Source: Bdellovibrio sp.
GTDB lineage: Bacteria > Bdellovibrionota > Bacteriovoracia > Bacteriovoracales > Bacteriovoracaceae
Direction: 5' to 3'
DNA: 64,000 nucleotides
NCBI GenBank assembly: GCA_022729855.1
Contig: DZBG01000001.1
Location: 1 to 64,000 of the forward strand
Shown here: one piece after another, positions 1 to 64,000 of the stretch
Layout: each line of letters opens with the position of its first letter
Numbering within the stretch: the first letter of the stretch is position 1
Notes under the pieces: model-generated
Database searches by the model: none
Told to the model about the DNA's origin: nothing
Seen by the model: the letters and a program-made list of their open reading frames with translations, nothing else
Made by a program: the position numbers and the translations under genes

Positions 1-248
1 GTAAAGGGGGACAGGGAGAAAAATATTCTAATGTCACTTGCTTTCTTAAAGGAGCCTTCTTTCAGCATGCGCTTGAAGCCTTTGTCAGTATAGCGATCAG
101 AAAATTTCTCAAGATAATCCCAGCGCATTTGATCAATCACAATTCCCACGACTAATTTTGGTCGATCGGTTTGCTTTTGAGCAAAGCTAGTAAGAGAAAA
201 AGAGAGGAGCACCAAGGGAAGGATGGTTTTTTTAAGTATTGTTTTCAT
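1..248 (-). CDS. PafA-like alkaline phosphatase / phosphodiesterase family protein, partial
   Basis: The 5' part of a gene that runs off the left edge (82 codons visible). The product starts with a classic signal peptide (MKTILKKTILPLVLLSF..., cleavage near SFA-Q). It continues with RPKLVVGIVIDQMRWDYLEK and GFKRMLKEGSF, the start of the alkaline-phosphatase-superfamily domain in PafA-type enzymes; the Asp of VIDQM would be a metal ligand. Beyond KEGSF the reading (KKASDIRIFFSLSPF) no longer resembles the family, where I would expect a continuation of the HINYIPTYTA type. The gene may be interrupted at about position 50, or the homologue may simply diverge. Family assignment is fairly sure; intactness is not. 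Confidence 0.6.
   Translation of the reverse strand, partial: MKTILKKTILPLVLLSFSLTSFAQKQTDRPKLVVGIVIDQMRWDYLEKFSDRYTDKGFKRMLKEGSFKKASDIRIFFSLSPF
5..36. repeat. possible REP-like element with a CTGTCCCC core
   Basis: The stretch contains GGGGACAGGGAGAAAAAT followed by ATTCTAATGTCA. CTGTCCCC / GGGGACAG cores are typical of short repeats linked to IS200/IS605-like (REP-associated) transposases. It coincides with the point where the phosphatase reading frame stops resembling its family. Only one copy is visible, so this rests on memory of such repeats rather than on recurrence here. Confidence 0.22.
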
Positions 249-282
249 GGGATAGATTCTAACCAAAAAGAAGCAAGAGAGT

Positions 283-317
283 AAAAAAAAAGCCCCGCAT
301 AGAGCGAGGCTTTTTTT
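283..317 (-). terminator. terminator of the tRNA transcript
   Basis: On the minus strand a GC-rich stem (AGCCTCGC / GCGGGGCT with one mismatch, loop about 5 nt) is followed by nine T residues. It lies directly downstream of tRNA-Glu, and its A-run on the other side makes it partly bidirectional. Confidence 0.7.
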
Positions 318-321
318 ATTT

Positions 322-399
322 TGGTACACCCAAGGGGATTCGAACCCCTGTCGCCGCCGTGAAAAGGCAGTGTCCTGGACCGGGCTAGACGATGGGTGC
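322..399 (-). tRNA. tRNA-Glu (UUC)
   Basis: The minus strand folds into a complete cloverleaf. The acceptor stem is GCACCCA / TGGGTGT (first pair G-U), the anticodon stem is CTGCC / GGCGG around loop TTTTCAC (anticodon TTC), and the T-arm is built around GGTTCGAAT. A73 is followed by an encoded CCA. Length with CCA is 78 nt. It is co-transcribed with the tRNA-Lys just upstream. Confidence 0.96.
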
Positions 400-441
400 A
401 TAACCGGATTTTCAAATGAATTTCAAGCTCTTATTATAAAA

Positions 442-518
442 TGGTGATTCCGCTGCGACTCGAACGCAGGACCCCCTCCTTAAAAGGGAGGTGCTCTAAC
501 CAACTGAGCTACGGAACC
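442..518 (-). tRNA. tRNA-Lys (UUU)
   Basis: Complete cloverleaf on the minus strand: acceptor GGTTCCG / CGGAATC, D-arm with AGCTCAGTTGGTTAGAGC, anticodon stem CCTCC / GGAGG around loop CTTTTAA (anticodon TTT), T-arm with GTTCGAGTC, A73 and encoded CCA. It is the first gene of a two-tRNA transcript behind a near-consensus promoter. Confidence 0.97.
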
Positions 519-537
519 ACAAATAAAAGTGAATGTA

Positions 538-566
538 AATTTAGTTTCCCCTCGGTTCATTGTCAA
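538..566 (-). promoter_or_regulatory. sigma70-type promoter of the tRNA-Lys/tRNA-Glu transcript
   Basis: On the minus strand, -35 TTGACA (perfect), a 17-nt spacer and -10 TAAATT. The predicted start lies about 12 nt before mature tRNA-Lys. The GC-rich CGAGGGG in the spacer is unusual for this AT-rich genome. Confidence 0.75.
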
Positions 567-604
567 ACACTATTTTGAGATTATTTGTAAATAATTCAAA
601 AACC

Positions 605-633
605 TTGATGGTCCAATCTATGTTCAGTATTAA
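605..633 (+). promoter_or_regulatory. possible promoter of the secreted-protein / mtaB operon
   Basis: TTGATG, 17-nt spacer, TATTAA. The predicted start falls on or next to the ATG of the following gene, and no Shine-Dalgarno sequence precedes that ATG, so the mRNA may be leaderless. Prediction only. Confidence 0.4.
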
Positions 634-639
634 GCACTT

Positions 640-1248
640 ATGAAAAAACTATTTTTGCTTATTGGCCTCTTGGCGTTATGGACTAATTTTGCTTTTGCCG
701 CGGATTTGCGAGGTCTCAAAGATCTTTTTAACCGCAGTTTCTGGACTGATATGTACCAGGAAAATTATTGTGGGCAAAACATCGAGCGCTTTACCAAAGC
801 CGCTGCGAAGGCAGGTATCAATTTAGACAACTCTTATATCGTTCAGATAGTGAATGAGGGTTATGATACTTTTGGGCTTGTAAATGCCCTTTCTGTTCGC
901 GAGGAGGGGAGAAAGTTTGATCCTGCTCCCACTAAGCCGCCTTACCGTGACATTGGCTATAATAACTGGAATTTTCACGTGATTCTTATTGCTGAGGGTG
1001 AGGTTTTTGATTTTGATTTCATGAATCAGGCCACTGTTTATAAATTGCCTAAATACTTAGATCAGCAGTTTATTCCGGCAAACAAACAAAAAGACGCTAA
1101 ATACAAGAAAGATAAAATAGGGCCTTATCGCTTATCGGTCTATCCAACTTATGAGTATTTGAAGTACCTTGAGCGCAAATTATCAATGAAAGAGATTAGA
1201 ACTGAGATTTATCTCAGAGATTATGCTTCTGATTATTTTAGACCTTAA
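640..1248 (+). CDS. secreted protein with NTAQ1-like Cys-His-Asp arrangement
   Basis: A 202-aa protein with a clear signal peptide (MKKLFLLIGLLALWTNFAFA, cleavage near residue 20). The mature part has NYCGQNIERF (Cys44), then WNFHVILIAEG (His113), then EVFDFDF (Asp124/Asp126). This order and local wording resemble the Cys-His-Asp triad of the N-terminal glutamine amidohydrolase NTAQ1 (YCEEN ... W.YHVVL ... VYDLD). I infer a papain-like glutamine amidase or cysteine-hydrolase fold exported from the cytoplasm; the substrate is unknown. It lies 12 nt upstream of mtaB and is probably co-transcribed. No ribosome-binding site is seen. Gene certain, function tentative. Confidence 0.7.
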   Translation: MKKLFLLIGLLALWTNFAFAADLRGLKDLFNRSFWTDMYQENYCGQNIERFTKAAAKAGINLDNSYIVQIVNEGYDTFGLVNALSVREEGRKFDPAPTKPPYRDIGYNNWNFHVILIAEGEVFDFDFMNQATVYKLPKYLDQQFIPANKQKDAKYKKDKIGPYRLSVYPTYEYLKYLERKLSMKEIRTEIYLRDYASDYFRP

Positions 1249-1260
1249 GGAACTTAAGAC

Positions 1261-3845
<2,585 letters not shown>

Positions 3846-3923
3846 TCATAGTGAAGGTTCAAATAAAAAAATGTAATCAGGGATTACGGTCTATCCTACA
3901 ACTTTGGATACGCTTTTTGAACG

Positions 3924-3961
3924 AAAAAAAAAGGAGGAGTAAGATAAATCTCACTCCTCCT
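3924..3961 (-). terminator. rho-independent terminator of the 114-aa gene
   Basis: On the minus strand, a perfect 9-bp stem AGGAGGAGT / ACTCCTCCT with a 12-nt loop, followed by nine T residues. It ends the transcript of the upstream minus-strand gene and insulates purA from it. Confidence 0.8.
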
Positions 3962-4005
3962 CGAAGGTCCTAAGACACATCACTTCCTGGGAGAAAGAAG
4001 TGTGC

Positions 4006-4350
4006 TTAAGCTATTGATCTTAGTTCTACTCTTGATTGAAGTGCGTCCAGCACTGATTGGAATTCACTCAAAGTTGGTAAATTACCAAAGTGAGTGTTTT
4101 CATGCATGTTCATCGAAACAAAATCAAACAGTTCTACACTTGATGAACGTTCTGCTCCCTTCGGGAACGCTCTCCAATTTGACTGTCCTGTTTTTCGGTA
4201 GTTTTCAAACAAGTTCTCGATGACTTCTTGTTTGTTTTTTACACCCACGCCCACAACTTGACCGCTTTGATCGATCTCTAGATACCATACTCGGTAATCT
4301 TGTTGATTTTTTGGGTGTTGCTTGTTTTCGACAGCGATGGCCATAAACAT
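4006..4350 (-). CDS. small cytoplasmic protein of unknown function
   Basis: A 114-aa protein without signal peptide or membrane segment that I do not recognise. The N-terminal half (YRVWYLEIDQSGQVVGVGVKN) reads like a small beta-sheet unit, and the C-terminal half (SEFQSVLDALQSRVEL) is helical. A strong AAGGAGG sits 4 nt before the first ATG; a second ATG two codons later is also possible. Terminator and promoter flank it as a single gene. Its most striking property is the long GGA-rich leader described separately, which suggests tight post-transcriptional control. Overlapping frames on the other strand lack these signals. Confidence 0.6.
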   Translation of the reverse strand: MFMAIAVENKQHPKNQQDYRVWYLEIDQSGQVVGVGVKNKQEVIENLFENYRKTGQSNWRAFPKGAERSSSVELFDFVSMNMHENTHFGNLPTLSEFQSVLDALQSRVELRSIA

Positions 4351-4476
4351 AGTGCCTCCTTGTGTCTCCGTGTTTCAATCCTTGAAACTTTTGTGTGTGT
4401 GTTTACTTTGGGTGGTGTTCCTAGTTCCGTCCTGGTCCTATCTGGAATCACCCGGCTGGCATCCTGCCCTTACATA
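4351..4476 (-). promoter_or_regulatory. GGA-rich 5' leader with a GGA-loop hairpin (CsrA-type target)
   Basis: Read on the minus strand, the predicted leader contains eight GGA motifs in about 120 nt (AGGAT, AGGACC, AGGACGGAAC, TAGGAAC, AAGGATT, CGGAGA, AAGGAGG). One GGA is exactly the 3-nt loop of a perfect 7-bp hairpin (GTTTCAA GGA TTGAAAC, positions 4372-4388), and the last is the Shine-Dalgarno itself. Several GGAs, one in a hairpin loop and one in the ribosome-binding site, are the recognised layout of CsrA/RsmA targets. The binding protein itself is inferred. Confidence 0.5.
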
Positions 4477-4477
4477 C

Positions 4478-4483
4478 ATTATA
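4478..4483 (-). promoter_or_regulatory. -10 element for the 114-aa gene
   Basis: Perfect TATAAT on the minus strand about 130 nt upstream of the start codon. No convincing -35 at 17 nt, so activator dependence is possible. Confidence 0.4.
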
Positions 4484-4608
4484 GCAATATTGCCCCGATA
4501 AAAGTCTTTCTAATTCTACTTACATTTGTTCATCTGTTTGAGAGTGAAAGTAAGAATTGGTAGTATCAAAAAAGGATCACACTCAAGCATTTCCCTCTTA
4601 TTCATCAC

Positions 4609-4633
4609 TTGCCCCTATGCGTGATAGGGGCAA
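4609..4633. repeat. 10-bp perfect inverted repeat between divergent genes
   Basis: TTGCCCCTAT, loop GCGTG, ATAGGGGCAA. It has no T-run on either side, so it is not an ordinary terminator. It lies in the 378-nt divergent spacer between the 114-aa gene and murJ; the rest of that spacer shows nothing beyond the leader and -10 element listed above. An operator or an RNA hairpin in the murJ leader are both possible. Confidence 0.6.
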
Positions 4634-4728
4634 AATAGAACCGGATGTTGAGTAGTTTAGTGAGCTTTTCTCTGAAGGCCGCATCAAATATTCATGTCAG
4701 ACAGAATCAATTGTAATAAACTAAAAAA

Positions 4729-6300
4729 ATGAGTTCAAAAAATGTATTAATGTCTTCACTTAAGATGGCGATCGCCACATTTCTCTCTCGTATACTTGGT
4801 TTAGTAAGAGAGCAAGTGATGGCGGCGTATTTTGGTGCCAGTGGTGTGACTGATGCATTCTTAGTCGCCTATAGAATTCCAAATTTACTTCGTGATCTCT
4901 TCGCAGAAGGAGCATTCTCTTCTGCTTTTGTTCCTACCTTTGTTGAGGCGAATCAAGAGTCACAAGAGAAGAGTAGAGAGTTATTGTGGGCCCTCTTTTG
5001 GCTCTTAACAATGATGACTGGTCTTATCTCAATTGGGATGATGATTTTTGCTCCTGAATTAATTTCTGTCTTTGCTCCTAGCTTCACCAAAGACCCTGAG
5101 AAATTTCAAATAACAGTAAACCTTACTCGTATCATGTCACCGTTTCTTGTTTTCGTTTCTCTGGCTGCTCTTTTTATGGGGGCACTGAATTCTCTGAAAG
5201 TATTTTTTATTCCCTCTTTGGCACCGGCCTTCTTTAATCTTGCGAGTATTGCCTGTCAGCTTGGTTTATCTGGGGCGCTTTACTCTTGGGGATTTCACCC
5301 TGCGTACTCGCTTGCTATCGGTGTGATGGTAGGTGGAAGCCTTCAGATGGTTGTGCAACTTCCTCTCTTGTATAAGAAAGGATTTAGGCCAATGTGGCCG
5401 AAACAATTTTGGAGTAAGCGCGCTCGCAAAATTGTAAGAATGATCGGTCCTGGTCTTGTAGGTTTTGCGGCCACTCAGATTAATCTTTTAATTAGCACTA
5501 TTCTTGCGACTGGAACTGTTGTGGGAGCCACGTCTTGGCTAAACTATTCATTCAGACTTTTTCAATTACCGGTTGGGATTCTTTCTGTATCAATTGGAAA
5601 TTCAAATCTGGTTCATTTCTCTGAAGCTTGGAAAAAAGGTGATAGAGAAGGGGCGATAAAGTTTTTGCAATCAAGTTATACATTGTCACTTCTTACAGTG
5701 ATGCCAGCACTGGCCATGTTGTACGCTCTTAGTGATGAAATGGTGAATGTGATTTTTGAGCGCGGACGGTTTGACCATGCCTCGACATTATTTACCGCTG
5801 AGGCACTTCGTCTTTATGCTATTGGGCTTCCATTTTATAGTTTTTATAAAATCTGTGTTCCTACCTTCTATGCGCTCGATCGCCAAAAGATCCCAGTTAT
5901 TGCCTCTCTTTTCTCAATTGGATTTAATATCTCTTTCTCGCTGATTCTTACGCCTATTTTTGGATTTAAAATTCTGGCCCTTGCGACAACCCTTTCAATG
6001 CTTGTGAATGCGGGAATCCAGAGTGTGGTGCTCAAGAAAGACCTCAAGCTCCCTTTGAGCTTTTTTGTGAATGCTCGCATCATAAAAATTATTGTGAGCA
6101 CACTCTGCGCCATCTTAATTGCAGAAAATTTATTTACTTCAGAATTTTTTGCTCAATCTTTTATAAACAGAGCGTTGTGGCTGGGAGCAGAGATTATGGC
6201 CATGGCGGCTATTTATGGAATTCTTCTGGTAATCATGGGTGAGAGAAGGGTTGTTTTGGCGGTTGCCCAGAAAATTACAAAAAAATTCACCAAAAAGTAA
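4729..6300 (+). CDS. murJ: lipid II flippase MurJ (MviN)
   Basis: Inner-membrane MOP-family flippase that moves lipid II across the membrane for peptidoglycan synthesis. The 523 aa hold about 14 hydrophobic segments. The N-terminus carries the MurJ signature SRILGLVRE ... TDAFLVAYRIPNLLRDLFAEGAFSSAFVPTF. By alignment with E. coli MurJ, Arg21, Arg27, Asp42 and Arg55 match the essential Arg18, Arg24, Asp39 and Arg52. No strong ribosome-binding site precedes the ATG. Stands alone in the forward direction, with no obvious terminator after it. Confidence 0.95.
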   Translation: MSSKNVLMSSLKMAIATFLSRILGLVREQVMAAYFGASGVTDAFLVAYRIPNLLRDLFAEGAFSSAFVPTFVEANQESQEKSRELLWALFWLLTMMTGLISIGMMIFAPELISVFAPSFTKDPEKFQITVNLTRIMSPFLVFVSLAALFMGALNSLKVFFIPSLAPAFFNLASIACQLGLSGALYSWGFHPAYSLAIGVMVGGSLQMVVQLPLLYKKGFRPMWPKQFWSKRARKIVRMIGPGLVGFAATQINLLISTILATGTVVGATSWLNYSFRLFQLPVGILSVSIGNSNLVHFSEAWKKGDREGAIKFLQSSYTLSLLTVMPALAMLYALSDEMVNVIFERGRFDHASTLFTAEALRLYAIGLPFYSFYKICVPTFYALDRQKIPVIASLFSIGFNISFSLILTPIFGFKILALATTLSMLVNAGIQSVVLKKDLKLPLSFFVNARIIKIIVSTLCAILIAENLFTSEFFAQSFINRALWLGAEIMAMAAIYGILLVIMGERRVVLAVAQKITKKFTKK

Positions 6301-6319
6301 AAAAAAACGTATGGTTAGC

Positions 6320-6348
6320 TTGTGACAATTGCATTTTATAGTTATTCT
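6320..6348 (+). promoter_or_regulatory. possible promoter of the 147-aa gene
   Basis: TTGTGA, 17-nt spacer, TATTCT in the 86-nt gap after murJ; the start codon follows about 39 nt later. Confidence 0.35.
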
Positions 6349-6386
6349 AACAGTGTATTGCCCTAAATTTAAGTCAAGGATTTTTT

Positions 6387-6830
6387 ATGAAAACAGACTT
6401 TGAGACGCTAAAGGCGCTATCGACGTACTCAATTAACCATCTTAAGCAAGCTGAGATGATTGATTTTGCTGTTGATAACAGAGCGGAGTTGATCGATGCA
6501 CTTGCCACTGAGTACGGTGTAAGTTTCGCAACAGACGAGAACATTAAAGAACAGGCCATTGAAGAAGTTGAAGATAAGTTTGGTGAGGATATCCCCGGAG
6601 ATATCACGGAAACTGAAATGTTCAACCACGCTCGTAAAGAAATCATTAAATCATTTAATGGTGAAAATATCGGCGGACTTTATTTGATGGAATCACTTCA
6701 TAACATCGCCATTCGCGTGAAGAACTTTCTTCTTAGCAATGATCTTGTTGATGATGTTTATTTTTCAGATGAAGAATTGATTGATTTTCTTGTTCAAAGA
6801 ATTAGAGATTTTGCACCTAAACGTAACTAG
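6387..6830 (+). CDS. acidic helical cytoplasmic protein, unknown
   Basis: A 147-aa protein, rich in Asp and Glu and predicted almost all helical. It has no signal peptide, membrane segment or cysteine pattern, and I do not recognise a family. A central stretch (ARKEIIKSFNGENIGGLYLMESLHNIAIRVKNFLL) looks amphipathic, and the C-terminus (FSDEELIDFLVQRIRDF) could form a dimer helix. AAGGA precedes the ATG at a suitable distance. Its stop interlocks with that of the convergent 203-aa gene (shared CTAG). Confidence 0.65.
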   Translation: MKTDFETLKALSTYSINHLKQAEMIDFAVDNRAELIDALATEYGVSFATDENIKEQAIEEVEDKFGEDIPGDITETEMFNHARKEIIKSFNGENIGGLYLMESLHNIAIRVKNFLLSNDLVDDVYFSDEELIDFLVQRIRDFAPKRN

Positions 6831-7438
6831 GTGTTCTGAATTAAATCGGGCTTGGGTTCATGGATGAACCTAAGCTCTGATATACACTCCTCAAAGAATG
6901 GACCCTCTAGTGAACCATTCAAGACCGAACTTCTGCTCTCAAAAATAAAATAACCACTATCATTTAAGCCACGAACTAAATAGATATCGTAATAGATACG
7001 TTCCGTAATAGTTTGTGTGGCCGTTCCTTCAACTCTAATGACTTCTTGAAAATATTCTTTTGATTTCGCTTCCCTGAAAAGAACACGGGAGTCTGTTTCA
7101 ATTTGAACTTCTTCGCGGTCGTAATGAATATCATCCTCATTAAGCTTGGCCTCGAGAATTTTTTCGAGGGGAGTCTCTGAGCTTCCTTCAAAATAATAGA
7201 ATTTTGCAAACCAATCATAATGAGTGTCCGTGCGCTCAAATTTGACCCAACCATCACCTTGCTCAGTTTGAGTCCACCATCTGGGAACAGGAAGTGTGAT
7301 CTCACCAAACTGCATATCATAAGACTCTTCTTTGAAGGTCTTCTTCTCTTTTCCAATAATCACCATGGTATAGATGGCCCCTAAAATTAAAAAGAGCAGG
7401 ATGAGCCAGTCAAAAAGATGCGAAGAAATGGATTCCAT
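6827..7438 (-). CDS. single-pass membrane protein, unknown
   Basis: A 203-aa protein with one N-terminal membrane segment (about residues 8-28, LFDWLILLFLILGAIYTMVII), then a basic KEKK patch and a mostly beta-strand soluble domain. That domain is rich in aromatic residues (PRWWTQTEQGDGWVKFERTD, YDWFAKFYYFEG). No family recognised. The basic patch after the helix suggests the domain may be cytoplasmic, but the topology is not certain. Convergent and interlocked with the 147-aa gene; no terminator between them. Confidence 0.65.
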   Translation of the reverse strand: MESISSHLFDWLILLFLILGAIYTMVIIGKEKKTFKEESYDMQFGEITLPVPRWWTQTEQGDGWVKFERTDTHYDWFAKFYYFEGSSETPLEKILEAKLNEDDIHYDREEVQIETDSRVLFREAKSKEYFQEVIRVEGTATQTITERIYYDIYLVRGLNDSGYFIFESRSSVLNGSLEGPFFEECISELRFIHEPKPDLIQNT

Positions 7439-7574
7439 ATAAAAGAATGATGGGATACCAGAACGATTTTGTCAGCTTATTTCAATGATTTAGTACTATT
7501 AAAACTAAAGGTTTTTAGCTTGGTCACCGATAATAATAGGAAGATAGGCCCAGATGGGGAGAAAATTGCCCTCA

Positions 7575-7602
7575 TTGGAGCTTAGTCAGTCAATGTTATG
7601 AT
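7575..7602 (+). promoter_or_regulatory. promoter of the Gly/Tyr-repeat gene
   Basis: TTGGAG, 16-nt spacer, TATGAT. The predicted start is near 7609, about 50 nt upstream of the ATG, with the palindrome at 7618-7633 just downstream of it. Confidence 0.45.
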
Positions 7603-7617
7603 GATATTGAATAAATC

Positions 7618-7633
7618 CGTCTAATATTAGACG
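7618..7633. promoter_or_regulatory. 16-bp perfect palindrome, likely operator
   Basis: CGTCTAAT / ATTAGACG with no central gap, placed between the predicted transcription start and the start codon of the Gly/Tyr-repeat gene. A gapless palindrome of this size fits a dimeric repressor site better than an RNA hairpin. The regulator is unknown. Confidence 0.5.
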
Positions 7634-7659
7634 ACGGTCTCATAAATCGGGTAGGAATT

Positions 7660-9780
7660 ATGAAAAAACTTTCACTTTTAGCTTTCACTCTAGTTGCTGG
7701 TTGGACCTTCTCAGGTTTTGCCCAGACCCAGGACGCCAACCGACAGGTTATCGTTGAACTCTGTGGTAGTAACTACTCCGCCAATAAGACCGGTTCAGGT
7801 GTTGTTGTAGGGGATTGGACTAAAAAGGATGACCAGCGATGTATCCAAGTTCGATGTGATGAAAAGCAAGATGATGGAAATAGCTCTACTGTTGTCAGAA
7901 CAAAATGTCTTTCAGAAGCTGATTATCAAAAACTTATTCTTGGTGTAGTGAACGGAAGTCCTGCAGGATCAAATAATGGTTCTAGTGGAACTCCTGCTGG
8001 ATCAAATAATGGTTCTGGCGGAACTCCTGCTGGAGCAAATAATGGTTCAGGTACAGGAGTTAATGACGGCGATCTTATTTGTGTCACAAAAAATAATGGT
8101 TCAGTAATTATTGGAAAAAATCACGCTTGTTATAAAGAATGTAATCCAAAAAAATGGTTATTCGGAAAAAGACATGCTGATACAACAAATCCAAAATGTA
8201 TTCGTTGTATGCAAGGTCAGGGCTATACTTTTGAAGAGTCAGTTCTAAAAGCAGCAGGTGTTGCTATTGTCACAGGTGTAGGTGTGACTGAGTGTCGTGA
8301 TGCTCAAGGACGACTTGTTTCTCGTACAACAAGTGGTGAATGTCCATCTCACGGTGGAGCAGGAACGACAACAATCATTAGAGGTGGAGCAGCCGCTTCT
8401 GCTGGTTCAGGTAATACTGCAGCTTCAGCAAATGGTGGAGTGGTTGTTTCAGGTGGAGCAGTTGGTTCAGTGAATGCTGGAATTAATATTCCTTCTGAAT
8501 GTATTAAAAATAACGGAAAAATCAAAAATACAAAAAAATGTCAGGGCTATGCAAATGGTTCTTACACAATAAGTGCTGGTGGTGGTGGACGCTTCAATTG
8601 TGCAAGTGGTTCAACAACTGCAGGTTGTGTTGGTAATGATGAGTATAATCAAATCATGGCCAGATATTATAACGGAGCTGACTGTGTAAACTGTGCGGCT
8701 TCTGGACGTAAACAAAGTACTCTTTCTGGAATTGCAGAAATTGTTGGGGCCATCGCTCCACCACTTGCTCAGTTCGGTGCAAGTTACTTCCAATCAAAAG
8801 CTTATCAGAAATCAAATGAGGCTTGGGCCGGAGCTGCCTCGGTTGGATTCGAGCAATGTCGTTTGAGTCAGCAAGATTATTTAAATTATTCTCAAACTGC
8901 TCTTACTAATTATCAGAACAATTTAGCTACAAATGAAATGCCAGGTCTATCTCCTGAACAACAGCAAGCCATGCTTGCAAGTGGTGGCGGGAACTGTAAT
9001 GGTTACCAACTTGGCGGCTTCGCTGGTCTTGGTGGTGGATACTACGGTGGTGGAGTTGGCGGATATATCGGTGGTGTCGCAGGCGGCGGATATGTTGGCG
9101 GTGGCTACACTGGTGGATATGTAACTGGCGGATACGTTAGTGGATATGCTGGTGGTGTTTATGTCGCTGGTGGCGCTCAAGGCGGATACCCAGGTGGATA
9201 CATTGGAACTGTCGGTGGTGTTGGTGGATACGCTCAAGGTGGATACATCGGAACTGTTGGTGGAGTAGGCGGATACCCTGGTGGTTACGTTGGAACAGTC
9301 GGCGGAGTAGGTGGATATATTGGAACTGTTGGTGGTGTTGGCGGTTATGCTCAAGGTGGGTACGTCAGCGGTATTAATGGTGGATATATTGGTGGAATCT
9401 CTCTTGCTGGTGGTTATGCCGGTGGATACGCTCAAGGCGGATACGTGAGTGGATATGCTGGTGGATACGCTCAAGGCGGATATATCGGAACCGTTGGTGG
9501 AGTTGGTGGTTATGCTCAAGGTGGCTACGTGAGTGGTTATGCTGGAGGATATGCTCAAGGCGGATACGTGAGTGGATATGCTGGTGGTGTAGGCGGAGTT
9601 GGTGGTATCTATGTGGCCGGCGGAGTTGCTGGTGGTGGATACAACGGTGGTTATAATGGCGGTTGGGGATCAGGTGTGAACCAAGGTAGTTATTATAGCT
9701 CAATGATTAGCGGACAAGCAGCTAATGCAGACTACTATATGCAACAGCAAGGTCTTGGATACAATATGGGTTATAGATAG
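7660..9780 (+). CDS. secreted Gly/Tyr-repeat protein
   Basis: A 706-aa exported protein. Signal peptide (MKKLSLLAFTLVAGWTFSGFA), then a Cys-rich N-terminal region (about residues 25-100), then a threefold Gly/Asn linker (GSNNGSSGTPA type, near residues 103-130). Further Cys-containing segments (CYKECNP, CIRCMQG, DCVNCAASG) and a helical stretch (about 355-445) come next. The rest, residue 448 to about 665, is low-complexity Gly/Tyr/Val repeat built from GGYIGTVGGVGGYAQ and GGYVSGYAGGYAQ units. A C-terminal QAANADYYMQQQ tail ends it. This architecture suggests a secreted structural or adhesive fibre protein; I know of no named family. Promoter, palindrome and terminator mark it as a single-gene unit. 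Confidence 0.85.
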   Translation: MKKLSLLAFTLVAGWTFSGFAQTQDANRQVIVELCGSNYSANKTGSGVVVGDWTKKDDQRCIQVRCDEKQDDGNSSTVVRTKCLSEADYQKLILGVVNGSPAGSNNGSSGTPAGSNNGSGGTPAGANNGSGTGVNDGDLICVTKNNGSVIIGKNHACYKECNPKKWLFGKRHADTTNPKCIRCMQGQGYTFEESVLKAAGVAIVTGVGVTECRDAQGRLVSRTTSGECPSHGGAGTTTIIRGGAAASAGSGNTAASANGGVVVSGGAVGSVNAGINIPSECIKNNGKIKNTKKCQGYANGSYTISAGGGGRFNCASGSTTAGCVGNDEYNQIMARYYNGADCVNCAASGRKQSTLSGIAEIVGAIAPPLAQFGASYFQSKAYQKSNEAWAGAASVGFEQCRLSQQDYLNYSQTALTNYQNNLATNEMPGLSPEQQQAMLASGGGNCNGYQLGGFAGLGGGYYGGGVGGYIGGVAGGGYVGGGYTGGYVTGGYVSGYAGGVYVAGGAQGGYPGGYIGTVGGVGGYAQGGYIGTVGGVGGYPGGYVGTVGGVGGYIGTVGGVGGYAQGGYVSGINGGYIGGISLAGGYAGGYAQGGYVSGYAGGYAQGGYIGTVGGVGGYAQGGYVSGYAGGYAQGGYVSGYAGGVGGVGGIYVAGGVAGGGYNGGYNGGWGSGVNQGSYYSSMISGQAANADYYMQQQGLGYNMGYR
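9004..9660 (+). repeat. tandem Gly/Tyr coding repeats
   Basis: Degenerate tandem units encoding GGYIGTVGGVGGYAQ-type and GGYVSGYAGGYAQ-type blocks. Codon choice varies between copies (GGT, GGA and GGC mixed), so the repeat is conserved at protein level more than at DNA level, arguing for selection on the protein rather than recent slippage. Confidence 0.85.
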
Positions 9781-9797
9781 AATTTAAAAAGATATGT

Positions 9798-9831
9798 AAA
9801 AAAAAAGGGAGCTAATAGCTCCCTTTTTTTT
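9798..9831. terminator. bidirectional terminator
   Basis: A9, GGGAGCT, loop AAT, AGCTCCC, T8. Serves both the Gly/Tyr-repeat gene and the convergent zinc-ribbon gene, whose stop codon begins inside the T-run. Confidence 0.9.
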
Positions 9832-10243
9832 ATTTGTTATGAATTAACAATTTTATTTCATGTCTGAAGATGACTTCAATTTTATCATCTACAACTTTTT
9901 GAACAATCCCCGGGCCAAACTTAGTGTGATCAATAATATCTCCCATAGAGAAACTACCTTTGATACTATAAGGCTGAGATTTCTTACTCGTATTAGACAT
10001 TCCTTCCATCCAAAGATCAGAAACTGAAATGACCTTTGAAGCAGTTGATGAAGTCTTTTTAGTGCGAGTTTTATTCGCCGTTGATTGTGAAGGATCTTTG
10101 TACGCATGCATCGTAGCACAAGTATTACATTTTACTTTAGCGATGTGCTTTGCGTCCTTCATGGCCACAATGGTGTGCGAAAGGTTGAGTTTACATTTTG
10201 TGCAATATGAAAGCACATCCTTGCCAACCGTTAGCTGAGACAT
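9830..10243 (-). CDS. zinc-ribbon protein with a CarD/Tudor-like C-terminus
   Basis: A 137-aa cytoplasmic protein. The N-terminal zinc ribbon is CTKC (Cys14, Cys17) and CNTC (Cys39, Cys42). A Ser/Thr/Lys-rich linker follows. The C-terminal domain (about residues 98-135, MGDIIDHTKFGPGIVQKVVDDKIEVIF) has the small beta-barrel wording seen at the C-termini of UvrD/PcrA helicases and in CarD-type RNA-polymerase-binding domains. I infer a nucleic-acid- or polymerase-binding role, with no specific target. AAGGA precedes the ATG, and a good promoter lies upstream. Confidence 0.7.
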   Translation of the reverse strand: MSQLTVGKDVLSYCTKCKLNLSHTIVAMKDAKHIAKVKCNTCATMHAYKDPSQSTANKTRTKKTSSTASKVISVSDLWMEGMSNTSKKSQPYSIKGSFSMGDIIDHTKFGPGIVQKVVDDKIEVIFRHEIKLLIHNK

Positions 10244-10301
10244 AGATTTCCTTTTGGTTTATATTAGAGAAAGAGTCCTTTAAGAGCGGAAGATTCTTAC
10301 T

Positions 10302-10330
10302 ATTATACATTTCTACTTCGAAGACGTAAA
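10302..10330 (-). promoter_or_regulatory. promoter of the zinc-ribbon gene
   Basis: On the minus strand: TTTACG, 17-nt spacer, TATAAT. The leader is about 50 nt. It lies just in front of the divergent uvrC. Confidence 0.6.
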
Positions 10331-10339
10331 GCAACGCGT

Positions 10340-12202
10340 ATGGGTGATTTAAAACAACTACTAGATAAAGCAAATTCTCTGCCTTCAGGAGCGGGTTGTT
10401 ACCTCATGAAGGATAAAAATAGTAGAGTGATTTACGTTGGTAAGGCGAAGAAATTGAAATCTCGCGTCGTTTCATATTTCAATCAATCGGCCAAATCTAT
10501 TAAAACCGAATATATGGTGAGTCATGTCCATGACTTTGATTTTATTCTCACTAACTCTGATGCTGAATCGTTTGTTTTAGAAAATAATCTTATTAAAGAG
10601 CACGCACCTAAATACAATATCAGACTTCGTGATGATAAGAGTTACCCCTTTATTTTAGTAAACTGGGAAGAGAAGTTTCCTAGACTTGAATATGTCAGAC
10701 GACCTAAAAAAGGCAAAAAGAGAGAACTCTTTGGCCCTTTTCCCCAAGGCTCAAATATTTCAATGATTCTTCGTGTACTCACGAAATCATTTTCTTTAAG
10801 AGATTGCTCCCTTAATGAGTTCAGAACTCGTAAAACACCATGCTTATTGTATCAAATGAAACAATGTTCTGCTCCCTGTGTGGGGCTTATTGATGAAGTT
10901 CAGTATGCTGAAGAGATGAAAATGGCCCTTGGTTTGTTTCAAGGGAAAATTAAAGCAGGACGCACGATTAATAAACTCAAAGAAAGAATGATGATTCTTG
11001 CTGAGAATGAAGAGTATGAACATGCGGCGATTATTCGTGATCATTTGCAGCTTTTAGAAGATTTCATCCGGCAATCATTTGATCAGCAAGTGGAGTCTCT
11101 TGAAGATGATAAAAACTTAGACATTTGGGCCTTCTATGAAGGGCCCGAAGAGATTGATTTTTCAGTTTATATGATTAGGTCTGGAATGCTTCTAGGACAA
11201 AAAAACTTCTCTTTTGTAAAAGGAGAGTTAATAGAAGAAATGAATGAAGAGATTCTTCAAAAAATTTGGCAGTACTACGAAGGGAGTGAAGAACTTACTC
11301 CTGAAATGATTATTGTAGATCGTGAAGCAAGTGAGCTTGAAAACCTTGCGGTTGCACTTCAGGTTAAGGTGAAAGGAAGAATGAAAAAATATCTTCCCTT
11401 GATTGAGATGTGTCGCAAACATGCTGAAGAATCACAACGAGTTCGTATTACCAATGAAGATAGTGTTTATATTGGCCTGAGAAAACTTCAAGAGCTTTTA
11501 AATTTAAAAGAGAGACCACGTATCCTTGAGTGCTACGATATTGCTATTTGGCAGGGGCAATCACCTGCGGCTTCTCAAATTGTTTTTGAAGAAGGAAAGC
11601 CCGATAAAACGCGATATCGCTATTATCATATGCAAACTCGTCCTGAAGGAAATAATGATTTTGCCATGATGGAAGAGGTTATCACACGTCGAGTTGCCCA
11701 TGGAAAACTTCCAGATGTTTTTATCGTTGATGGGGGAGTGGCCCAAGTGAATACAGTTCTGGCCGTGATGCGTGAACATAAACTTGAAATACCAGTGGTA
11801 GGAATTGCAAAATCAAGAGATCTCACTCGCGGAGATTTCAAGAGTAAAGAAGCAGATAGAACAGAGGAGAGGCTCGTTATTCCAGGAAGAAGTAATCCCT
11901 ATATCTTAAATAAGAATCGATCATTGTTTAAAATCATTGTGAGTATGAGAGATGAGGCCCACAGATTCTCTCGTAAGCTTCATCATAAAGCTGAATCAAA
12001 ACGAACAATGTCGACATGGATTGATGATATTGTTGGACTTGGAATTGAAAGCAAAAAAAAGATTTTAACGAATTTAACAATGAGCAAAGCTGAATTAGCA
12101 GAAATGAATATTACGGATTTATCAAATCTCTTTGGACTTAAAATTCCTCAAGCAAAAGCTCTTTGGGAGCATCTGCAAGAGGATAAAGATCAAGAAGATT
12201 AG
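10340..12202 (+). CDS. uvrC: excinuclease ABC subunit C
   Basis: UvrC makes both incisions during nucleotide excision repair with UvrA and UvrB. N-terminal GIY-YIG nuclease: LPSGAGCYLMKD ... VIYVGKAKKLKSRV (the usual GVY is GCY here). A UVR domain binding UvrB lies near residues 205-240 (LKERMMILAENEEYEHAAIIRD). The RNase-H-like second nuclease includes ECYDIA and DVFIVDGG, and the C-terminal helix-hairpin-helix is IDDIVGLGIESKKKIL. Length 620 aa is normal. The ATG has no strong ribosome-binding site. The stop interlocks with that of the convergent 69-aa gene. Confidence 0.96.
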   Translation: MGDLKQLLDKANSLPSGAGCYLMKDKNSRVIYVGKAKKLKSRVVSYFNQSAKSIKTEYMVSHVHDFDFILTNSDAESFVLENNLIKEHAPKYNIRLRDDKSYPFILVNWEEKFPRLEYVRRPKKGKKRELFGPFPQGSNISMILRVLTKSFSLRDCSLNEFRTRKTPCLLYQMKQCSAPCVGLIDEVQYAEEMKMALGLFQGKIKAGRTINKLKERMMILAENEEYEHAAIIRDHLQLLEDFIRQSFDQQVESLEDDKNLDIWAFYEGPEEIDFSVYMIRSGMLLGQKNFSFVKGELIEEMNEEILQKIWQYYEGSEELTPEMIIVDREASELENLAVALQVKVKGRMKKYLPLIEMCRKHAEESQRVRITNEDSVYIGLRKLQELLNLKERPRILECYDIAIWQGQSPAASQIVFEEGKPDKTRYRYYHMQTRPEGNNDFAMMEEVITRRVAHGKLPDVFIVDGGVAQVNTVLAVMREHKLEIPVVGIAKSRDLTRGDFKSKEADRTEERLVIPGRSNPYILNKNRSLFKIIVSMRDEAHRFSRKLHHKAESKRTMSTWIDDIVGLGIESKKKILTNLTMSKAELAEMNITDLSNLFGLKIPQAKALWEHLQEDKDQED

Positions 12203-12408
12203 TTAATGATGTGGATGACTTTTCTATTCCCACAACCACAATCCATACAGCGTGCCGTTTCTTGCACAAGCATATTCTTGTAGTCTGGCATATGTGAGAG
12301 AAGCAATTTTGAACCACAAATGCGGCAATCATCGATCAATTTTTTTACTTGATCGGCCTCTCCAAAATACTCTTCAAAACTTTCAAATTTAAAATCAGTT
12401 TCAGTCAT
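12199..12408 (-). CDS. small zinc-finger protein
   Basis: A 69-aa protein with two cysteine pairs, CRIC (Cys28, Cys31) and CMDC (Cys54, Cys57), plus Cys59, spaced as a zinc ribbon. The N-terminus is acidic (FESFEEYFGEADQ). GGGAG lies upstream of the ATG at good spacing. Another frame on this strand overlaps it but lacks such a start. It may bind nucleic acid or act as an adaptor; no specific function is visible. Stop codons interlock with uvrC (shared TTAG). Confidence 0.6.
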   Translation of the reverse strand: MTETDFKFESFEEYFGEADQVKKLIDDCRICGSKLLLSHMPDYKNMLVQETARCMDCGCGNRKVIHIIN

Positions 12409-12499
12409 GTCTACTCCCTAATAAGACTCACAACATTCTTCTCGGCTTAAAATGATTCGAATTTAAAGAATTTAGGCCCTAGGAAAGAGCTGCCAGTTC

Positions 12500-13369
12500 A
12501 TGGTAGAAAAGTCGGGTATGCAAGAGATATTCAAGACTAAGTTATTAGAATTACGTAGACCCGGAAAAGTATTAAGCTTTGCTGATGCTCTATTGGGTCC
12601 TGTTCTCTGGGCCCCTAAGTCTAAGACCTTGAAACTCATGACGGCCAAAGAAGAGAGTGCCAAGCTTAAAGAGGCCTATACAGAAAAACATCAGGTTATT
12701 GAGTCTCTTGAGCGCTATGTGGAAGAGAAAACACAGATCACTCGCATTCCTATTATTCCTGTGGCCGGTGGTGAAGTAGGGCTCAAAAAAGCTGAAGAGC
12801 ATGAGCTTTCCTATCGTCTTGAAAGTCTCGAAATGTTATCGAAACATATTTCAAAAAATGCTTACGATGAGTTTCAAATACTCATTGATAAGAGAAAAAT
12901 TGGTCAATTAAAAATTCTTTTTATTACTGAAGCGTTTACTCCCTTTTCAGAGAGAGAAAAGATTGAAACTCCTTCTGCTTTTGCAAAAGCTTTTCTTCCT
13001 TTTCTGCCTCACAAAACCTCTGAACTCTTTGAACGAATGGTCATGGCCATGAAGCTTCTTCCTGAAGAAACTTTGCTCCTTGGACTTGAGAGCGAAGGTG
13101 AAGATTTAATGAAGGCCGTCATGAGTGTGGCCGAACATCTTCGTCCTGAAGTGATCGTCACTCTTGGTGCAAAATCAACTCAGAAAGTTCTCAAGAGCAA
13201 TGATCGCCTGACTATGGTGCATGGACAGTTCTTCAGTCGTAAGATTGGAGAGTGGACGGCACAAATTACCCCACTGTTTCACCCTAGTATTATCGAAACA
13301 AACCAAAACATGAAGAAAACTGCATGGATAGACATGCAAAAAATCATGAAAGTACTTAAGAAGGTTTGA
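12500..13369 (+). CDS. uracil-DNA-glycosylase-superfamily-like protein
   Basis: A 289-aa cytoplasmic protein. The second half resembles the UDG fold: LKILFITEAF (residues 137-146, position of the first active-site loop), LFERMVMAMKLL, EVIVTLGAKSTQKVL (residues 217-231), and a C-terminal HPS motif at 261-263 followed by NMKKTAWIDMQKIM. That layout matches the HPS...K..W.D pattern of family 4/5 glycosylases. The usual GE.PG.QED activation motif is not recognisable, nor are the four cluster cysteines of family 4. The first 130 residues are helical, with no known domain. It could be a repair enzyme of altered chemistry or a catalytically dead relative. Confidence 0.6.
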   Translation: MVEKSGMQEIFKTKLLELRRPGKVLSFADALLGPVLWAPKSKTLKLMTAKEESAKLKEAYTEKHQVIESLERYVEEKTQITRIPIIPVAGGEVGLKKAEEHELSYRLESLEMLSKHISKNAYDEFQILIDKRKIGQLKILFITEAFTPFSEREKIETPSAFAKAFLPFLPHKTSELFERMVMAMKLLPEETLLLGLESEGEDLMKAVMSVAEHLRPEVIVTLGAKSTQKVLKSNDRLTMVHGQFFSRKIGEWTAQITPLFHPSIIETNQNMKKTAWIDMQKIMKVLKKV

Positions 13370-13394
13370 GTCTTGCCTAAAAGATAGCTACAAT
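13366..13394 (+). promoter_or_regulatory. promoter of the SpoIID-amidase operon
   Basis: TTGAGT, 17-nt spacer, TACAAT, overlapping the end of the upstream gene. The predicted start is near 13401. Confidence 0.55.
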
Positions 13395-13400
13395 AAAGCC

Positions 13401-13416
13401 AGTGACTTATGTCACA
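13401..13416. promoter_or_regulatory. CRP/FNR-family-like operator
   Basis: AGTGA, CTTATG, TCACA: nine of ten half-site bases match the CRP consensus TGTGA-N6-TCACA. It sits directly on the predicted transcription start and before the ribosome-binding site, a position that normally gives repression. Confidence 0.5.
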
Positions 13417-13437
13417 TTCCCCACGGATGAGGAATTG

Positions 13438-14595
13438 ATGGTTAGAACAGGATGTTGTGCTCTTTTATTATCTTTTGGTTTATCGCTTCCAGCACTGGCA
13501 GCTATGCCCTCTGTAAAAGTTCTCATTGGAAAATCCCTTAAAAATATTCGAGTTGAAGGCACAGACCTAAGAAAGATTATTCATACACAGAATAAATCTT
13601 TGCAGTATGAAGGTCGCAAGGAAATTTCATTCAATTGTGATCCTTCTAAATCTGCCAACCCTACCAAGTTTCCATTGAAACAAGTTCATGTGGCCTCTCT
13701 TCAATCTCCTACAGGATTAGTCTCTTGGGGAAATAAAAAATACCAAGGTGAGTTTCAGCTTATCACTTCTGCCAAACAAGAAAGTTGTGATCTTGTGAAT
13801 TTGATTCCAATGGAATCTTATATCACCTCTCTTCTTTCAAAAGAGATGAATGGTAGCTGGCCCATTGAAGCACTGAAAGCTCAGGCCGTAGCAGCACGAA
13901 CTTATGCACTTCATAGAATTAAAGGTTTTAATAAACCGGGCCTTGAATCCCATGATGAAATTTATCATTTAGAAAGTTCAGAGAAAGATCAAGTTTCAGG
14001 AACGTATTTTGATGCCACTGCATTAACTGTAAAGGCGGCCAAGGAAACAGAAGGAGTTATTCTTCTTCCAAAATCGGGAAAAATTTCTCAAATATTTTTC
14101 CATTCTAAATGCGGTGGAAGAACGTTTCGCCCAGACCAAGTTTGGGGTGGAGTGGAAGAGGGCTATCGCCAAGTAGATTGTCCTTTCTGTCATAAACTTG
14201 GAACTAAGCAGTGGAAGAAAAAAGTCAGTCGTTATCAATTAACTGGTCTGGTGGATCGTGCACTTCAAAAATATTACGCTGATAAATTAGTAAGTAGTGA
14301 TATCAAGTTTCTCCCCGACAGAGAGGATGTCTCTGAAGTTCGTTTCTACGATGGCGATAGATTTTTAATGGTGAAGAAAGCTTATCTGAGAAATATGTCT
14401 GGAAGAGAGATGCTACCTTCTAATCATTTTTCTATTAAAGATGATAAGCAGGGAGTTCAGATTGCAGGCGAAGGATATGGCCATGGTGTTGGTCTTTGTC
14501 AGCTGGGTGCCTTAGAACTTGCTAAGCGTGGTTATACTTATAAACAAATTCTTTCTTTTTATTTCCCACAACATCATCTCAGTAAGGCCTATTAG
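13438..14595 (+). CDS. secreted SpoIID-domain protein (glycan-strand lytic transglycosylase family)
   Basis: A 385-aa protein from this start, chosen because GAGG precedes the ATG by five bases and a signal peptide follows at once (MVRTGCCALLLSFGLSLPALA). The SpoIID domain covers most of the mature part: LIPMESYITSLLSKEMNGSWP, IEALKAQAVAARTYAL, HSKCGG and the C-terminal GYGHGVGLCQLGALELAKRG. SpoIID proteins cut glycan strands that have lost their stem peptides. The next gene is an amidase that would produce such strands, and the start of that gene overlaps this stop, so the two are made together. Family assignment firm, exact role inferred. Confidence 0.9.
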   Translation: MVRTGCCALLLSFGLSLPALAAMPSVKVLIGKSLKNIRVEGTDLRKIIHTQNKSLQYEGRKEISFNCDPSKSANPTKFPLKQVHVASLQSPTGLVSWGNKKYQGEFQLITSAKQESCDLVNLIPMESYITSLLSKEMNGSWPIEALKAQAVAARTYALHRIKGFNKPGLESHDEIYHLESSEKDQVSGTYFDATALTVKAAKETEGVILLPKSGKISQIFFHSKCGGRTFRPDQVWGGVEEGYRQVDCPFCHKLGTKQWKKKVSRYQLTGLVDRALQKYYADKLVSSDIKFLPDREDVSEVRFYDGDRFLMVKKAYLRNMSGREMLPSNHFSIKDDKQGVQIAGEGYGHGVGLCQLGALELAKRGYTYKQILSFYFPQHHLSKAY

Positions 14596-15326
14596 TGACG
14601 AAGGTTCTATTCTCTTTTTTTATTTTTATCTTTTCGGTAAGCTCATTTGCAAAAGTTGTTCTCATCGATCCGGGACATGGAGGAGAAGAGATAGGGGCCA
14701 TAGGCTACTCTGATTGGAACAAAAAATCAGGAAAGACAGCGGAGAAAGATCTCACCTTAAAATTGGCCTCAAAATTAAAAGACTATCTCGCCCCACATGT
14801 CACAGCTTATCTCACTCGCAGTTTTGACCATCTTGTGGGACTGCAAGAGCGAGCAGACATGGCCGAAGCTGTTAAAGCGGATATCTTTATTTCGATCCAT
14901 TTTAACTCAGCAACTAATCATAAGTCTCATGGCTTTGAATTATACTATCTAGATAATAACTCTGCGGTGGCCGTCAAAAAAGTCGAGAGAGCAGAAAATT
15001 TAGGTCTTAAGGGTGAAGAACTTATTGTGAATCAGATTCTCGTTGATTTAGTCATTGGACAAACAGTGGAGAGTTCTAAGAGTTTGGCCAAAGCTGTTCA
15101 CAGCTCAATTGGGCCAGTGCTTAAACAATATAAGCTCGTTGATCGTGGAATCAAGCCTGGGCTTTTTTATGTTCTTGCACTCTCAAAAAGACCAGGTCTT
15201 CTTATTGAAGGAGGCTTCATGTCTAATCCTAATGAATTATCACAAATCAAAAAAGAAAAATATGTTGATGATATGGCCCGAAAAATTGCTCAAGGTGTTT
15301 TAGAATATTTGAAGACTCATAAATAA
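14595..15326 (+). CDS. N-acetylmuramoyl-L-alanine amidase (Amidase_3)
   Basis: A 243-aa exported zinc amidase that removes stem peptides from peptidoglycan. Signal peptide (KVLFSFFIFIFSVSSFA), then VVLIDPGHGG (zinc ligand His28), Glu50, SIHFNS (His102) and the C-terminal LLIEGGFMSNPNE with the catalytic Glu. The start is GTG, overlapping the TAG of the SpoIID gene by one base (TAGTG), so translation is coupled. There is no AMIN or LysM targeting domain, unlike AmiC. A terminator follows. Confidence 0.93.
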   Translation: MTKVLFSFFIFIFSVSSFAKVVLIDPGHGGEEIGAIGYSDWNKKSGKTAEKDLTLKLASKLKDYLAPHVTAYLTRSFDHLVGLQERADMAEAVKADIFISIHFNSATNHKSHGFELYYLDNNSAVAVKKVERAENLGLKGEELIVNQILVDLVIGQTVESSKSLAKAVHSSIGPVLKQYKLVDRGIKPGLFYVLALSKRPGLLIEGGFMSNPNELSQIKKEKYVDDMARKIAQGVLEYLKTHK

Positions 15327-15329
15327 GAC

Positions 15330-15362
15330 AAAAAAAAGGCTCCTTGAAGGAGCCTTTTTTTT
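15330..15362. terminator. bidirectional terminator
   Basis: A8, GGCTCC, TTGAA, GGAGCC, T8. Shared by the amidase operon and the convergent lipoprotein gene. Confidence 0.9.
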
Positions 15363-15382
15363 ATTAAATCATTTTTTTAAAA

Positions 15383-16003
15383 TTACATTCTACCAGTACA
15401 GAAACTAAACTTAGCTCCCGTTGATGCCCCACCATCTGCCCACCTGAAAAGTGCACCATCTTGTCCAAAAGCACTTGGAAGAGCTAGAGTGGCGTTCATT
15501 GGTTTAATTGCTGAACCACAGTATGGACCTGAAGTCATAAATTGAGGTGCTCTAGCAAGCTGTCCTTGCCCACCAATTCCACCACGGTTACAAAGATAAG
15601 CGATAAAGATTGGGGGTTGAGAGGGACCTTGACCAACTACTACGGCCACATCACCAAATGAAGTGACTCCAAGATAATAATCGCCAGCGACCATTCCTGT
15701 TTGACCTGTTAGTGGAAATTGTACTCCATATCTTACACCTTGGTTGGTAACAGCTGTTGGATATGCACTCCCACCATTACTACCAATACAAACATTTTCG
15801 TTAATAGCAGCAATCACAACGGGATGACTAATTTGACTAAGATCAATTTGACCATACTGTCCTACTCCGACTCCAAGGCCATTGATACCCCACTGACTAA
15901 GTCCACCCTGTCCAGATTTGTTATCCTTACCACAGGCCACAAGTAGGCTTCCCATAAGAAGGAAGAATCCAAGTTGTGTGATAAATTTATTAGTTCGTTT
16001 CAT
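15383..16003 (-). CDS. Gly-rich lipoprotein, unknown
   Basis: A 206-aa lipoprotein with lipobox LVAC (Cys24) and a GKDNKSGQGG spacer. The body is rich in Gly and beta-forming residues, with NENVCIGSNG, IAYLCNRGG, GPYCGSAI and FSFCTGRM giving four further cysteines that could form two disulfides. AAGGAG lies seven bases before the ATG. No family recognised; surface or periplasmic location follows from the lipobox. Confidence 0.7.
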   Translation of the reverse strand: MKRTNKFITQLGFFLLMGSLLVACGKDNKSGQGGLSQWGINGLGVGVGQYGQIDLSQISHPVVIAAINENVCIGSNGGSAYPTAVTNQGVRYGVQFPLTGQTGMVAGDYYLGVTSFGDVAVVVGQGPSQPPIFIAYLCNRGGIGGQGQLARAPQFMTSGPYCGSAIKPMNATLALPSAFGQDGALFRWADGGASTGAKFSFCTGRM

Positions 16004-16145
16004 AAAAAAGCTCCTTAAGCTTTGACAACATTCTAGCTACGTTTCGGTCAGGTAATGAAAAAGCTTTAGGGAAAAATAAACAAGGTCCAGAAAGGAAGAA
16101 AAATGCCTAGTTTTTAAGGGGTTAGAGGCAGGGTAAGATAAAAGG

Positions 16146-17096
16146 ATGAAAAAGTTAATTAATTTTCTGATAGTCCAATCACGGCTAGTTTTTCGAAGTG
16201 AGGATTCTAAGTTTCTCCTGTTCACAGGGATTAAGATTACGACTATCTCCTTATTTACTTTTTTTTGCTCTTTCTATTTTTTACTCCAAGTTCTTAGACT
16301 TAATTTTGTTTTCTTTGAGGCCAAAGGGTATCCCAAATTAGAAGTTTTAGAGCAGGCGTGGTTTGATTCTGTTATTGGAGAGTCACTAGAGAATCTCATC
16401 TATATATTCTTCTTTCATGTCTTTTTGTTTTTTATTGGTATCTATGTAGGACATATTATTTTGCGTCCTTTTAGGGCCATCGGTGACTACTGCAAAGAAG
16501 TGTTAGAGAATCCAAACGCAGTCTATAAGGTAGATGATTTTTCGACTTATAAACTACTGACACATTTTTCAGAGTTTTTCTTTGAGTACTTGCGAGAATC
16601 TCGTAAGAGAGGAGTCATTCTCGCCAATAGTATTCCTCCTCAATATAATGGGATTCACAAGCCCGTTTACGACAAAGTTTTTATCTTTCATTTTGTTTTT
16701 CTTCTTCTTATCGTGGGAATTTCATCAACAGTCTTTATTATTGAGACTATCAATTCGATTTACGGGAGTATGATTGAGCTTGCTCTTAAAACATTGAAGT
16801 ATGATCCCTCTGTTTCAGATTTCTTTCTAAAACAAAATTTCATCTATGATCAAATTGTGTTTATTACGATTGGGATGACTATCTTCTTATATCTCGTTTT
16901 AGGTCTTCACCTTTACTCAAGTGTGTCTGGTGCCGCCTTTGGTATTTTTGCTACGATGCGCTCTTTTATGAAAGGGAACTACTTTAGTCGGGTACATCTT
17001 ATTGGTTACTCATATATCAGAGAACATACGAGAGTTTTAAATAAGTATCTCGACTATATTCAAAATAATTATGATAAAGAATCTCCAAAAGGTTGA
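16146..17096 (+). CDS. membrane protein with two TM-pair / HAMP-like modules
   Basis: A 316-aa protein with four membrane segments in two pairs (about residues 25-50, 83-106, 175-200 and 230-255). After each pair comes a helical stretch that reads like a HAMP linker: ILRPFRAIGDYCKEVLENP and, near the C-terminus, SVSGAAFGIFATMRSFMKGNYFSRVHL. No kinase, cyclase or methyl-accepting domain is attached. It could be a signalling partner lacking an output domain. I do not recognise a family. Not clearly in an operon; the DsbA-like gene follows after 64 nt. Confidence 0.65.
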   Translation: MKKLINFLIVQSRLVFRSEDSKFLLFTGIKITTISLFTFFCSFYFLLQVLRLNFVFFEAKGYPKLEVLEQAWFDSVIGESLENLIYIFFFHVFLFFIGIYVGHIILRPFRAIGDYCKEVLENPNAVYKVDDFSTYKLLTHFSEFFFEYLRESRKRGVILANSIPPQYNGIHKPVYDKVFIFHFVFLLLIVGISSTVFIIETINSIYGSMIELALKTLKYDPSVSDFFLKQNFIYDQIVFITIGMTIFLYLVLGLHLYSSVSGAAFGIFATMRSFMKGNYFSRVHLIGYSYIREHTRVLNKYLDYIQNNYDKESPKG

Positions 17097-17160
17097 AATC
17101 AAATCCATAGAACATTACCATTATGAGGACTAAAGTCTTTGCATTCAAAAGGGAATTAAA

Positions 17161-17937
17161 ATGAAACAAATGTTATTATTAGTAGCTGTGTTAGCACTCA
17201 CTGCTTGTACTTCGAAAGAAGACTTGAAGAAAGTGATGAAAGAAAATCCTGAAATTATCACGGAAGCAATCGAAGCGAATCCTGAAAAATTCATTGAAGC
17301 GCTTAACAATGCTGTTAAGAAAGCTCAAGAAGGTCAGGGAGCGAAGAGAGAAGAAGACGAGAAAAAACAACTTGAAGAATCTTTCAATAATCCACTTACG
17401 GCAGAAATTCGTTCTGATGAAAATTTCCGTGGACCTAAAGATGCTCCACTTACATTAGTTGAATATTCTGACTTTGAATGTCCATTCTGTTCTCGTGGTT
17501 TTGCTACTGTTCAAGAGCTTCTTGAAAAATACAAAGGGAAAATTCGTTTTGTTTATAAGCATCTTCCACTTAGCTTCCACCCACAAGCAATGATTACAGC
17601 TCAATACTATGAAGCTGTTCGCTTACAAAATGGAGAGAAAGCTTGGCAATTCCATGATGCTGTTTACAAAGATCAGCGTCGTCTTCAAAACGGAGAAAAA
17701 TTTCTTAAAGAAATTGCTTCTAAGTTAAAGCTTGATATGAAGAAACTTGCTAAAGATGTTAAGTCTCAAGCAGTAACTGAAAGAATTGAAGCTGATATGG
17801 CGGAAGCTGGAAAATTTGGTTTCCAAGGAACTCCAGGATTTCTTCTTAATGGTATCCCTGTAAAAGGAGCTTATCCTACAGCTCACTTTGATACTCTTAT
17901 CCAAGAACTTAAAACTCGCGGAAAAGTAAGTCTTTAA
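17161..17937 (+). CDS. DsbA-family thioredoxin-like lipoprotein
   Basis: A 258-aa lipoprotein (lipobox LTAC, Cys16) with a helical N-terminal segment of NPEIITEAIEANPEKFIEAL type. A DsbA/thioredoxin fold follows: APLTLVEYSDFECPFCSRGF with active-site Cys107-Pro-Phe-Cys110, HLPLSFHPQA, and the cis-Pro loop GTPGFLLNG. It would catalyse disulfide formation or exchange while anchored to a membrane in the periplasm. The many cysteine-containing secreted proteins around it are plausible clients. AAAGGG ribosome-binding site; terminator follows. Confidence 0.88.
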   Translation: MKQMLLLVAVLALTACTSKEDLKKVMKENPEIITEAIEANPEKFIEALNNAVKKAQEGQGAKREEDEKKQLEESFNNPLTAEIRSDENFRGPKDAPLTLVEYSDFECPFCSRGFATVQELLEKYKGKIRFVYKHLPLSFHPQAMITAQYYEAVRLQNGEKAWQFHDAVYKDQRRLQNGEKFLKEIASKLKLDMKKLAKDVKSQAVTERIEADMAEAGKFGFQGTPGFLLNGIPVKGAYPTAHFDTLIQELKTRGKVSL

Positions 17938-17962
17938 ATAGTTCTGACAATTTAAGTCCATT

Positions 17963-17989
17963 AAAGGCCCAGTGTTCTGGGCCTTTTTT
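17963..17989 (+). terminator. terminator of the DsbA-like gene
   Basis: GGCCCAG, TGTT, CTGGGCC, T6; preceded by AAA. Confidence 0.9.
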
Positions 17990-18072
17990 GTCACCAATAA
18001 CTCAATAAAAACTATCAATGCCAAAACTTCAACACCGAATCGGCAAATAATACCGCTCCAAGTTTGCTCACC

Positions 18073-18101
18073 TTGATCATTTTGCCTTCGGTTGCTATAA
18101 T
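18073..18101 (+). promoter_or_regulatory. promoter of the flagellar operon
   Basis: TTGATC, 17-nt spacer, TATAAT, with a leader of about 50 nt before fliL. A housekeeping-type promoter fits a gene set that itself encodes the flagellar sigma factor at its end. Confidence 0.6.
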
Positions 18102-18155
18102 TTTGACAGAGGATCATTCACTTGAAGATCCGCATTGCTTAGGAAGGGCAATTAC

Positions 18156-18704
18156 ATGGCAGACGAAAAAACAGCTACGGCCTCAGGTGTTTCAGTTTCT
18201 TCTGGGAAGAATCCACTTGTTACAATTCTTTTAGTTCTTAATATGGCCGCAATGGGGACTGTTGCATTCTTTCAATATAAATTCATGGAAATGGAAGCGA
18301 AGAGACCTGATCTGACGGCACTCTTAAAAGAGCAAAATTCTCCTTCAGTAGGAGCAGAAGCTGAGGGTGAACAGAAGTCACAAGAACAAGTCACTAAAGC
18401 TGATCAATTGCTTGTTTTAGATCCTTTTACGGTGAACCTTGCACAAGGTGATGGACCACGTCGCTACGTACGCTTAGATGCTGTTTTAAGACTTAGTAAT
18501 GATACTAAACTAGAAGAGATTGAAGCTCGTAAGCCACAAATTAGAGATACTATTATTAGTATCTTGAATACAAAAAGACCTGATGACCTTCTGAAGAAAG
18601 AAGGGAAAACATATTTGAAAGAAGAAATTAAAGCTTCGATCAATTCTTTTCTAGTTGATGGAAGAATTGAAGACGTTTTCTACACAAGTTTTCAAATCAA
18701 CTAA
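18156..18704 (+). CDS. fliL: flagellar basal body protein FliL
   Basis: Single-pass inner-membrane protein that supports stator function at the basal body. The 182 aa from this ATG (AGGAAGGG lies seven bases upstream, so a TTG further upstream was rejected) include a membrane segment (about residues 19-42, LVTILLVLNMAAMGTVAFFQY). A Gln/Glu-rich linker follows, then the periplasmic FliL domain with LLVLDPFTVNLAQGDGPRRYVRLD and RDTIISILNTKRPDDL. First gene of the flagellar operon. Confidence 0.92.
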   Translation: MADEKTATASGVSVSSGKNPLVTILLVLNMAAMGTVAFFQYKFMEMEAKRPDLTALLKEQNSPSVGAEAEGEQKSQEQVTKADQLLVLDPFTVNLAQGDGPRRYVRLDAVLRLSNDTKLEEIEARKPQIRDTIISILNTKRPDDLLKKEGKTYLKEEIKASINSFLVDGRIEDVFYTSFQIN

Positions 18705-18752
18705 GAACATAGGATTTGTTCTTAAACAATTGATCCCAGGAGGGGAGAATCT

Positions 18753-19766
18753 ATGGCACAAGTACTGAGCCAAGATGAAGTAGATGCTCTTTTAAATGCA
18801 GTAAATGATGATGACTCTTCGTCTTCGTCAGCTAGTGCAGGTGGAGCAGATGATAATGATGACTTTGGGTCTGTTGAAGAAACAGACGCCAATATTCAGC
18901 CTTATGATCTCACCAACCAAGATCGAGTTATCCGCGGAAGAATGCCAATCCTTGAGATCATCTATGAGAGATTTATTCGCTCATTCAGGGTTTCTCTTTC
19001 TAACTCACTTAGAAAAATTTCAACTATTTCAATGATCTCAACAGATCTATTGAAGTTTGGTGAATTCGTAAACACACTCCCGATTCCATCGTGTATGTGT
19101 ATTATGAGATTTAATGAACTTCGTGGGCCTGCACTCTTAGTTTTTGAATCAAAACTTGCTTACGCTATTATCGATTCATACTTTGGTGGAACAGATCGTC
19201 CATTCACAAAAATCGAAGGAAAAGAATTTACATCGATTGAGCTTTCATTCATGAGACGAGTGATGGATATGGCCATCAGTGATTTGGAAGAAGCATGGGC
19301 TCCGGTTCACCGTATTGATGCTCAATATGTTCGTACAGAAATCAATCCTCAGTTCGTAGGTGTGGTTCCGCCATCTGACGTTATTATTACTACAACTTTT
19401 GAAGTTGAGTTTGAGTCTGCATCGGGAACAATCATGGTTGTTATCCCTTATTCAACAATCGAGCCGATCAAGCAAAAATTATCATCAAGCTACCAAACAG
19501 ATAACGATGTTGTAGATACACTTTGGACTCGTTCAATGACTGAACATGTTCAACATGCAGGAGCTACGGCCATCGTAAAACTTGGTGAAACAGAAATGAC
19601 CATTGGAGATCTTCTCTCACTTCAACCAGGAGATATTATTCCTCTTGGGCAAGAAGTTTCGGGAGAGTTAGATCTTGAGATTGAAGATGTAAAAAAACTG
19701 AAATGTTTAATTGGTATTTATAAAGGCAATCGTGCCGTTCAAGTGACTAGAAGAATTAAAGGATAA
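18753..19766 (+). CDS. fliM: flagellar motor switch protein FliM
   Basis: C-ring component that binds phosphorylated CheY and sets rotation direction. The N-terminal MAQVLSQDEVDALLNAV is the classic CheY-binding peptide. A Ser/Asp-rich linker follows, then the middle domain (RFIRSFRVSLSNSLRK, SYFGGTDRPF) and the C-terminal SpoA domain (ATAIVKLGETEMTIGDLLSL). The length of 337 aa is standard. AGGAGGGG precedes the ATG. Confidence 0.97.
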   Translation: MAQVLSQDEVDALLNAVNDDDSSSSSASAGGADDNDDFGSVEETDANIQPYDLTNQDRVIRGRMPILEIIYERFIRSFRVSLSNSLRKISTISMISTDLLKFGEFVNTLPIPSCMCIMRFNELRGPALLVFESKLAYAIIDSYFGGTDRPFTKIEGKEFTSIELSFMRRVMDMAISDLEEAWAPVHRIDAQYVRTEINPQFVGVVPPSDVIITTTFEVEFESASGTIMVVIPYSTIEPIKQKLSSSYQTDNDVVDTLWTRSMTEHVQHAGATAIVKLGETEMTIGDLLSLQPGDIIPLGQEVSGELDLEIEDVKKLKCLIGIYKGNRAVQVTRRIKG

Positions 19767-19770
19767 AATC

Positions 19771-20124
19771 ATGGCAGAAGAAATGAGCAGTGCTAATCAA
19801 GATGCAATTCGTGAACTTGCTGATCAGATCAAAGCAGGAGACGACGCTCTTAATAAGTTAAAGATTCAAAACTTTGATTTCATTCTAGATATTCCACTTA
19901 AAGTAAGTGTTGAGCTAGGACGTGCAAAAGTTGTGATTAAAGATCTTCTTCAATTAGGTCAGGGATCGGTACTGGAGCTGGATAAGCTTGCAGGGGAGCC
20001 ACTTGAGGTGCTTGTGAATGGCAAGCTGGTTGCAAGAGGTGAGGTAGTTGTTGTGAATGAGAAGTTTGGTATTCGCCTTACAGATATCATTTCACCACTT
20101 GAACGAATTGAATCACTCAAGTAA
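19771..20124 (+). CDS. fliN: flagellar motor switch protein FliN
   Basis: C-ring protein of 117 aa, made almost entirely of a SpoA domain: DIPLKVSVELGRAKVVIKDL, LGQGSVLELDKLAGEPLEV and VNGKLVARGEVVVVNEKFGIRLTDI. The short N-terminal helix is acidic. It starts four bases after fliM, so the two are probably translated together; both form the switch complex. Confidence 0.97.
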   Translation: MAEEMSSANQDAIRELADQIKAGDDALNKLKIQNFDFILDIPLKVSVELGRAKVVIKDLLQLGQGSVLELDKLAGEPLEVLVNGKLVARGEVVVVNEKFGIRLTDIISPLERIESLK

Positions 20125-20148
20125 GTCTTTGAAACGATGAGGAACTCT

Positions 20149-21339
20149 ATGAAAAATTTATTACTGATTGGATTAATGCTGACTTCACTTATGGCACAGG
20201 CCGGTGTCAAAGTGAGCTCACTAAAGTTGAAGTCATCTGGGACCAATGGTGCCGTTGTGGTTGGGCTTGATGGACGTTCATCAGAACAGCCGGATATGAA
20301 AATCAGTGATTCGGTGATTGAACTAACAATCCCTGGGGCAGAGAAGTTCACCGCTCTTAATAAGAAGCGTACTTTGAATAATCGTCTCGATACTGCTTTA
20401 TTTGCAGAGAATAAAAATGGGTCTGCAGTAATTAAGGTCATTCTTCCTTACTCACTTAAAGGACATACTGAAAGTGTGGCCTTGACTTGGAAAAACAATA
20501 ATATTGAAATCGTTTTCCCCAATGACAAATTAGTAGCGAAAGCTGTTGTTCCTCGTGAAACACCAAAAGCAAAGCCTGAGACAAAATCAGCTGCAACTCC
20601 TGTGGTCGCGACAGCGGCTGCCTCTAAAATCACGAAAGAAGTTCTTGATGAGGATTACTTAAATAAACTTGTTAAAGAACAGAATGGAATTAAAAAAGAA
20701 GCTGATCAAGCGGCAGCAACTGCTCCGGCAGCCGCGGCTCCTGCTGAAGATAAAATTCAGGCGAAACAATCATCCATCATTCGTAAAACTCATGTTCGCC
20801 AAGATGTTACTGGTGGAACAAATGGATTCTCATTTGCGGGATATGCTCTGAAATTTACGGTTTTTCTTGCGCTTGTTTTAGGTCTTTTCTACGGTGTGGT
20901 TCAAGTGATGAAGCGTGGAGTATTTAGCAGAGGGAAGCTTGGTTTTCTAACTAACTCTCAAATGATTGAAGTTTTAAGTACGACTTATATCGCGCCTAAG
21001 AGATCTTTGATGGTAGTGAAGGCACATAAACAAGTTTTTCTTGTTTCGAATTCTGAGACAGGACTTCAGTTTTTATCTGAAATCACTGACACTTCAGGCA
21101 TTATCAAAGAAACTGAAAAGCTGATGACTGGAACAAATTTTGATACTGATTTTGATGATTCAGATAAAATTGTCTTAGAGTCAAAAATTAAGCTAAAAGA
21201 AAATATCATGGAGTCTACTCCCATTAAAGATAATGGATCTCCTCTTGCGAGAGTGAGTGAGGCGACGAAAGATATTGTAAAGTTTTCAGATGAACTTAAG
21301 AAAAAAGCACGTAAACTAAAACCTCTAGAATTTAACTAG
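20149..21339 (+). CDS. fliO: flagellar export protein FliO, unusually long
   Basis: FliO helps assemble the FliP-FliQ-FliR export gate. This one is 396 aa from the chosen start; GAGGA lies before the second of two ATGs, and the signal peptide MKNLLLIGLMLTSLMAQAG follows. An extracytoplasmic beta-rich domain (about 20-125, VKVSSLKLKSSGTNG ... IELTIPGAEKF) reads like an AMIN domain. An Ala/Lys linker and the membrane segment (YALKFTVFLALVLGLFYGVVQVM) come next, then the FliO cytoplasmic domain (MIEVLSTTYIAPKRSLMVVKAHKQVFLV). A C-terminal extension of about 100 residues ends it. Most FliO proteins are 100-150 aa. Confidence 0.85.
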   Translation: MKNLLLIGLMLTSLMAQAGVKVSSLKLKSSGTNGAVVVGLDGRSSEQPDMKISDSVIELTIPGAEKFTALNKKRTLNNRLDTALFAENKNGSAVIKVILPYSLKGHTESVALTWKNNNIEIVFPNDKLVAKAVVPRETPKAKPETKSAATPVVATAAASKITKEVLDEDYLNKLVKEQNGIKKEADQAAATAPAAAAPAEDKIQAKQSSIIRKTHVRQDVTGGTNGFSFAGYALKFTVFLALVLGLFYGVVQVMKRGVFSRGKLGFLTNSQMIEVLSTTYIAPKRSLMVVKAHKQVFLVSNSETGLQFLSEITDTSGIIKETEKLMTGTNFDTDFDDSDKIVLESKIKLKENIMESTPIKDNGSPLARVSEATKDIVKFSDELKKKARKLKPLEFN

Positions 21340-21359
21340 TCGTAAGATAAAAGGCATCT

Positions 21360-22103
21360 ATGAATTGTTTAGGACGAACAATTCTTCTCGTGATCGCAAG
21401 TTTGATGAGTACATCAGCTTTCGCTCAAGCGACGAATCTTCCTGGCGTGAGTGTGAACTTCGGGCAAGGTGTAAACCTTGTGGATACAATTGAAGTTCTC
21501 CTTCTCTTTACAGTACTAACAATGGCCCCTGCCATTATTATTCTTTGTACTTCTTTTACTCGAATTGTTGTTGTTCTCTCATTTATGAGACAAGCACTTG
21601 GAACACAGAATATGCCACCGAATCAGCTTCTGATTGGGTTTGCACTTTTTTTATCAATGTTTGTGATGATGCCTACTGGGAAATCAATTTATGAGAATAC
21701 CATGAAGCCTTATATGGCCAAACAAATTGATGGAACCAAAGCTCTTGAGGGTCTTGAAAAAGATCTTCGTGGTTTTATGGAAAAGCATGTTCGTAAAGCT
21801 GATATTGGTATGTTTTATGATGTGACCAATACTGCGGCTCCTGCAGATATCAAAGCAGTACCTATTCATTATTTGATTCCATCTTTTATTATTTCAGAGC
21901 TAAAAACCGCCTTTCAGATTGGATTTTTGCTCTATATTCCTTTTATTGTTCTAGATATGGTTGTGGCCTCTGTTCTTATGGCCATGGGGATGATGATGCT
22001 TCCCCCGATGCTTGTTTCAATGCCCTTTAAGCTTTTACTTTTTGTACTAGTGGATGGTTGGCAGTTGGTAACAGGCGCCATTTTACGCTCGTTTAATGTG
22101 TAG
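21360..22103 (+). CDS. fliP: flagellar export gate protein FliP
   Basis: Core of the flagellar type III export gate. 247 aa with a cleavable signal peptide (SLMSTSAFA), then four membrane segments: VLLLFTVLTMAPAIIILCTSFTRIVVVLSF, the RQALGTQNMPPNQLLIGFALFL signature, PSFIISELKTAFQIGFLLYIPF, and VASVLMAMGMMMLPPMLVSMPFK. Length and motif order are those of canonical FliP. Confidence 0.97.
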   Translation: MNCLGRTILLVIASLMSTSAFAQATNLPGVSVNFGQGVNLVDTIEVLLLFTVLTMAPAIIILCTSFTRIVVVLSFMRQALGTQNMPPNQLLIGFALFLSMFVMMPTGKSIYENTMKPYMAKQIDGTKALEGLEKDLRGFMEKHVRKADIGMFYDVTNTAAPADIKAVPIHYLIPSFIISELKTAFQIGFLLYIPFIVLDMVVASVLMAMGMMMLPPMLVSMPFKLLLFVLVDGWQLVTGAILRSFNV

Positions 22104-22114
22104 GGGAGACTCCT

Positions 22115-22390
22115 ATGGAAAATGAATACGTTATCGAAATTACTCAGCAGGCAATGAAGATTACTTTAATGCTAGCGGCTCCTATGCTTATTGGAGCGCT
22201 TGTGGTGGGTGTGCTTGTTTCAATTTTTCAGGCCGTGACTCAGATTCAAGAGCAAACACTTTCTTTCATTCCAAAAATTCTTGTGATCGTTGCTGCTTTA
22301 GTTATTTTTAGCCCTTGGATGATGGAGACTATGACTTCTTATACAAGAGAGTTGTTCCTCAGTATCCCAGAGCTAGTTAGACGACAGTAG
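22115..22390 (+). CDS. fliQ: flagellar export gate protein FliQ
   Basis: 91-aa two-helix membrane protein of the export gate. TQQAMKITLMLAAPMLIGALVVGVLVSIFQAVTQIQEQTLSFIPKI is the family signature, followed by the second helix ending in PWMMETM. It starts 11 nt after fliP. Confidence 0.96.
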   Translation: MENEYVIEITQQAMKITLMLAAPMLIGALVVGVLVSIFQAVTQIQEQTLSFIPKILVIVAALVIFSPWMMETMTSYTRELFLSIPELVRRQ

Positions 22391-22395
22391 GATAA

Positions 22396-23178
22396 ATGAA
22401 TTTTGGTGTCGTTAATGAAATTCAATTTTTCGCCTTTTGGCTTTGCTTCTCACGCTGGGTAGCTGTTCTCTATCAATTACCGTTATTTGATAATGCTGTT
22501 GTTCCCCAAATTCTGAAAATTCTTATTAGTACGATACTTACTTTTGCTTTTTTCCCATTCGTAGAAGGCACACTAATTGCAGAGATTAAGGCAGTAGGTG
22601 TGGATCATATTTGGGCGCTGACGATGTTCCACACTATGACAGGGCTAATCCTTGGATTTTTGGTAAAAAGTATCATGAGTCTGTTCGTAGCCGCTGGTAG
22701 CATTTTGACCCAGCAGATCGGTTTTGCCTCAGTTAACTATTTTGACCCCACTCAAGCGCAGCAAGTGGGACCATTTGAAAAAATAGTTGAGTGGACTTTA
22801 CTGATATTAGTTCTCTCATCTGGGGCCTTGGTTCCAATGTTTAAGGGAGTTTTGATGTCTTTTCATACAATCAGTTTCTTAAATGCAGATAGATTATTCA
22901 AATCTCCAGAGTATTTTGTGCTATTCTTTAAGTCAGCGTTTAGCTCAGCCATCATTTTGGCCGCTCCGCTTATTTTTGCTAACTTACTGATGAATTTAGT
23001 CTTTGGAATTGTAGCTAGAACAATTCCTCAAATGAATGTTTTGATGGTGAGCTTTGTAGTAAATATTGGAATGGGTTTAATTCTTTTCATTGGAATTGCA
23101 GAAGAATTTTTCACCGTCAGCTACGAGCTATATATTGAAAAACTAGGTGTGTGGTTTCAATTTATCACACAACAATAA
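22396..23178 (+). CDS. fliR: flagellar export gate protein FliR
   Basis: 260-aa membrane protein completing the FliP5-Q4-R1 gate. It has about six hydrophobic segments, the GLILGFLVKSIMSLFVAAGSILTQQIGFASVNYFDP signature, and the IFANLLMNLVFGIVARTIPQMNVL segment typical of FliR. It starts five bases after the fliQ stop. Confidence 0.96.
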   Translation: MNFGVVNEIQFFAFWLCFSRWVAVLYQLPLFDNAVVPQILKILISTILTFAFFPFVEGTLIAEIKAVGVDHIWALTMFHTMTGLILGFLVKSIMSLFVAAGSILTQQIGFASVNYFDPTQAQQVGPFEKIVEWTLLILVLSSGALVPMFKGVLMSFHTISFLNADRLFKSPEYFVLFFKSAFSSAIILAAPLIFANLLMNLVFGIVARTIPQMNVLMVSFVVNIGMGLILFIGIAEEFFTVSYELYIEKLGVWFQFITQQ

Positions 23179-23201
23179 TCTAAAAGGATTTAAGGACCAG
23201 G

Positions 23202-24281
23202 ATGGCCGACGAATCTAACGACGACGAAAAAACCGAAGAACCCTCCCAGCATAAGATCGAGGAATCTCGTAAGAAGGGTGAAGTTGCTTCTTCTAAAGAG
23301 CTAAACAGCGTGCTGTTGCTCTCTGGTACTATCATGGTGCTTATCATGAGTAGTGTTTTTATCTATGAAACATTCAATGAATACCTTGATTGGATTTATG
23401 TCCAAGACTTCCAAAGAATTTATACCAAAGATAGTATCCAAGATTTTTTTGTTAAAACGGCTTGGATGTGTTTGAAGTGTGTGGCCCCATTATTTGGAAC
23501 CTCAATTGCCTTAGGTTTCATGTCTTCATTTGGACAAATTGGATTTTTATATTCTCCGGAGATTCTCAATCTTAATTGGGATCGTATTAATCCTATTAGT
23601 GGAATCGGACGTTTGTTTTCTAAGAAAGCTCTTGTTGATACGATCAAAGGTATCTTTAAAGTGAGTGTGGTGATTATTATCACTTACACAATTTTAAGAG
23701 ATCATATTGGATCATTCTTAGGATTTCTTCATACGGATGCAGCGGGGAGTTTGAGCTTTGGTAAATACCTGATGCTTAAACTTGGATTTTCAGTTCTATT
23801 AGGACTCGGGATTATCGCTCTGGCCGATTTAGCTTGGGAGAAGTGGAGTTACCATCAGAAAATGATGATGACTAAACAGGAAGCCAAAGAAGAGGCCAAA
23901 GAGCGTGATGGTAACCCTGAAGTAAAAAACAAAATTCGTCAGATACAACGTCAATTGGCCACAAAGAGAATGATGGATGATGTAAAAAAAGCTGACGTGA
24001 TTGTTACCAATCCAACCCATATTAGTGTAGCATTGAAGTATGACGGCGACAAAATGGTTGCCCCATCAGTGATGGCCAAGGGCTCAGATCATCTGGCCCT
24101 AAGAATTAGAGAATTAGCAAAGGAAAATAATATTCCTATTGTTGAAAATGTAATTCTTGCCAGAACACTTTATCAAACAGTGAAGGTGGGACATGGAGTT
24201 CCAAGAACACTGTATAAAGCAGTCGCTGAAGTTTTATCTTTCGTTTACAAACTTAAGAAAAAAGAAAAAGCACTGAAGTAA
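23202..24281 (+). CDS. flhB: flagellar export switch protein FlhB
   Basis: Membrane protein that switches export from rod/hook to filament substrates by self-cleavage. 359 aa: hydrophilic N-terminus with KTEEPSQHKIEESRKKGEV, four membrane segments, and a cytoplasmic domain with the self-cleavage NPTH at residues 270-273 (VIVTNPTHISVALKY). Standard length. Confidence 0.97.
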   Translation: MADESNDDEKTEEPSQHKIEESRKKGEVASSKELNSVLLLSGTIMVLIMSSVFIYETFNEYLDWIYVQDFQRIYTKDSIQDFFVKTAWMCLKCVAPLFGTSIALGFMSSFGQIGFLYSPEILNLNWDRINPISGIGRLFSKKALVDTIKGIFKVSVVIIITYTILRDHIGSFLGFLHTDAAGSLSFGKYLMLKLGFSVLLGLGIIALADLAWEKWSYHQKMMMTKQEAKEEAKERDGNPEVKNKIRQIQRQLATKRMMDDVKKADVIVTNPTHISVALKYDGDKMVAPSVMAKGSDHLALRIRELAKENNIPIVENVILARTLYQTVKVGHGVPRTLYKAVAEVLSFVYKLKKKEKALK

Positions 24282-24314
24282 ATTTTAAAACCCTAGGACG
24301 GGGAGAAGCAAACC

Positions 24315-26393
24315 ATGGATAGGTTTTTTGAAAAACTTCGCATCTTTGCACAAAATTCAGATCTCTCATTAGCACTGGGACTTATCATGATCATCATGGT
24401 GATGATCGTGCCGATTCCACCAATGCTCATGGACTTACTTATTGCATTCAGTATCGGAATTTCAGTAATGATTCTCCTTATGTCTGTTTATGCTAAGAAG
24501 CCTCTGGATTTCTCTACTTTTCCTGCTGTTCTCCTTGTAACAACTCTTCTTCGTCTTGCTCTTAACGTAGCTTCTACTCGTAATATTCTTATTCATGGTG
24601 CTGCTGATGGAACTGCTGCTTCAGGAAAGATTATTGAATCTTTCGGAGAGTTCGTTGTTGGTGGTAACTATGCTGTGGGATTAATTATTTTTACGATTCT
24701 AGTTGTGATTAACTTTATCGTTATTACAAAAGGTGCTGGACGAGTGGCAGAGGTTTCTGCTCGATTTACATTAGATGCAATGCCAGGAAAGCAGATGGCC
24801 ATCGATGCAGATTTAAATGCAGGACTTATTGATGATAAAACGGCCAAGGCCAGACGTTCTGAAATTGCTCGAGAAGCAGATTTTTACGGGTCGATGGATG
24901 GTGCTTCAAAATTCGTAAGAGGAGATGCCATTGCAGGTATCTTGATTACAGCGATTAACGTTTTGGGTGGTATTGTTATTGGTGTCGCTCAAAATGATAT
25001 GAGTTTTGCAGATGCCGCAAGAACTTTTACTCTACTCACAGTAGGGGATGGACTTGTAGCACAGATCCCAGCTCTCGTTATTTCTACAGCTGCCGGTATG
25101 ATTGCCACTCGAAATAATGATGGTAATGCACTTGGTGGACAGATTAATGCTGAATTTAAAATTCATCCTAAAGCATTTTTTATTAGCGGTGGTGCTCTTG
25201 GAATGTTTGCCTTGATTCCAGGATTTCCAGGAATGCCATTTATGATCATGGGAATGGCATTGGGGTTTGCTGGATATAGAATTGATAAATCTAATGAGAA
25301 AAAGATTGTTGATGATGCAAAAGTGGCAGTGGATGCAGAGAAAAAACCAGCAGGTGAAACTCTTGAATCTCTTCTGGCCGTGGAGCTTGTTCAACTAGAA
25401 GTTGGATATGGTCTCGTGAGTTTAGTGGATGCTGAACAAAACGGTGATCTTCTTGAACGTATCTCTCATATTAGAAAACAATTTGCTGTGGATTGGGGGG
25501 TTATTATTCCTTCAGTTCGTATTAAAGATAATCTTGAATTAAAGCCAGGTGGATATTCTGTGAAACTTAAAGGGATTGAGATCGCTAAGGGCGAGCTTAT
25601 GCCGGATTATTTCATGGCAATGGATCCAGGGACAGTCATTGAAAGAATGGAAGGGGTTGAGACAACGGAACCAGTTTTTGGTCTTCCAGCTGTTTGGGTC
25701 ACTGACGATCAACGTGATGAGGCTCAGTATAATGGTTACACAGTGGTTGATCTTTCAACTGTTATTGCCACTCATATCACAGAAGTGCTTAAAGCAAATC
25801 TTAACGAGCTGTTTGGTCGTCAAGAACTTGTTAAAGTGATCGATTCGTTTAAAGAAGAAAATCCTAAAATTGTTTCAGATCTTATTCCAGATATTATGAC
25901 TCTTGGAACTGTGCTTAAAGTGATGCAGAACCTTCTTCGCGAAGGAGTTTCTGTTCGTGACTTAAGAACAATCATGGAGACACTTGCTGAGTTTGGAACT
26001 TCATCAAAAGATCCTGAGAATTTAACTGAGTATGTTCGTCAGGCCCTTTATAGAACTATTACAGAAAGAATAAAGAGTTCGCAGGGAGATGTTCCTCTCT
26101 TTACTCTCGATAGAACTCTTGAAGAAACAATCGCTCGCAGTATTATCCAAACCGATCATGGATCACAATTAAATCTTGATCCTAAAACGACTCAAACAAT
26201 CCTTGCGACTTTAAATGAAAAAATTGAAGAGGCGACAGGAATGGGAGAGAAAATGGTGATTCTTTGTTCACCTGTTATTCGTCGTCATTTTAAAAGACTG
26301 ACTGAAAAATTTATTCCTAATTTAATAGTGGTGAGTCATAATGAATTAAGTCCAGATGTTAATATTAGGTCTCTTGGTAGCGTAAGGTTATAA
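24315..26393 (+). CDS. flhA: flagellar export protein FlhA
   Basis: Largest export-gate component, forming the nonameric cytoplasmic ring that receives chaperone-substrate complexes. 692 aa with about eight N-terminal membrane segments, the FHIPEP-type loop (GAGRVAEVSARFTLDAMPGK, then QMAIDADLNAGLI), and the cytoplasmic domain from about residue 330 (VELVQLEVGYGLVSLVD, TLGTVLKVMQNLLREGVSVRD). GGGGAG precedes the ATG. It is followed after two bases by flhF. Confidence 0.97.
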   Translation: MDRFFEKLRIFAQNSDLSLALGLIMIIMVMIVPIPPMLMDLLIAFSIGISVMILLMSVYAKKPLDFSTFPAVLLVTTLLRLALNVASTRNILIHGAADGTAASGKIIESFGEFVVGGNYAVGLIIFTILVVINFIVITKGAGRVAEVSARFTLDAMPGKQMAIDADLNAGLIDDKTAKARRSEIAREADFYGSMDGASKFVRGDAIAGILITAINVLGGIVIGVAQNDMSFADAARTFTLLTVGDGLVAQIPALVISTAAGMIATRNNDGNALGGQINAEFKIHPKAFFISGGALGMFALIPGFPGMPFMIMGMALGFAGYRIDKSNEKKIVDDAKVAVDAEKKPAGETLESLLAVELVQLEVGYGLVSLVDAEQNGDLLERISHIRKQFAVDWGVIIPSVRIKDNLELKPGGYSVKLKGIEIAKGELMPDYFMAMDPGTVIERMEGVETTEPVFGLPAVWVTDDQRDEAQYNGYTVVDLSTVIATHITEVLKANLNELFGRQELVKVIDSFKEENPKIVSDLIPDIMTLGTVLKVMQNLLREGVSVRDLRTIMETLAEFGTSSKDPENLTEYVRQALYRTITERIKSSQGDVPLFTLDRTLEETIARSIIQTDHGSQLNLDPKTTQTILATLNEKIEEATGMGEKMVILCSPVIRRHFKRLTEKFIPNLIVVSHNELSPDVNIRSLGSVRL

Positions 26394-26395
26394 GA

Positions 26396-27922
26396 ATGTT
26401 TGTTAAGAAGTTTGAAGCTGATACGCTAGAAGAGGCATTGCAGGCGGTTAAATCGGACCTCGGTCCTGATGCTATTATTTTGAAAACGATAACAAATAAA
26501 GGGCTTAAGGGCGCTTTTAAGAAAAAACGTATTGAGATTACGGCAGCAATCTCAGAGAGAAATTTTGAAAAAAAATCAAAGGTAGATAAGGTTCTTAACG
26601 ATGATCAAAAACAATCTTTCTACCAAAACTCGGCAACAAATATGAAAAACACAATTAATGATTATGGCCATAAAACTCAACCTCAAGCTAGTGGCGGTGG
26701 TTATGGTTCAATGGGACTCAATAAAGTCGTTAATACTTTGGCCAAGGGCGGAGCAAGCCTTGCAGATGCTACAAATAAAACAACTTCAATTTTAAAAAAT
26801 AGCTTAGATGATTTCTTAAATACAGAAGCGGCCAGTGGTGGAATGGATGATTTCATTAATGATGCTTTTGATGAAGAAGAAACACCCGTTGCCCCAGTGA
26901 GAGCGGCTCCCACACAACGTGGAAGATATTCGGAACCACCTGAAGCTTTCAGAACCCCAGTTCAACCAGTAAGAGCAGAAAGATATGCTGAAGAAGAGCG
27001 AGCTGCACCTACAAGTGGTGTGAGTAAAGAAGCTTATCAAGAGCTAAAACATGAATTTAGAACTCAGCAAAATAAAATAGAACTTTTAGAAAAAAAATTA
27101 TCTGAGCTGACTCAAAATTATCAATTTAACCAAAAATTGATGTCAGAAGCTCAAGGTGTTTTCCAATTAAGAACAACTCTGAAGTCTTTAGGAATTGATG
27201 AGGGTCTTATTATTGAACTCATCAAAAAGGCCAGCTACGAGCTCACGAAAGAAGATCTTGAGAATCCTGATGTGGTTTTTGAATTTGCTCTGAGAGATAT
27301 GGCGAGCTCAATTAAATGTGAGTACCCATTATTTGCAAAAGTAGATCAAGGTCGTCCAGTAATGACTATTTTGGTCTCAGAAGCCGCTTCTGGGCAAAGT
27401 TCAATGAGCATGAAAGTCGCCATTCTTAAAAAAGATGTAACTCTTATACAGTTCTCAGAAGATTCTCAGAACTCTGGCAGTACAGATTTTGCCGCTCAGG
27501 TATTCGGAATCAAGGTTGAGAAGGCCCAGACCCCCTCTGAAGTGGTAAGTTTGGCCCGTAAATCATTTGAACAAAAAAAGTCTGTTTTAGTGGATTTACG
27601 TCTTAACCATAAGAATACAGAGGATATTAAGAAGTTTGTAGAGAGCTTAAGACGCTCTTTTGAAAACGTCGAAATCCTATGCACAATTTCAGCAATTCAC
27701 GCAGAACTTTATAATAGAAAAATTCTTGCCCGATATAAGGAAATTCTAGATGGAGTTATAATTTCTCATGTGGATCTTTGTATGAACTTTGGATCACTAT
27801 TCAATGTTCACAGACACCACAATAATCTGCCTCTCAAATTCTTCGGTACAGGCCCAATGGTGCCAGATGACTTAGAAGGAGCGACGGCAGAGAGATTAAT
27901 GGCAGGGTTGTTTCAGTTTTAA
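26396..27922 (+). CDS. flhF: FlhF-like protein with all GTPase motifs lost
   Basis: FlhF is the SRP-type GTPase that places the polar flagellum. This 508-aa protein keeps the FlhF N-terminus (MFVKKFEADTLEEALQAVKSDLGPDAIILKT), a long basic/Pro-rich linker, a helical N domain (about 210-315) and the C-terminal FFGTGPMVPDDLEGATAERLM. The nucleotide-binding motifs are gone. The P-loop position reads SEAASGQSSM (residues 328-337) instead of GPTGVGKTTT, the DTAGR position reads DLRLN (400-404), and the TKLDE position reads SHVDL (457-461). The frame is intact with normal codon use, so this is not a pseudogene or an obvious sequencing error. A GTP-independent scaffold role is likely. Confidence 0.88.
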   Translation: MFVKKFEADTLEEALQAVKSDLGPDAIILKTITNKGLKGAFKKKRIEITAAISERNFEKKSKVDKVLNDDQKQSFYQNSATNMKNTINDYGHKTQPQASGGGYGSMGLNKVVNTLAKGGASLADATNKTTSILKNSLDDFLNTEAASGGMDDFINDAFDEEETPVAPVRAAPTQRGRYSEPPEAFRTPVQPVRAERYAEEERAAPTSGVSKEAYQELKHEFRTQQNKIELLEKKLSELTQNYQFNQKLMSEAQGVFQLRTTLKSLGIDEGLIIELIKKASYELTKEDLENPDVVFEFALRDMASSIKCEYPLFAKVDQGRPVMTILVSEAASGQSSMSMKVAILKKDVTLIQFSEDSQNSGSTDFAAQVFGIKVEKAQTPSEVVSLARKSFEQKKSVLVDLRLNHKNTEDIKKFVESLRRSFENVEILCTISAIHAELYNRKILARYKEILDGVIISHVDLCMNFGSLFNVHRHHNNLPLKFFGTGPMVPDDLEGATAERLMAGLFQF

Positions 27923-27982
27923 GTATTTGATTTTTGTGATCCGCTGACAGGAAGTCGGTGGTGAAAAGTAGACAGGAGGTCT

Positions 27983-28849
27983 ATGGACAAGGCCAGTGAG
28001 TGGTTGCTATCACACAGCTCTGCAATTCAAACTAAGCGCGCTAAACGTATTCCAGGTGAGTCGCACAAGTGCTTCAAAATTTCCATCACTGGTGGAAAGG
28101 GTGGAGTCGGTAAGACATCTGTGGCCCTCAAAACAGCTCAAGAGCTGAGTAATTTGGGTTATAGAACACTCCTGATTGACTGCGATAGCAATCTTTCAAA
28201 TACCGCCATTAAATTAGGTCTTCCGTTAGATCAAAAATTTTGGAAACTTCTTTCATCAGAACTTAGTTTTGATGAGTGCATAATTAAGAGAGGGGATTTT
28301 CATCTTCTTCCTGCATGCAACGGAAGTGTGGATCTTTTTGAATCAAAATTAAATTTTGATGAAGTCATGATCGATATTATTTCATCTCACGAAGATGAAT
28401 ATGATTATATCCTTTTGGATTGTCCTGCTGGCCTTTCAAAAGAGTCTCTTACACTCAGTGCTTATTGTGATTTTCGTTGGATCGTTGTGACTCCAGATAA
28501 ATCATCAATCACTGATTCATACTCTCTAGTAAAAATTCTTAACACGAAATACGGCGTGAAAGAAAATCATCTCTTAGTAAACATGTATAGTACTGATCGC
28601 CAATTTCAAAAAGTGGTTATTACTCTTAGTGAAACTATCGAGAATTTCTTAAATGCAAGAACAAATATTCTTGGAGGCATCAAAAAGTTTGATGTTGCTA
28701 ACGATGAATTTGATACTTTTTTCCTATCTCCATCAAATTCTGAGTGGCATAAGAATTTTCTTAAAATGATTTTTGGATTTACCGATAAGTTGGTAAGTCC
28801 TGAGGCCGACTTTAGTCGAGCTTTGGGTTTTGAGCAAGAAGTTCACTAA
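27983..28849 (+). CDS. flhG: MinD-like ATPase FlhG (FleN/YlxH)
   Basis: MinD/ParA-type ATPase that limits flagellar number, normally by acting on FlhF. 288 aa with a deviant Walker A ISITGGKGGVGKTSVALK (residues 33-50), DCDSNLSNTA, and LLDCPAGLSKESL. Canonical FlhG starts with a DQAxxLR helix that supplies a glutamine to FlhF; here the start reads MDKASEWLL, with Lys in place of that Gln. A C-terminal membrane-binding helix is not obvious. Located between flhF and fliA as in most polar-flagellate operons. AGGAGG lies before the ATG. Confidence 0.92.
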   Translation: MDKASEWLLSHSSAIQTKRAKRIPGESHKCFKISITGGKGGVGKTSVALKTAQELSNLGYRTLLIDCDSNLSNTAIKLGLPLDQKFWKLLSSELSFDECIIKRGDFHLLPACNGSVDLFESKLNFDEVMIDIISSHEDEYDYILLDCPAGLSKESLTLSAYCDFRWIVVTPDKSSITDSYSLVKILNTKYGVKENHLLVNMYSTDRQFQKVVITLSETIENFLNARTNILGGIKKFDVANDEFDTFFLSPSNSEWHKNFLKMIFGFTDKLVSPEADFSRALGFEQEVH

Positions 28850-28880
28850 CCCTAAAAAAAATGATGCTAAGGAGAGCGAG

Positions 28881-29666
28881 ATGTCTTCACTAACGACAAA
28901 ACTTAAAAATTTAAAAGATTACAGAAATACGGTAGAGCCTCATATTAAGGATGAAATCATTCTTGAGTACGCTCCACTCGTAAAGTATATCGCGCAAAAA
29001 ATTGCATCTCGTCTTCCCTCAAATATTGAGCTAGATGATTTAATTTCTTGTGGGGTTATTGGACTCATGGATGCCATCGAAAAATTCGATTCATCTCGTG
29101 ATAACAAATTCAAAACTTATGCTGAATTTCGTATTCGTGGTGCCATTCTTGACGAACTTCGCTCTCAAGACTGGGTTCCTCGTTCAGTTCGTGAAAAAGC
29201 TAAAATCGTTGAAAAAGCTTACGCTAAACTTGATAAAGAGTTTGGTCGTCCAGCGACTGATGATGAAATGTGTACAGAGCTTCAATGTTCAATGGATGAA
29301 TTCCATGAACTTATCAATAAATCAAAATCAGTATCGTTAATGAATATTGATGATGCTGCAGCAATGAGTAAGGGTGATAAGAAGCTAATGGTTTCTCTTA
29401 TGGAGACTTCACGCTCTGCTAACCCACAAACAGCTGTTGGTTATAAGCGTGCTCAAGAAGTTATTAAAGAAGGAATTAAAACTCTTCCTGAAAAACAACG
29501 TCTTGTTCTTTCACTTTATTATTTCGAAGATCTTAACCTTAAAGAGATTGGCCAGGTTCTAGATGTAACTGAGTCACGTGTGTCTCAGCTTCATACTCAA
29601 GCGATCATTAAGCTTAAAGCTAAACTTCGTAATCAATTTGATTCAGTTGAAGATCTTGCTGGTTAA
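28881..29666 (+). CDS. fliA: flagellar sigma factor FliA (sigma28)
   Basis: Alternative sigma factor for late flagellar genes. 261 aa from the ATG preceded by AAGGAGAG; a TTG inside flhG was rejected as start. Region 2 reads ELDDLISCGVIGLMDAIEKFD and KFKTYAEFRIRGAILDELRSQDW, region 3 VPRSVREKAK, and region 4 LPEKQRLVLSLYYFEDLNLKEIGQVLDVTESRVSQLHTQA. Last gene of the operon, followed by a strong terminator. Confidence 0.97.
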   Translation: MSSLTTKLKNLKDYRNTVEPHIKDEIILEYAPLVKYIAQKIASRLPSNIELDDLISCGVIGLMDAIEKFDSSRDNKFKTYAEFRIRGAILDELRSQDWVPRSVREKAKIVEKAYAKLDKEFGRPATDDEMCTELQCSMDEFHELINKSKSVSLMNIDDAAAMSKGDKKLMVSLMETSRSANPQTAVGYKRAQEVIKEGIKTLPEKQRLVLSLYYFEDLNLKEIGQVLDVTESRVSQLHTQAIIKLKAKLRNQFDSVEDLAG

Positions 29667-29700
29667 TTAGTCGATTTCAAATTCAAAAAGTTTCGCTCAT

Positions 29701-29732
29701 AAAAAAAGCCCCGAACGTTCGGGGCTTTTTTT
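29701..29732. terminator. terminator of the flagellar operon
   Basis: A7, then the palindromic stem GCCCCGAA-CG-TTCGGGGC, then T7; symmetric and probably bidirectional. Confidence 0.92.
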
Positions 29733-29776
29733 ATCCTGTAATTTCTAAGGCTTGAAGAGTACTTGCTTGTAGCACT

Positions 29777-29803
29777 CAAGAATTCCTCTCTGTCATCCGA
29801 TAA
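29777..29803 (+). promoter_or_regulatory. possible sigma28 promoter
   Basis: CAAG, 15-nt spacer, TCCGATAA, compared with the FliA consensus TAAA-N15-GCCGATAA. The start would be close to the ATG. CGATAA also occurs elsewhere without such a role, so the call is weak. Confidence 0.25.
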
Positions 29804-29810
29804 GCACACA

Positions 29811-30485
29811 ATGATAAGAATAGTACTTTCACTTCTCTTTCTCGCTTCCTGTGCTCATGAGTCTACTCATCGCTCTGAAGCGCCTGATTGGACCAAAAGC
29901 GTGCGCAATGGGGACGAAGGGCTTAAGGTCCAGCATGGGAGTAAAATCTTCTACCGCAGAGTCGCAGGAAGTGCAGAGTTCTCCAAACAAACTTCATGTG
30001 AGTTAGTTGTTTTTAAGGTCGAAGAAGATCTCAAAAAAGAGTTTCCTAGTGCCACTCAAATTCCTTATACCGTTGAAAGTTTATACTACGATGATTTTCA
30101 TCAAGACTGTGCTGTCACTATCTCAATTAATAATCATTTTGAAAGATCACCAGCAGCTGTCAGCTCAGAAATCCCTCAAGAACTAGAAAGACTTGAAGCT
30201 TTGAAGTCAAAAGAGTATCTCTCTGATGATGAGGTGGCCGAAATACTGAGTTTAAGAACAGAAATAGTAAAAAAATATGCGATGACTGGACTTTCAATTG
30301 AGGAGTTTCAAAAATTTTCTCATGAGAAAGTATCCAAAATTGAATCTAATACACTTTGCTCTAAAAGTTTTAAGACTCATACATTCTCCATTCATGGAGC
30401 CGCAGAAATCTGTTGGTTAAATGATCATATTCAAGGTTACTGCACACCAAAATCAAATCAATGTTGGATGAGATCACCGTTCTAA
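29811..30485 (+). CDS. lipoprotein, unknown
   Basis: A 224-aa lipoprotein from this ATG (MIRIVLSLLFLASCAHE, lipobox LASC, Cys14); a TTG further upstream would bury the signal peptide and was rejected. The body has one acidic helical segment (IPQELERLEALKSKEYLSDDEVAEILSL) and six more cysteines, including a C-terminal cluster (EICWLND, GYCTPKSNQCW) suggesting disulfides. No family recognised. It follows fliA and may or may not belong to the motility regulon. Confidence 0.7.
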   Translation: MIRIVLSLLFLASCAHESTHRSEAPDWTKSVRNGDEGLKVQHGSKIFYRRVAGSAEFSKQTSCELVVFKVEEDLKKEFPSATQIPYTVESLYYDDFHQDCAVTISINNHFERSPAAVSSEIPQELERLEALKSKEYLSDDEVAEILSLRTEIVKKYAMTGLSIEEFQKFSHEKVSKIESNTLCSKSFKTHTFSIHGAAEICWLNDHIQGYCTPKSNQCWMRSPF

Positions 30486-30524
30486 TTGAAACGCTCAAGT
30501 ATCTTTTTTTTCATCCATCTCTTT

Positions 30525-30550
30525 TCAATCCCTTCTTAATTAGTCGATAA
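30525..30550 (+). promoter_or_regulatory. possible sigma28 promoter
   Basis: TCAA, 14-nt spacer, GTCGATAA upstream of the PAS/coiled-coil gene. Similar to the FliA consensus, but the spacer is one short. Weak. Confidence 0.22.
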
Positions 30551-30585
30551 TTTAAATAGTGGAATTTACAACAAAAGGTCTGACC

Positions 30586-32901
30586 ATGGATTGGAAAAAA
30601 ACCTTGAATCGCTCGATGTGGACACTACACGGGTTTTTCTTTGTGATGGTAGCAACAGGAGTTGCTATTAGTCTGTATGCATTACGTTTGAATAATCTTC
30701 AAGCTGATCATGAGTCGCGTGCTGCAAAGGTACAAGAACTTGTCACTAAGGTTCAATCTCAAGAGAGTTTTGAGAAAATATCAAAATCACTTCTGCAAGG
30801 TAAGGCCGAGAGGGCCTATGATGAATATTCTGAACTTGGAAAAAATATTGCTGAACTTGAATCTATTTTAGGAATCAAAGTTTCAAAAGATTTGGGTCTA
30901 GGTCTCAGAACTTTCAAAAAACTCATTAATCAAAATTCTTCATTCTCAGATCCTGATGAAGCACTTAAGGTTTTAAACTCAAAAATTGCGGCCCTTGATA
31001 GTGTCGCGAAGACGAATAGCTTTAAAACAATTGAAGCGACTGCTGGGCTTATGAAAAGAAGAGCTGATTCAATCAATCCTCAAACTGTTTCTGGGATGGC
31101 GCAACTCTCTTATCTTGAATCCGATTTAAAAAGATTAGAAAGAGTGGTAACTGGTTCGTCTCTGACTGATGCTGAGAAAGCAGGCCTTGGAAATCGTTTC
31201 TCAGGAATGATGACTGAAATCACCATGCTTAAGAATATCTTTCAACAATCTCGTGATTTAAAAGTTCATAGTGAGCAGGCGACAATCGCTGTAAACACTT
31301 GGGTCAAAGATCTATCAGTGAGAGTGAAAGATACAAATTTATTAAAAGAAGAAAAACAAGAGCAGTTGATTTTGATGCTCGTAGGATTTTTAAGTTTTAT
31401 TGCCATTGGTTGGGTAATGGTGGCCTACTTATTTAGATGGCAAAAGAATAAAATCTCATCTGATATGGAAGAGGAGCTTAAGCTTCTGATTAAAAAAGGT
31501 CTGATGGAAGATCAGAGATTTGTTTTTGATAATTATTCAACAAAGACTCAGCAAGAGCTAGTCACTTTGATGGATCAGTTAAAAATCAAGCTCTCACTTG
31601 GTGGACTTCTCCATGAAGGACTTCCGTTTGCAGGCTTCATGGTAGATAAGCATTTTAAAGTGACATGGTGGAATCAATTATTCTGTGATCAACTTTTTCT
31701 CTCTGATGAAGAAGTCGAGTCAGATACTTTTAACTGGGACTATATTCGTGATTATTTAAATATCACTGAAGGTGACCCTGTTTACGAAGCATTGGTTAAT
31801 AAAATCGCTGGAATTTATCCTGTGAAAATTAAGTCAGATGAACTCTCTCCAGCACTTCCTTATGAAATGTATGTGAGTCCTATCACGGCCAACCGTGAGG
31901 ATAGAGTGATGATTTTCTTTTATCCACTCATGTCAGTGAAAGAATCAATCGATCAACAAGTTGAGCAAATTAAAAAACCTCTTCTTCAGGTTCTTGAATT
32001 ATGGTCGAAAGATAAAATGACTGAAGATGATAAAGCAATCTTTGATAAAGACTTTAAACATATCGATCAACATGATCTGTATTTAAAAGTCATTGGAATT
32101 TACGATACAGTGAAAGCTGATCGTACAGACCTTCTAAATTCAATGCTTGATCTTGAAAAAGAGAATGTTGATTATTTTACAGCTCTCAAAAATGTAAAAG
32201 AACTTAATACGCAGAGAAAAGAAGAGCTTAAAAAAGAAATGCGCCTTGTAAATGAAATGAAGATGACATTACTTGAGACGATTGAAAAATCTGATCAATT
32301 AATGAATATCAATAAAGTCGTACTGGGACAGAATGATGAACTTAAAGGTCAGGCACAACAGATTCAAATGAAGACTCAAAGTGTTCTTAAAAAGCACAAA
32401 GAAACTTCTGAGGTCATCGTACAGCTTGATGGAATTAAAACTGATTATAAGAAATTGAAGTTTGAGCTCATGGAAATTAAGGCCAAACTTATTTCAATGA
32501 ATAATTCATTTATTTCATCGATGCCAGTTCTTGATGAGCAACAATCTAAACTTGTAAATCGTTACAAGGATGAGCTTGCCCGACTTGATTTTAACGTGGC
32601 CACTCTTGATAAAAAATTATCTCAACTTGATGTGATCTTTTCAAAACTTCAAGTGATGTATGATCAACCTTCTGAGCAGTTTAATTTTAATTTTATGACT
32701 TCTCAAAAAGATCATTCATTACGTGAGAGTATCTCACAGCTTCAAAAAGACTTTGCTTATCAAGAAGAAGCGATCGTTGATCAATTTCAATCGATCTTTG
32801 ATTTACTCAAAAGTGATTCGAAAGGTCTTCAGATGTTGGATGAAGTGGCTTCAAGACATCTTGATGCCCCTTACGCTGAATCACACAGCTCGCTTCAGTA
32901 A
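30586..32901 (+). CDS. membrane PAS / coiled-coil protein
   Basis: A 771-aa protein from the ATG preceded by AAAGG; a GTG nine codons upstream is less likely. Two membrane segments (about residues 12-33 and 260-283) enclose a helical periplasmic region with four-helix sensor character. On the cytoplasmic side comes a PAS-like domain (about 345-455, GLPFAGFMVDKHFKVTWWNQLFCDQLFL). A coiled coil of about 250 residues (KENVDYFTALKNVKELN ... LKFELMEIKAKL) ends the protein. This is the layout of a receptor, but no histidine-kinase, GGDEF or chemoreceptor tip sequence is present. It may act by direct binding, possibly at the flagellar pole given the neighbours. Four bases separate it from the next gene. 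Confidence 0.75.
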   Translation: MDWKKTLNRSMWTLHGFFFVMVATGVAISLYALRLNNLQADHESRAAKVQELVTKVQSQESFEKISKSLLQGKAERAYDEYSELGKNIAELESILGIKVSKDLGLGLRTFKKLINQNSSFSDPDEALKVLNSKIAALDSVAKTNSFKTIEATAGLMKRRADSINPQTVSGMAQLSYLESDLKRLERVVTGSSLTDAEKAGLGNRFSGMMTEITMLKNIFQQSRDLKVHSEQATIAVNTWVKDLSVRVKDTNLLKEEKQEQLILMLVGFLSFIAIGWVMVAYLFRWQKNKISSDMEEELKLLIKKGLMEDQRFVFDNYSTKTQQELVTLMDQLKIKLSLGGLLHEGLPFAGFMVDKHFKVTWWNQLFCDQLFLSDEEVESDTFNWDYIRDYLNITEGDPVYEALVNKIAGIYPVKIKSDELSPALPYEMYVSPITANREDRVMIFFYPLMSVKESIDQQVEQIKKPLLQVLELWSKDKMTEDDKAIFDKDFKHIDQHDLYLKVIGIYDTVKADRTDLLNSMLDLEKENVDYFTALKNVKELNTQRKEELKKEMRLVNEMKMTLLETIEKSDQLMNINKVVLGQNDELKGQAQQIQMKTQSVLKKHKETSEVIVQLDGIKTDYKKLKFELMEIKAKLISMNNSFISSMPVLDEQQSKLVNRYKDELARLDFNVATLDKKLSQLDVIFSKLQVMYDQPSEQFNFNFMTSQKDHSLRESISQLQKDFAYQEEAIVDQFQSIFDLLKSDSKGLQMLDEVASRHLDAPYAESHSSLQ

Positions 32902-32904
32902 TTC

Positions 32905-33738
32905 ATGAGAACATTTCAATGCATTGTTAAAAAACACTTCCCCCAAGGCGCAAGCCTTGGGCAAGTTCTTGTTAAGATGACTAAGTTTGAAATTGATATT
33001 CTAAAACTCGCCACTCTTAATGGAGCAGTTTGGATTCAAGTAGAAGGCAAAGGAAAGATTGATAAGATTCGAAATATCCGAGAGAAAATAGGAGCCGAAG
33101 ATAAAATTTGGCTCTACTTAGATCAAAAAGTTTTGGAACTCCCTGCCTTTGAAGATCCTCTGCTTATTGAAGAAAACGAATATTATGGTGTGTGGTGGAA
33201 GCCAGCAGGTATTCTTTCGCAAGGAACTCAGACAGGAGATCATCGCTCTCTTCTTCGTGCCATTGAAATTGCTAAAAACAAACAGATCTATCTTGTTCAT
33301 CGTCTTGACCGTGAGACTGCTGGAATCATGCTCTTTGCTTATTCTTCAGAAGGAGCAAGAGAACTCTCTGCTTTGATGGGAACACCACGAATCAAAAAGA
33401 TTTATCAGGCGATTGCCGTAGGTGATGCCCATCAAGTTTTAACTGATGAGACGGGAGTCATTGAAACTCCTGTTGATGGTAAGTTTGCTAAAACTTTTTA
33501 TAAGATTATAAGAGTAGAAAATAATCTCAGCTATCTTGAGCTAGATATTGAAACGGGAAGACTTCATCAAATTAGAAGTCATCTGGCCGAAGTTGGCCTA
33601 CCTGTTCTGGGTGACCCCACCTACGGGAAGGGGAATAAGAACAAGGATGGTCTTAAGCTTTTGGCCTATAAATTATCCCTTCAGGACCCTTGGACTCTGG
33701 ATAGAAAGAGCTGGCTGGCCCCTGAGAATCTATTCTAA
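32905..33738 (+). CDS. RluA-family pseudouridine synthase
   Basis: 277-aa enzyme that isomerises uridine in rRNA or tRNA. Core motifs: YYGVWWKPAGILSQGT, VHRLDRETAGIMLFA (catalytic Asp in HRLDRETAG), AIAVGDA and GRLHQIRSHLAEVGLPVLGDPTYG. The N-terminal 90 residues are shorter and more diverged than an S4 domain. The exact target cannot be read from the sequence. Probably co-transcribed with the preceding PAS/coiled-coil gene. Confidence 0.93.
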   Translation: MRTFQCIVKKHFPQGASLGQVLVKMTKFEIDILKLATLNGAVWIQVEGKGKIDKIRNIREKIGAEDKIWLYLDQKVLELPAFEDPLLIEENEYYGVWWKPAGILSQGTQTGDHRSLLRAIEIAKNKQIYLVHRLDRETAGIMLFAYSSEGARELSALMGTPRIKKIYQAIAVGDAHQVLTDETGVIETPVDGKFAKTFYKIIRVENNLSYLELDIETGRLHQIRSHLAEVGLPVLGDPTYGKGNKNKDGLKLLAYKLSLQDPWTLDRKSWLAPENLF

Positions 33739-33858
33739 CGCACTGAAAATACATTAAGTAACCTTCAAATCTGTAAAAAATACTGTGTTGCGTCATTTGT
33801 TTCCATGGCTTGAGCATTCAACCTTATACTAACCCTAATTTAAATGTAGGGAGAACGT

Positions 33859-35406
33859 ATGAAGATGATGAAGTCTAAACTTATCGGAATAGCACTTGCT
33901 TGTTCAGCACTGAGCTCAGTGGCGATGGCCAGAAGTCCAATGCTTAATCAACTAGATGAAATGAAGTCAGCGGGACTGCCTGTTGATATTGCCGCTTATG
34001 AGCGAGAAGCATCTTATGAGAGAGCAAAATTAAATTTTGATGAGAGAGCAAATCTTGAATCACAAAAATTAGTGGAAACAATTCGTCTCCGTGTGATTGA
34101 AGCTTATGAGTCGGGACTTAAATTTCATAATGATTCACAAGCGGCTCGTGATGAAGTTGTCATGGCCATTTCAAAAGATACTGAGCTTGCGGCCAGTGGA
34201 TTAAAATCAGAATTAAGAAGACTCTCAATAGAGATTTTAGATGCACATATTAGAGGTGATGCTGGTTATGAAGTCACTGCTAATCAATCAGGGCTCAAAG
34301 CTTATTTTAAGGATCAATCTCTCCTTCGCGCTAGTATGCTACAGCATCAAGAAGAAGTTTCAATGGCGGCCAATGGAGATGGAGACGATAACGGAAAACA
34401 AAGAGAGTTTGACTCTAAAGCAGCTCTTATTAAGTCATTAACTTCAACTAAGGCAAATTCTCCATACCCAAGTTCTAGTATTGTTTCAATTAATTCAGCT
34501 AAGCAGTACTCTTCAGCTCAATCAATTAGTGCTCAAGTGAGTATGGAGTTTTTGGGAGTCAGTGTAAGTGCTGGGCCAACTATTAGTTTTAAGAGAACAT
34601 ATTCATCAGATGTTGTGATCATGGCGATTGGCCTTTACCCAGTTCTTTTACAAGATGGGAATTTCGATCTTTATCAACGTGATTCAAAAAACAAAATTGT
34701 GAAAAAGAAAGGTGTTGATCAAAGAAGAGAAATTTCTTTCCGTTGTCAGGCCCAAGTAAATTTCTCATCAGATTATAAAGGTGCAGGCGGATTTAAAGTC
34801 ATGGGAATGGGAGCAGATGTTTCTGTGACTCAGTCTTATTCAAATAGTGTAAGTATCGATTCAAGACGTATTTCACTTCCTGATTATGTTGGTGGAAAGT
34901 CAGTGACAATGGCCTTCTTATCAAATCTTTGTCAGAACGATTTTTTGAATGCCAATATTACGAATGGAAGAACTGTAAAATCAAACCTTGATGGAATGAT
35001 GAGAACAGTCATCTCATCACTTACTTTCTCACATCCAAAAACGAAATGTGCGACAGATAATGATTGTATTGATTGGTATAATAACGAAGTGATTTCATGG
35101 CATAAAACAAGAACTTACCCAAGATGCTTACAAGAAGCTTCTGGAAGAGAAAAATTCTTTAGCTGTGGTCTTCGTGGATTAACAAATGCGAATTGTACTC
35201 TTTATAAAGATGGTAAACGTACGACAGATGGAAGTTTTGAGTATGTTTGTGATAAAGGGTTAAAATGTCAAAAAACAAAAGAGGGTGGTTGGTTCACTCG
35301 CGGAGAAATTAAGGCCTACGATGAGGCCAAGTGTACTCCGGTGAACAACAAAACATATGTTTCACCACTTGAGAGTGATTATATCGAGATACATTTCGCT
35401 AACTAA
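33859..35406 (+). CDS. large secreted protein, unknown
   Basis: A 515-aa exported protein (signal peptide ending SALSSVAMA). A helical N-terminal third (LNFDERANLESQKLVETIRLRVIEAYESG) leads into a Ser/Val-rich beta region (about residues 195-340, VSMEFLGVSVSAGPTISFKRTYSSDVV, VTQSYSNSVSID). A Cys-rich C-terminus follows (CATDNDCIDWYNN, FSCGLRGLTNANCTLY, CDKGLKC). Alternating Ser/Val strands with a disulfide-rich end are seen in some secreted pore-forming or surface proteins, but I recognise no family. GGGAG precedes the ATG. The end overlaps the convergent coaE by eight bases. Confidence 0.75.
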   Translation: MKMMKSKLIGIALACSALSSVAMARSPMLNQLDEMKSAGLPVDIAAYEREASYERAKLNFDERANLESQKLVETIRLRVIEAYESGLKFHNDSQAARDEVVMAISKDTELAASGLKSELRRLSIEILDAHIRGDAGYEVTANQSGLKAYFKDQSLLRASMLQHQEEVSMAANGDGDDNGKQREFDSKAALIKSLTSTKANSPYPSSSIVSINSAKQYSSAQSISAQVSMEFLGVSVSAGPTISFKRTYSSDVVIMAIGLYPVLLQDGNFDLYQRDSKNKIVKKKGVDQRREISFRCQAQVNFSSDYKGAGGFKVMGMGADVSVTQSYSNSVSIDSRRISLPDYVGGKSVTMAFLSNLCQNDFLNANITNGRTVKSNLDGMMRTVISSLTFSHPKTKCATDNDCIDWYNNEVISWHKTRTYPRCLQEASGREKFFSCGLRGLTNANCTLYKDGKRTTDGSFEYVCDKGLKCQKTKEGGWFTRGEIKAYDEAKCTPVNNKTYVSPLESDYIEIHFAN

Positions 35407-36046
35407 CTAAGTCTTTCCAAAGTTTAAGTAATATCTCCGGGTGATCGTTCAGGTCACCCGAATTATCCACAACATAGTCAGCAAGATTTTTCTTTTCATC
35501 GATAGGCATTTGGTGAGTCAGGATATTGCGAGCAAAGTCTTCACTAATATTATCTCTTTTCATCAGTCGCTCAACTTGAGTCTCTGGATTCGCGTAAACG
35601 ACGATCGAACTATCTACGATAAAGTTTAAGCTCCGTTCAAACAAGAGAGGCACATCATAAACCAACCATGTGGCTTCAGGATGAAGGTTCAACTCATCTT
35701 GAAAGGCCACTGGCATGTGAGAGTAAAGAAATTGTTCAAGCTCTGCCTTCAGGTCTGCATGGCCAAAAACATGTTCACGAAGATGTTTAAAGTTAATTTT
35801 ATGATTTTCAATCGCCAGTGGCACATGTGTTTGAATAAAACGAAACACATCATCTCTTTGATAGATTTTTTTTATGAGTGCATCCGCATCGATAACAAGA
35901 ACACCCTTGTCTTTGAGAAGTTTGGCAAAACTCGATTTCCCTGTGGCAATTCCCCCTGTCAGTCCAAGAATAGGAATAGAAACCTTATAGAGTCTCTCAA
36001 GGGAAGTTAGTTTAATCCATTTGGGATTTAGAGTAGGGTAGCTCAT
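35399..36046 (-). CDS. coaE: dephospho-CoA kinase
   Basis: Last step of coenzyme A synthesis: phosphorylates the 3' hydroxyl of dephospho-CoA. P-loop GLTGGIATGKSSFA, VLVIDADALIKKIY, VYDVPLLFERSL and RLMKRDNIS are family hallmarks. The start was set at the ATG that overlaps the mazG stop (ATGA), giving 215 aa; the first 26 residues extend beyond the usual N-terminus. Co-transcribed with mazG. Confidence 0.93.
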   Translation of the reverse strand: MSYPTLNPKWIKLTSLERLYKVSIPILGLTGGIATGKSSFAKLLKDKGVLVIDADALIKKIYQRDDVFRFIQTHVPLAIENHKINFKHLREHVFGHADLKAELEQFLYSHMPVAFQDELNLHPEATWLVYDVPLLFERSLNFIVDSSIVVYANPETQVERLMKRDNISEDFARNILTHQMPIDEKKNLADYVVDNSGDLNDHPEILLKLWKDLVS

Positions 36047-36825
36047 AATTTTTTGACCTGAATCCATAAGTCCTCAAGTTCTGCTTGAGACATTTTTTTA
36101 AGATCCTTACCTTGTTCATCGACAATATCTTCAATCTTATTAAATCGCTTAATGAATTTATTATTTGCCTCACGTAGAGTCTCTTCAGGATCACAACCTA
36201 AGTGTCGTGCCATTTGGGCCATACTGAAAAGAAGGTCTCCCATCTCTTCACGGACTCTTTCTTTCACAATTTCTCCGCGATACAATTCTTCTTTGAGCTC
36301 TTGCCACTCTTCTTCAACTTTATAAAGAACTTGATTGGCATCTTCCCAGTCAAAATTAACTTCACGACTTTTTTCACCGATTTTGAAAGCTGTTGTAAGT
36401 GCTGGGGCATAAGTCAGTTTGTGCCCGATAAAGTATTTTTTAGATTTTTTCTTTGCTGATTTTATTTTTTCCCAATTTACTAAAACTTCATCAGATGTGA
36501 GTGAGTCTTTATTTTCTCCGAAAACATGAGGGTGACGTTCAATCATTTTATCAGCAAGCCTTTTGGCCAGCGATTCAATATCAAATTGTTTTTTTTCTGA
36601 TCCAATTTCAGCATGCAAAAGAATTTGAAGTAATATATCTCCCAATTCCTCTTCCATATGATGAGGATCATTATGATGAGTGGCTTCGATAAATTCGTAA
36701 GACTCCTCAATTAAATATTTAAGGAGTGTTTGATGAGTTTGTTCAAGATCCCATGGGCACCCCTCAGTAGGGTGGCGAAGTTTTTTGATGACACCAATGG
36801 CACGTTCGAGTTCTGGATAGGACAT
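36043..36825 (-). CDS. mazG: nucleoside triphosphate pyrophosphohydrolase MazG
   Basis: Hydrolyses NTPs to NMP and pyrophosphate, a house-cleaning enzyme. 260 aa with two MazG domains: HPTEGCPWDLEQTHQTL, LIEESYEFIEA and MEEELGDILLQILLHA in the first, VEEEWQELKEEL and VREEMGDLLFSMAQMARHLG in the second; the metal-binding EExxE and ExxD pairs are visible in both. The start is the ATG with GAGG five bases upstream rather than the GTG two codons before. First gene of a mazG-coaE pair. Confidence 0.94.
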   Translation of the reverse strand: MSYPELERAIGVIKKLRHPTEGCPWDLEQTHQTLLKYLIEESYEFIEATHHNDPHHMEEELGDILLQILLHAEIGSEKKQFDIESLAKRLADKMIERHPHVFGENKDSLTSDEVLVNWEKIKSAKKKSKKYFIGHKLTYAPALTTAFKIGEKSREVNFDWEDANQVLYKVEEEWQELKEELYRGEIVKERVREEMGDLLFSMAQMARHLGCDPEETLREANNKFIKRFNKIEDIVDEQGKDLKKMSQAELEDLWIQVKKL

Positions 36826-36881
36826 ATTCACCTCGATTTGTTATACTAAAAGCCTAACACCCTTTTTTAGGATCGTCTTGT

Positions 36882-37415
36882 ATGAGCGCTGCTCCATTTT
36901 TAATGATTGATTTTAGCTCCTCAGTGAAACTGACCCCAGTTTTAACTAAAAAGATCCAGTCACATTTGTTGTGGGCCGGAATGGCCTTTGAGCATTTTAT
37001 TAATCAAAAAAAACTTTTACCTAAAGAGCTTAAAGGCCTTCAGGTTTCATTAATTCTTTGTGGTGAGGCGAAGATCAAAAAACTCAACGCTGATCATAGA
37101 GATAAAAACAAAGTCACCGATGTTCTCTCTTTCCCAACTTCAGAGAATCTTCGTAAGAGCTATCTTGATGCTGAGTTTTTAGGAACACATCTCATGCTGG
37201 GGGACCTTGCCGTTTGCCATCAGAAAACTATCTCTCAAGCGAAAGAGTTTAAACTCACCTATGAAGAGGAGTTTATTCATTTAGTTATTCATGGAGTACT
37301 TCACCTCATGGGTTATGATCATGAGATTTCTGAGAAGGAAGAGAAGTTGATGGAGAAGTGGGAGAAAGAGATTTTAGAATATATAAGTAAGTTAAAAAAG
37401 AAAGGGGCCCGTTAA
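36882..37415 (+). CDS. ybeY: endoribonuclease YbeY
   Basis: Zinc-dependent RNase for 16S rRNA 3' maturation and ribosome quality control. 177 aa with the signature HLVIHGVLHLMGYDHE (His137, His141, His147 as zinc ligands), DHRDKNKVTDVLSFP and LMLGDLAVC. It is divergent from mazG across a 56-nt spacer and has no clear ribosome-binding site. The terminator stem begins inside the end of the gene. Confidence 0.94.
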   Translation: MSAAPFLMIDFSSSVKLTPVLTKKIQSHLLWAGMAFEHFINQKKLLPKELKGLQVSLILCGEAKIKKLNADHRDKNKVTDVLSFPTSENLRKSYLDAEFLGTHLMLGDLAVCHQKTISQAKEFKLTYEEEFIHLVIHGVLHLMGYDHEISEKEEKLMEKWEKEILEYISKLKKKGAR

Positions 37416-37426
37416 GGCCCCTTTTT
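37404..37426. terminator. bidirectional terminator of ybeY and the subtilase gene
   Basis: GGGGCC, loop CGTTAA, GGCCCC, T5; on the minus strand the stem is followed by TTTCTTTTTT. It overlaps the last codons of ybeY. Confidence 0.85.
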
Positions 37427-37434
37427 CGTATCAA

Positions 37435-38760
37435 TTATTTTTTGATAACTTTACTTTTTTGAAGAGCTTTAAGTAGATCGATACGTCCACCTGAGATCAT
37501 TTTTTCTTTGAATTCAGGAACTTTTGTTACAGTATCCATTGCCAATTTTTTCAATTGTAGTGGAGAAAGATCTGGGTTGAATCCAAGAATCATGGCAAGT
37601 ACACCTGTTGTATTAGGTGAAGCCATTGATGTTCCAGAGGCCATTCCATATTTATTGTTATTCATTGTAGAATAAATATTTGAACCTGGAGCAGCGATAT
37701 CAACATTCTTTTTTCCGTAGTTAGAAAAACTAGAAATCTGAGCCGTAGACCACATACTTGGCTTTTGAGTAGAAGCAATAACGATCATATAATCAGTATC
37801 AAATGAAGCAGGATATTTAAGTTTTGTATCGATATCTTGAGTATCATTTCCTGCAGAAGCTACAACTAATACTCCATACTTCTTTCCAATATGGTCAATC
37901 GCTTCTTTAACAACCATTCCATCTTCGTTTAATTGTTTACCGAAAGAACAGTTGATTAACTTAGCACCATTTTTAGCTGCATAAAGATAGGCTTCAACGA
38001 TATCTGAATCTTTCTCATCAGCATCATCAGGAACAGTACGGATGGCCATGATTTTTACGTTAGAAGCAACACCAGCAATACCAACTCCGTTATTTTGAGT
38101 GGCTGCAATTGTTCCAGCTACGTGAGTTCCATGCCAGTGACTTGCCATAGGATCAGTCGTCGCTTTTCCATTTTTTCTGATAAGAGTATTAATTCCGTAA
38201 ACGTCATCAATATATCCGTTACCATCATTATCAATTCCGTCACCTGCGATTTCCCCAGCGTTAACCCACATAATGTCTTTAAGATCTTCGTGGTTATAAT
38301 CAACACCTGTATCAACAACTGCTACGATCACTTCTTCTGGAGTAACGGCTGGAAGTTTTGTGTAAGCTTCAAGAACCGACATTCCATGTTGAGAATCGAA
38401 GGCCCATAGTTGAGACATTTTTGGATCGTTAAATCCTGGAGTATATGACAGGGCTTTTTGAGTAGGTACTTTTACCGCCTCAGGCATATCTTGAGCACCA
38501 GCATAAGTATCACGCTGAGTGTATGAAACAGCTGAATCATTTTGAAGTGCATTGATCAACTTATCAGCATCAACAGTCTTTACTAAGTAAAGATCACCAA
38601 AAAGGCGTTTTGTGCTTTTAATAAGAGCTGATTTTTTTAGAGTTTGACCTTCGTTCATTTTTACAAAGATCTGAGACTTGTCATAGCGAGGTCCTGCAGC
38701 AAAAGCAGCTTGGGCCAAGACTCCAAGAATCAAAGAAAATCCGATAGTTAAGTTCTTCAT
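37435..38760 (-). CDS. secreted subtilisin-like serine protease (S8)
   Basis: 441-aa exported protease. Signal peptide (LILGVLAQAAFA), an I9-like propeptide (about 25-85, SQIFVKMNEGQTLKKSALIK), then the S8 domain with catalytic Asp150 (VAVVDTGVDYNHEDL), His210 (HGTHVAGTIA), oxyanion Asn305 (SAGND) and Ser378 (GTSMASP). A calcium-loop-like GDGIDNDGNGYIDDVYG follows the first strand. There is no C-terminal domain, so it is probably released or periplasmic. In a predator such proteases degrade prey protein; that role is inferred. AAAGGA lies before the ATG. Confidence 0.95.
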   Translation of the reverse strand: MKNLTIGFSLILGVLAQAAFAAGPRYDKSQIFVKMNEGQTLKKSALIKSTKRLFGDLYLVKTVDADKLINALQNDSAVSYTQRDTYAGAQDMPEAVKVPTQKALSYTPGFNDPKMSQLWAFDSQHGMSVLEAYTKLPAVTPEEVIVAVVDTGVDYNHEDLKDIMWVNAGEIAGDGIDNDGNGYIDDVYGINTLIRKNGKATTDPMASHWHGTHVAGTIAATQNNGVGIAGVASNVKIMAIRTVPDDADEKDSDIVEAYLYAAKNGAKLINCSFGKQLNEDGMVVKEAIDHIGKKYGVLVVASAGNDTQDIDTKLKYPASFDTDYMIVIASTQKPSMWSTAQISSFSNYGKKNVDIAAPGSNIYSTMNNNKYGMASGTSMASPNTTGVLAMILGFNPDLSPLQLKKLAMDTVTKVPEFKEKMISGGRIDLLKALQKSKVIKK

Positions 38761-38945
38761 TTAGTGTCCTTTATCATTCAGTACAATAAGAGCGGTATTT
38801 ATATGTAAAACTGAGTGAATCATACAAGTAAAACATGTCACTGAGTCAGACAATGTAAGATTTACTGTTTAATAAAGGTCGATTCGACACTGAAAAAGGA
38901 GGAAATGTTAACCCCTTCCCAAATGCTGAGAGGCGGATAAACTAA

Positions 38946-38951
38946 TATAAT
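38946..38951 (+). promoter_or_regulatory. -10 element for the outer-membrane protein gene
   Basis: Perfect TATAAT 20 nt before the TTG start codon, without a good -35. The remaining gap of about 200 nt towards the subtilase gene shows no other clear signal. Confidence 0.35.
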
Positions 38952-38970
38952 ATAAACAAAAGGTTATCCA

Positions 38971-40350
38971 TTGGTTTTCCGTTTTAAAAAAGCACCACTT
39001 GGTGCTGCACTATTATGTTCGCTTCTTAGCACATCTGCATTTGCAAGTATGAATAGTTATAGTCTCTCAGATGAGAGGACTCATGAAGAAGGTAAGACAG
39101 TTAAAGGTTTTGTTGGAGGTCTCTATAATGGTCTGAGTTCAGACGTTGTGAGAGCTCCCGGGAATAAATATAATTTTGATTTAGAGTTTGATTATCACAA
39201 AGATAAACCCGGTGAGATCGAGCGTCGCCTCACATTTGCTGCTCGTCTTAACGATGAAAATCTGACGATGTACTCAGTTCAAGAAGCCTTCATCAATAAA
39301 AAATGGGGAAGATCTGAACTTATCATCGGAAGACAAATTCTTGATTGGTCTATGGTTGATGCTGCATGGGGATTTGGGAAAGTAAATAATCGCAGAAATT
39401 TTGATTTTTTTGTTCCTGGCCAAGAAGGGCTAGTGGGAATCCAGTTTCGCCGCCGCTATTCAAATGGCCTTCGTTACCACTTCTTTGTTTCTCCTATATA
39501 TGTCCCCGAAACCAATCCTGGGCTTGATATAGATAAGTCTGATAAAACCATTAAGTCCCGCCACCCGTGGGGGAATCCACCAGCAGAAACTGCGGAGATT
39601 CCGACTGGCGGTGGTGCAAACACAACGACAAAAATCGACTATGTAGTTGATTATCCACAGATTAGCGAAGTTATTTGGCGTCCATCTGGAGGCCTTAGTG
39701 TTGGTTGGGGATCAAAGTTTTGGCTTGTGGATGCTTTTTTTATGAGAAAACCAGAAAACAATCTGACAACAAAAGTAGAAGTTTCAATTCCACCAGCAGG
39801 GAATGTAAAAGCGAGTATTACTCCAGAGTTTTTCTACCATGACGTGTATGGTGCAAATATTCGCTACCATAACAAAGACCTCGAAATCTATCTTTCGGGG
39901 ATTGCGATTAGGCCCAATACTTTTCCCGATGGAAACTCCGACGCCCTCAAATATACCGAGATCAAGACCGCTAAAATCCGTGAAGATTATGTTGGCGGAG
40001 GGATTACTCAATCTAATGATTACTTCGTGGCGGGGCTCTCGTATGTAGCTCGCCTTAGTCCTTATAATCGTAATTCTGATAACTTAGCGCAGGAACCTCG
40101 ATGGAATCAGGCCGGAAATGGCTTTTTGACTTGGAATGTTGGCCGTACATTTTCTATACAGTTTAACGGCAAGTATGACATGTTTACACGGGACCGCCTA
40201 TTCATGCTTAAGGCATTTTATAATGTAACACGGACACTGCAATTGAACGCAGGAGTGAATCTGATAGGAACTCCGCCAGATGGAAAGTCTTATTGGTCAC
40301 CATACACAAATAACGATGCTGCCTATGCCGGGCTTCGTTATCTTTTCTAA
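38971..40350 (+). CDS. outer-membrane beta-barrel protein
   Basis: 459 aa, starting at a TTG with AAAGG seven bases upstream; the signal peptide (FKKAPLGAALLCSLLSTSAFA) begins right after, and no ATG would keep it. The body alternates polar and hydrophobic residues with many aromatic residues and ends in GLRYLF, the terminal Phe pattern recognised by BamA. Segments such as IIGRQILDWSMVDAAWGFGKVN suggest a porin-like barrel; the substrate is unknown. It is followed after nine bases by a lipoprotein gene, likely a functional partner. Confidence 0.82.
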   Translation: MVFRFKKAPLGAALLCSLLSTSAFASMNSYSLSDERTHEEGKTVKGFVGGLYNGLSSDVVRAPGNKYNFDLEFDYHKDKPGEIERRLTFAARLNDENLTMYSVQEAFINKKWGRSELIIGRQILDWSMVDAAWGFGKVNNRRNFDFFVPGQEGLVGIQFRRRYSNGLRYHFFVSPIYVPETNPGLDIDKSDKTIKSRHPWGNPPAETAEIPTGGGANTTTKIDYVVDYPQISEVIWRPSGGLSVGWGSKFWLVDAFFMRKPENNLTTKVEVSIPPAGNVKASITPEFFYHDVYGANIRYHNKDLEIYLSGIAIRPNTFPDGNSDALKYTEIKTAKIREDYVGGGITQSNDYFVAGLSYVARLSPYNRNSDNLAQEPRWNQAGNGFLTWNVGRTFSIQFNGKYDMFTRDRLFMLKAFYNVTRTLQLNAGVNLIGTPPDGKSYWSPYTNNDAAYAGLRYLF

Positions 40351-40359
40351 GGAGCGGGC

Positions 40360-42738
40360 ATGAAATTGACAAACTTTTTTGCAGGAATTGCACTAAGTTC
40401 ACTAGTCCTGGTTTCAGGATGTGGGGACTTAAAAAAGAACAATGTCGTCGCTCAAGAACTAGAGAACTCTCAGTTAAAACTTGAATGTGAACTTGATATT
40501 GATGCTTTCAAAAATATTCTTGAAGTAAATATTTCTAGTGCTATTGGATGTCTTGATAAGACCTTAGATCTTTTTATCCGCGTGGTTGAAACAGATAGAC
40601 CAGGCTCACTTTCACTAGATGCTTTAAATAAATTTCTTCTTCGTTATAGAACAGATATTAAGCCAGAAGACATGAAAATGATCACTGCGGTTTTTGATAT
40701 CAATCACCTTATCTTTGGAGATAGCAGAAACTATATCTCTAAAGAAAACAAAAACAAAATTATCGATCTTGCTTATACTTTCAATAAAGAAGCTTCAAAA
40801 AACTTTGAGTTGTTCAAATGTAATGATGAAGTTAATCCAGGCTGTGATAAGTTAGAAGTTCCGTATCTTGTTCATAAGCAACAATTAGAAAGAATTTCTA
40901 TCTCTGCCAACATTATTGCTAAAAAACTTCGTGATATTTTTAATCCAAATAGGAATGGTGAAATTCACCGTTTAGATATTATTAATCTTCTTGAGAATTT
41001 CTCTACTGAAAGCTCACGAGATTCGATTGAAAAGGCGAAAAAGCTTCTTTTTGCGAAGAGACTTCTAGTCGGTGGATATAAAGAAGAGATTACACACGAA
41101 GAGTTTTATCGCTTGATCTATAACATGCCTAAAATGATTCAGGTTTCATTTGATCTTATTCGTTTTAAAAATATAGATATCGATCAAAAAAGTATCTTTG
41201 ATCTTTTCAGTAATGATCTTACTTATGTCGAGGAAGTTATCTTTTCAAATGTTCTAGGGAACAGAGACGAAGAAACTTTATTTGAACTTAATGAATTGAT
41301 CACAGGACTTTCAGCACTTCTTAAGCCTGAAGAGTTTAATGTTAAGACATATACGCCTATCATTTTTGAAGTAAAACGTTTATTTATGGGTGGTGGACAA
41401 GAGCTTGTGAAAGGGAAAGACCTTAAGACTTTACTTGCTCACGGACGTGAAGTGGTTACTCAAGGTCAAGTGATTCACCAAGTTTATGAACATTATAATA
41501 ATGTTCTTTTAAGTCGTTCAAAAGTAGATATTCCTGTGAAGGATATCGTTCTTCATTTTCCAAATTTTAAGCGTGAACACTTAGAAAACTTCTCTCGAAT
41601 TGTTTCAAACTATCGCTACTTTAAAGGAACTTTTGATTCTCCTTACTACTCAAATAGTTATTACCGTAATGCCGCTGGTGTAGGTGAAATCGCTATTTTT
41701 GAATATCTTATTAAGATTGTAGCTAAAGCTTATGGCCATGAAACTCCAGGTGCTCTTGGTGGATATTCATTTGAACTTGATGAAGTGACTGGGATTATTA
41801 ATAAGTTTCAAGATTTCCTATACGAAGAAGGAATTGTTCTTCCCACTCGTGATGCTAAAACGGCTGAGACAGTGACTTTAATGGGATCATTGTTTCAATA
41901 TCAATCTAACAAAAACAAAATGCTTGATGTAAATGAGTTAACAGAGTTTGCGATCTCGCTTTTTGCTGGAGATAAAGTAGGGAAGAAGCTAAGTGCTGGT
42001 CTTCTTGATGTATGTTCAGTAGATAAATTCGACCGTATCGATCCAACTTGTTATAAGAAAAATTTCTTCCAAAAATTATGCGAGACTTCGGGTACATATT
42101 ATCCTCGTTTAATTGAATGGCTAGGAATGGATATTAAAAACTGTTCGGCTTATGTTCCAACTGAAATTGCGACAGCATATCTTAACAGAACAATTGAAGC
42201 GGCGAGAAGCTGTAATAATTATTCTGATGGCGCTAAAGAAGAAATCCCTTTTAGTTCAGGGGATGGGATGTCGATCTTCACGGCCATGCTTAATATTGAA
42301 TCAACAATGTCACGTTATGATGTTCGTACAAATAATAACGTGATGGATAAAGATGAAGTAATGGATGCCTATGAGATTTATGGGCCAGCGATTGAAGGCT
42401 TTATCAATAAGATGACTGGTATTGAGTTATTTTTAGCTAAACAACTTAAACGTGAAATCTACTTGTACTTAATTAAAAATGAAAAAGTTCCAAGTGGTGT
42501 TGAGTTACTTAAGTTTGTTGCTTTCGACTTTAGAAAGAAAGCACCAGCTACTCGTAAGACAATTGCTTCGATTCTTGTGAATATTGCTGCTCAAGGTGAA
42601 CCTGATCCATTTGAATGTAAGTGGATGAGAACTCCAAACCATATTCCTCGTAACCAAGAAGAGAGAGATGCTTGGACGCCTGATATTGATGAAAGAATTT
42701 TACCGAATAATCTAAGACCTTTAGAAGAAAATAGATAA
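40360..42738 (+). CDS. large lipoprotein with EF-hand-like loops
   Basis: A 792-aa lipoprotein (lipobox VSGC, Cys21), nearly all helical. Several segments look like EF-hand loops: NPNRNGEIHRLD (195-206), QSNKNKMLDVNE (515-526) and DVRTNNNVMDKD (654-665). A weaker one near ETDRPGSLSLDA (78-89) supports a repeated calcium-binding helix-loop-helix architecture. No named family recognised. AAGGAG precedes the ATG. It shares a transcript with the outer-membrane barrel upstream, so a periplasmic-face partner of that barrel is the best guess. Confidence 0.78.
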   Translation: MKLTNFFAGIALSSLVLVSGCGDLKKNNVVAQELENSQLKLECELDIDAFKNILEVNISSAIGCLDKTLDLFIRVVETDRPGSLSLDALNKFLLRYRTDIKPEDMKMITAVFDINHLIFGDSRNYISKENKNKIIDLAYTFNKEASKNFELFKCNDEVNPGCDKLEVPYLVHKQQLERISISANIIAKKLRDIFNPNRNGEIHRLDIINLLENFSTESSRDSIEKAKKLLFAKRLLVGGYKEEITHEEFYRLIYNMPKMIQVSFDLIRFKNIDIDQKSIFDLFSNDLTYVEEVIFSNVLGNRDEETLFELNELITGLSALLKPEEFNVKTYTPIIFEVKRLFMGGGQELVKGKDLKTLLAHGREVVTQGQVIHQVYEHYNNVLLSRSKVDIPVKDIVLHFPNFKREHLENFSRIVSNYRYFKGTFDSPYYSNSYYRNAAGVGEIAIFEYLIKIVAKAYGHETPGALGGYSFELDEVTGIINKFQDFLYEEGIVLPTRDAKTAETVTLMGSLFQYQSNKNKMLDVNELTEFAISLFAGDKVGKKLSAGLLDVCSVDKFDRIDPTCYKKNFFQKLCETSGTYYPRLIEWLGMDIKNCSAYVPTEIATAYLNRTIEAARSCNNYSDGAKEEIPFSSGDGMSIFTAMLNIESTMSRYDVRTNNNVMDKDEVMDAYEIYGPAIEGFINKMTGIELFLAKQLKREIYLYLIKNEKVPSGVELLKFVAFDFRKKAPATRKTIASILVNIAAQGEPDPFECKWMRTPNHIPRNQEERDAWTPDIDERILPNNLRPLEENR

Positions 42739-42755
42739 TCTCTTTCTTTTCAATC

Positions 42756-42782
42756 GGCCCTATCCTTTGATAGGCTAGGGCC
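42756..42782 (+). other. RNA hairpin upstream of prfB
   Basis: GGCCCTA and TAGGGCC can pair, and inside them CCTATC and GATAGG form an alternative hairpin sharing CCTA. It has no T-run, so it is not a standard terminator. It lies 24 nt before the prfB start and may be an mRNA control element. Confidence 0.4.
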
Positions 42783-42805
42783 ACTGAAAAGGAACACAGA
42801 GATCT

Positions 42806-43958
42806 ATGGATGACTCACTGCAAATCAAATTAGAAGAAAGCCGCGCCTTCTTGCCGGAATTCAAAGATACACTCCAAACCATACGGAGGTCGCTTTGACG
42901 TCGAAAAGAAAACACACCGACTCAGAGAGATTAATGAACTAGAGGCCCTTGATGGTTTCTGGAATGACACAAAAAATGCCACTAAAATTCAAAAAGAAAA
43001 ATCAATCATCGAAGATGTGGTGAAGTCTTTCGCCAAATTAAAAAATGCTATCGATGAATTTGAAATCCTTTGTGAGTATGCTCGCGAAGGTGATGAAGCA
43101 TCTGCTGAAGAAGCAGTCGCTATTTTTCCCAAATGCCAAGAAGCCATTGCTGAATCAGAAAAAAAGGCCCTCTTAAGTGATGAGGCCGATCCCAATAATG
43201 CCATTATTTCAATCAATGCGGGAGCCGGTGGGACTGAGTCTTGTGACTGGGCCTCAATGTTGTACCGAATGCTTACTCGCTGGTCGGAGAGTAAGGGATT
43301 TAAAATTCAGGTGATGGATGTGCAGTATGGAGAGTCGGCAGGGATAAAATCAGCGACTATGGTAGTGACGGGAAATTTTGCTTATGGTTTTCTAAAATCA
43401 GAAGCAGGTGTTCACCGTCTAGTGCGTATTTCTCCATTTGATTCAAATGCGAGACGCCATACTTCTTTTGCTTCTGTCTTTGTGACTCCTGAAATTGATG
43501 ATTCATTTGAAATTGATATTCAAGATAAAGATGTTCGAGTGGACGTTTACCGTTCAGGTGGGTCAGGGGGACAGTCGGTGAATACGACCGATTCAGCTGT
43601 ACGCTTAACCCACTATCCTACAGGGATTGTGGTGACGTGCCAGAATGAAAGATCTCAACTTCAAAATAAACTTTTTGCTTACAAAGTTCTTCGTTCACGT
43701 CTTTATGATTTAGAGATGGAGAAGCGTCGTGCAGAACAAGACAAAGTAGAAGCAGGGAAGAAAGATAATTCGTGGGGATCACAGATTCGCTCTTATGTTC
43801 TTCATCCTTACAAATTAGTAAAAGATCACAGAAATGCTTTCACCTCTTCGCAGGCCGAAACAGTTCTTGATGGTGATCTAGATGATTTTATGAAAGCCTT
43901 CCTCCAGTGGAAAAGCCTTGGTGGAGTGGTTCAAGATACAGGTGGAGATGATCTATGA
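42806..43958 (+). CDS. prfB: peptide chain release factor 2 (programmed +1 frameshift)
   Basis: RF2 reads UGA and UAA stops. Translation starts at this ATG and runs 30 codons to an in-frame UGA at 42896-42898. The ribosome must slip +1 at CTT-TGA-C and continue from 42897 to the end, giving 383 aa. The tripeptide SPF (residues 209-211, RISPFDSN) that reads the stop codon and GGQ (254-256, SGGSGGQSVN) that triggers hydrolysis are both present at the positions expected from E. coli RF2. It overlaps lysS by four bases (ATGA). The shift gives RF2 control of its own synthesis. Confidence 0.96.
42885..42899 (+). promoter_or_regulatory. prfB programmed frameshift site
   Basis: GGAGG, three bases, CTT-TGA-C: an internal Shine-Dalgarno with the same three-base spacing as in E. 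coli prfB, then the slippery CUU and the UGA stop followed by C. Confidence 0.93.
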
Positions 43959-45520
43959 GTGATAACTTAACAGAATCGGGGAAAATTATGAAAGACAAGT
44001 ATGTTCGTCGTTGGACGGAACTATTCTCAGAACAAATGGATGTACGTTTAGAGAAACGTCAGAAACTAGAAGCAATGGGTTCTAATCCGTACAAGAACAA
44101 CTTAAAGCCTTCGACATTATTCTCTGAACTTAATTCTCTCTATGCTGATAAAACAAAAGAAGAGCTTGGAGTGACTGAGAAAAAATATAAAGTGGCCGGC
44201 CGTGTGCTTATGGTGCGCGACTTTGGTAAAGCAGCATTTTTAACAGTTGATGATGGGTCTGCAGTGTTTCAGTTTTATGTAAAAAAAGATGTCACAACTG
44301 AGCAAGGATTTGCTGAATACAAACTTCTTGATTACGGCGATATCGTTTACTCGGAAGGCCCAGTGTTTAAGACTGGTAAAGGTGAACTATCAATTGAATG
44401 TCACGAATTTGCTATCCTCACAAAATCGATTCGTCCACTTCCTGAAAAATTCCATGGTCTTGCAGATCAAGAATTAAAATATCGTATGCGCTACGTAGAT
44501 ATGATTATGGATAAAGAAGCGAGAGAGAAGCTCCGCACTCGTTCACAAATCACTCGCTATATTCGTGAGTTCTTTTACGGAAAAGATTTTTTAGAAGTCG
44601 AAACTCCGATGATGCATTCTGTGGCCGGTGGTGCAGCTGCAAAACCATTCGCTACTCATCACAATGCCCTTAATATGGAACTTTCTTTACGAATCGCTCC
44701 AGAGCTTCATTTAAAACGTCTTATCGTGGGTGGATACCCAAGAGTTTTTGAAATGAACCGTTGTTTCCGTAATGAAGGTTTATCAGTTAAACATAATCCA
44801 GAATTTACAACGATTGAGTTTTACCAAGCATATGCTACCTATGATGACTTAATGAGTTTAACAGAAGATCTTATTTCTGGACTTGGACGAGATGTAATCA
44901 AGAAAGAATCTATCATGTTCGGTGAAAATGAAATTTCACTAAAAGCTCCTTTTGCTCGTATGACAATGAGAGAAGCAGTGATGAAGCATACAAATTCAAC
45001 TGCTGAACAAGTCGTTGATCGCAATCACCTTCTTGGTCTTTTAAAAGATACTGATCTTGATCCAAAAAAATTAGCTAAAGCTTCTCATCATAAGCTTCTT
45101 GTTTTTGCTTTTGAAGAAAAAGTTGAGAGCAAGCTTATTCAACCAACATTTATTACTGAATATCCGACTGAGATCTCTCCACTTTCTCGTCGTAACGATG
45201 AAAATCCAGAGTATGTAGATCGTTTTGAATTTTTTATGAACGGTTGGGAAATCGGGAACGCTTTCTCTGAGTTAAATAATCCTACTGATCAATTAGATCG
45301 TTTTGCTGATCAGGCCATGGCCAAAGATGCAGGGGACGATGAAGCGACTGATGTGGATTACGATTTTGTTCGCGCTCTTGAATATGGAATGCCACCGACG
45401 GCTGGTCAAGGGATTGGGATTGATCGTCTTTGTATGATCCTGACTAATAGTTCAACAATTCGTGATGTTATTCTTTTCCCACTTCTTAAAAAAGAACACT
45501 TCTTTTCTGAAGAAGAATGA
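43955..45520 (+). CDS. lysS: lysyl-tRNA synthetase, class II
   Basis: Charges tRNA-Lys. 521 aa with the N-terminal OB-fold (YKVAGRVLMVRDFGKAAFLTVDDG) and class II core: motif 1 region FLEVETPMMHSVAGGAAAKPF, motif 2 FRNEGLSVKHNPEFTTIEFYQAY, and motif 3 GQGIGIDRLCMIL. The start overlaps the prfB stop; a second ATG 33 bases on is possible. The prfB-lysS pairing is common in bacteria. Confidence 0.96.
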   Translation: MSDNLTESGKIMKDKYVRRWTELFSEQMDVRLEKRQKLEAMGSNPYKNNLKPSTLFSELNSLYADKTKEELGVTEKKYKVAGRVLMVRDFGKAAFLTVDDGSAVFQFYVKKDVTTEQGFAEYKLLDYGDIVYSEGPVFKTGKGELSIECHEFAILTKSIRPLPEKFHGLADQELKYRMRYVDMIMDKEAREKLRTRSQITRYIREFFYGKDFLEVETPMMHSVAGGAAAKPFATHHNALNMELSLRIAPELHLKRLIVGGYPRVFEMNRCFRNEGLSVKHNPEFTTIEFYQAYATYDDLMSLTEDLISGLGRDVIKKESIMFGENEISLKAPFARMTMREAVMKHTNSTAEQVVDRNHLLGLLKDTDLDPKKLAKASHHKLLVFAFEEKVESKLIQPTFITEYPTEISPLSRRNDENPEYVDRFEFFMNGWEIGNAFSELNNPTDQLDRFADQAMAKDAGDDEATDVDYDFVRALEYGMPPTAGQGIGIDRLCMILTNSSTIRDVILFPLLKKEHFFSEEE

Positions 45521-46719
45521 GACTAGAAAACTTCAAGGCCCTATTTAATATTTTAGTTCAAGGTCGGTCAGCAATGAATTTATTGCTGGCCACCTTTCTT
45601 AGTTTCTCATTTTCTATCTGTGTGATCTTGTGCACAGTCGGGCTAATGGATGGATTTGAACTCGTTCTCAAATCTGGACTTCGTTATTCATCAGGAGATT
45701 TAAATCTCCATCATCGCCAATCTTTTTTTAAAATAAGTCCTAAATTAGAAGAGTCTTTGAAAAGAGTGGGAATCAATCGCTATACAGGATTAATTCAACA
45801 CGAAGGATTTCTTTTAAGTGATGGGAAAAGTCGTGGAGTTCTTCTCAAAGGAATTGAACCTCAGTCTTATTCTGAAACAACAGGACTTAAATTTGATCTT
45901 CATCAAGGTGAAATAGTTATTGGTGAAGTCTTGGCCCGTCAATTTGATCTAAAAATTGGTGATGAGATTGTTCTGGCCTTTGGAAAAGGAAATGAAAGTC
46001 TTGATTACCTTCCAGGCTTTAGACAATTCAAAATTTCAGGAATTGTGAAGCATGGTATCTATGAGAAAGATCTACGATTTGTTTATGCTTTAAAAGAAGA
46101 TGTTGCAGGAGTTGTTGGAAGTGGAGAAATGGTAAATCAAATCCTTATTTCACTTTATCCACCTGAACAAAAAGATATAAGCCTTGATCATATCAGAGAT
46201 GTTCAAACAGAGCTTCAACATGATCTTCCTAAAAATTATATTTTAAGACCATTCTGGTATGAGTTTTCTTCTCTTCTGCAAGCTGTGAAAGTCGAGAAGT
46301 TCTCGATTGGTATGATTTTGCAGTTAATAGTGATTGTAGCCGTTTTTAATATTGCTGCCTTTGTTATTTATCTCTCAGAGAAAAAGGCCCGTGAAATTTT
46401 TCTTATTCGTGCCCTAGGCGTCAGTATGAATCAGATTTGGAAATTCTGGCTGATCATGATTACTATTGTTTGGGTTCTCTCTTGTGGAGGAGCTTTTATT
46501 TTAAGTCTCATTTTTAATTGGGGATTGGCCCATCTTTCAATCTTTCAAGTTCCAGGTGATATTTATGTCCTCTCACAATTAAGTTTATCTATTAGTCGTT
46601 CAGAATATATTACTGTGTATGGCCTCTCACTTGCTTGGGTTCTTATGGCCCTGGCTTTTGGTTACTGGCGACTTCGTCGTCGTTCAATTCTGCAAGGCCT
46701 TCGTTTGGAGTTCCAATAA
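45517..46719 (+). CDS. LolC/LolE-like lipoprotein-releasing permease
   Basis: 400-aa inner-membrane permease of the FtsX/MacB superfamily: first membrane segment (LLATFLSFSFSICVILCTVGLMDGFE), a periplasmic domain of about 220 residues, and three C-terminal membrane segments (KFSIGMILQLIVIVAVFNIAAFVIYL onwards). With the adjoining ATPase it would extract outer-membrane lipoproteins and pass them to LolA. Only one permease gene is present, so the complex may be a homodimer (LolF-like) or the partner is elsewhere. Start overlaps lysS (ATGA). Confidence 0.88.
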   Translation: MRLENFKALFNILVQGRSAMNLLLATFLSFSFSICVILCTVGLMDGFELVLKSGLRYSSGDLNLHHRQSFFKISPKLEESLKRVGINRYTGLIQHEGFLLSDGKSRGVLLKGIEPQSYSETTGLKFDLHQGEIVIGEVLARQFDLKIGDEIVLAFGKGNESLDYLPGFRQFKISGIVKHGIYEKDLRFVYALKEDVAGVVGSGEMVNQILISLYPPEQKDISLDHIRDVQTELQHDLPKNYILRPFWYEFSSLLQAVKVEKFSIGMILQLIVIVAVFNIAAFVIYLSEKKAREIFLIRALGVSMNQIWKFWLIMITIVWVLSCGGAFILSLIFNWGLAHLSIFQVPGDIYVLSQLSLSISRSEYITVYGLSLAWVLMALAFGYWRLRRRSILQGLRLEFQ

Positions 46720-47378
46720 TGAGTTTTATTCAATTACAACAAGTGCATAAATCTTTTTCTCAAACCCATGTTTTGCGTGGAATAAGTTTAAATATTAAGG
46801 AAAAAGAAGTGGTGGCGATTCGTGGGGCCTCGGGCTCAGGAAAATCCACACTTTTTTATCTCTTGGGAGGCCTTGACCGGCCAACTAAGGGACAGGTTTT
46901 TGTTAATGGTCAGAATTTATCTGAAATGAATGAAGAGGGCCTTGCTCAATATAGAAATAGTTATGTTGGCTTTGTTTTTCAATTTCACTTTCTTTTGCCA
47001 TCTATGACTTGTCAGGAAAACATACTTTTGCCGGCACGCATTGGACAAAAAGATCTAAATAAAGTCACTCTAGAGATGAAAAAATTAGCTGAATTCCTAG
47101 GCGTGACCCATTGTTTAAGTAAATCTCCTCATGAAATCTCAGGTGGTGAGCAGCAACGAATTAATATTATTCGAGCTCTTTCACTGCGTCCTAAACTTCT
47201 TCTCTGTGATGAGCCCACAGGAAATCTTGACTCTAAAAACTCAAACAAAGTAGTGGGACTTCTCAAAGACCTTGCGAGTGAATTTGGCGCAACGCTAATG
47301 GTTGTCACTCACGACGAGAAAGTTGCATCGCAATTTGAGCGCAAAATAGTGATTGAAGATGGTCAGATAATTAGCTAG
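46719..47378 (+). CDS. lolD: lipoprotein-releasing ABC transporter ATPase LolD
   Basis: 219-aa ATPase. Walker A GASGSGKST (36-44), Q-loop region YVGFVFQFHFLLPSMTCQEN, signature ISGGEQQRINIIRAL, Walker B LLLCDEPTGNLD and H-loop VVTHDE are complete. The start is the ATG overlapping the permease stop (TAATG); an earlier in-frame start inside the permease gene adds residues not found in LolD. Powers extraction of the many lipoproteins encoded in this region. Confidence 0.94.
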   Translation: MSFIQLQQVHKSFSQTHVLRGISLNIKEKEVVAIRGASGSGKSTLFYLLGGLDRPTKGQVFVNGQNLSEMNEEGLAQYRNSYVGFVFQFHFLLPSMTCQENILLPARIGQKDLNKVTLEMKKLAEFLGVTHCLSKSPHEISGGEQQRINIIRALSLRPKLLLCDEPTGNLDSKNSNKVVGLLKDLASEFGATLMVVTHDEKVASQFERKIVIEDGQIIS

Positions 47379-47429
47379 TATTTCGGTCTGCGTTGCAATG
47401 CTAAATCTAAAGTTCTTACGGGAGTCAAG

Positions 47430-49730
47430 TTGAAACAGATTCGACTGACATTAATTATTTTTACTATGTTTATGGCCCAAGTGGTTATGGCACAGGAAGT
47501 TATCGGGCCAATCCGTGAACTATTCAGAATCGATGATATTGAAGTTGAAGGCACGCGCAAAGTAGAACCAGAAGCAGTTATCGAAAAGATGGGCTCTAAA
47601 AAAGAGATGATGCTTGATAACTATCTTTTAAGAAAAGATCTCTCTCGAATTTATGATATGAAATATTTCGAAGAGGTTGAAGCTTACCATAAAGTTAAAA
47701 ACGGGAAAAATATCCTCCTGTTTAAACTCAAAGAAAAACCAATCATTTCAAAGCTTTCATTCGAAGGTAATGATGAAATCAATGATGATGATCTTAAAGG
47801 TCAAATTAAAACTAAAGAATTCAATATCCTCGATATTGGAACATTAAAAAACGATATCCTACTTCTTCAAAAGCATTACGAAGAGAAGGGATTCTTTCTA
47901 GCCACTGCGACTTACGAGTTGATTGATGGGCCCAACGGTACAGTAGAAGTAAAATATAAAATTAAAGAATATGATAAGGTACTTGTTAAAAAAGTAACCA
48001 TCCTTGGTAACAAGGCGATTAATGATCTAGAGCTTAAAGGCTTCATGCAAACGAAAGAGGAAAGTTATTTTGCTTTCTTATCTGGTTCAGGAAACTTTAA
48101 AGAGATCAATTTTCAAACAGATATTGAGCGTTTGAAGTATCTTTATAAAACTCGCGGTTATCTCCAAATCAATATTCAAAATCCTGAAGTGACAGTGTCG
48201 GAAGATAAAAAATGGATTTTTATTACGATGCGTATGACTGAGGGGCCGCAGTTCTCTGTGAACAATGTATCATTTAATGGAGAGCTTCTTTTCACCAACG
48301 AAGAGATGAGTGAAAAGTTAAAAATCAAATCAGGTGAAATTTATAACGAAGAGAATCTTCGTCTTGATATTCAAACTTTAACAGAGATGTATCAGGATAA
48401 AGGTTACGCTTTTGCCAACGTTCTCAGAACATTGGAAATCGTTCCTGGTGAAAATAAAGTAGATGTTTCTTTCTCATTTGAGAAAGGACAGCTGGCCTAT
48501 TTTGGTAAAATCATTGTTAAGGGTAATACTAAAACAAGAGATAAAGTTGTTCGCCGCGAACTTAAAATCAAAGAGGGCGAGCTTTATTCTGGGTCTGGAC
48601 TTCGTCTTTCAAAAGATGCCGTTAACCGTTTAGGATTTTTCCAGCCTGACAGCGTGGTCTTCAATACTGTGACTCGTAAGGGTACTGATAACGTACTAGA
48701 TGTTGAAATTTCAATTAAAGAACGTGCCACAGGGCAGATTTCACTCGGTGCGGGTTATTCAACAGCAACGAAAGGATTTGTTCAGGCTTCAATCGCTCAG
48801 AATAACTTTAGAGGATTAGGGCAAAACTTAAACTTCAACCTTTCATACTCTGCCCGCCAACAGATTTATAATGTAGGCTTCACTGAGCCGTATCTATTCG
48901 ATACGAAGTGGACGGCCGGAGTTGATTACTACCAGACAATCTCATATTTTATTCGTTCATTTGCTTATAGAAAGCATGGAGCAGATCTCCGCGTTGGACA
49001 CCCAATCTATGAATACACAAGATTGTTTTTAACTTATCGTTATGAAGACAATAAGGTGAGTGAAGTTATTAACCCAACAATTGATCAAAAAATTGAGAAC
49101 GGGTCAGCTTCGTCTTTAACTGCATCAATTGTGCATGATCGCCGTAATAATATTTTTGAGCCCACAGCGGGTTACTACGGAACAACTTCCCTAGAGTACA
49201 CTGGTCTTGGTGGAACAATGAGATGGCTTAAAGCGGAAGCTGAAGGTCGTTACTATAAGCCACTTATTGGAGATCTGGTTTTCCGTTCTCGCGTGAATAC
49301 TTCGAGACTTTTTAAGACTACAGAGCGTGGGATTCCACGTGTAGAGAAATTCTCTCTTGGTGGTGCAAGAAACATGCGTGGATATAATCTTGAAGATATT
49401 GGACCACTTATTAATACTACCAATAGCAGTACTGGTGCTGCTGATACTTTCAACGCAGGGGGACTTATGACCTTGCTTGCGACAGCAGAACTTGAGCATC
49501 CCCTTGTGAAAGAAGCAGGACTTAAATGGGTACTCTTTTATGATGCAGGTAACGTTTACGCTGATCATATTGGTGAAAATGGAAATTACTCACTTCGCCA
49601 AAATTACGGCTTTGGATTCCGTTGGTTCTCACCAATTGGTGTGCTGCGTTTTGAATTCGGTTTTCCAATTAATAAGCGTGAAAGAGAAGCTTCAAACCAG
49701 TTCAATTTTGACATAGGACAATTGTTCTAA
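47430..49730 (+). CDS. bamA: outer-membrane protein assembly factor BamA
   Basis: Inserts beta-barrel proteins into the outer membrane. 766 aa starting at TTG, with GGGAG five bases before it and the signal peptide (LTLIIFTMFMAQVVMA) directly after. Five POTRA domains follow (IDDIEVEGTRKVEPEAV, ISKLSFEGNDEINDDDL, VKKVTILGNKAINDLEL, VNNVSFNGELLFTNEEM, FGKIIVKGNTKTRDKVV). The 16-strand barrel begins near residue 430 and includes the FSLGGARNMRGYN loop-6 region (VRGF-like). It ends in FDIGQLF. Confidence 0.96.
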   Translation: MKQIRLTLIIFTMFMAQVVMAQEVIGPIRELFRIDDIEVEGTRKVEPEAVIEKMGSKKEMMLDNYLLRKDLSRIYDMKYFEEVEAYHKVKNGKNILLFKLKEKPIISKLSFEGNDEINDDDLKGQIKTKEFNILDIGTLKNDILLLQKHYEEKGFFLATATYELIDGPNGTVEVKYKIKEYDKVLVKKVTILGNKAINDLELKGFMQTKEESYFAFLSGSGNFKEINFQTDIERLKYLYKTRGYLQINIQNPEVTVSEDKKWIFITMRMTEGPQFSVNNVSFNGELLFTNEEMSEKLKIKSGEIYNEENLRLDIQTLTEMYQDKGYAFANVLRTLEIVPGENKVDVSFSFEKGQLAYFGKIIVKGNTKTRDKVVRRELKIKEGELYSGSGLRLSKDAVNRLGFFQPDSVVFNTVTRKGTDNVLDVEISIKERATGQISLGAGYSTATKGFVQASIAQNNFRGLGQNLNFNLSYSARQQIYNVGFTEPYLFDTKWTAGVDYYQTISYFIRSFAYRKHGADLRVGHPIYEYTRLFLTYRYEDNKVSEVINPTIDQKIENGSASSLTASIVHDRRNNIFEPTAGYYGTTSLEYTGLGGTMRWLKAEAEGRYYKPLIGDLVFRSRVNTSRLFKTTERGIPRVEKFSLGGARNMRGYNLEDIGPLINTTNSSTGAADTFNAGGLMTLLATAELEHPLVKEAGLKWVLFYDAGNVYADHIGENGNYSLRQNYGFGFRWFSPIGVLRFEFGFPINKREREASNQFNFDIGQLF

Positions 49731-49779
49731 TCGTTGTAACATTTTCCCCAAATAAACATCCCTCTTAGGAGTAGCTTTT

Positions 49780-50292
49780 ATGAAGTTTGCTGTACTATTT
49801 TTAGCTCTATGCTTCGCCTCATCATCATTTGCCACAGTGACTGTTGGTTTGGTCGACATTCAAAAAGTCATCACAACAATTAAAGATGGAAAGAACGTGA
49901 TGAAGTCACTTGAAAAATCTTTTAATGATAAAAAAGCGATTTTAAGTAAAGAAGAAGTAAAAATTAAAAAAGCTCAAGAAGATTATAAAAAACAAAGTGC
50001 TATTTTGTCTGACCAAGCACGCGCTACTAAAGAGCGTGATATTCAACAAATGATGCTTGGCCTTCAGAATAAAACAATGGAATACCAAAAAGATATTCAA
50101 GCTCAAGAGCAAACTCTTAAAAAGCCAATCTTAGAAAAACTTCGTCCAATTATTGATGAAGTGTCTAAAGCAAGCGAAGTTGCTATTACATTTGAACTTT
50201 CTGCTGCTCCCATTGTTTACGCTGAATCTAAAAAAGATATTACTGATGAAGTCATCAAGGCATACGACAAGAAACATACTGGCAAAAAATAA
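49780..50292 (+). CDS. skp: periplasmic chaperone Skp (OmpH)
   Basis: 170-aa periplasmic chaperone for outer-membrane proteins. Signal peptide (FLALCFASSSFA), then VTVGLVDIQKVITTIKDG, a long Lys/Glu coiled-coil hairpin (KKAILSKEEVKIKKAQEDYKK), and the closing strand ITFELSAAPIVYAESKKDITDEVIKAYD. Between bamA and lpxD, its usual place. Confidence 0.93.
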   Translation: MKFAVLFLALCFASSSFATVTVGLVDIQKVITTIKDGKNVMKSLEKSFNDKKAILSKEEVKIKKAQEDYKKQSAILSDQARATKERDIQQMMLGLQNKTMEYQKDIQAQEQTLKKPILEKLRPIIDEVSKASEVAITFELSAAPIVYAESKKDITDEVIKAYDKKHTGKK

Positions 50293-51344
50293 TGAAAATA
50301 AGTGTTCTTAAAAAATTTGATTCAACTCTTAATTTTAAGTTCAATGCTGATTGGGCCCATGACCTAGAAACGATCGCTAATATCGACAATCTAAGGGCCC
50401 ACACTTTTGTGTTTGTAAAAAACATTAAATTTTTTAATAAATTAGAAACAAAATTAAACACCGGGGACTTCAACGAAGCCGGTGTTATTTTTGAAGAAAA
50501 GTTTTTCAATACACTAAAACCAGAAATCATTTCTGTTTTAGAGTCAAAGCTTGCCTGGATTGCTACTTCAGCGAATGTCGCTCTTTCTTTAACTCATATT
50601 TCAAAACCATTTTACGATAAAAAACTTGGCGGAGTGAATTCTCAAGTGGACGGCCGCCAAATGGGCACAGCTGATATTCATCCTTCTGCTCTTGTGGCAC
50701 AGAATGTTTTTATTGGTGAGTACGTAAAGATTGCTGCCAATGTTGAAATCATGCCAGGCTCAGTGATTCTTCCTTATTCTGAAATTGGAGAGGGAACAAT
50801 TATTTATCCGAATGTGAGTATTTATCCGTTCTCAAAAATCGGGAAAAATTGTCGTTTTCATTCAAGTGTTGTTATTGGAAGTGATGGTTTTGGTTATACA
50901 TTTAATCAAGGTCAACATCAGAAAATTTGGCATATGGGTGGAGTTGAAATTCATGATGATGTTGAGATTGGTGCTAATAGTGCAGTAGATGCGGGAACTT
51001 TTTCTCCCACAATAATTGGTTCAGGGACTCGTATTGATAACTCTGTTCAAATTGCTCACAACTGTAAAGTTGGCCGTGGTTGTATCTTGTGTGGTCATTC
51101 AGGACTAGCAGGAAGTGCTGTCATTGAAGACTATGTTGTTCTTGGTGGCAAAGCAGGAGTCGGACCTGATGCTCATTTAGGTATGGGCACTCAAGTGGCC
51201 GGTGCGGCGATGGTGAATGAAAGTGCAGTTTGGCCTGCAGGCTCTAAGCTTGGTGGGCATCCAGCTCGTGATTTAAAAGAGTGGATGAGAGGCTTTGCCT
51301 ATATTCGAAAAATGTCTTTAAAGGATACGAAAGCTAAGGAGTAA
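50292..51344 (+). CDS. lpxD: UDP-3-O-acylglucosamine N-acyltransferase LpxD
   Basis: Third lipid A step: adds the N-linked acyl chain. 350 aa with an N-terminal uridine-binding domain, then left-handed beta-helix hexapeptide repeats (IHPSALVAQNVFIGEYVKIAANVEI) and the catalytic-His segment SVQIAHNCKVGRG. The C-terminal helix is GHPARDLKEWMRGFAYIRKM. Start overlaps the skp stop (TAATG). Confidence 0.95.
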   Translation: MKISVLKKFDSTLNFKFNADWAHDLETIANIDNLRAHTFVFVKNIKFFNKLETKLNTGDFNEAGVIFEEKFFNTLKPEIISVLESKLAWIATSANVALSLTHISKPFYDKKLGGVNSQVDGRQMGTADIHPSALVAQNVFIGEYVKIAANVEIMPGSVILPYSEIGEGTIIYPNVSIYPFSKIGKNCRFHSSVVIGSDGFGYTFNQGQHQKIWHMGGVEIHDDVEIGANSAVDAGTFSPTIIGSGTRIDNSVQIAHNCKVGRGCILCGHSGLAGSAVIEDYVVLGGKAGVGPDAHLGMGTQVAGAAMVNESAVWPAGSKLGGHPARDLKEWMRGFAYIRKMSLKDTKAKE

Positions 51345-51348
51345 TCAG

Positions 51349-51849
51349 ATGATGATGAACAAACAAAAAGTGATGGAATTTCTTCCTCACCGAGATCCTT
51401 TTCTTTTCATCGATACAGTCGTTGAACTTGTTCTGAATGAAGAAGTAAAAGGCAAGCAAGGTCCTTTTACTCCCACAGAACTCATTGGTTCAAAATCAGT
51501 TTGTACATTCAAAGTAGATCATTCAGTTAAAGTTCTTGAAGGGCATTTTCCTGGAAATCCTATTCTTCCAGGTGTAGTTCAAGTTGAGATGATGGCCCAG
51601 GCTGCTTCTTTTGTGGCTACAAAATGTTTAGATGGAGATTTTAATGATTATAAAATCGAAGTTATTTTAATTTCAATTGATCAAGCAAGATTCAGAAGAC
51701 CAGTTGTTCCACCTATGGATCTCGTGATCCATTCAACTCTGTCTAAAGTTCGTGGTCCTATTCAAATGTATGATTGCGAAATTTTCTGTGGAAAAGACCT
51801 CATTTCACAATGTTCAGTAATGGCTTCTTTAAAATTTGATAAAAAGTGA
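51349..51849 (+). CDS. fabZ: 3-hydroxyacyl-ACP dehydratase FabZ
   Basis: Dehydrates 3-hydroxyacyl-ACP in fatty-acid synthesis and competes with lipid A enzymes for it. 166 aa: LPHRDPFLFIDTVVEL, then the active-site helix HFPGNPILPGVVQVEMMAQAA (catalytic His and Glu), and VILISIDQARFRRPVVPPM. Three ATG codons in a row leave the exact start open. Confidence 0.95.
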   Translation: MMMNKQKVMEFLPHRDPFLFIDTVVELVLNEEVKGKQGPFTPTELIGSKSVCTFKVDHSVKVLEGHFPGNPILPGVVQVEMMAQAASFVATKCLDGDFNDYKIEVILISIDQARFRRPVVPPMDLVIHSTLSKVRGPIQMYDCEIFCGKDLISQCSVMASLKFDKK

Positions 51850-51858
51850 GAAAAAAGT

Positions 51859-52656
51859 ATGAGTGCAGATGTTCATGCAATGGCCTTTATTCACCCAGAG
51901 GCAAAAATTGGTAAAAATGTAAAAGTTGGACCTTTCTGTGTGATTGGTGCGAATGTTACTGTGGGAGACGATTGTGTTTTCCATTCTAATGTTGTGGTTG
52001 ATGGTCACACGACCATTGGAAATAACAATACGTTTTTTCAATTCGGCTCAATTGGTGCTCCACCTCAAGATAATTCTTATAAAGGTGAGCCTACTGAAAC
52101 AATTATCGGAAACAATAATACGTTTCGCGAGTATGTTTCAATTCACCGTGGAACTTTAAAACAAGATAAAAAAACCATCGTTGGTTCTAACTCTTTATTC
52201 ATGGCCTATTGTCATATTGCTCACGATTGTACTCTTGGAAACAATATTACAATGGCAAACTCTGTGAACTTAGCAGGACATGTGAATATTGGTGATAAAG
52301 TGATTATTGGTGGTAACACTGGTATTTCTCAATTCGTAACACTTGGTAAAGGTGCTTATATCGGTGGGGGATCAGGAATTGATCGTGATATTCCTCATTT
52401 TTGTGCCGCTTACGGAAACCGTGTTCGCCTTAAAGGAATCAATATTATTGGTCTTAAACGCCAAGGTCACTCAAAAGAGATCGTTTCTGAAGTGGTAGAT
52501 TTTTACCGCACGATGGAAGCCTCAGCTCTTGCACCTAGGGCCTTTGTTGCTCATGCAGAGTTCATGGAAGAATTTAAGAATAATATTGTGGTTCAAGAGA
52601 TCGCAGCATTCATTCAAAAAAGTGAAATTGGAATCGCGCCATTCATGGCCGATTAG
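51859..52656 (+). CDS. lpxA: acyl-ACP--UDP-N-acetylglucosamine O-acyltransferase LpxA
   Basis: First lipid A step. 265 aa of hexapeptide repeats (IHPEAKIGKNVKVGPFCVIGANVTVG), the FGSIGAPPQD loop, catalytic-His segment LFMAYCHIAHDCTLGNNITMAN, and the C-terminal helical domain with RGH-like KRQGHSKE. If the next gene is GnnA, this LpxA could prefer the 3-amino nucleotide sugar; the sequence alone does not settle that. Confidence 0.95.
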   Translation: MSADVHAMAFIHPEAKIGKNVKVGPFCVIGANVTVGDDCVFHSNVVVDGHTTIGNNNTFFQFGSIGAPPQDNSYKGEPTETIIGNNNTFREYVSIHRGTLKQDKKTIVGSNSLFMAYCHIAHDCTLGNNITMANSVNLAGHVNIGDKVIIGGNTGISQFVTLGKGAYIGGGSGIDRDIPHFCAAYGNRVRLKGINIIGLKRQGHSKEIVSEVVDFYRTMEASALAPRAFVAHAEFMEEFKNNIVVQEIAAFIQKSEIGIAPFMAD

Positions 52657-52664
52657 GTTGAATT

Positions 52665-53618
52665 ATGAAAAAAGTTAAAGTTGCAGTTATCGGATATGGT
52701 CACTTAGGAAAATGGCATTGCCAAAAAGTTGCGGCCCACGCTGATGTGGCCGATTTTGTGGCGATCGTTGAAAAATTTCCTCAAGGGCAAGAAGCGGCTA
52801 AGGCCAATCACCCTAATGTAAAAGTTGTTTCAGAGATTTCAGAAATCATTAATGAAATCGATGCCGCTTTTATTGTGACTCCAACATCAACTCACTTTGC
52901 TTTAAGTAAATACCTTCTTGAAAATAATAAACACATCTTTTGCGAGAAGCCTGTTTGTTCAAATGATGAAGAGGCCATGGCCTTAACAAAAATAGCTCAA
53001 GATAAAAAAATGGTTTTCCAAGTAGGACATTCTGAAAGATGTCACGAGGCTTGGGAGAAGTTAGCTGAAGAGCTTGGGCAAGTTCAACGACCATTTACTA
53101 TTCGTATCAATCGCGTGGCGGCCTTTAAAGGCCGTGCCACAGATGTAGATGTGGTTCAAGATCTGGCCATTCATGATCTAGACCTTCTTACTTATATTTT
53201 GAAATTTAATCCAGTAAGTGTTCGTGCAGACGGATACAAAATCCGAACAGATAAGTGGGATCACGCAACGATGGAGCTCACAGATGCTAATGGATCTGTG
53301 GCCTATATTACTGTTGGACGAAATCACGTGAAAGAAATTCGAGATGTAGAGATTACTTCTCAATCAGGAATGATTTACGTGGATCTCTTTGCCAATAAAT
53401 ATGCGACATCACCCTCTGGCCAATATTCAGAAGGTGTTTTTGTGAAAGAAGAGAATTACGCAAAACGTGACCATCTTCTTGTTGAGCACGGATATTTTTA
53501 TGATTCAATTCTTAACGGGGCTCCAGTCTTTGTGAATTTTAATGATGGAGTGAAAGCGGTTCATCTTGTTGATTCAGTTCTTAAGGCCTTAGAAACTAAA
53601 AAAACGGTTCAAGTCTAA
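52665..53618 (+). CDS. Gfo/Idh/MocA-family oxidoreductase (GnnA candidate)
   Basis: 317-aa NAD(P)-dependent oxidoreductase: Rossmann motif VAVIGYGHLGKWHC, FIVTPTSTH, IFCEKPVC and the active-site region DVVQDLAIHDLDLL. Its place between lpxA and lpxB matches gnnA in Acidithiobacillus, where GnnA oxidises UDP-GlcNAc at C3 before the aminotransferase GnnB gives the 2,3-diamino sugar used in lipid A. No aminotransferase gene is present in this window, so the assignment is a context-based inference. Nine bases after lpxA; overlaps lpxB (TAATG). Confidence 0.8.
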   Translation: MKKVKVAVIGYGHLGKWHCQKVAAHADVADFVAIVEKFPQGQEAAKANHPNVKVVSEISEIINEIDAAFIVTPTSTHFALSKYLLENNKHIFCEKPVCSNDEEAMALTKIAQDKKMVFQVGHSERCHEAWEKLAEELGQVQRPFTIRINRVAAFKGRATDVDVVQDLAIHDLDLLTYILKFNPVSVRADGYKIRTDKWDHATMELTDANGSVAYITVGRNHVKEIRDVEITSQSGMIYVDLFANKYATSPSGQYSEGVFVKEENYAKRDHLLVEHGYFYDSILNGAPVFVNFNDGVKAVHLVDSVLKALETKKTVQV

Positions 53619-54739
53619 TGAAGAGCTGCCTCATCATTGCGGGTGAAAAATCGGGTGAAGAGCATGCCATGACTTTTTTTCCAGAACTTAAAAAGCTTAG
53701 TCCTGAGACAAGTTTTTTTGGTGTTGGGGGAGAAGATCTTCAAAAGAATGGAGTGGAGCTAATCTATCATTTGAAAGATTTCTCATCTATGGGCTTCTCT
53801 GAAGTAATTCATAAAATCCCTTTTTATTTTAAGGCCCTAAAAAAAATTGAAGCAGAGGTCGCTCGCCGTGGAACTAAAACGGCTATTCTTATCGATTTTC
53901 AAGATTTCAATTTAAGACTCGCTCAGCGCCTTGCTAAGAATGGAGTTGAAGTACTTTATTATGTGGCCCCTCAAGCTTGGGCATGGAAAGAGTATCGTGC
54001 AGGAGTGATTGCGAAAACAGTGAACACACTTTATAGCATTCTTCCTTTTGAGAAAAAATGGTTTATGGATCGTGGAGTAAAACAAGTTCGTGGAATCCCA
54101 CATCCACTCATGCGCACTTATAAAGATGAGTGGAGCTCAATTCCAGAGCGTCCTTTCTTAAGTATGAAGGATGGAGTGGATTTACTTCTCCTTCCTGGAA
54201 GTCGTCGTTTTGAAGTCCAGCTCTTGCTAGAGAAGTTTATTAAAACAATAAAAATTTTAAAATCACATGGAATCAAGGTTCGCACTCACTTAGTAAAAGT
54301 GAATCATTTACCATCAAGTCTCTATGATTATTTCTCTGATGATATTGATGTTTGGTACAACTCAGATGAACTTGTGAAAGCGATGAAGGCGACACATATG
54401 TCATTGGCCGCTAGTGGGACTGTGACTTTGAGTACTGGGCTTTTTGAATTACCAACTATTGTGAGTTATAGAGGATCACTTCTTAATGAATTTATTTTTA
54501 ATAATTTTATTAAGTATAAAGGAGCTATTTCTCTGACTAATATTGTCCATGGTGAGATGGTCTTTCCGGAACTCACTCAAGAGAAGGTACAGCCAGAACT
54601 AATGGCCAGGACGCTTTATTCTTGGGTAACTCAAGAATCTGAATATAATAAACTTAAAGCGACACTTAAAAAGACAAAAGATTTGATGTCGGGAGAGGAT
54701 TTCTCTGTTCCTGAATCAATGGCAAAAGTAATTAAATGA
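53618..54739 (+). CDS. lpxB: lipid A disaccharide synthase LpxB
   Basis: Joins lipid X and UDP-diacylglucosamine into the lipid A disaccharide. 373 aa, GT19 family: CLIIAGEKSGEEHAM (usual AGEASGD), FFGVGGEDLQKNG, SSMGFSEV, YYVAPQAWAWKEYRA, LLLPGSRRFEVQLL and LAASGTVTLSTGLFELPTIVSYR. Translationally coupled on both sides. Confidence 0.95.
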   Translation: MKSCLIIAGEKSGEEHAMTFFPELKKLSPETSFFGVGGEDLQKNGVELIYHLKDFSSMGFSEVIHKIPFYFKALKKIEAEVARRGTKTAILIDFQDFNLRLAQRLAKNGVEVLYYVAPQAWAWKEYRAGVIAKTVNTLYSILPFEKKWFMDRGVKQVRGIPHPLMRTYKDEWSSIPERPFLSMKDGVDLLLLPGSRRFEVQLLLEKFIKTIKILKSHGIKVRTHLVKVNHLPSSLYDYFSDDIDVWYNSDELVKAMKATHMSLAASGTVTLSTGLFELPTIVSYRGSLLNEFIFNNFIKYKGAISLTNIVHGEMVFPELTQEKVQPELMARTLYSWVTQESEYNKLKATLKKTKDLMSGEDFSVPESMAKVIK

Positions 54740-55818
54740 GTATTTTGAAGGCAACTTCACATTATTTAAAAAGACCTCTTCTCACTCCTTTTAGTTTTAT
54801 TTGGGAGTGGGTTTACCGTATTCGTCGATCATTTTACGAGTATGGGATCTTCTCTAAAACAACTTTCAAAGTACCAGTTATCAGCGTGGGAAATCTCACC
54901 TTTGGCGGAACAGGAAAAACTCCCACCATTATTTGGCTGGCCGAGTTTTTTGCCAATAAAGATAAGAGCCCAGTGGTTCTTACTCGTGGTTACCGCGGAC
55001 AATTAGAACACTCATCAGGACTTCTAGTATCAGGCCAAAAATTCAGATTGAACCCGTTTGACTATGGCGATGAACCACTCATGATTTCAAATAAGATGAC
55101 TCGTGGAGCGGTGATTGTTGGAAAAAAACGCGCTCAAAACTTGATGAAATATTTTCATCAAGTGAAACCTGATATTGTTCTGCTCGATGATGGATTTCAG
55201 CACTTACAAATTCATCGCAGTTTTAATATTTTATTATTTGATGCGACGATGACTTTTGATAGGTATGAAGTGGCTCCGCTTGGTTATTTAAGAGAGGGGA
55301 TGACGGCCTTAAAAGATGCCGATGCCATTATTATTTCAAGAGCTGATCTTGTGGGGCAGGAGACGCTGGATAAATTAAAAGACATGCTGAAAAAGTATTA
55401 TCACCATAAATTACCAATTGCCCTGACTTCTTATCATCCAGTTGGTGTTTTTGATGTTCATGATAAATATATTTATTCAACTCATCAGCTGAAAGGGAAG
55501 AAGGCGATTGCGGTCACGGCCATTGCTAATCCAGACTCATTTTATCAAAATTTAACAAATTTTGGCATGGAGATCATTGAAAAGGTGAGCTTTCCAGATC
55601 ACTATTTCTTCAATCCAGAGGATATTAACGATTTACTAGTGAAGGCCGCCCAACATTCTGCTGTTATTCTTTGTAGCGAGAAGGATATTGTAAAAATGAA
55701 GCGCGTCTCACTGGATTCAAGACTTCTTTTTATCAAAGTGAAGCTCGATTTCGTAAGTGGTGAGGCCGAGCTGTCGGCGGCCCTAAGCAAAGTTCTCCAT
55801 CTTGATTCAAGCACTTAA
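54736..55818 (+). CDS. lpxK: tetraacyldisaccharide 4'-kinase LpxK
   Basis: Phosphorylates the 4' position of the lipid A disaccharide. 360 aa with an N-terminal membrane-associated helix, P-loop GNLTFGGTGKTP, LTRGYRGQ, YGDEPLMIS, VLLDDGFQHLQIHR and a C-terminal domain with FPDHYFF. All motifs look functional, which suggests lipid A carries at least a 4'-phosphate precursor stage. Start overlaps lpxB (ATGA). Confidence 0.94.
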   Translation: MSILKATSHYLKRPLLTPFSFIWEWVYRIRRSFYEYGIFSKTTFKVPVISVGNLTFGGTGKTPTIIWLAEFFANKDKSPVVLTRGYRGQLEHSSGLLVSGQKFRLNPFDYGDEPLMISNKMTRGAVIVGKKRAQNLMKYFHQVKPDIVLLDDGFQHLQIHRSFNILLFDATMTFDRYEVAPLGYLREGMTALKDADAIIISRADLVGQETLDKLKDMLKKYYHHKLPIALTSYHPVGVFDVHDKYIYSTHQLKGKKAIAVTAIANPDSFYQNLTNFGMEIIEKVSFPDHYFFNPEDINDLLVKAAQHSAVILCSEKDIVKMKRVSLDSRLLFIKVKLDFVSGEAELSAALSKVLHLDSST

Positions 55819-55862
55819 TCCATTAGAATAAACATATTGTTTAATTTAACGTGGGATTCTCC

Positions 55863-56903
55863 GTGAAATTTCTATACCTGTTTATTTTAGTTTTTCTTAC
55901 TTCAAGCTGTGCTTGGAAGCAAAAAGAGTTCATGAAAATTTTGAATGAAGATTCAGAAACTTCTGGGCCCCAAGTAGATGCTTCACCTGAGCTTCTTCAA
56001 AAATTTGAAGTTGAAGAAAAGAAAACAGAAGAAGCGGTTGCTCCTGCACCAGTAGCAGTGACAACTAAAAAAACGGTAGCCAAAAAAGTTGTCGCTCCTA
56101 AAAAAGAAAAAAAAATCGTTGCTCCTGTAAAAGTTGATCCTGAATTAGCGAAAGATTATCCCGCTGAATATATTCAATTAAGTAAAGATGCCGCTCCTAC
56201 TTGGAGTAAGTATCAGTCTCGTCACAGAACAGGACAGAAGACATATCTCGATATCCATTATCTTGGAATGACCGTGGGAAAAATTATGATCGCCAATAAA
56301 GGGATCAAGACAATTAAGGGGCAAGAAGTTTGGCATTTTCATGCTCGCTTTAAATCAGCTCCTTTTTATAGTTCAATTTATGAGCTTGATGACACTGTTG
56401 ATACCTATGTGACGAAAGATAAATTTTTAAGTTTAAGATACAGTTTGATTCAGAGAGAAAGTAAGCAAAATATTGATGATCTCCAGCTCTTTGATCGTGA
56501 TCAGTTGAAATCATTTTGGTTCTACAAAATGGTTCGTCCAGATAAAACAAAAGTAAAAAACGAGGAGAAACCGATTCCTACTTTAAGTATGGATCCGTTC
56601 TCTGTGGTTTTTTTCTTTCAAGGACTTCCTCTTAAAGATGGGGAAAAATACGAGATTCCTTTAATGAATAAAGGAAAGGTCCTGGTGCTGAAGGTAGAAG
56701 TTGAGGGAAGAGAGAAAATAAATACAGAGCTTGGGGAGAAAAAAGCTGTTCGTCTTCATGCCATGACAAAATATTCAGGTGACCATATTAAAAGTGGTGA
56801 TATGACTTTTTGGTTCTCGGATGACGATCGTAAAACACTCTTAAAGGCCCAGGCCAAAATTAAAATTGGTTCAGTCACAGCTGATGTGGTGGAAATAGAA
56901 TAA
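55863..56903 (+). CDS. DUF3108 lipoprotein
   Basis: 346 aa from the GTG chosen because VKFLYLFILVFLTSSC (lipobox TSSC) follows immediately; an earlier GTG four codons upstream is possible. After the lipid anchor comes a Lys/Ala/Val-rich spacer (about 55-105), then a DUF3108 domain: YLDIHYLGMTVGKIMIANKGIKTI, SAPFYSSIYELDDTVDTYV and GDMTFWFSDDDRKTLLKAQAKI. DUF3108 proteins are outer-membrane or periplasmic and of unknown function. Position after lpxK hints at envelope assembly. Confidence 0.82.
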   Translation: MKFLYLFILVFLTSSCAWKQKEFMKILNEDSETSGPQVDASPELLQKFEVEEKKTEEAVAPAPVAVTTKKTVAKKVVAPKKEKKIVAPVKVDPELAKDYPAEYIQLSKDAAPTWSKYQSRHRTGQKTYLDIHYLGMTVGKIMIANKGIKTIKGQEVWHFHARFKSAPFYSSIYELDDTVDTYVTKDKFLSLRYSLIQRESKQNIDDLQLFDRDQLKSFWFYKMVRPDKTKVKNEEKPIPTLSMDPFSVVFFFQGLPLKDGEKYEIPLMNKGKVLVLKVEVEGREKINTELGEKKAVRLHAMTKYSGDHIKSGDMTFWFSDDDRKTLLKAQAKIKIGSVTADVVEIE

Positions 56904-58072
56904 TGCGCGAAAGAGTACGGCTCTCCGATCTCAATATCCTCTATGTCTGTCTCTCGTTAGAGTGGGGAACCACTGAGCGTCGTTGTTTAAGCGATGCTGT
57001 TTATTTTAGAAATACAGGCGGAGCTTCATTTATTCTTTGTCGTCAGCATTCTCTCCTCGATAAAGAGGCCGAAAAAGAAGATATTCCACGTTTATATTTT
57101 CCAACTTCACTTGGTCAGTTCAGGCAATCTCTGAATTTTTATTTTCAAGTGGAGCAAATTCTTAAGCGTCATCAATTTGATCTTATTCATACTTATAGTG
57201 TTGAGACGGTCACTCCACTTGGTGCAGCCCTTCGAGGCAATACGCAAATTCCACTCATTTTGACTTTTAATGAAAATATTCCGCTAAAGAAAAGATTATT
57301 CGTAGAAAAATTTCTTCTACGAAGACTTGATAGTGTCTTTACTTTCTCCTCTCATATTCAAGATCTTGCTCATGAATCTTTTCCGATTTCGACAAGAAAG
57401 ATTCACTCCCTAGGTTTAGGACTTGAGGCGATGGTAGTAGAGAAAATGCCCTCTGAACTTCTACAAATTAAGCTTGGTATGTTTGTCGATCGAACAACCA
57501 CTATGCGACTGATGCAGGGATTTGCTGAATGTATTCCAAGTATCATTCAACTCTTTCATGATAAAATGCCTCACCTTAAACTGATTTTTACTTTTATCAG
57601 TGATCATAATTGGTATAACCATCCACTTTATAATCCGATGAAGCGCATGTACCTAGAGAGAGGACTTGAGAACCATATTAGTTTTGAGACTAAAGCTTTA
57701 AGACCTCAGAGTTTTCGCGATATTCATTTGTATATCGGTCTTCCTCATCATGAACTTTTGAGTGATATCGATGTTCTTGCTTTGCTCGGTCAAACTCCTG
57801 TTTTACTTCCAAGAACCTCAACTAGACAACTTTTGACCTCTGGTGGAAAGATTGGTGAGACTTATTATCCGGGAGATGGACGTGAGTTAAAGGAGAAAGC
57901 CCTAAGAATATTCGCTAATTACGAATACTATATGGATCAACTCTTGGCCCTGGCCCCTACTTTAATGGATTTTCATAGTGCAGATCGTTATTCGGAAGCG
58001 ATTTATGGCCAGTATGAAAGGCTCTACACCCAGCGTCTTCGTTACTCTCAAGTTAGACGTAAGCTAGCTTAA
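56903..58072 (+). CDS. GT-B-fold glycosyltransferase-like protein
   Basis: 389-aa cytoplasmic protein with the two-domain layout of GT4-type glycosyltransferases. N-terminal half: LNILYVCLSLEWGTTERRCLSDAVYFRNTGG and FDLIHTYSVETVTPLGAAL. C-terminal half: HLKLIFTFISD, DIDVLALLGQTPVLLPRTSTRQLL and GETYYPGDGRELKEKALRIF. The canonical EX7E is not obvious. It ends the lipid A operon (TAATG overlap), so addition of a sugar to lipid A or LPS core is the natural guess. The substrate is unknown. Confidence 0.78.
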   Translation: MRERVRLSDLNILYVCLSLEWGTTERRCLSDAVYFRNTGGASFILCRQHSLLDKEAEKEDIPRLYFPTSLGQFRQSLNFYFQVEQILKRHQFDLIHTYSVETVTPLGAALRGNTQIPLILTFNENIPLKKRLFVEKFLLRRLDSVFTFSSHIQDLAHESFPISTRKIHSLGLGLEAMVVEKMPSELLQIKLGMFVDRTTTMRLMQGFAECIPSIIQLFHDKMPHLKLIFTFISDHNWYNHPLYNPMKRMYLERGLENHISFETKALRPQSFRDIHLYIGLPHHELLSDIDVLALLGQTPVLLPRTSTRQLLTSGGKIGETYYPGDGRELKEKALRIFANYEYYMDQLLALAPTLMDFHSADRYSEAIYGQYERLYTQRLRYSQVRRKLA

Positions 58073-58076
58073 TCCT

Positions 58077-58105
58077 TTGACTTAAATCAGAAATCAGCTT
58101 ATAAA
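58077..58105 (+). promoter_or_regulatory. rpsA promoter
   Basis: TTGACT, 17-nt spacer, TATAAA: ten of twelve consensus bases, the best forward promoter in the window, with a leader of about 40 nt ending in AAGGAGG. Confidence 0.75.
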
Positions 58106-58151
58106 AGACGCTCTTCAGTAGAAGAATTAATGCCAGTTTAAGGAGGCCAAT

Positions 58152-59891
58152 ATGGCCACTACTAAAACAACAACAACTCCCAAATCTTTTGATGTTCCTA
58201 CTTGGATCAAAGGGTTTGACTTCGTCATGGGCGAAGAGACAGAAACACAAGTAAAAAATGAATTCTCAGAAATGATGAACTCAGCAGCCGCTAAGAATTT
58301 CGCTGAAGGCGAAGTTTTTATGGGTAAAGTTGTTAACATGAACGATGAATTCGTTACTGTTGACATCGGTTACAAGCAAGAGGGACTAGTTCTCGCTCGC
58401 GAATTCCGTAACTACGATGGTTCTCTTAAAGTTAAAGTTGGAGATGAAATCCAAGTTTATCTTGAGAAACTTGAGTCAGCTATGGGGAACCTTGTTCTTT
58501 CAAAAGACAAAGCCGAAATTCTTAAAGCATGGGATAAAATCTCAGAAGCTTGTGAAAAAGGTGAGCCAGTTGAAGGTACAGTTATCGCTAAAGTTAAAGG
58601 CGGTTTATCAGTTGATATCGGTGTTAAAGCGTTCCTTCCAGGATCACAAATTGACATCCGTCCAGTTAAGAATCTTGATAAGTACATTGGTAAAACAATG
58701 GAATTCAAAGTTATTAAATTCAACAAGAAACGTGGAAACATTGTTCTTTCTCGTCGTGCAATCCTAGCTGAAGAGCGTGGACGTATGAGAGATGATACAT
58801 TAACTCAAATTCAAGAAGGTATGATCGTGAAAGGTATTGTGAAAAACATTACTGATTACGGTGCGTTTATCGATCTTGGTGGTGTTGATGGTCTACTTCA
58901 CATTACAGATATGTCTTGGGGACGTGTTAAACATCCTTCAAACCTTCTTAATGTTGGTGACGAAGTTGATGTTAAGATTCTTAAGTACGATGCTTCTAAA
59001 GAGCGCGTATCTCTTGGTCTTAAACAAGTTCAAGCAAACCCTTGGGAATCTGCTAAAGACAAATATATGCCAGGTTCAAAAGTTTCTGGAGAAATCGTAT
59101 CTGTTAAAGATTACGGAATCTTCGTTGAGCTTAACGATGGTATCGAAGGTCTAATCCACGTTTCAGAAATGAGCTGGACGAACAAAAAAGCTACAAACAA
59201 AAACTACAATGTTGGTGATAAAGTTGAAGCTGTTGTTCTTGAAGTTGATGTTGAAAACAAGAGAATCTCTCTTGGTCTTAAACAACTTCAACCAAATCCA
59301 TGGGATGATATGGTTGCAAAATACCCTCTAGGTAAATCTGTAGAAGGTACAATTAAAGCAATTGTTGATTTCGGAATGTTCGTAGACGTAGGTGAAGAAG
59401 TTGATGCTTTAATCCACGTTTCTGATATTTCTTGGACTAAGAAGAACGTTAACGTTGCTGAAGAGTTCAAAGCTGGACAGAAAGTTAAAGGTGTTGTTCT
59501 AACTGTTGATAAAGAAAACCAAAAATTCTGTTTAGGTCTTAAACAACTTGAAGAAGATCCTTGGAAGAAAATCGAAGAGCGTATGCCAGTTGGATCTATC
59601 ATTGAAGGTGAGATCGTTCGTCTTACTGACTTTGGTGTATTCGTTGAGCTAGAAACTGGAATCGAAGGTCTTGTACACATTTCTGAAATTTCAGAAGAGC
59701 GTGTAGAAAAACCAGCTGATAAAGTTGCTAAAGGTGACAAAGTTAAATCTGTTGTTATCTCAATCGATAAAGCTGCTAAGAAAATTGCACTTTCAATGAA
59801 AGCTGTAACTTCTGGTGACTATAAGAACTATGCACAAGATAGCCTTAAGCCATCAACTCTTGCAGACAAACTTAAAGGTTTCAAAGTTTAA
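58152..59891 (+). CDS. rpsA: 30S ribosomal protein S1
   Basis: Binds mRNA at the small subunit and helps start translation. 579 aa with six S1 domains, marked by repeated GMVVNMNDEF-, GAFIDLGGVDGLLH-, GIFVELNDGIEGLIH-, GMFVDVGEEVDALIH- and GVFVELETGIEGLVH-type segments. Each of the later repeats ends with a SLGLKQLQ.NPW-like linker. The N-terminal 50 residues are a Thr-rich extension. Monocistronic between a strong promoter and a strong terminator. Confidence 0.97.
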   Translation: MATTKTTTTPKSFDVPTWIKGFDFVMGEETETQVKNEFSEMMNSAAAKNFAEGEVFMGKVVNMNDEFVTVDIGYKQEGLVLAREFRNYDGSLKVKVGDEIQVYLEKLESAMGNLVLSKDKAEILKAWDKISEACEKGEPVEGTVIAKVKGGLSVDIGVKAFLPGSQIDIRPVKNLDKYIGKTMEFKVIKFNKKRGNIVLSRRAILAEERGRMRDDTLTQIQEGMIVKGIVKNITDYGAFIDLGGVDGLLHITDMSWGRVKHPSNLLNVGDEVDVKILKYDASKERVSLGLKQVQANPWESAKDKYMPGSKVSGEIVSVKDYGIFVELNDGIEGLIHVSEMSWTNKKATNKNYNVGDKVEAVVLEVDVENKRISLGLKQLQPNPWDDMVAKYPLGKSVEGTIKAIVDFGMFVDVGEEVDALIHVSDISWTKKNVNVAEEFKAGQKVKGVVLTVDKENQKFCLGLKQLEEDPWKKIEERMPVGSIIEGEIVRLTDFGVFVELETGIEGLVHISEISEERVEKPADKVAKGDKVKSVVISIDKAAKKIALSMKAVTSGDYKNYAQDSLKPSTLADKLKGFKV

Positions 59892-59917
59892 TTTAAACTT
59901 ACAAATTCGATAAGACG

Positions 59918-59948
59918 GAAGGGCCCCTTTATGGGGCCCTTCTTTTTT
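59918..59948 (+). terminator. rpsA terminator
   Basis: GAAGGGCCCC, loop TTTAT, GGGGCCCTTC: a perfect 10-bp stem followed by T6. Confidence 0.95.
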
Positions 59949-60025
59949 GCGACAATCTGCCATCATTGCCAATCAATCTAGCTTTGGTCACAATATTTAC
60001 ATTCAGTTCTTAATAAGGAGTCTCT

Positions 60026-60418
60026 ATGAAATTGATGGCTGCGATTACTCTTGGTCTTTATACGACGGTCAGTCTTGCTAACTGTAATGTTTATGTTCCT
60101 GTTAAGGAGTTTAATTATGCGGGCCTGACGATCAATTTTAGCTTCTATTCTTTGTTTAAAGAAAAGGGCATGACTGAGGTCGCAAATATTGGAGAAGCTG
60201 ATTATGAGCTAAAATTAAGCGATGAAGAGGTGATAGGGCGTAACTTCCATAAGGCCAAAGTGAATTTTGATTTCATTGATCTTCGTGGACAGAAAACGGT
60301 TCTTGAAATTACTAATGAGAAGACTTGTTTTACTCAGTACTGTGGGATTAGTGATTATAAGAGTGTTTGGATAAAGAGTTATAAGAAATTAAATAAGCAG
60401 CTTCCTGTTTGCCGCTAA
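60026..60418 (+). CDS. small secreted protein, unknown
   Basis: 130-aa exported protein (signal peptide LMAAITLGLYTTVSLA) with a mature part of about 110 residues, mostly beta strand, and four cysteines (CNVYVP, TCFTQYCG, PVCR) that could form two disulfides. The segment EADYELKLSDEEVIGRNFHKA reads like a small periplasmic sensor or inhibitor, but no family is recognised. AAGGAG precedes the ATG and a terminator follows. Confidence 0.68.
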   Translation: MKLMAAITLGLYTTVSLANCNVYVPVKEFNYAGLTINFSFYSLFKEKGMTEVANIGEADYELKLSDEEVIGRNFHKAKVNFDFIDLRGQKTVLEITNEKTCFTQYCGISDYKSVWIKSYKKLNKQLPVCR

Positions 60419-60425
60419 TGAAAAT

Positions 60426-60453
60426 AAAAAGGGCCAGCTATGCTGACCCTTTT
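60426..60453. terminator. terminator between convergent secreted-protein genes
   Basis: A5, GGGCCAGC, TAT, GCTGACCC, T4 with one C-A mismatch in the stem. Could serve both strands. Confidence 0.65.
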
Positions 60454-60482
60454 CGTATTTAGAGAGATCTTCTGGGAGACGA

Positions 60483-61259
60483 TTAACGAGAGTAGCTTTT
60501 GATTTGACCAGCACCATTGATATAGATCAGATCATTTCTTTCAAAGGCAGATGACCAAGAATTCATTTGGTACTTGATTGTAAGGTTTACCCCTGCAACT
60601 GGATTTTCTTTTGTTCCGTTGTTCATAATTCCACCAAGTTTCATTGTGGCATTGAAATCCCAACCATACTTAGTATTTACTTTTATAGGAACAATTTCAG
60701 CACCTGTAATATATTTACCAGCACCATTATAAGAACCACCGTAAGAGAAAATAACCATATATTCAAAACGAACAACTTCAGAACCTGATCCGTTTTTCAC
60801 AATAGTTGTATATTTTTTCTCAATTGGCATAGAGAAGTTTTCTAAATCAAATGGATCAACATATTCTTTTGTCATTGGGTCACGAGGAACAACACTGATA
60901 GGAGCGTATTCAGTCGTGTTAGTTGGTTTACCTTTCTGAACGAGTTCATAAATTTGCTCACCTAGAGCTACTAAATCTTTTGCAATTCCAATAACTGTTC
61001 CAACTTTTTCTGCGCGATCTTCAAAAGTAGGTTTTGTAGGAGTTTCTTCCTCTTCACCTGAACCAGTTCCAGCTACATCTCCACCTTTATTATAAGGACT
61101 GTAATAGCCTCCGCCTTTTGTTCCATTAGTATCTGTGCCAGAAGAAACTTCAGTTGTTTCAATACTTGAAATAATCCATTCAGGATCAAGTTTTTGTGTT
61201 GAGGCAAATGTTGTGGCCGTTGCAAGTAGTAGTGCTGATGCTAAGAAAGCTTTTTTCAT
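60483..61259 (-). CDS. secreted protein, unknown
   Basis: 258-aa exported protein. Signal peptide (ASALLLATATTFA), then a Gly/Thr/Glu-rich low-complexity spacer (residues 35-80, TNGTKGGGYYSPYNKGGD and GSGEEEETPTKP). A short helix (KVGTVIGIAKDLVALGEQIYELVQ) and a beta-rich C-terminal domain of about 130 residues (VVRFEYMVIFSYGGSYNGAGKYITGAE) follow. No family recognised. Own promoter and two palindromes upstream indicate regulated expression. Confidence 0.7.
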   Translation of the reverse strand: MKKAFLASALLLATATTFASTQKLDPEWIISSIETTEVSSGTDTNGTKGGGYYSPYNKGGDVAGTGSGEEEETPTKPTFEDRAEKVGTVIGIAKDLVALGEQIYELVQKGKPTNTTEYAPISVVPRDPMTKEYVDPFDLENFSMPIEKKYTTIVKNGSGSEVVRFEYMVIFSYGGSYNGAGKYITGAEIVPIKVNTKYGWDFNATMKLGGIMNNGTKENPVAGVNLTIKYQMNSWSSAFERNDLIYINGAGQIKSYSR

Positions 61260-61320
61260 GAATCCCCCTCTAAGTTGATTTCAAAACTATCCATCGTGAC
61301 AGTGTTCTCAATTTTGTGGA

Positions 61321-61349
61321 GTTTTAGCGTTTAAAAAATTAAATGACAA
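61321..61349 (-). promoter_or_regulatory. promoter of the 258-aa secreted-protein gene
   Basis: On the minus strand: TTGTCA, 17-nt spacer, TAAAAC. The leader is about 55 nt. Confidence 0.5.
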
Positions 61350-61421
61350 GGGGCATGTTTATCGATGGGTTTTTGCACTATTTTTTACACTGGCACCGCG
61401 TAAAGGCTGTGATTTTATAGC

Positions 61422-61435
61422 TTTATGGCCATAAA
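61422..61435. repeat. 14-bp perfect palindrome
   Basis: TTTATGG / CCATAAA with no gap, about 75 bp upstream of the -35 of the secreted-protein gene. Candidate binding site for a dimeric regulator. Confidence 0.45.
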
Positions 61436-61449
61436 CGGGAGGTCCATTG

Positions 61450-61484
61450 TTAGTTGTACTTATATTTAATATAAGTATAACTAA
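61450..61484. repeat. 35-bp near-perfect inverted repeat
   Basis: Two 17-nt arms around a single central T: left arm TTAGTTGTACTTATATT, right arm AATATAAGTATAACTAA, with one mismatch (G-T in RNA). No T-run follows on either strand. Lies between the 3' end of the methyltransferase gene and the upstream region of the secreted-protein gene. Confidence 0.65.
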
Positions 61485-61501
61485 TTCTTACTTCTTGATT
61501 A

Positions 61502-62458
61502 CTATAATGATTCCGGTTGGTTACGTCTTTTAATAAAATAGGATTGGTGGATATTTGTACGGTGAAAGTCCTGAGGAATGGTCCAGTTTGAGGTTTCTTT
61601 CACGTCAAAAAGGCCTGTGACCACACGATTAAGTTCAAATTTCTTCTTATTATTAGAGAAAATGAGAACTCCTTCCGGTGTTAATCGCTTCATACACTCT
61701 TTAACCATCCAGATATGATCGTCTTGAACATCAAGAACATCTTCCATTCCCTTTGAGTTTGAAAAACTTGGAGGATCTAGCAGAATAATGTCGTAGAGCT
61801 GTTCATCTTTTCCTCTGAGCCATTCTAGAACATCAGTCTTGTAAAATTTATGAGCTTCGATATCAAGGCCATTAAGTGAGAAATTATCTCTCGCCCAATC
61901 AAGATAAGTATTAGAGAGATCCATTGTTGTCACAGAGGCGCCACCTTTGGCGGCAGCAACACTTAAGCTTCCAGTATATGAAAAAAGATTTAAAACTTTT
62001 TTGCCACTACCTTCTTTTAAGAGATACTGACGAAGAGGTCTGTGATCTAAAAATAATCCAGTATCAAGGTAGCGGTAAAGATTTACCCAGAATTTAAATG
62101 GGCCTTCTTTGACTTCCATAAATTCATCATTACGTCTGTCGAGTGCATTGTATTGCTGAATGCCGACCTGGCGTTTACGCTCTTTGAAGACTTGGTTTTC
62201 TGCTGGAATATTCATGGCCTCAGTCAGGGCGACTTTAATCATTTCTTGATGAAGATCTCTTTTAACTAAATCTTCTTCGGCCAGTCTTTTACCTTTTTCG
62301 TAAATGACGGCATAATTTTTATAGATATCGATAATATAAGGAATCTCTGGAATATCTTTGTGATAGAGTCGATAGCACTCAAACTCATTTTTAGTAATCC
62401 AGCTTTTGAGTTTCTTATGATTTTTTTGAAGACGATTTTTAAGTGCTGATGAGTCCAT
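61502..62458 (-). CDS. 23S rRNA guanine methyltransferase, RlmK-like
   Basis: 318-aa class I SAM methyltransferase matching the C-terminal (RlmK) half of gamma-proteobacterial RlmKL, which makes m7G2069 in 23S rRNA. Motifs: FWVNLYRYLDTGLFLDHRPLR, VLNLFSYTGSLSVAAAKGGA (SAM-binding), TTMDLSNTYLDWARDNF, and LLDPPSFSNSKGMEDVLDVQDDH. The RlmL half is absent, so it stands alone. GAGG precedes the ATG. Divergent from clpS. Confidence 0.9.
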   Translation of the reverse strand: MDSSALKNRLQKNHKKLKSWITKNEFECYRLYHKDIPEIPYIIDIYKNYAVIYEKGKRLAEEDLVKRDLHQEMIKVALTEAMNIPAENQVFKERKRQVGIQQYNALDRRNDEFMEVKEGPFKFWVNLYRYLDTGLFLDHRPLRQYLLKEGSGKKVLNLFSYTGSLSVAAAKGGASVTTMDLSNTYLDWARDNFSLNGLDIEAHKFYKTDVLEWLRGKDEQLYDIILLDPPSFSNSKGMEDVLDVQDDHIWMVKECMKRLTPEGVLIFSNNKKKFELNRVVTGLFDVKETSNWTIPQDFHRTNIHQSYFIKRRNQPESL

Positions 62459-62533
62459 GAATTAATCCTCTAGGGAGTTGAAAAGATCATAAAAGTTGTG
62501 CATTCTGTTTAGTATAACCAAAACGAGTAAAAT

Positions 62534-62860
62534 ATGTCTGCTAATGATCCGCATGAAGAAGAACAAACTGGAGTTGCGGTTGCCAAACAACCTAAACTTA
62601 AACGTCCACGTAAGTACCAAGTCCTTATGCATAATGATGACTATACTACTATGGAATTCGTTGTTCATGTCTTGCAGAAGTATTTTTTAAAAACCAGAAC
62701 TGAGGCCCAGGCGATTATGCTTGAGGTTCATACCCGTGGCTACGGTATATGTGGGGTTTATACCCATGAAGTCGCCGAGTCAAAAGTCGCTAAAGTCATC
62801 AAATATGCTAGAGAAAATGGGCATCCACTGAAATGCACAATGGAACCATGCGAAGATTGA
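62534..62860 (+). CDS. clpS: ClpS adaptor
   Basis: 108-aa adaptor that delivers N-degron substrates to ClpAP. After a disordered N-terminus: [24 protein letters not shown] (the His/Asn-Asp N-end pocket), [29 protein letters not shown]. It lies 80 nt upstream of clpA, its partner. Confidence 0.95.
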
Positions 62861-62940
62861 TAATCTTTTAGCTTCCAAACCTTGTGCATCCGGATTTCAT
62901 CCCCATCTTTTAAGTAACCAAGGAAACAGGGGACAGCAAA

Positions 62941-64000
62941 ATGATTAGTCAAAAATTAGAACTGATTCTTAATAAGGCCATTAAAAAAGCAAATGAACAT
63001 CATCACGAGTTTCTCACATTAGAAAATGTATTGCTCGCTATGCTCACTGATAAAGATGTGAATGATGTTTTAACTGATTGTGGAGCAGACCTTCCCAATC
63101 TCAAAAGTGAATTAGAAAAATTTGTGGATGATGATTCAAATTTTTCTCTTTTAACTGAAGAAGACATTCAAGATCTCAACAGAAAGCAGTTTGGAAATGA
63201 GCAGTTAAGAGAAATTGCCAAAGAGAATGGCATTCTTTACCAGCCAGAGATCTCACTCAGTCTTCAACGAGTGATTCAACGTGCGGCCATCCATATTCAA
63301 TCTTCAGGCAAAAAAAATATCCATGCTATTAATTTACTAGTGGCGATGTTCAGCGAAAAAGAATCTCATGCGATTTATTTTTTGGAGCAACAAGGTGTTA
63401 CTCGTATTGATGTAGTGGAAAAAATTGCCCACTCAACTGATAAGCCAGCACAACCTGATAGTGATGGAGCTGAAGCCGGAGAAAATGAAGGCGAAACTTT
63501 TCGTCGTGAAGAAAAATTTGAGAAGGCCTTAGCCGAATTTACGGTCAATTTAAATAAAACTGCCCGCGAAGGAAAACTTGATCCTGTGATTGGACGTGAA
63601 GATGAGATCCAGAGAATTATTCAGATCCTTTGTCGTCGCCGTAAAAATAATCCAATTCTTGTAGGAGATGCTGGAGTTGGGAAGACAGCTATTGCTGAAG
63701 GTCTTGCTCTTGCCATCGTTGAAGGAAAAGTTCCTAGTCTCTTGAGTAAAACAACTGTTTACAGTTTAGATATGGCCTCACTTCTTGCGGGAACAAAATT
63801 CCGTGGAGATTTTGAAGAAAGATTGAAATTAGTTCTACAGGCCCTTGAGAAAAAAAATGAAGTAGAAGGTTCTGTCCTGTTTATTGATGAGATCCACACT
63901 ATTATCGGTGCAGGTGCAACAAGTGGAGGATCACTTGATGCCTCAAATCTTCTTAAGCCTGCATTAAGCAAAGGTAATATTCGTTGTATGGGATCAACGA
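62941..64000 (+). CDS. clpA: ATP-dependent Clp protease ATP-binding subunit ClpA, partial
   Basis: Unfoldase of the ClpAP protease; the first 353 codons are visible and the gene continues past the right edge. N-terminal Clp-N domain ([31 protein letters not shown]), an acidic linker ([10 protein letters not shown]), then AAA-1: [18 protein letters not shown], Walker [28 protein letters not shown] and Walker [13 protein letters not shown]. The HHEFLTLEN wording and the clpS neighbour identify ClpA rather than ClpB or ClpC. AGGGGAC lies before the ATG. Confidence 0.95.

Follow-up and report, generated by a model that had tools for sequence, protein, structure and literature searches.

The FlhF of Bacteriovoracaceae, the family that makes up its entire class in the genome collection, is most aptly classed as a pseudo-GTPase variant: synteny, domains and fold identify it as an orthologue, yet it fails the definition of a GTPase. 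FlhF and FlhG are regarded as a conserved GTP/ATP switch for the position and number of flagella. A class whose FlhF lacks the catalytic apparatus, with no active copy in the searched genomes and with one polar flagellum on record for its characterised members, is a natural experiment on the purpose of the GTP cycle, and it makes testable whether polar placement needs this cycle of FlhF or the FlhG ATPase alone. Our results suggest that flagellum placement in this predatory class works without FlhF as a molecular switch.

Locus and domain architecture of flhF

We analyzed a stretch of 64,000 nucleotides (the window) from a host genome of 2.8 Mb (G000; 177 contigs, 99% complete). The flagellar cluster in the window runs fliM-fliN...flhB-flhA-flhF-flhG-fliA, and all features assigned to a strand below lie on the plus strand. 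The flhF-like gene (26396..27922) is an open frame of 508 codons, encoding 508 aa. It is placed between flhA (24315..26393), the export gate gene and 5′ neighbour (TIGR01398, 889 bits), and flhG-fliA, as expected of FlhF. The protein matched the NCBIfam FlhF equivalog TIGR03499 (E 3e-18) with 66.8 bits, short of the cut-off of 174.15. The match to Pfam SRP54 (PF00448) exceeded its cut-off (37.3 versus 22.7 bits), and it begins past G1, which stays unmatched. Elsewhere in the window, the second half of a 706-aa ORF (7660-9780) contains a long repeat rich in Gly, Tyr and Val (GGYxGG).

A profile built from 49 homologues matched 2px0, the FlhF of B. subtilis, at E 2e-7, and 9en1, a solved B-domain of FlhF, at E 0.002; residues 1-60 (26396..26575) are assigned to this B-domain. 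This predicted FliG-interacting part ranks with the best-conserved regions of the protein, as its invariant alignment columns in the family show. Haemagglutinin structures matched by the same profile were set aside as coiled-coil chance, as were PHROGs matches as chance. In the AlphaFold2 model, the B-domain is confident and the NG domain mostly confident, with a disordered linker between them. Foldseek returned S. putrefaciens FlhF (8r9r) as the best PDB match of the model (E 9e-12, TM 0.71 on the target), assigning the SRP-GTPase fold to the N and G domains (residues 250-508; 27143..27919). Gene order, domain layout, profile and fold make the ORF an FlhF orthologue. The identity and the open frame proposed in the earlier note on this DNA are both confirmed.

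Replacement of the GTPase motifs

We compared the NG regions of 69 FlhFs of the family (Bacteriovoracaceae) and 43 FlhFs of other families. The P-loop position (G1; residues 328-337, 27377..27406) reads SEAASGQSSM, with Q334 at the place of the Walker lysine; in the profile alignment with 2px0, GSTGAGKTTT stands opposite seassgqssm and TKID opposite shlD. Position 334 was Gln in all 69 family sequences and Lys in all 43 others, and residue 328 was Ser in 97% of the family. Just three NG residues are conserved in both groups and yet differ between them (A299L, G328S and K334Q), and two of these belong to the P-loop. The alignment shows conserved substitution at the P-loop (G328S, K334Q) rather than erosion.

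The DTYR position (G2; residues 354-363, 27455..27484) is lost and unconserved, with a mean column entropy of 3.25 bits in the family versus 1.28 elsewhere. At G3, DLRLN (residues 400-404; 27593..27607) retains Asp D400 and has lost the DTAG Gly. At G4, SHVDL (residues 457-461; 27764..27778) contains the invariant Asp460, and both the Lys, now mostly His in the family, and the Glu after the Asp are gone. The G1-G4 consensus (GxxxxGKT, DTYR, DTAG, TKxD) is absent from the family FlhF except for the G3 and G4 Asp. Residues kept in the family are G333, K340, D400, D460, G466, P479, G486, P490, D492, E494, E499 and R500, residue 335 is mostly Ser/Thr, and the G5 or closing loop with the C-terminal helix (residues 481-500; 27836..27895) is retained, with G486, P490, D492, E494, E499 and R500 common to canonical FlhF. 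A segment S-A-I-H-x-E-x-Y-N-R-K (residues 432-442; 27689..27721) is conserved only in the family (0.74 bits versus 1.86 in the others), having gained I434, Y439 and N440. Mean G-domain entropy was about equal in family and canonical FlhFs (1.68 and 1.75 bits).

The G domain has lost its catalytic parts and those that bind phosphate and Mg, and the guanine-side Asp, closing loop, NG fold and FliG-binding N-terminus stay. A GTPase fold, non-conservative loss of key G-motif residues and selective retention, the features by which pseudo-GTPases are recognized, are all found in this FlhF. With these residues replaced, it is almost certain that the family FlhF would lack normal GTP hydrolysis. The strings on which the earlier note relied, namely the three motif positions above and VPDDLEGATAERL at residues 489-501, are exact in letters and coordinates. 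Its statement that every GTPase motif had been lost holds for the first P-loop Gly, the Lys, DTYR, the Gly of DTAG and, in G4, the Lys and the Glu that follows the Asp, but goes too far for the G3 and G4 Asp, G333, Ser/Thr335, K340 and the G5 region, which are kept.

Retention of D460, Ser/Thr335, K340 and the G5 region means that a nucleotide or another ligand may still bind. The main rival explanation is that FlhF does not hydrolyse GTP yet holds GDP/GTP permanently as a structural ligand and dimerises through it, like class II/III pseudo-GTPases, and we consider this rather unlikely. It is favoured by the retained residues, including G333, and such pseudo-GTPase classes have been described for septins (PMC10731463), but neither the Walker Lys nor the first P-loop Gly, DTYR or the G4 Lys is present. 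Mutants of V. alginolyticus FlhF bear on both sides (PMC6092412). K305A, at the Q334 position, merely reduces flagellation and leaves some flagella, whereas T306A and D439A, at retained positions, abolish it, as this reading would have it; against it, both flagella and GTPase activity are abolished in E440K, which alters the residue equivalent to the lost Glu. When we transferred the Vibrio numbering by motif spacing, we inferred that the equivalents of G299, K305, R334, G380, K437 and E440 would be absent from the family FlhF, and those of G304, T306, K311, D377, D439 and D470 present.

A second explanation, which seems to us very improbable, is that the pocket has been re-purposed for another ligand, for example a nucleotide second messenger, which Gln334 would newly contact and for which FlhF would be a sensor. 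The replacements equal the originals in conservation (Q334 in 100% and S328 in 97% of the family), segment 432-442 is newly conserved, and SpoIVA, which binds ATP, is a precedent for a change of ligand (PMC10731463). The DTYR region is nevertheless unconserved, as its entropy shows, and the conserved patch may instead be a protein interface.

Distribution and selection across the class

The loss is wider than the earlier note described: it is a class-wide state, not one odd gene. By protein search, 105 of 115 family genomes contain the homologue; by profile search across the class, 119 of 129 genomes do, all of one family. None of the 69 full-length family ORFs has GxxxxGK[ST]. Named relatives in Bacteriovoracaceae/Halobacteriovoraceae include Bacteriovorax sp. 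DB6_IX and BSW11_IV and Halobacteriovorax marinus, and the isolates have the same FlhF state. By contrast, the Lys is kept in every one of the 50 FlhFs examined from the other families of the phylum (the 43 aligned and 7 short ones).

Canonical FlhF above the TIGR03499 cut-off was found in 0 of 110 family genomes, near-closed ones included; in a sample of the phylum, 74 of 192 genomes contained an FlhF above this cut-off, none of them from Bacteriovoracaceae. The host genome yielded no second FlhF, just two SRP54 matches of the Ffh/FtsY kind. The codon for Q334 is CAA in 48 and CAG in 21 of the 69 family genes. The same loss in 69/69 homologues, with Gln encoded in two ways, shows that it is neither chance nor a sequencing error. 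A sequencing or binning artefact, or a canonical FlhF elsewhere in the genome, might be suspected from the fragmented host assembly of 177 contigs; this is hardly tenable, given only Ffh/FtsY-type matches at 99% completeness, the empty search of 110 family genomes and the like state of the isolates. The earlier note had named a second canonical flhF and a P-loop restored by re-sequencing as findings that could overturn it, and the genome searches and the survey of relatives, respectively, remove both.

In a quick tree (midpoint root, SH-aLRT only), the family FlhFs formed one clade on a long stem with full SH-aLRT support. A recent horizontal origin was rejected, the family being one clade and plasmid matches being absent. 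In 14 close pairs, NG-domain dN/dS was 0.01-0.06, with some dS values near saturation. As far as these sequences tell, the change is a single ancestral event, fixed once in the ancestor of Bacteriovoracaceae and followed by strong purifying selection. Low dN/dS together with a G-domain entropy like that of canonical FlhF indicates that the G domain was rebuilt and then held, rather than decaying. Although the lost consensus motifs could be taken for decay of a dispensable gene, we give this reading practically no weight, in view of the dN/dS values, columns that stay invariant at 40-50% identity and the presence of the gene in 119/129 class genomes.

In two genomes (G026 and G036), FliG was found, and FlhA and FlhF were not. 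Because flhA adjoins flhF, this absence is probably an assembly gap.

FlhG, flagellation and a proposed adaptor role

The partner gene flhG (27983..28849) encodes a MinD-like ATPase with KGGVGKTS intact. Its N-terminus, MDKASEWLLSH (27983..28015), has xxWL at the place of DQAxxLR, the N-terminal helix whose Gln is the element stimulating the FlhF GTPase (PMC12826062). DQAxxLR occurred in 0 of 96 distinct family FlhGs versus 8 of 32 from other families, and xxWL stood in the short N-terminal extension of 94 of the 96 versus 0 of the 32. We rejected loss of DQAxxLR as a class-specific trait, since Pseudomonas FleN and 24/32 other-family FlhGs also lack it; the specific part is xxWL. An FlhG without DQAxxLR would fit an FlhF with nothing to stimulate. 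This link is only suggestive, because DQAxxLR is also missing where FlhF is canonical, and phylogenetically it is a single event. In two other families (f2 and f13; L103-L109), short FlhFs of 349-382 aa have an intact P-loop, and FlhG has almost no N-terminal extension.

Bacteriovorax strains including DB6_IX and BSW11_IV are recorded with one single polar sheathed flagellum (PMC4511183), and the FlhFs of both named strains are within the invariant-Gln alignment. B. stolpii and B. starrii are likewise recorded with a single polar sheathed flagellum (PMC7175336), and the flagellum of Bacteriovorax sp. As-1 is also single and polar (PMC12642874). In the window organism, whose flagellation is known from genes alone, flagellin and FliG genes are present. 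As to the role of FlhF in flagellar number and position, the single polar flagellum alongside the family FlhF is a correlation only.

FlhF also occurs in the family without a flagellum. FlhA, FliG and flagellin were found in none of the four genomes of genus g33 (G032, G064, G075 and G083; 88-99% complete), yet FlhF with the GQ loop is retained in three of them. At these flhF loci (L203:9544-10671, L204:9441-10481 and L205:9109-10236), a sigma-28 gene and a membrane PAS protein lie alongside, and the fliL-flhA block and flhG are absent. The remnants are SpoIID-amidase-DsbA on one side and, on the other, this sigma factor gene (fliA) with the membrane protein, of ~640 aa. The counterpart of the sigma factor gene in the window, of the fliA/whiG type, is at 28830..29666 (TIGR02479, 269 bits). 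A ~170-aa ORF with no Pfam family overlaps the flhF start in g33 (L203:9026-9547, L204:8935-9444 and L205:10233-10742); its origin as an FliM relic is unsupported (hhalign probability 0.1%).

The ~640-aa protein is a homologue of the product of 30559..32901 in the window, which has two TM segments with a helical periplasmic part between them, a PAS fold and a long coiled coil. This membrane PAS protein is present in 63/66 family genomes versus 0/126 from other families of the phylum, and its gene lies 1.0-3.3 kb from flhF in 56/62. From linkage and class specificity, we regard it as a candidate FlhF partner. Since g33 keeps FlhF without a flagellum, the job of FlhF need not be only flagellar, and its retention there points to a non-flagellar role.

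Taken together, we think it reasonably probable that the family FlhF is a pseudo-GTPase adaptor, blind to nucleotide, with nucleotide control left to the FlhG ATPase. The FlhF N-terminus would capture FliG/FliF and bring them to the pole, where the NG domain would dock, with the linked membrane PAS protein as a possible site; release or counting would be driven by the FlhG ATPase via the WL helix, not by a GTP cycle of FlhF. The NG domain of Shewanella FlhF binds HubP regardless of nucleotide (PMC11236974), which is a precedent for nucleotide-free docking. In Vibrio and Pseudomonas, localisation of FlhF needs GTP binding but not hydrolysis (PMC6092412; PMC12713375), and a nucleotide-blind FlhF therefore departs from the known cases. 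Searches of the host genome for polar anchors with FimV_Cterm and DUF2802 gave no matches, with a weak FimV control and a silent DUF2802 control. More tentatively, the nucleotide-free FlhF might be the core of a polar scaffold beyond flagella, a module with the membrane PAS/coiled-coil protein and sigma-28 that outlived the flagellum in one genus and elsewhere places the flagellum, with the FlhG ATPase as sole nucleotide switch. The earlier note had read this FlhF as a landmark or scaffold working without GTP. The identity of FlhF, the same loss in relatives, the lack of a second FlhF and the recorded polar flagellum (PMC4511183) support that reading in part.

We found no description of a GTPase-dead FlhF, or of FlhF in Bacteriovorax, in the open-access literature. 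The family FlhF shares with the FlhFs of B. subtilis (2px0/3syn), Shewanella putrefaciens (8r9r), Vibrio and Campylobacter the gene order flhA-flhF-flhG-fliA, a B-domain with the FliG-interacting part, the linker, the NG fold, G5 and the C-terminal helix. Unlike canonical FlhF, it carries G328S and K334Q, has no DTYR, no DTAG Gly and no G4 Lys or Glu, and is accompanied by an FlhG without DQAxxLR. In Pseudomonas, FleN also lacks DQAxxLR and FlhF hydrolysis is dispensable for localisation, but FlhF there shows GTPase activity and needs GTP binding. Pseudo-GTPases such as class I septins (e.g. Spn7) and the pseudo-GTPase domains of p190RhoGAP likewise combine a GTPase fold under selection with loss of G motifs and a likely role in protein interaction. 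By contrast with these septin and Ras pseudo-GTPases, the family FlhF belongs to the SIMIBI/SRP class, and it is single-copy and class-wide, with no active FlhF beside it.
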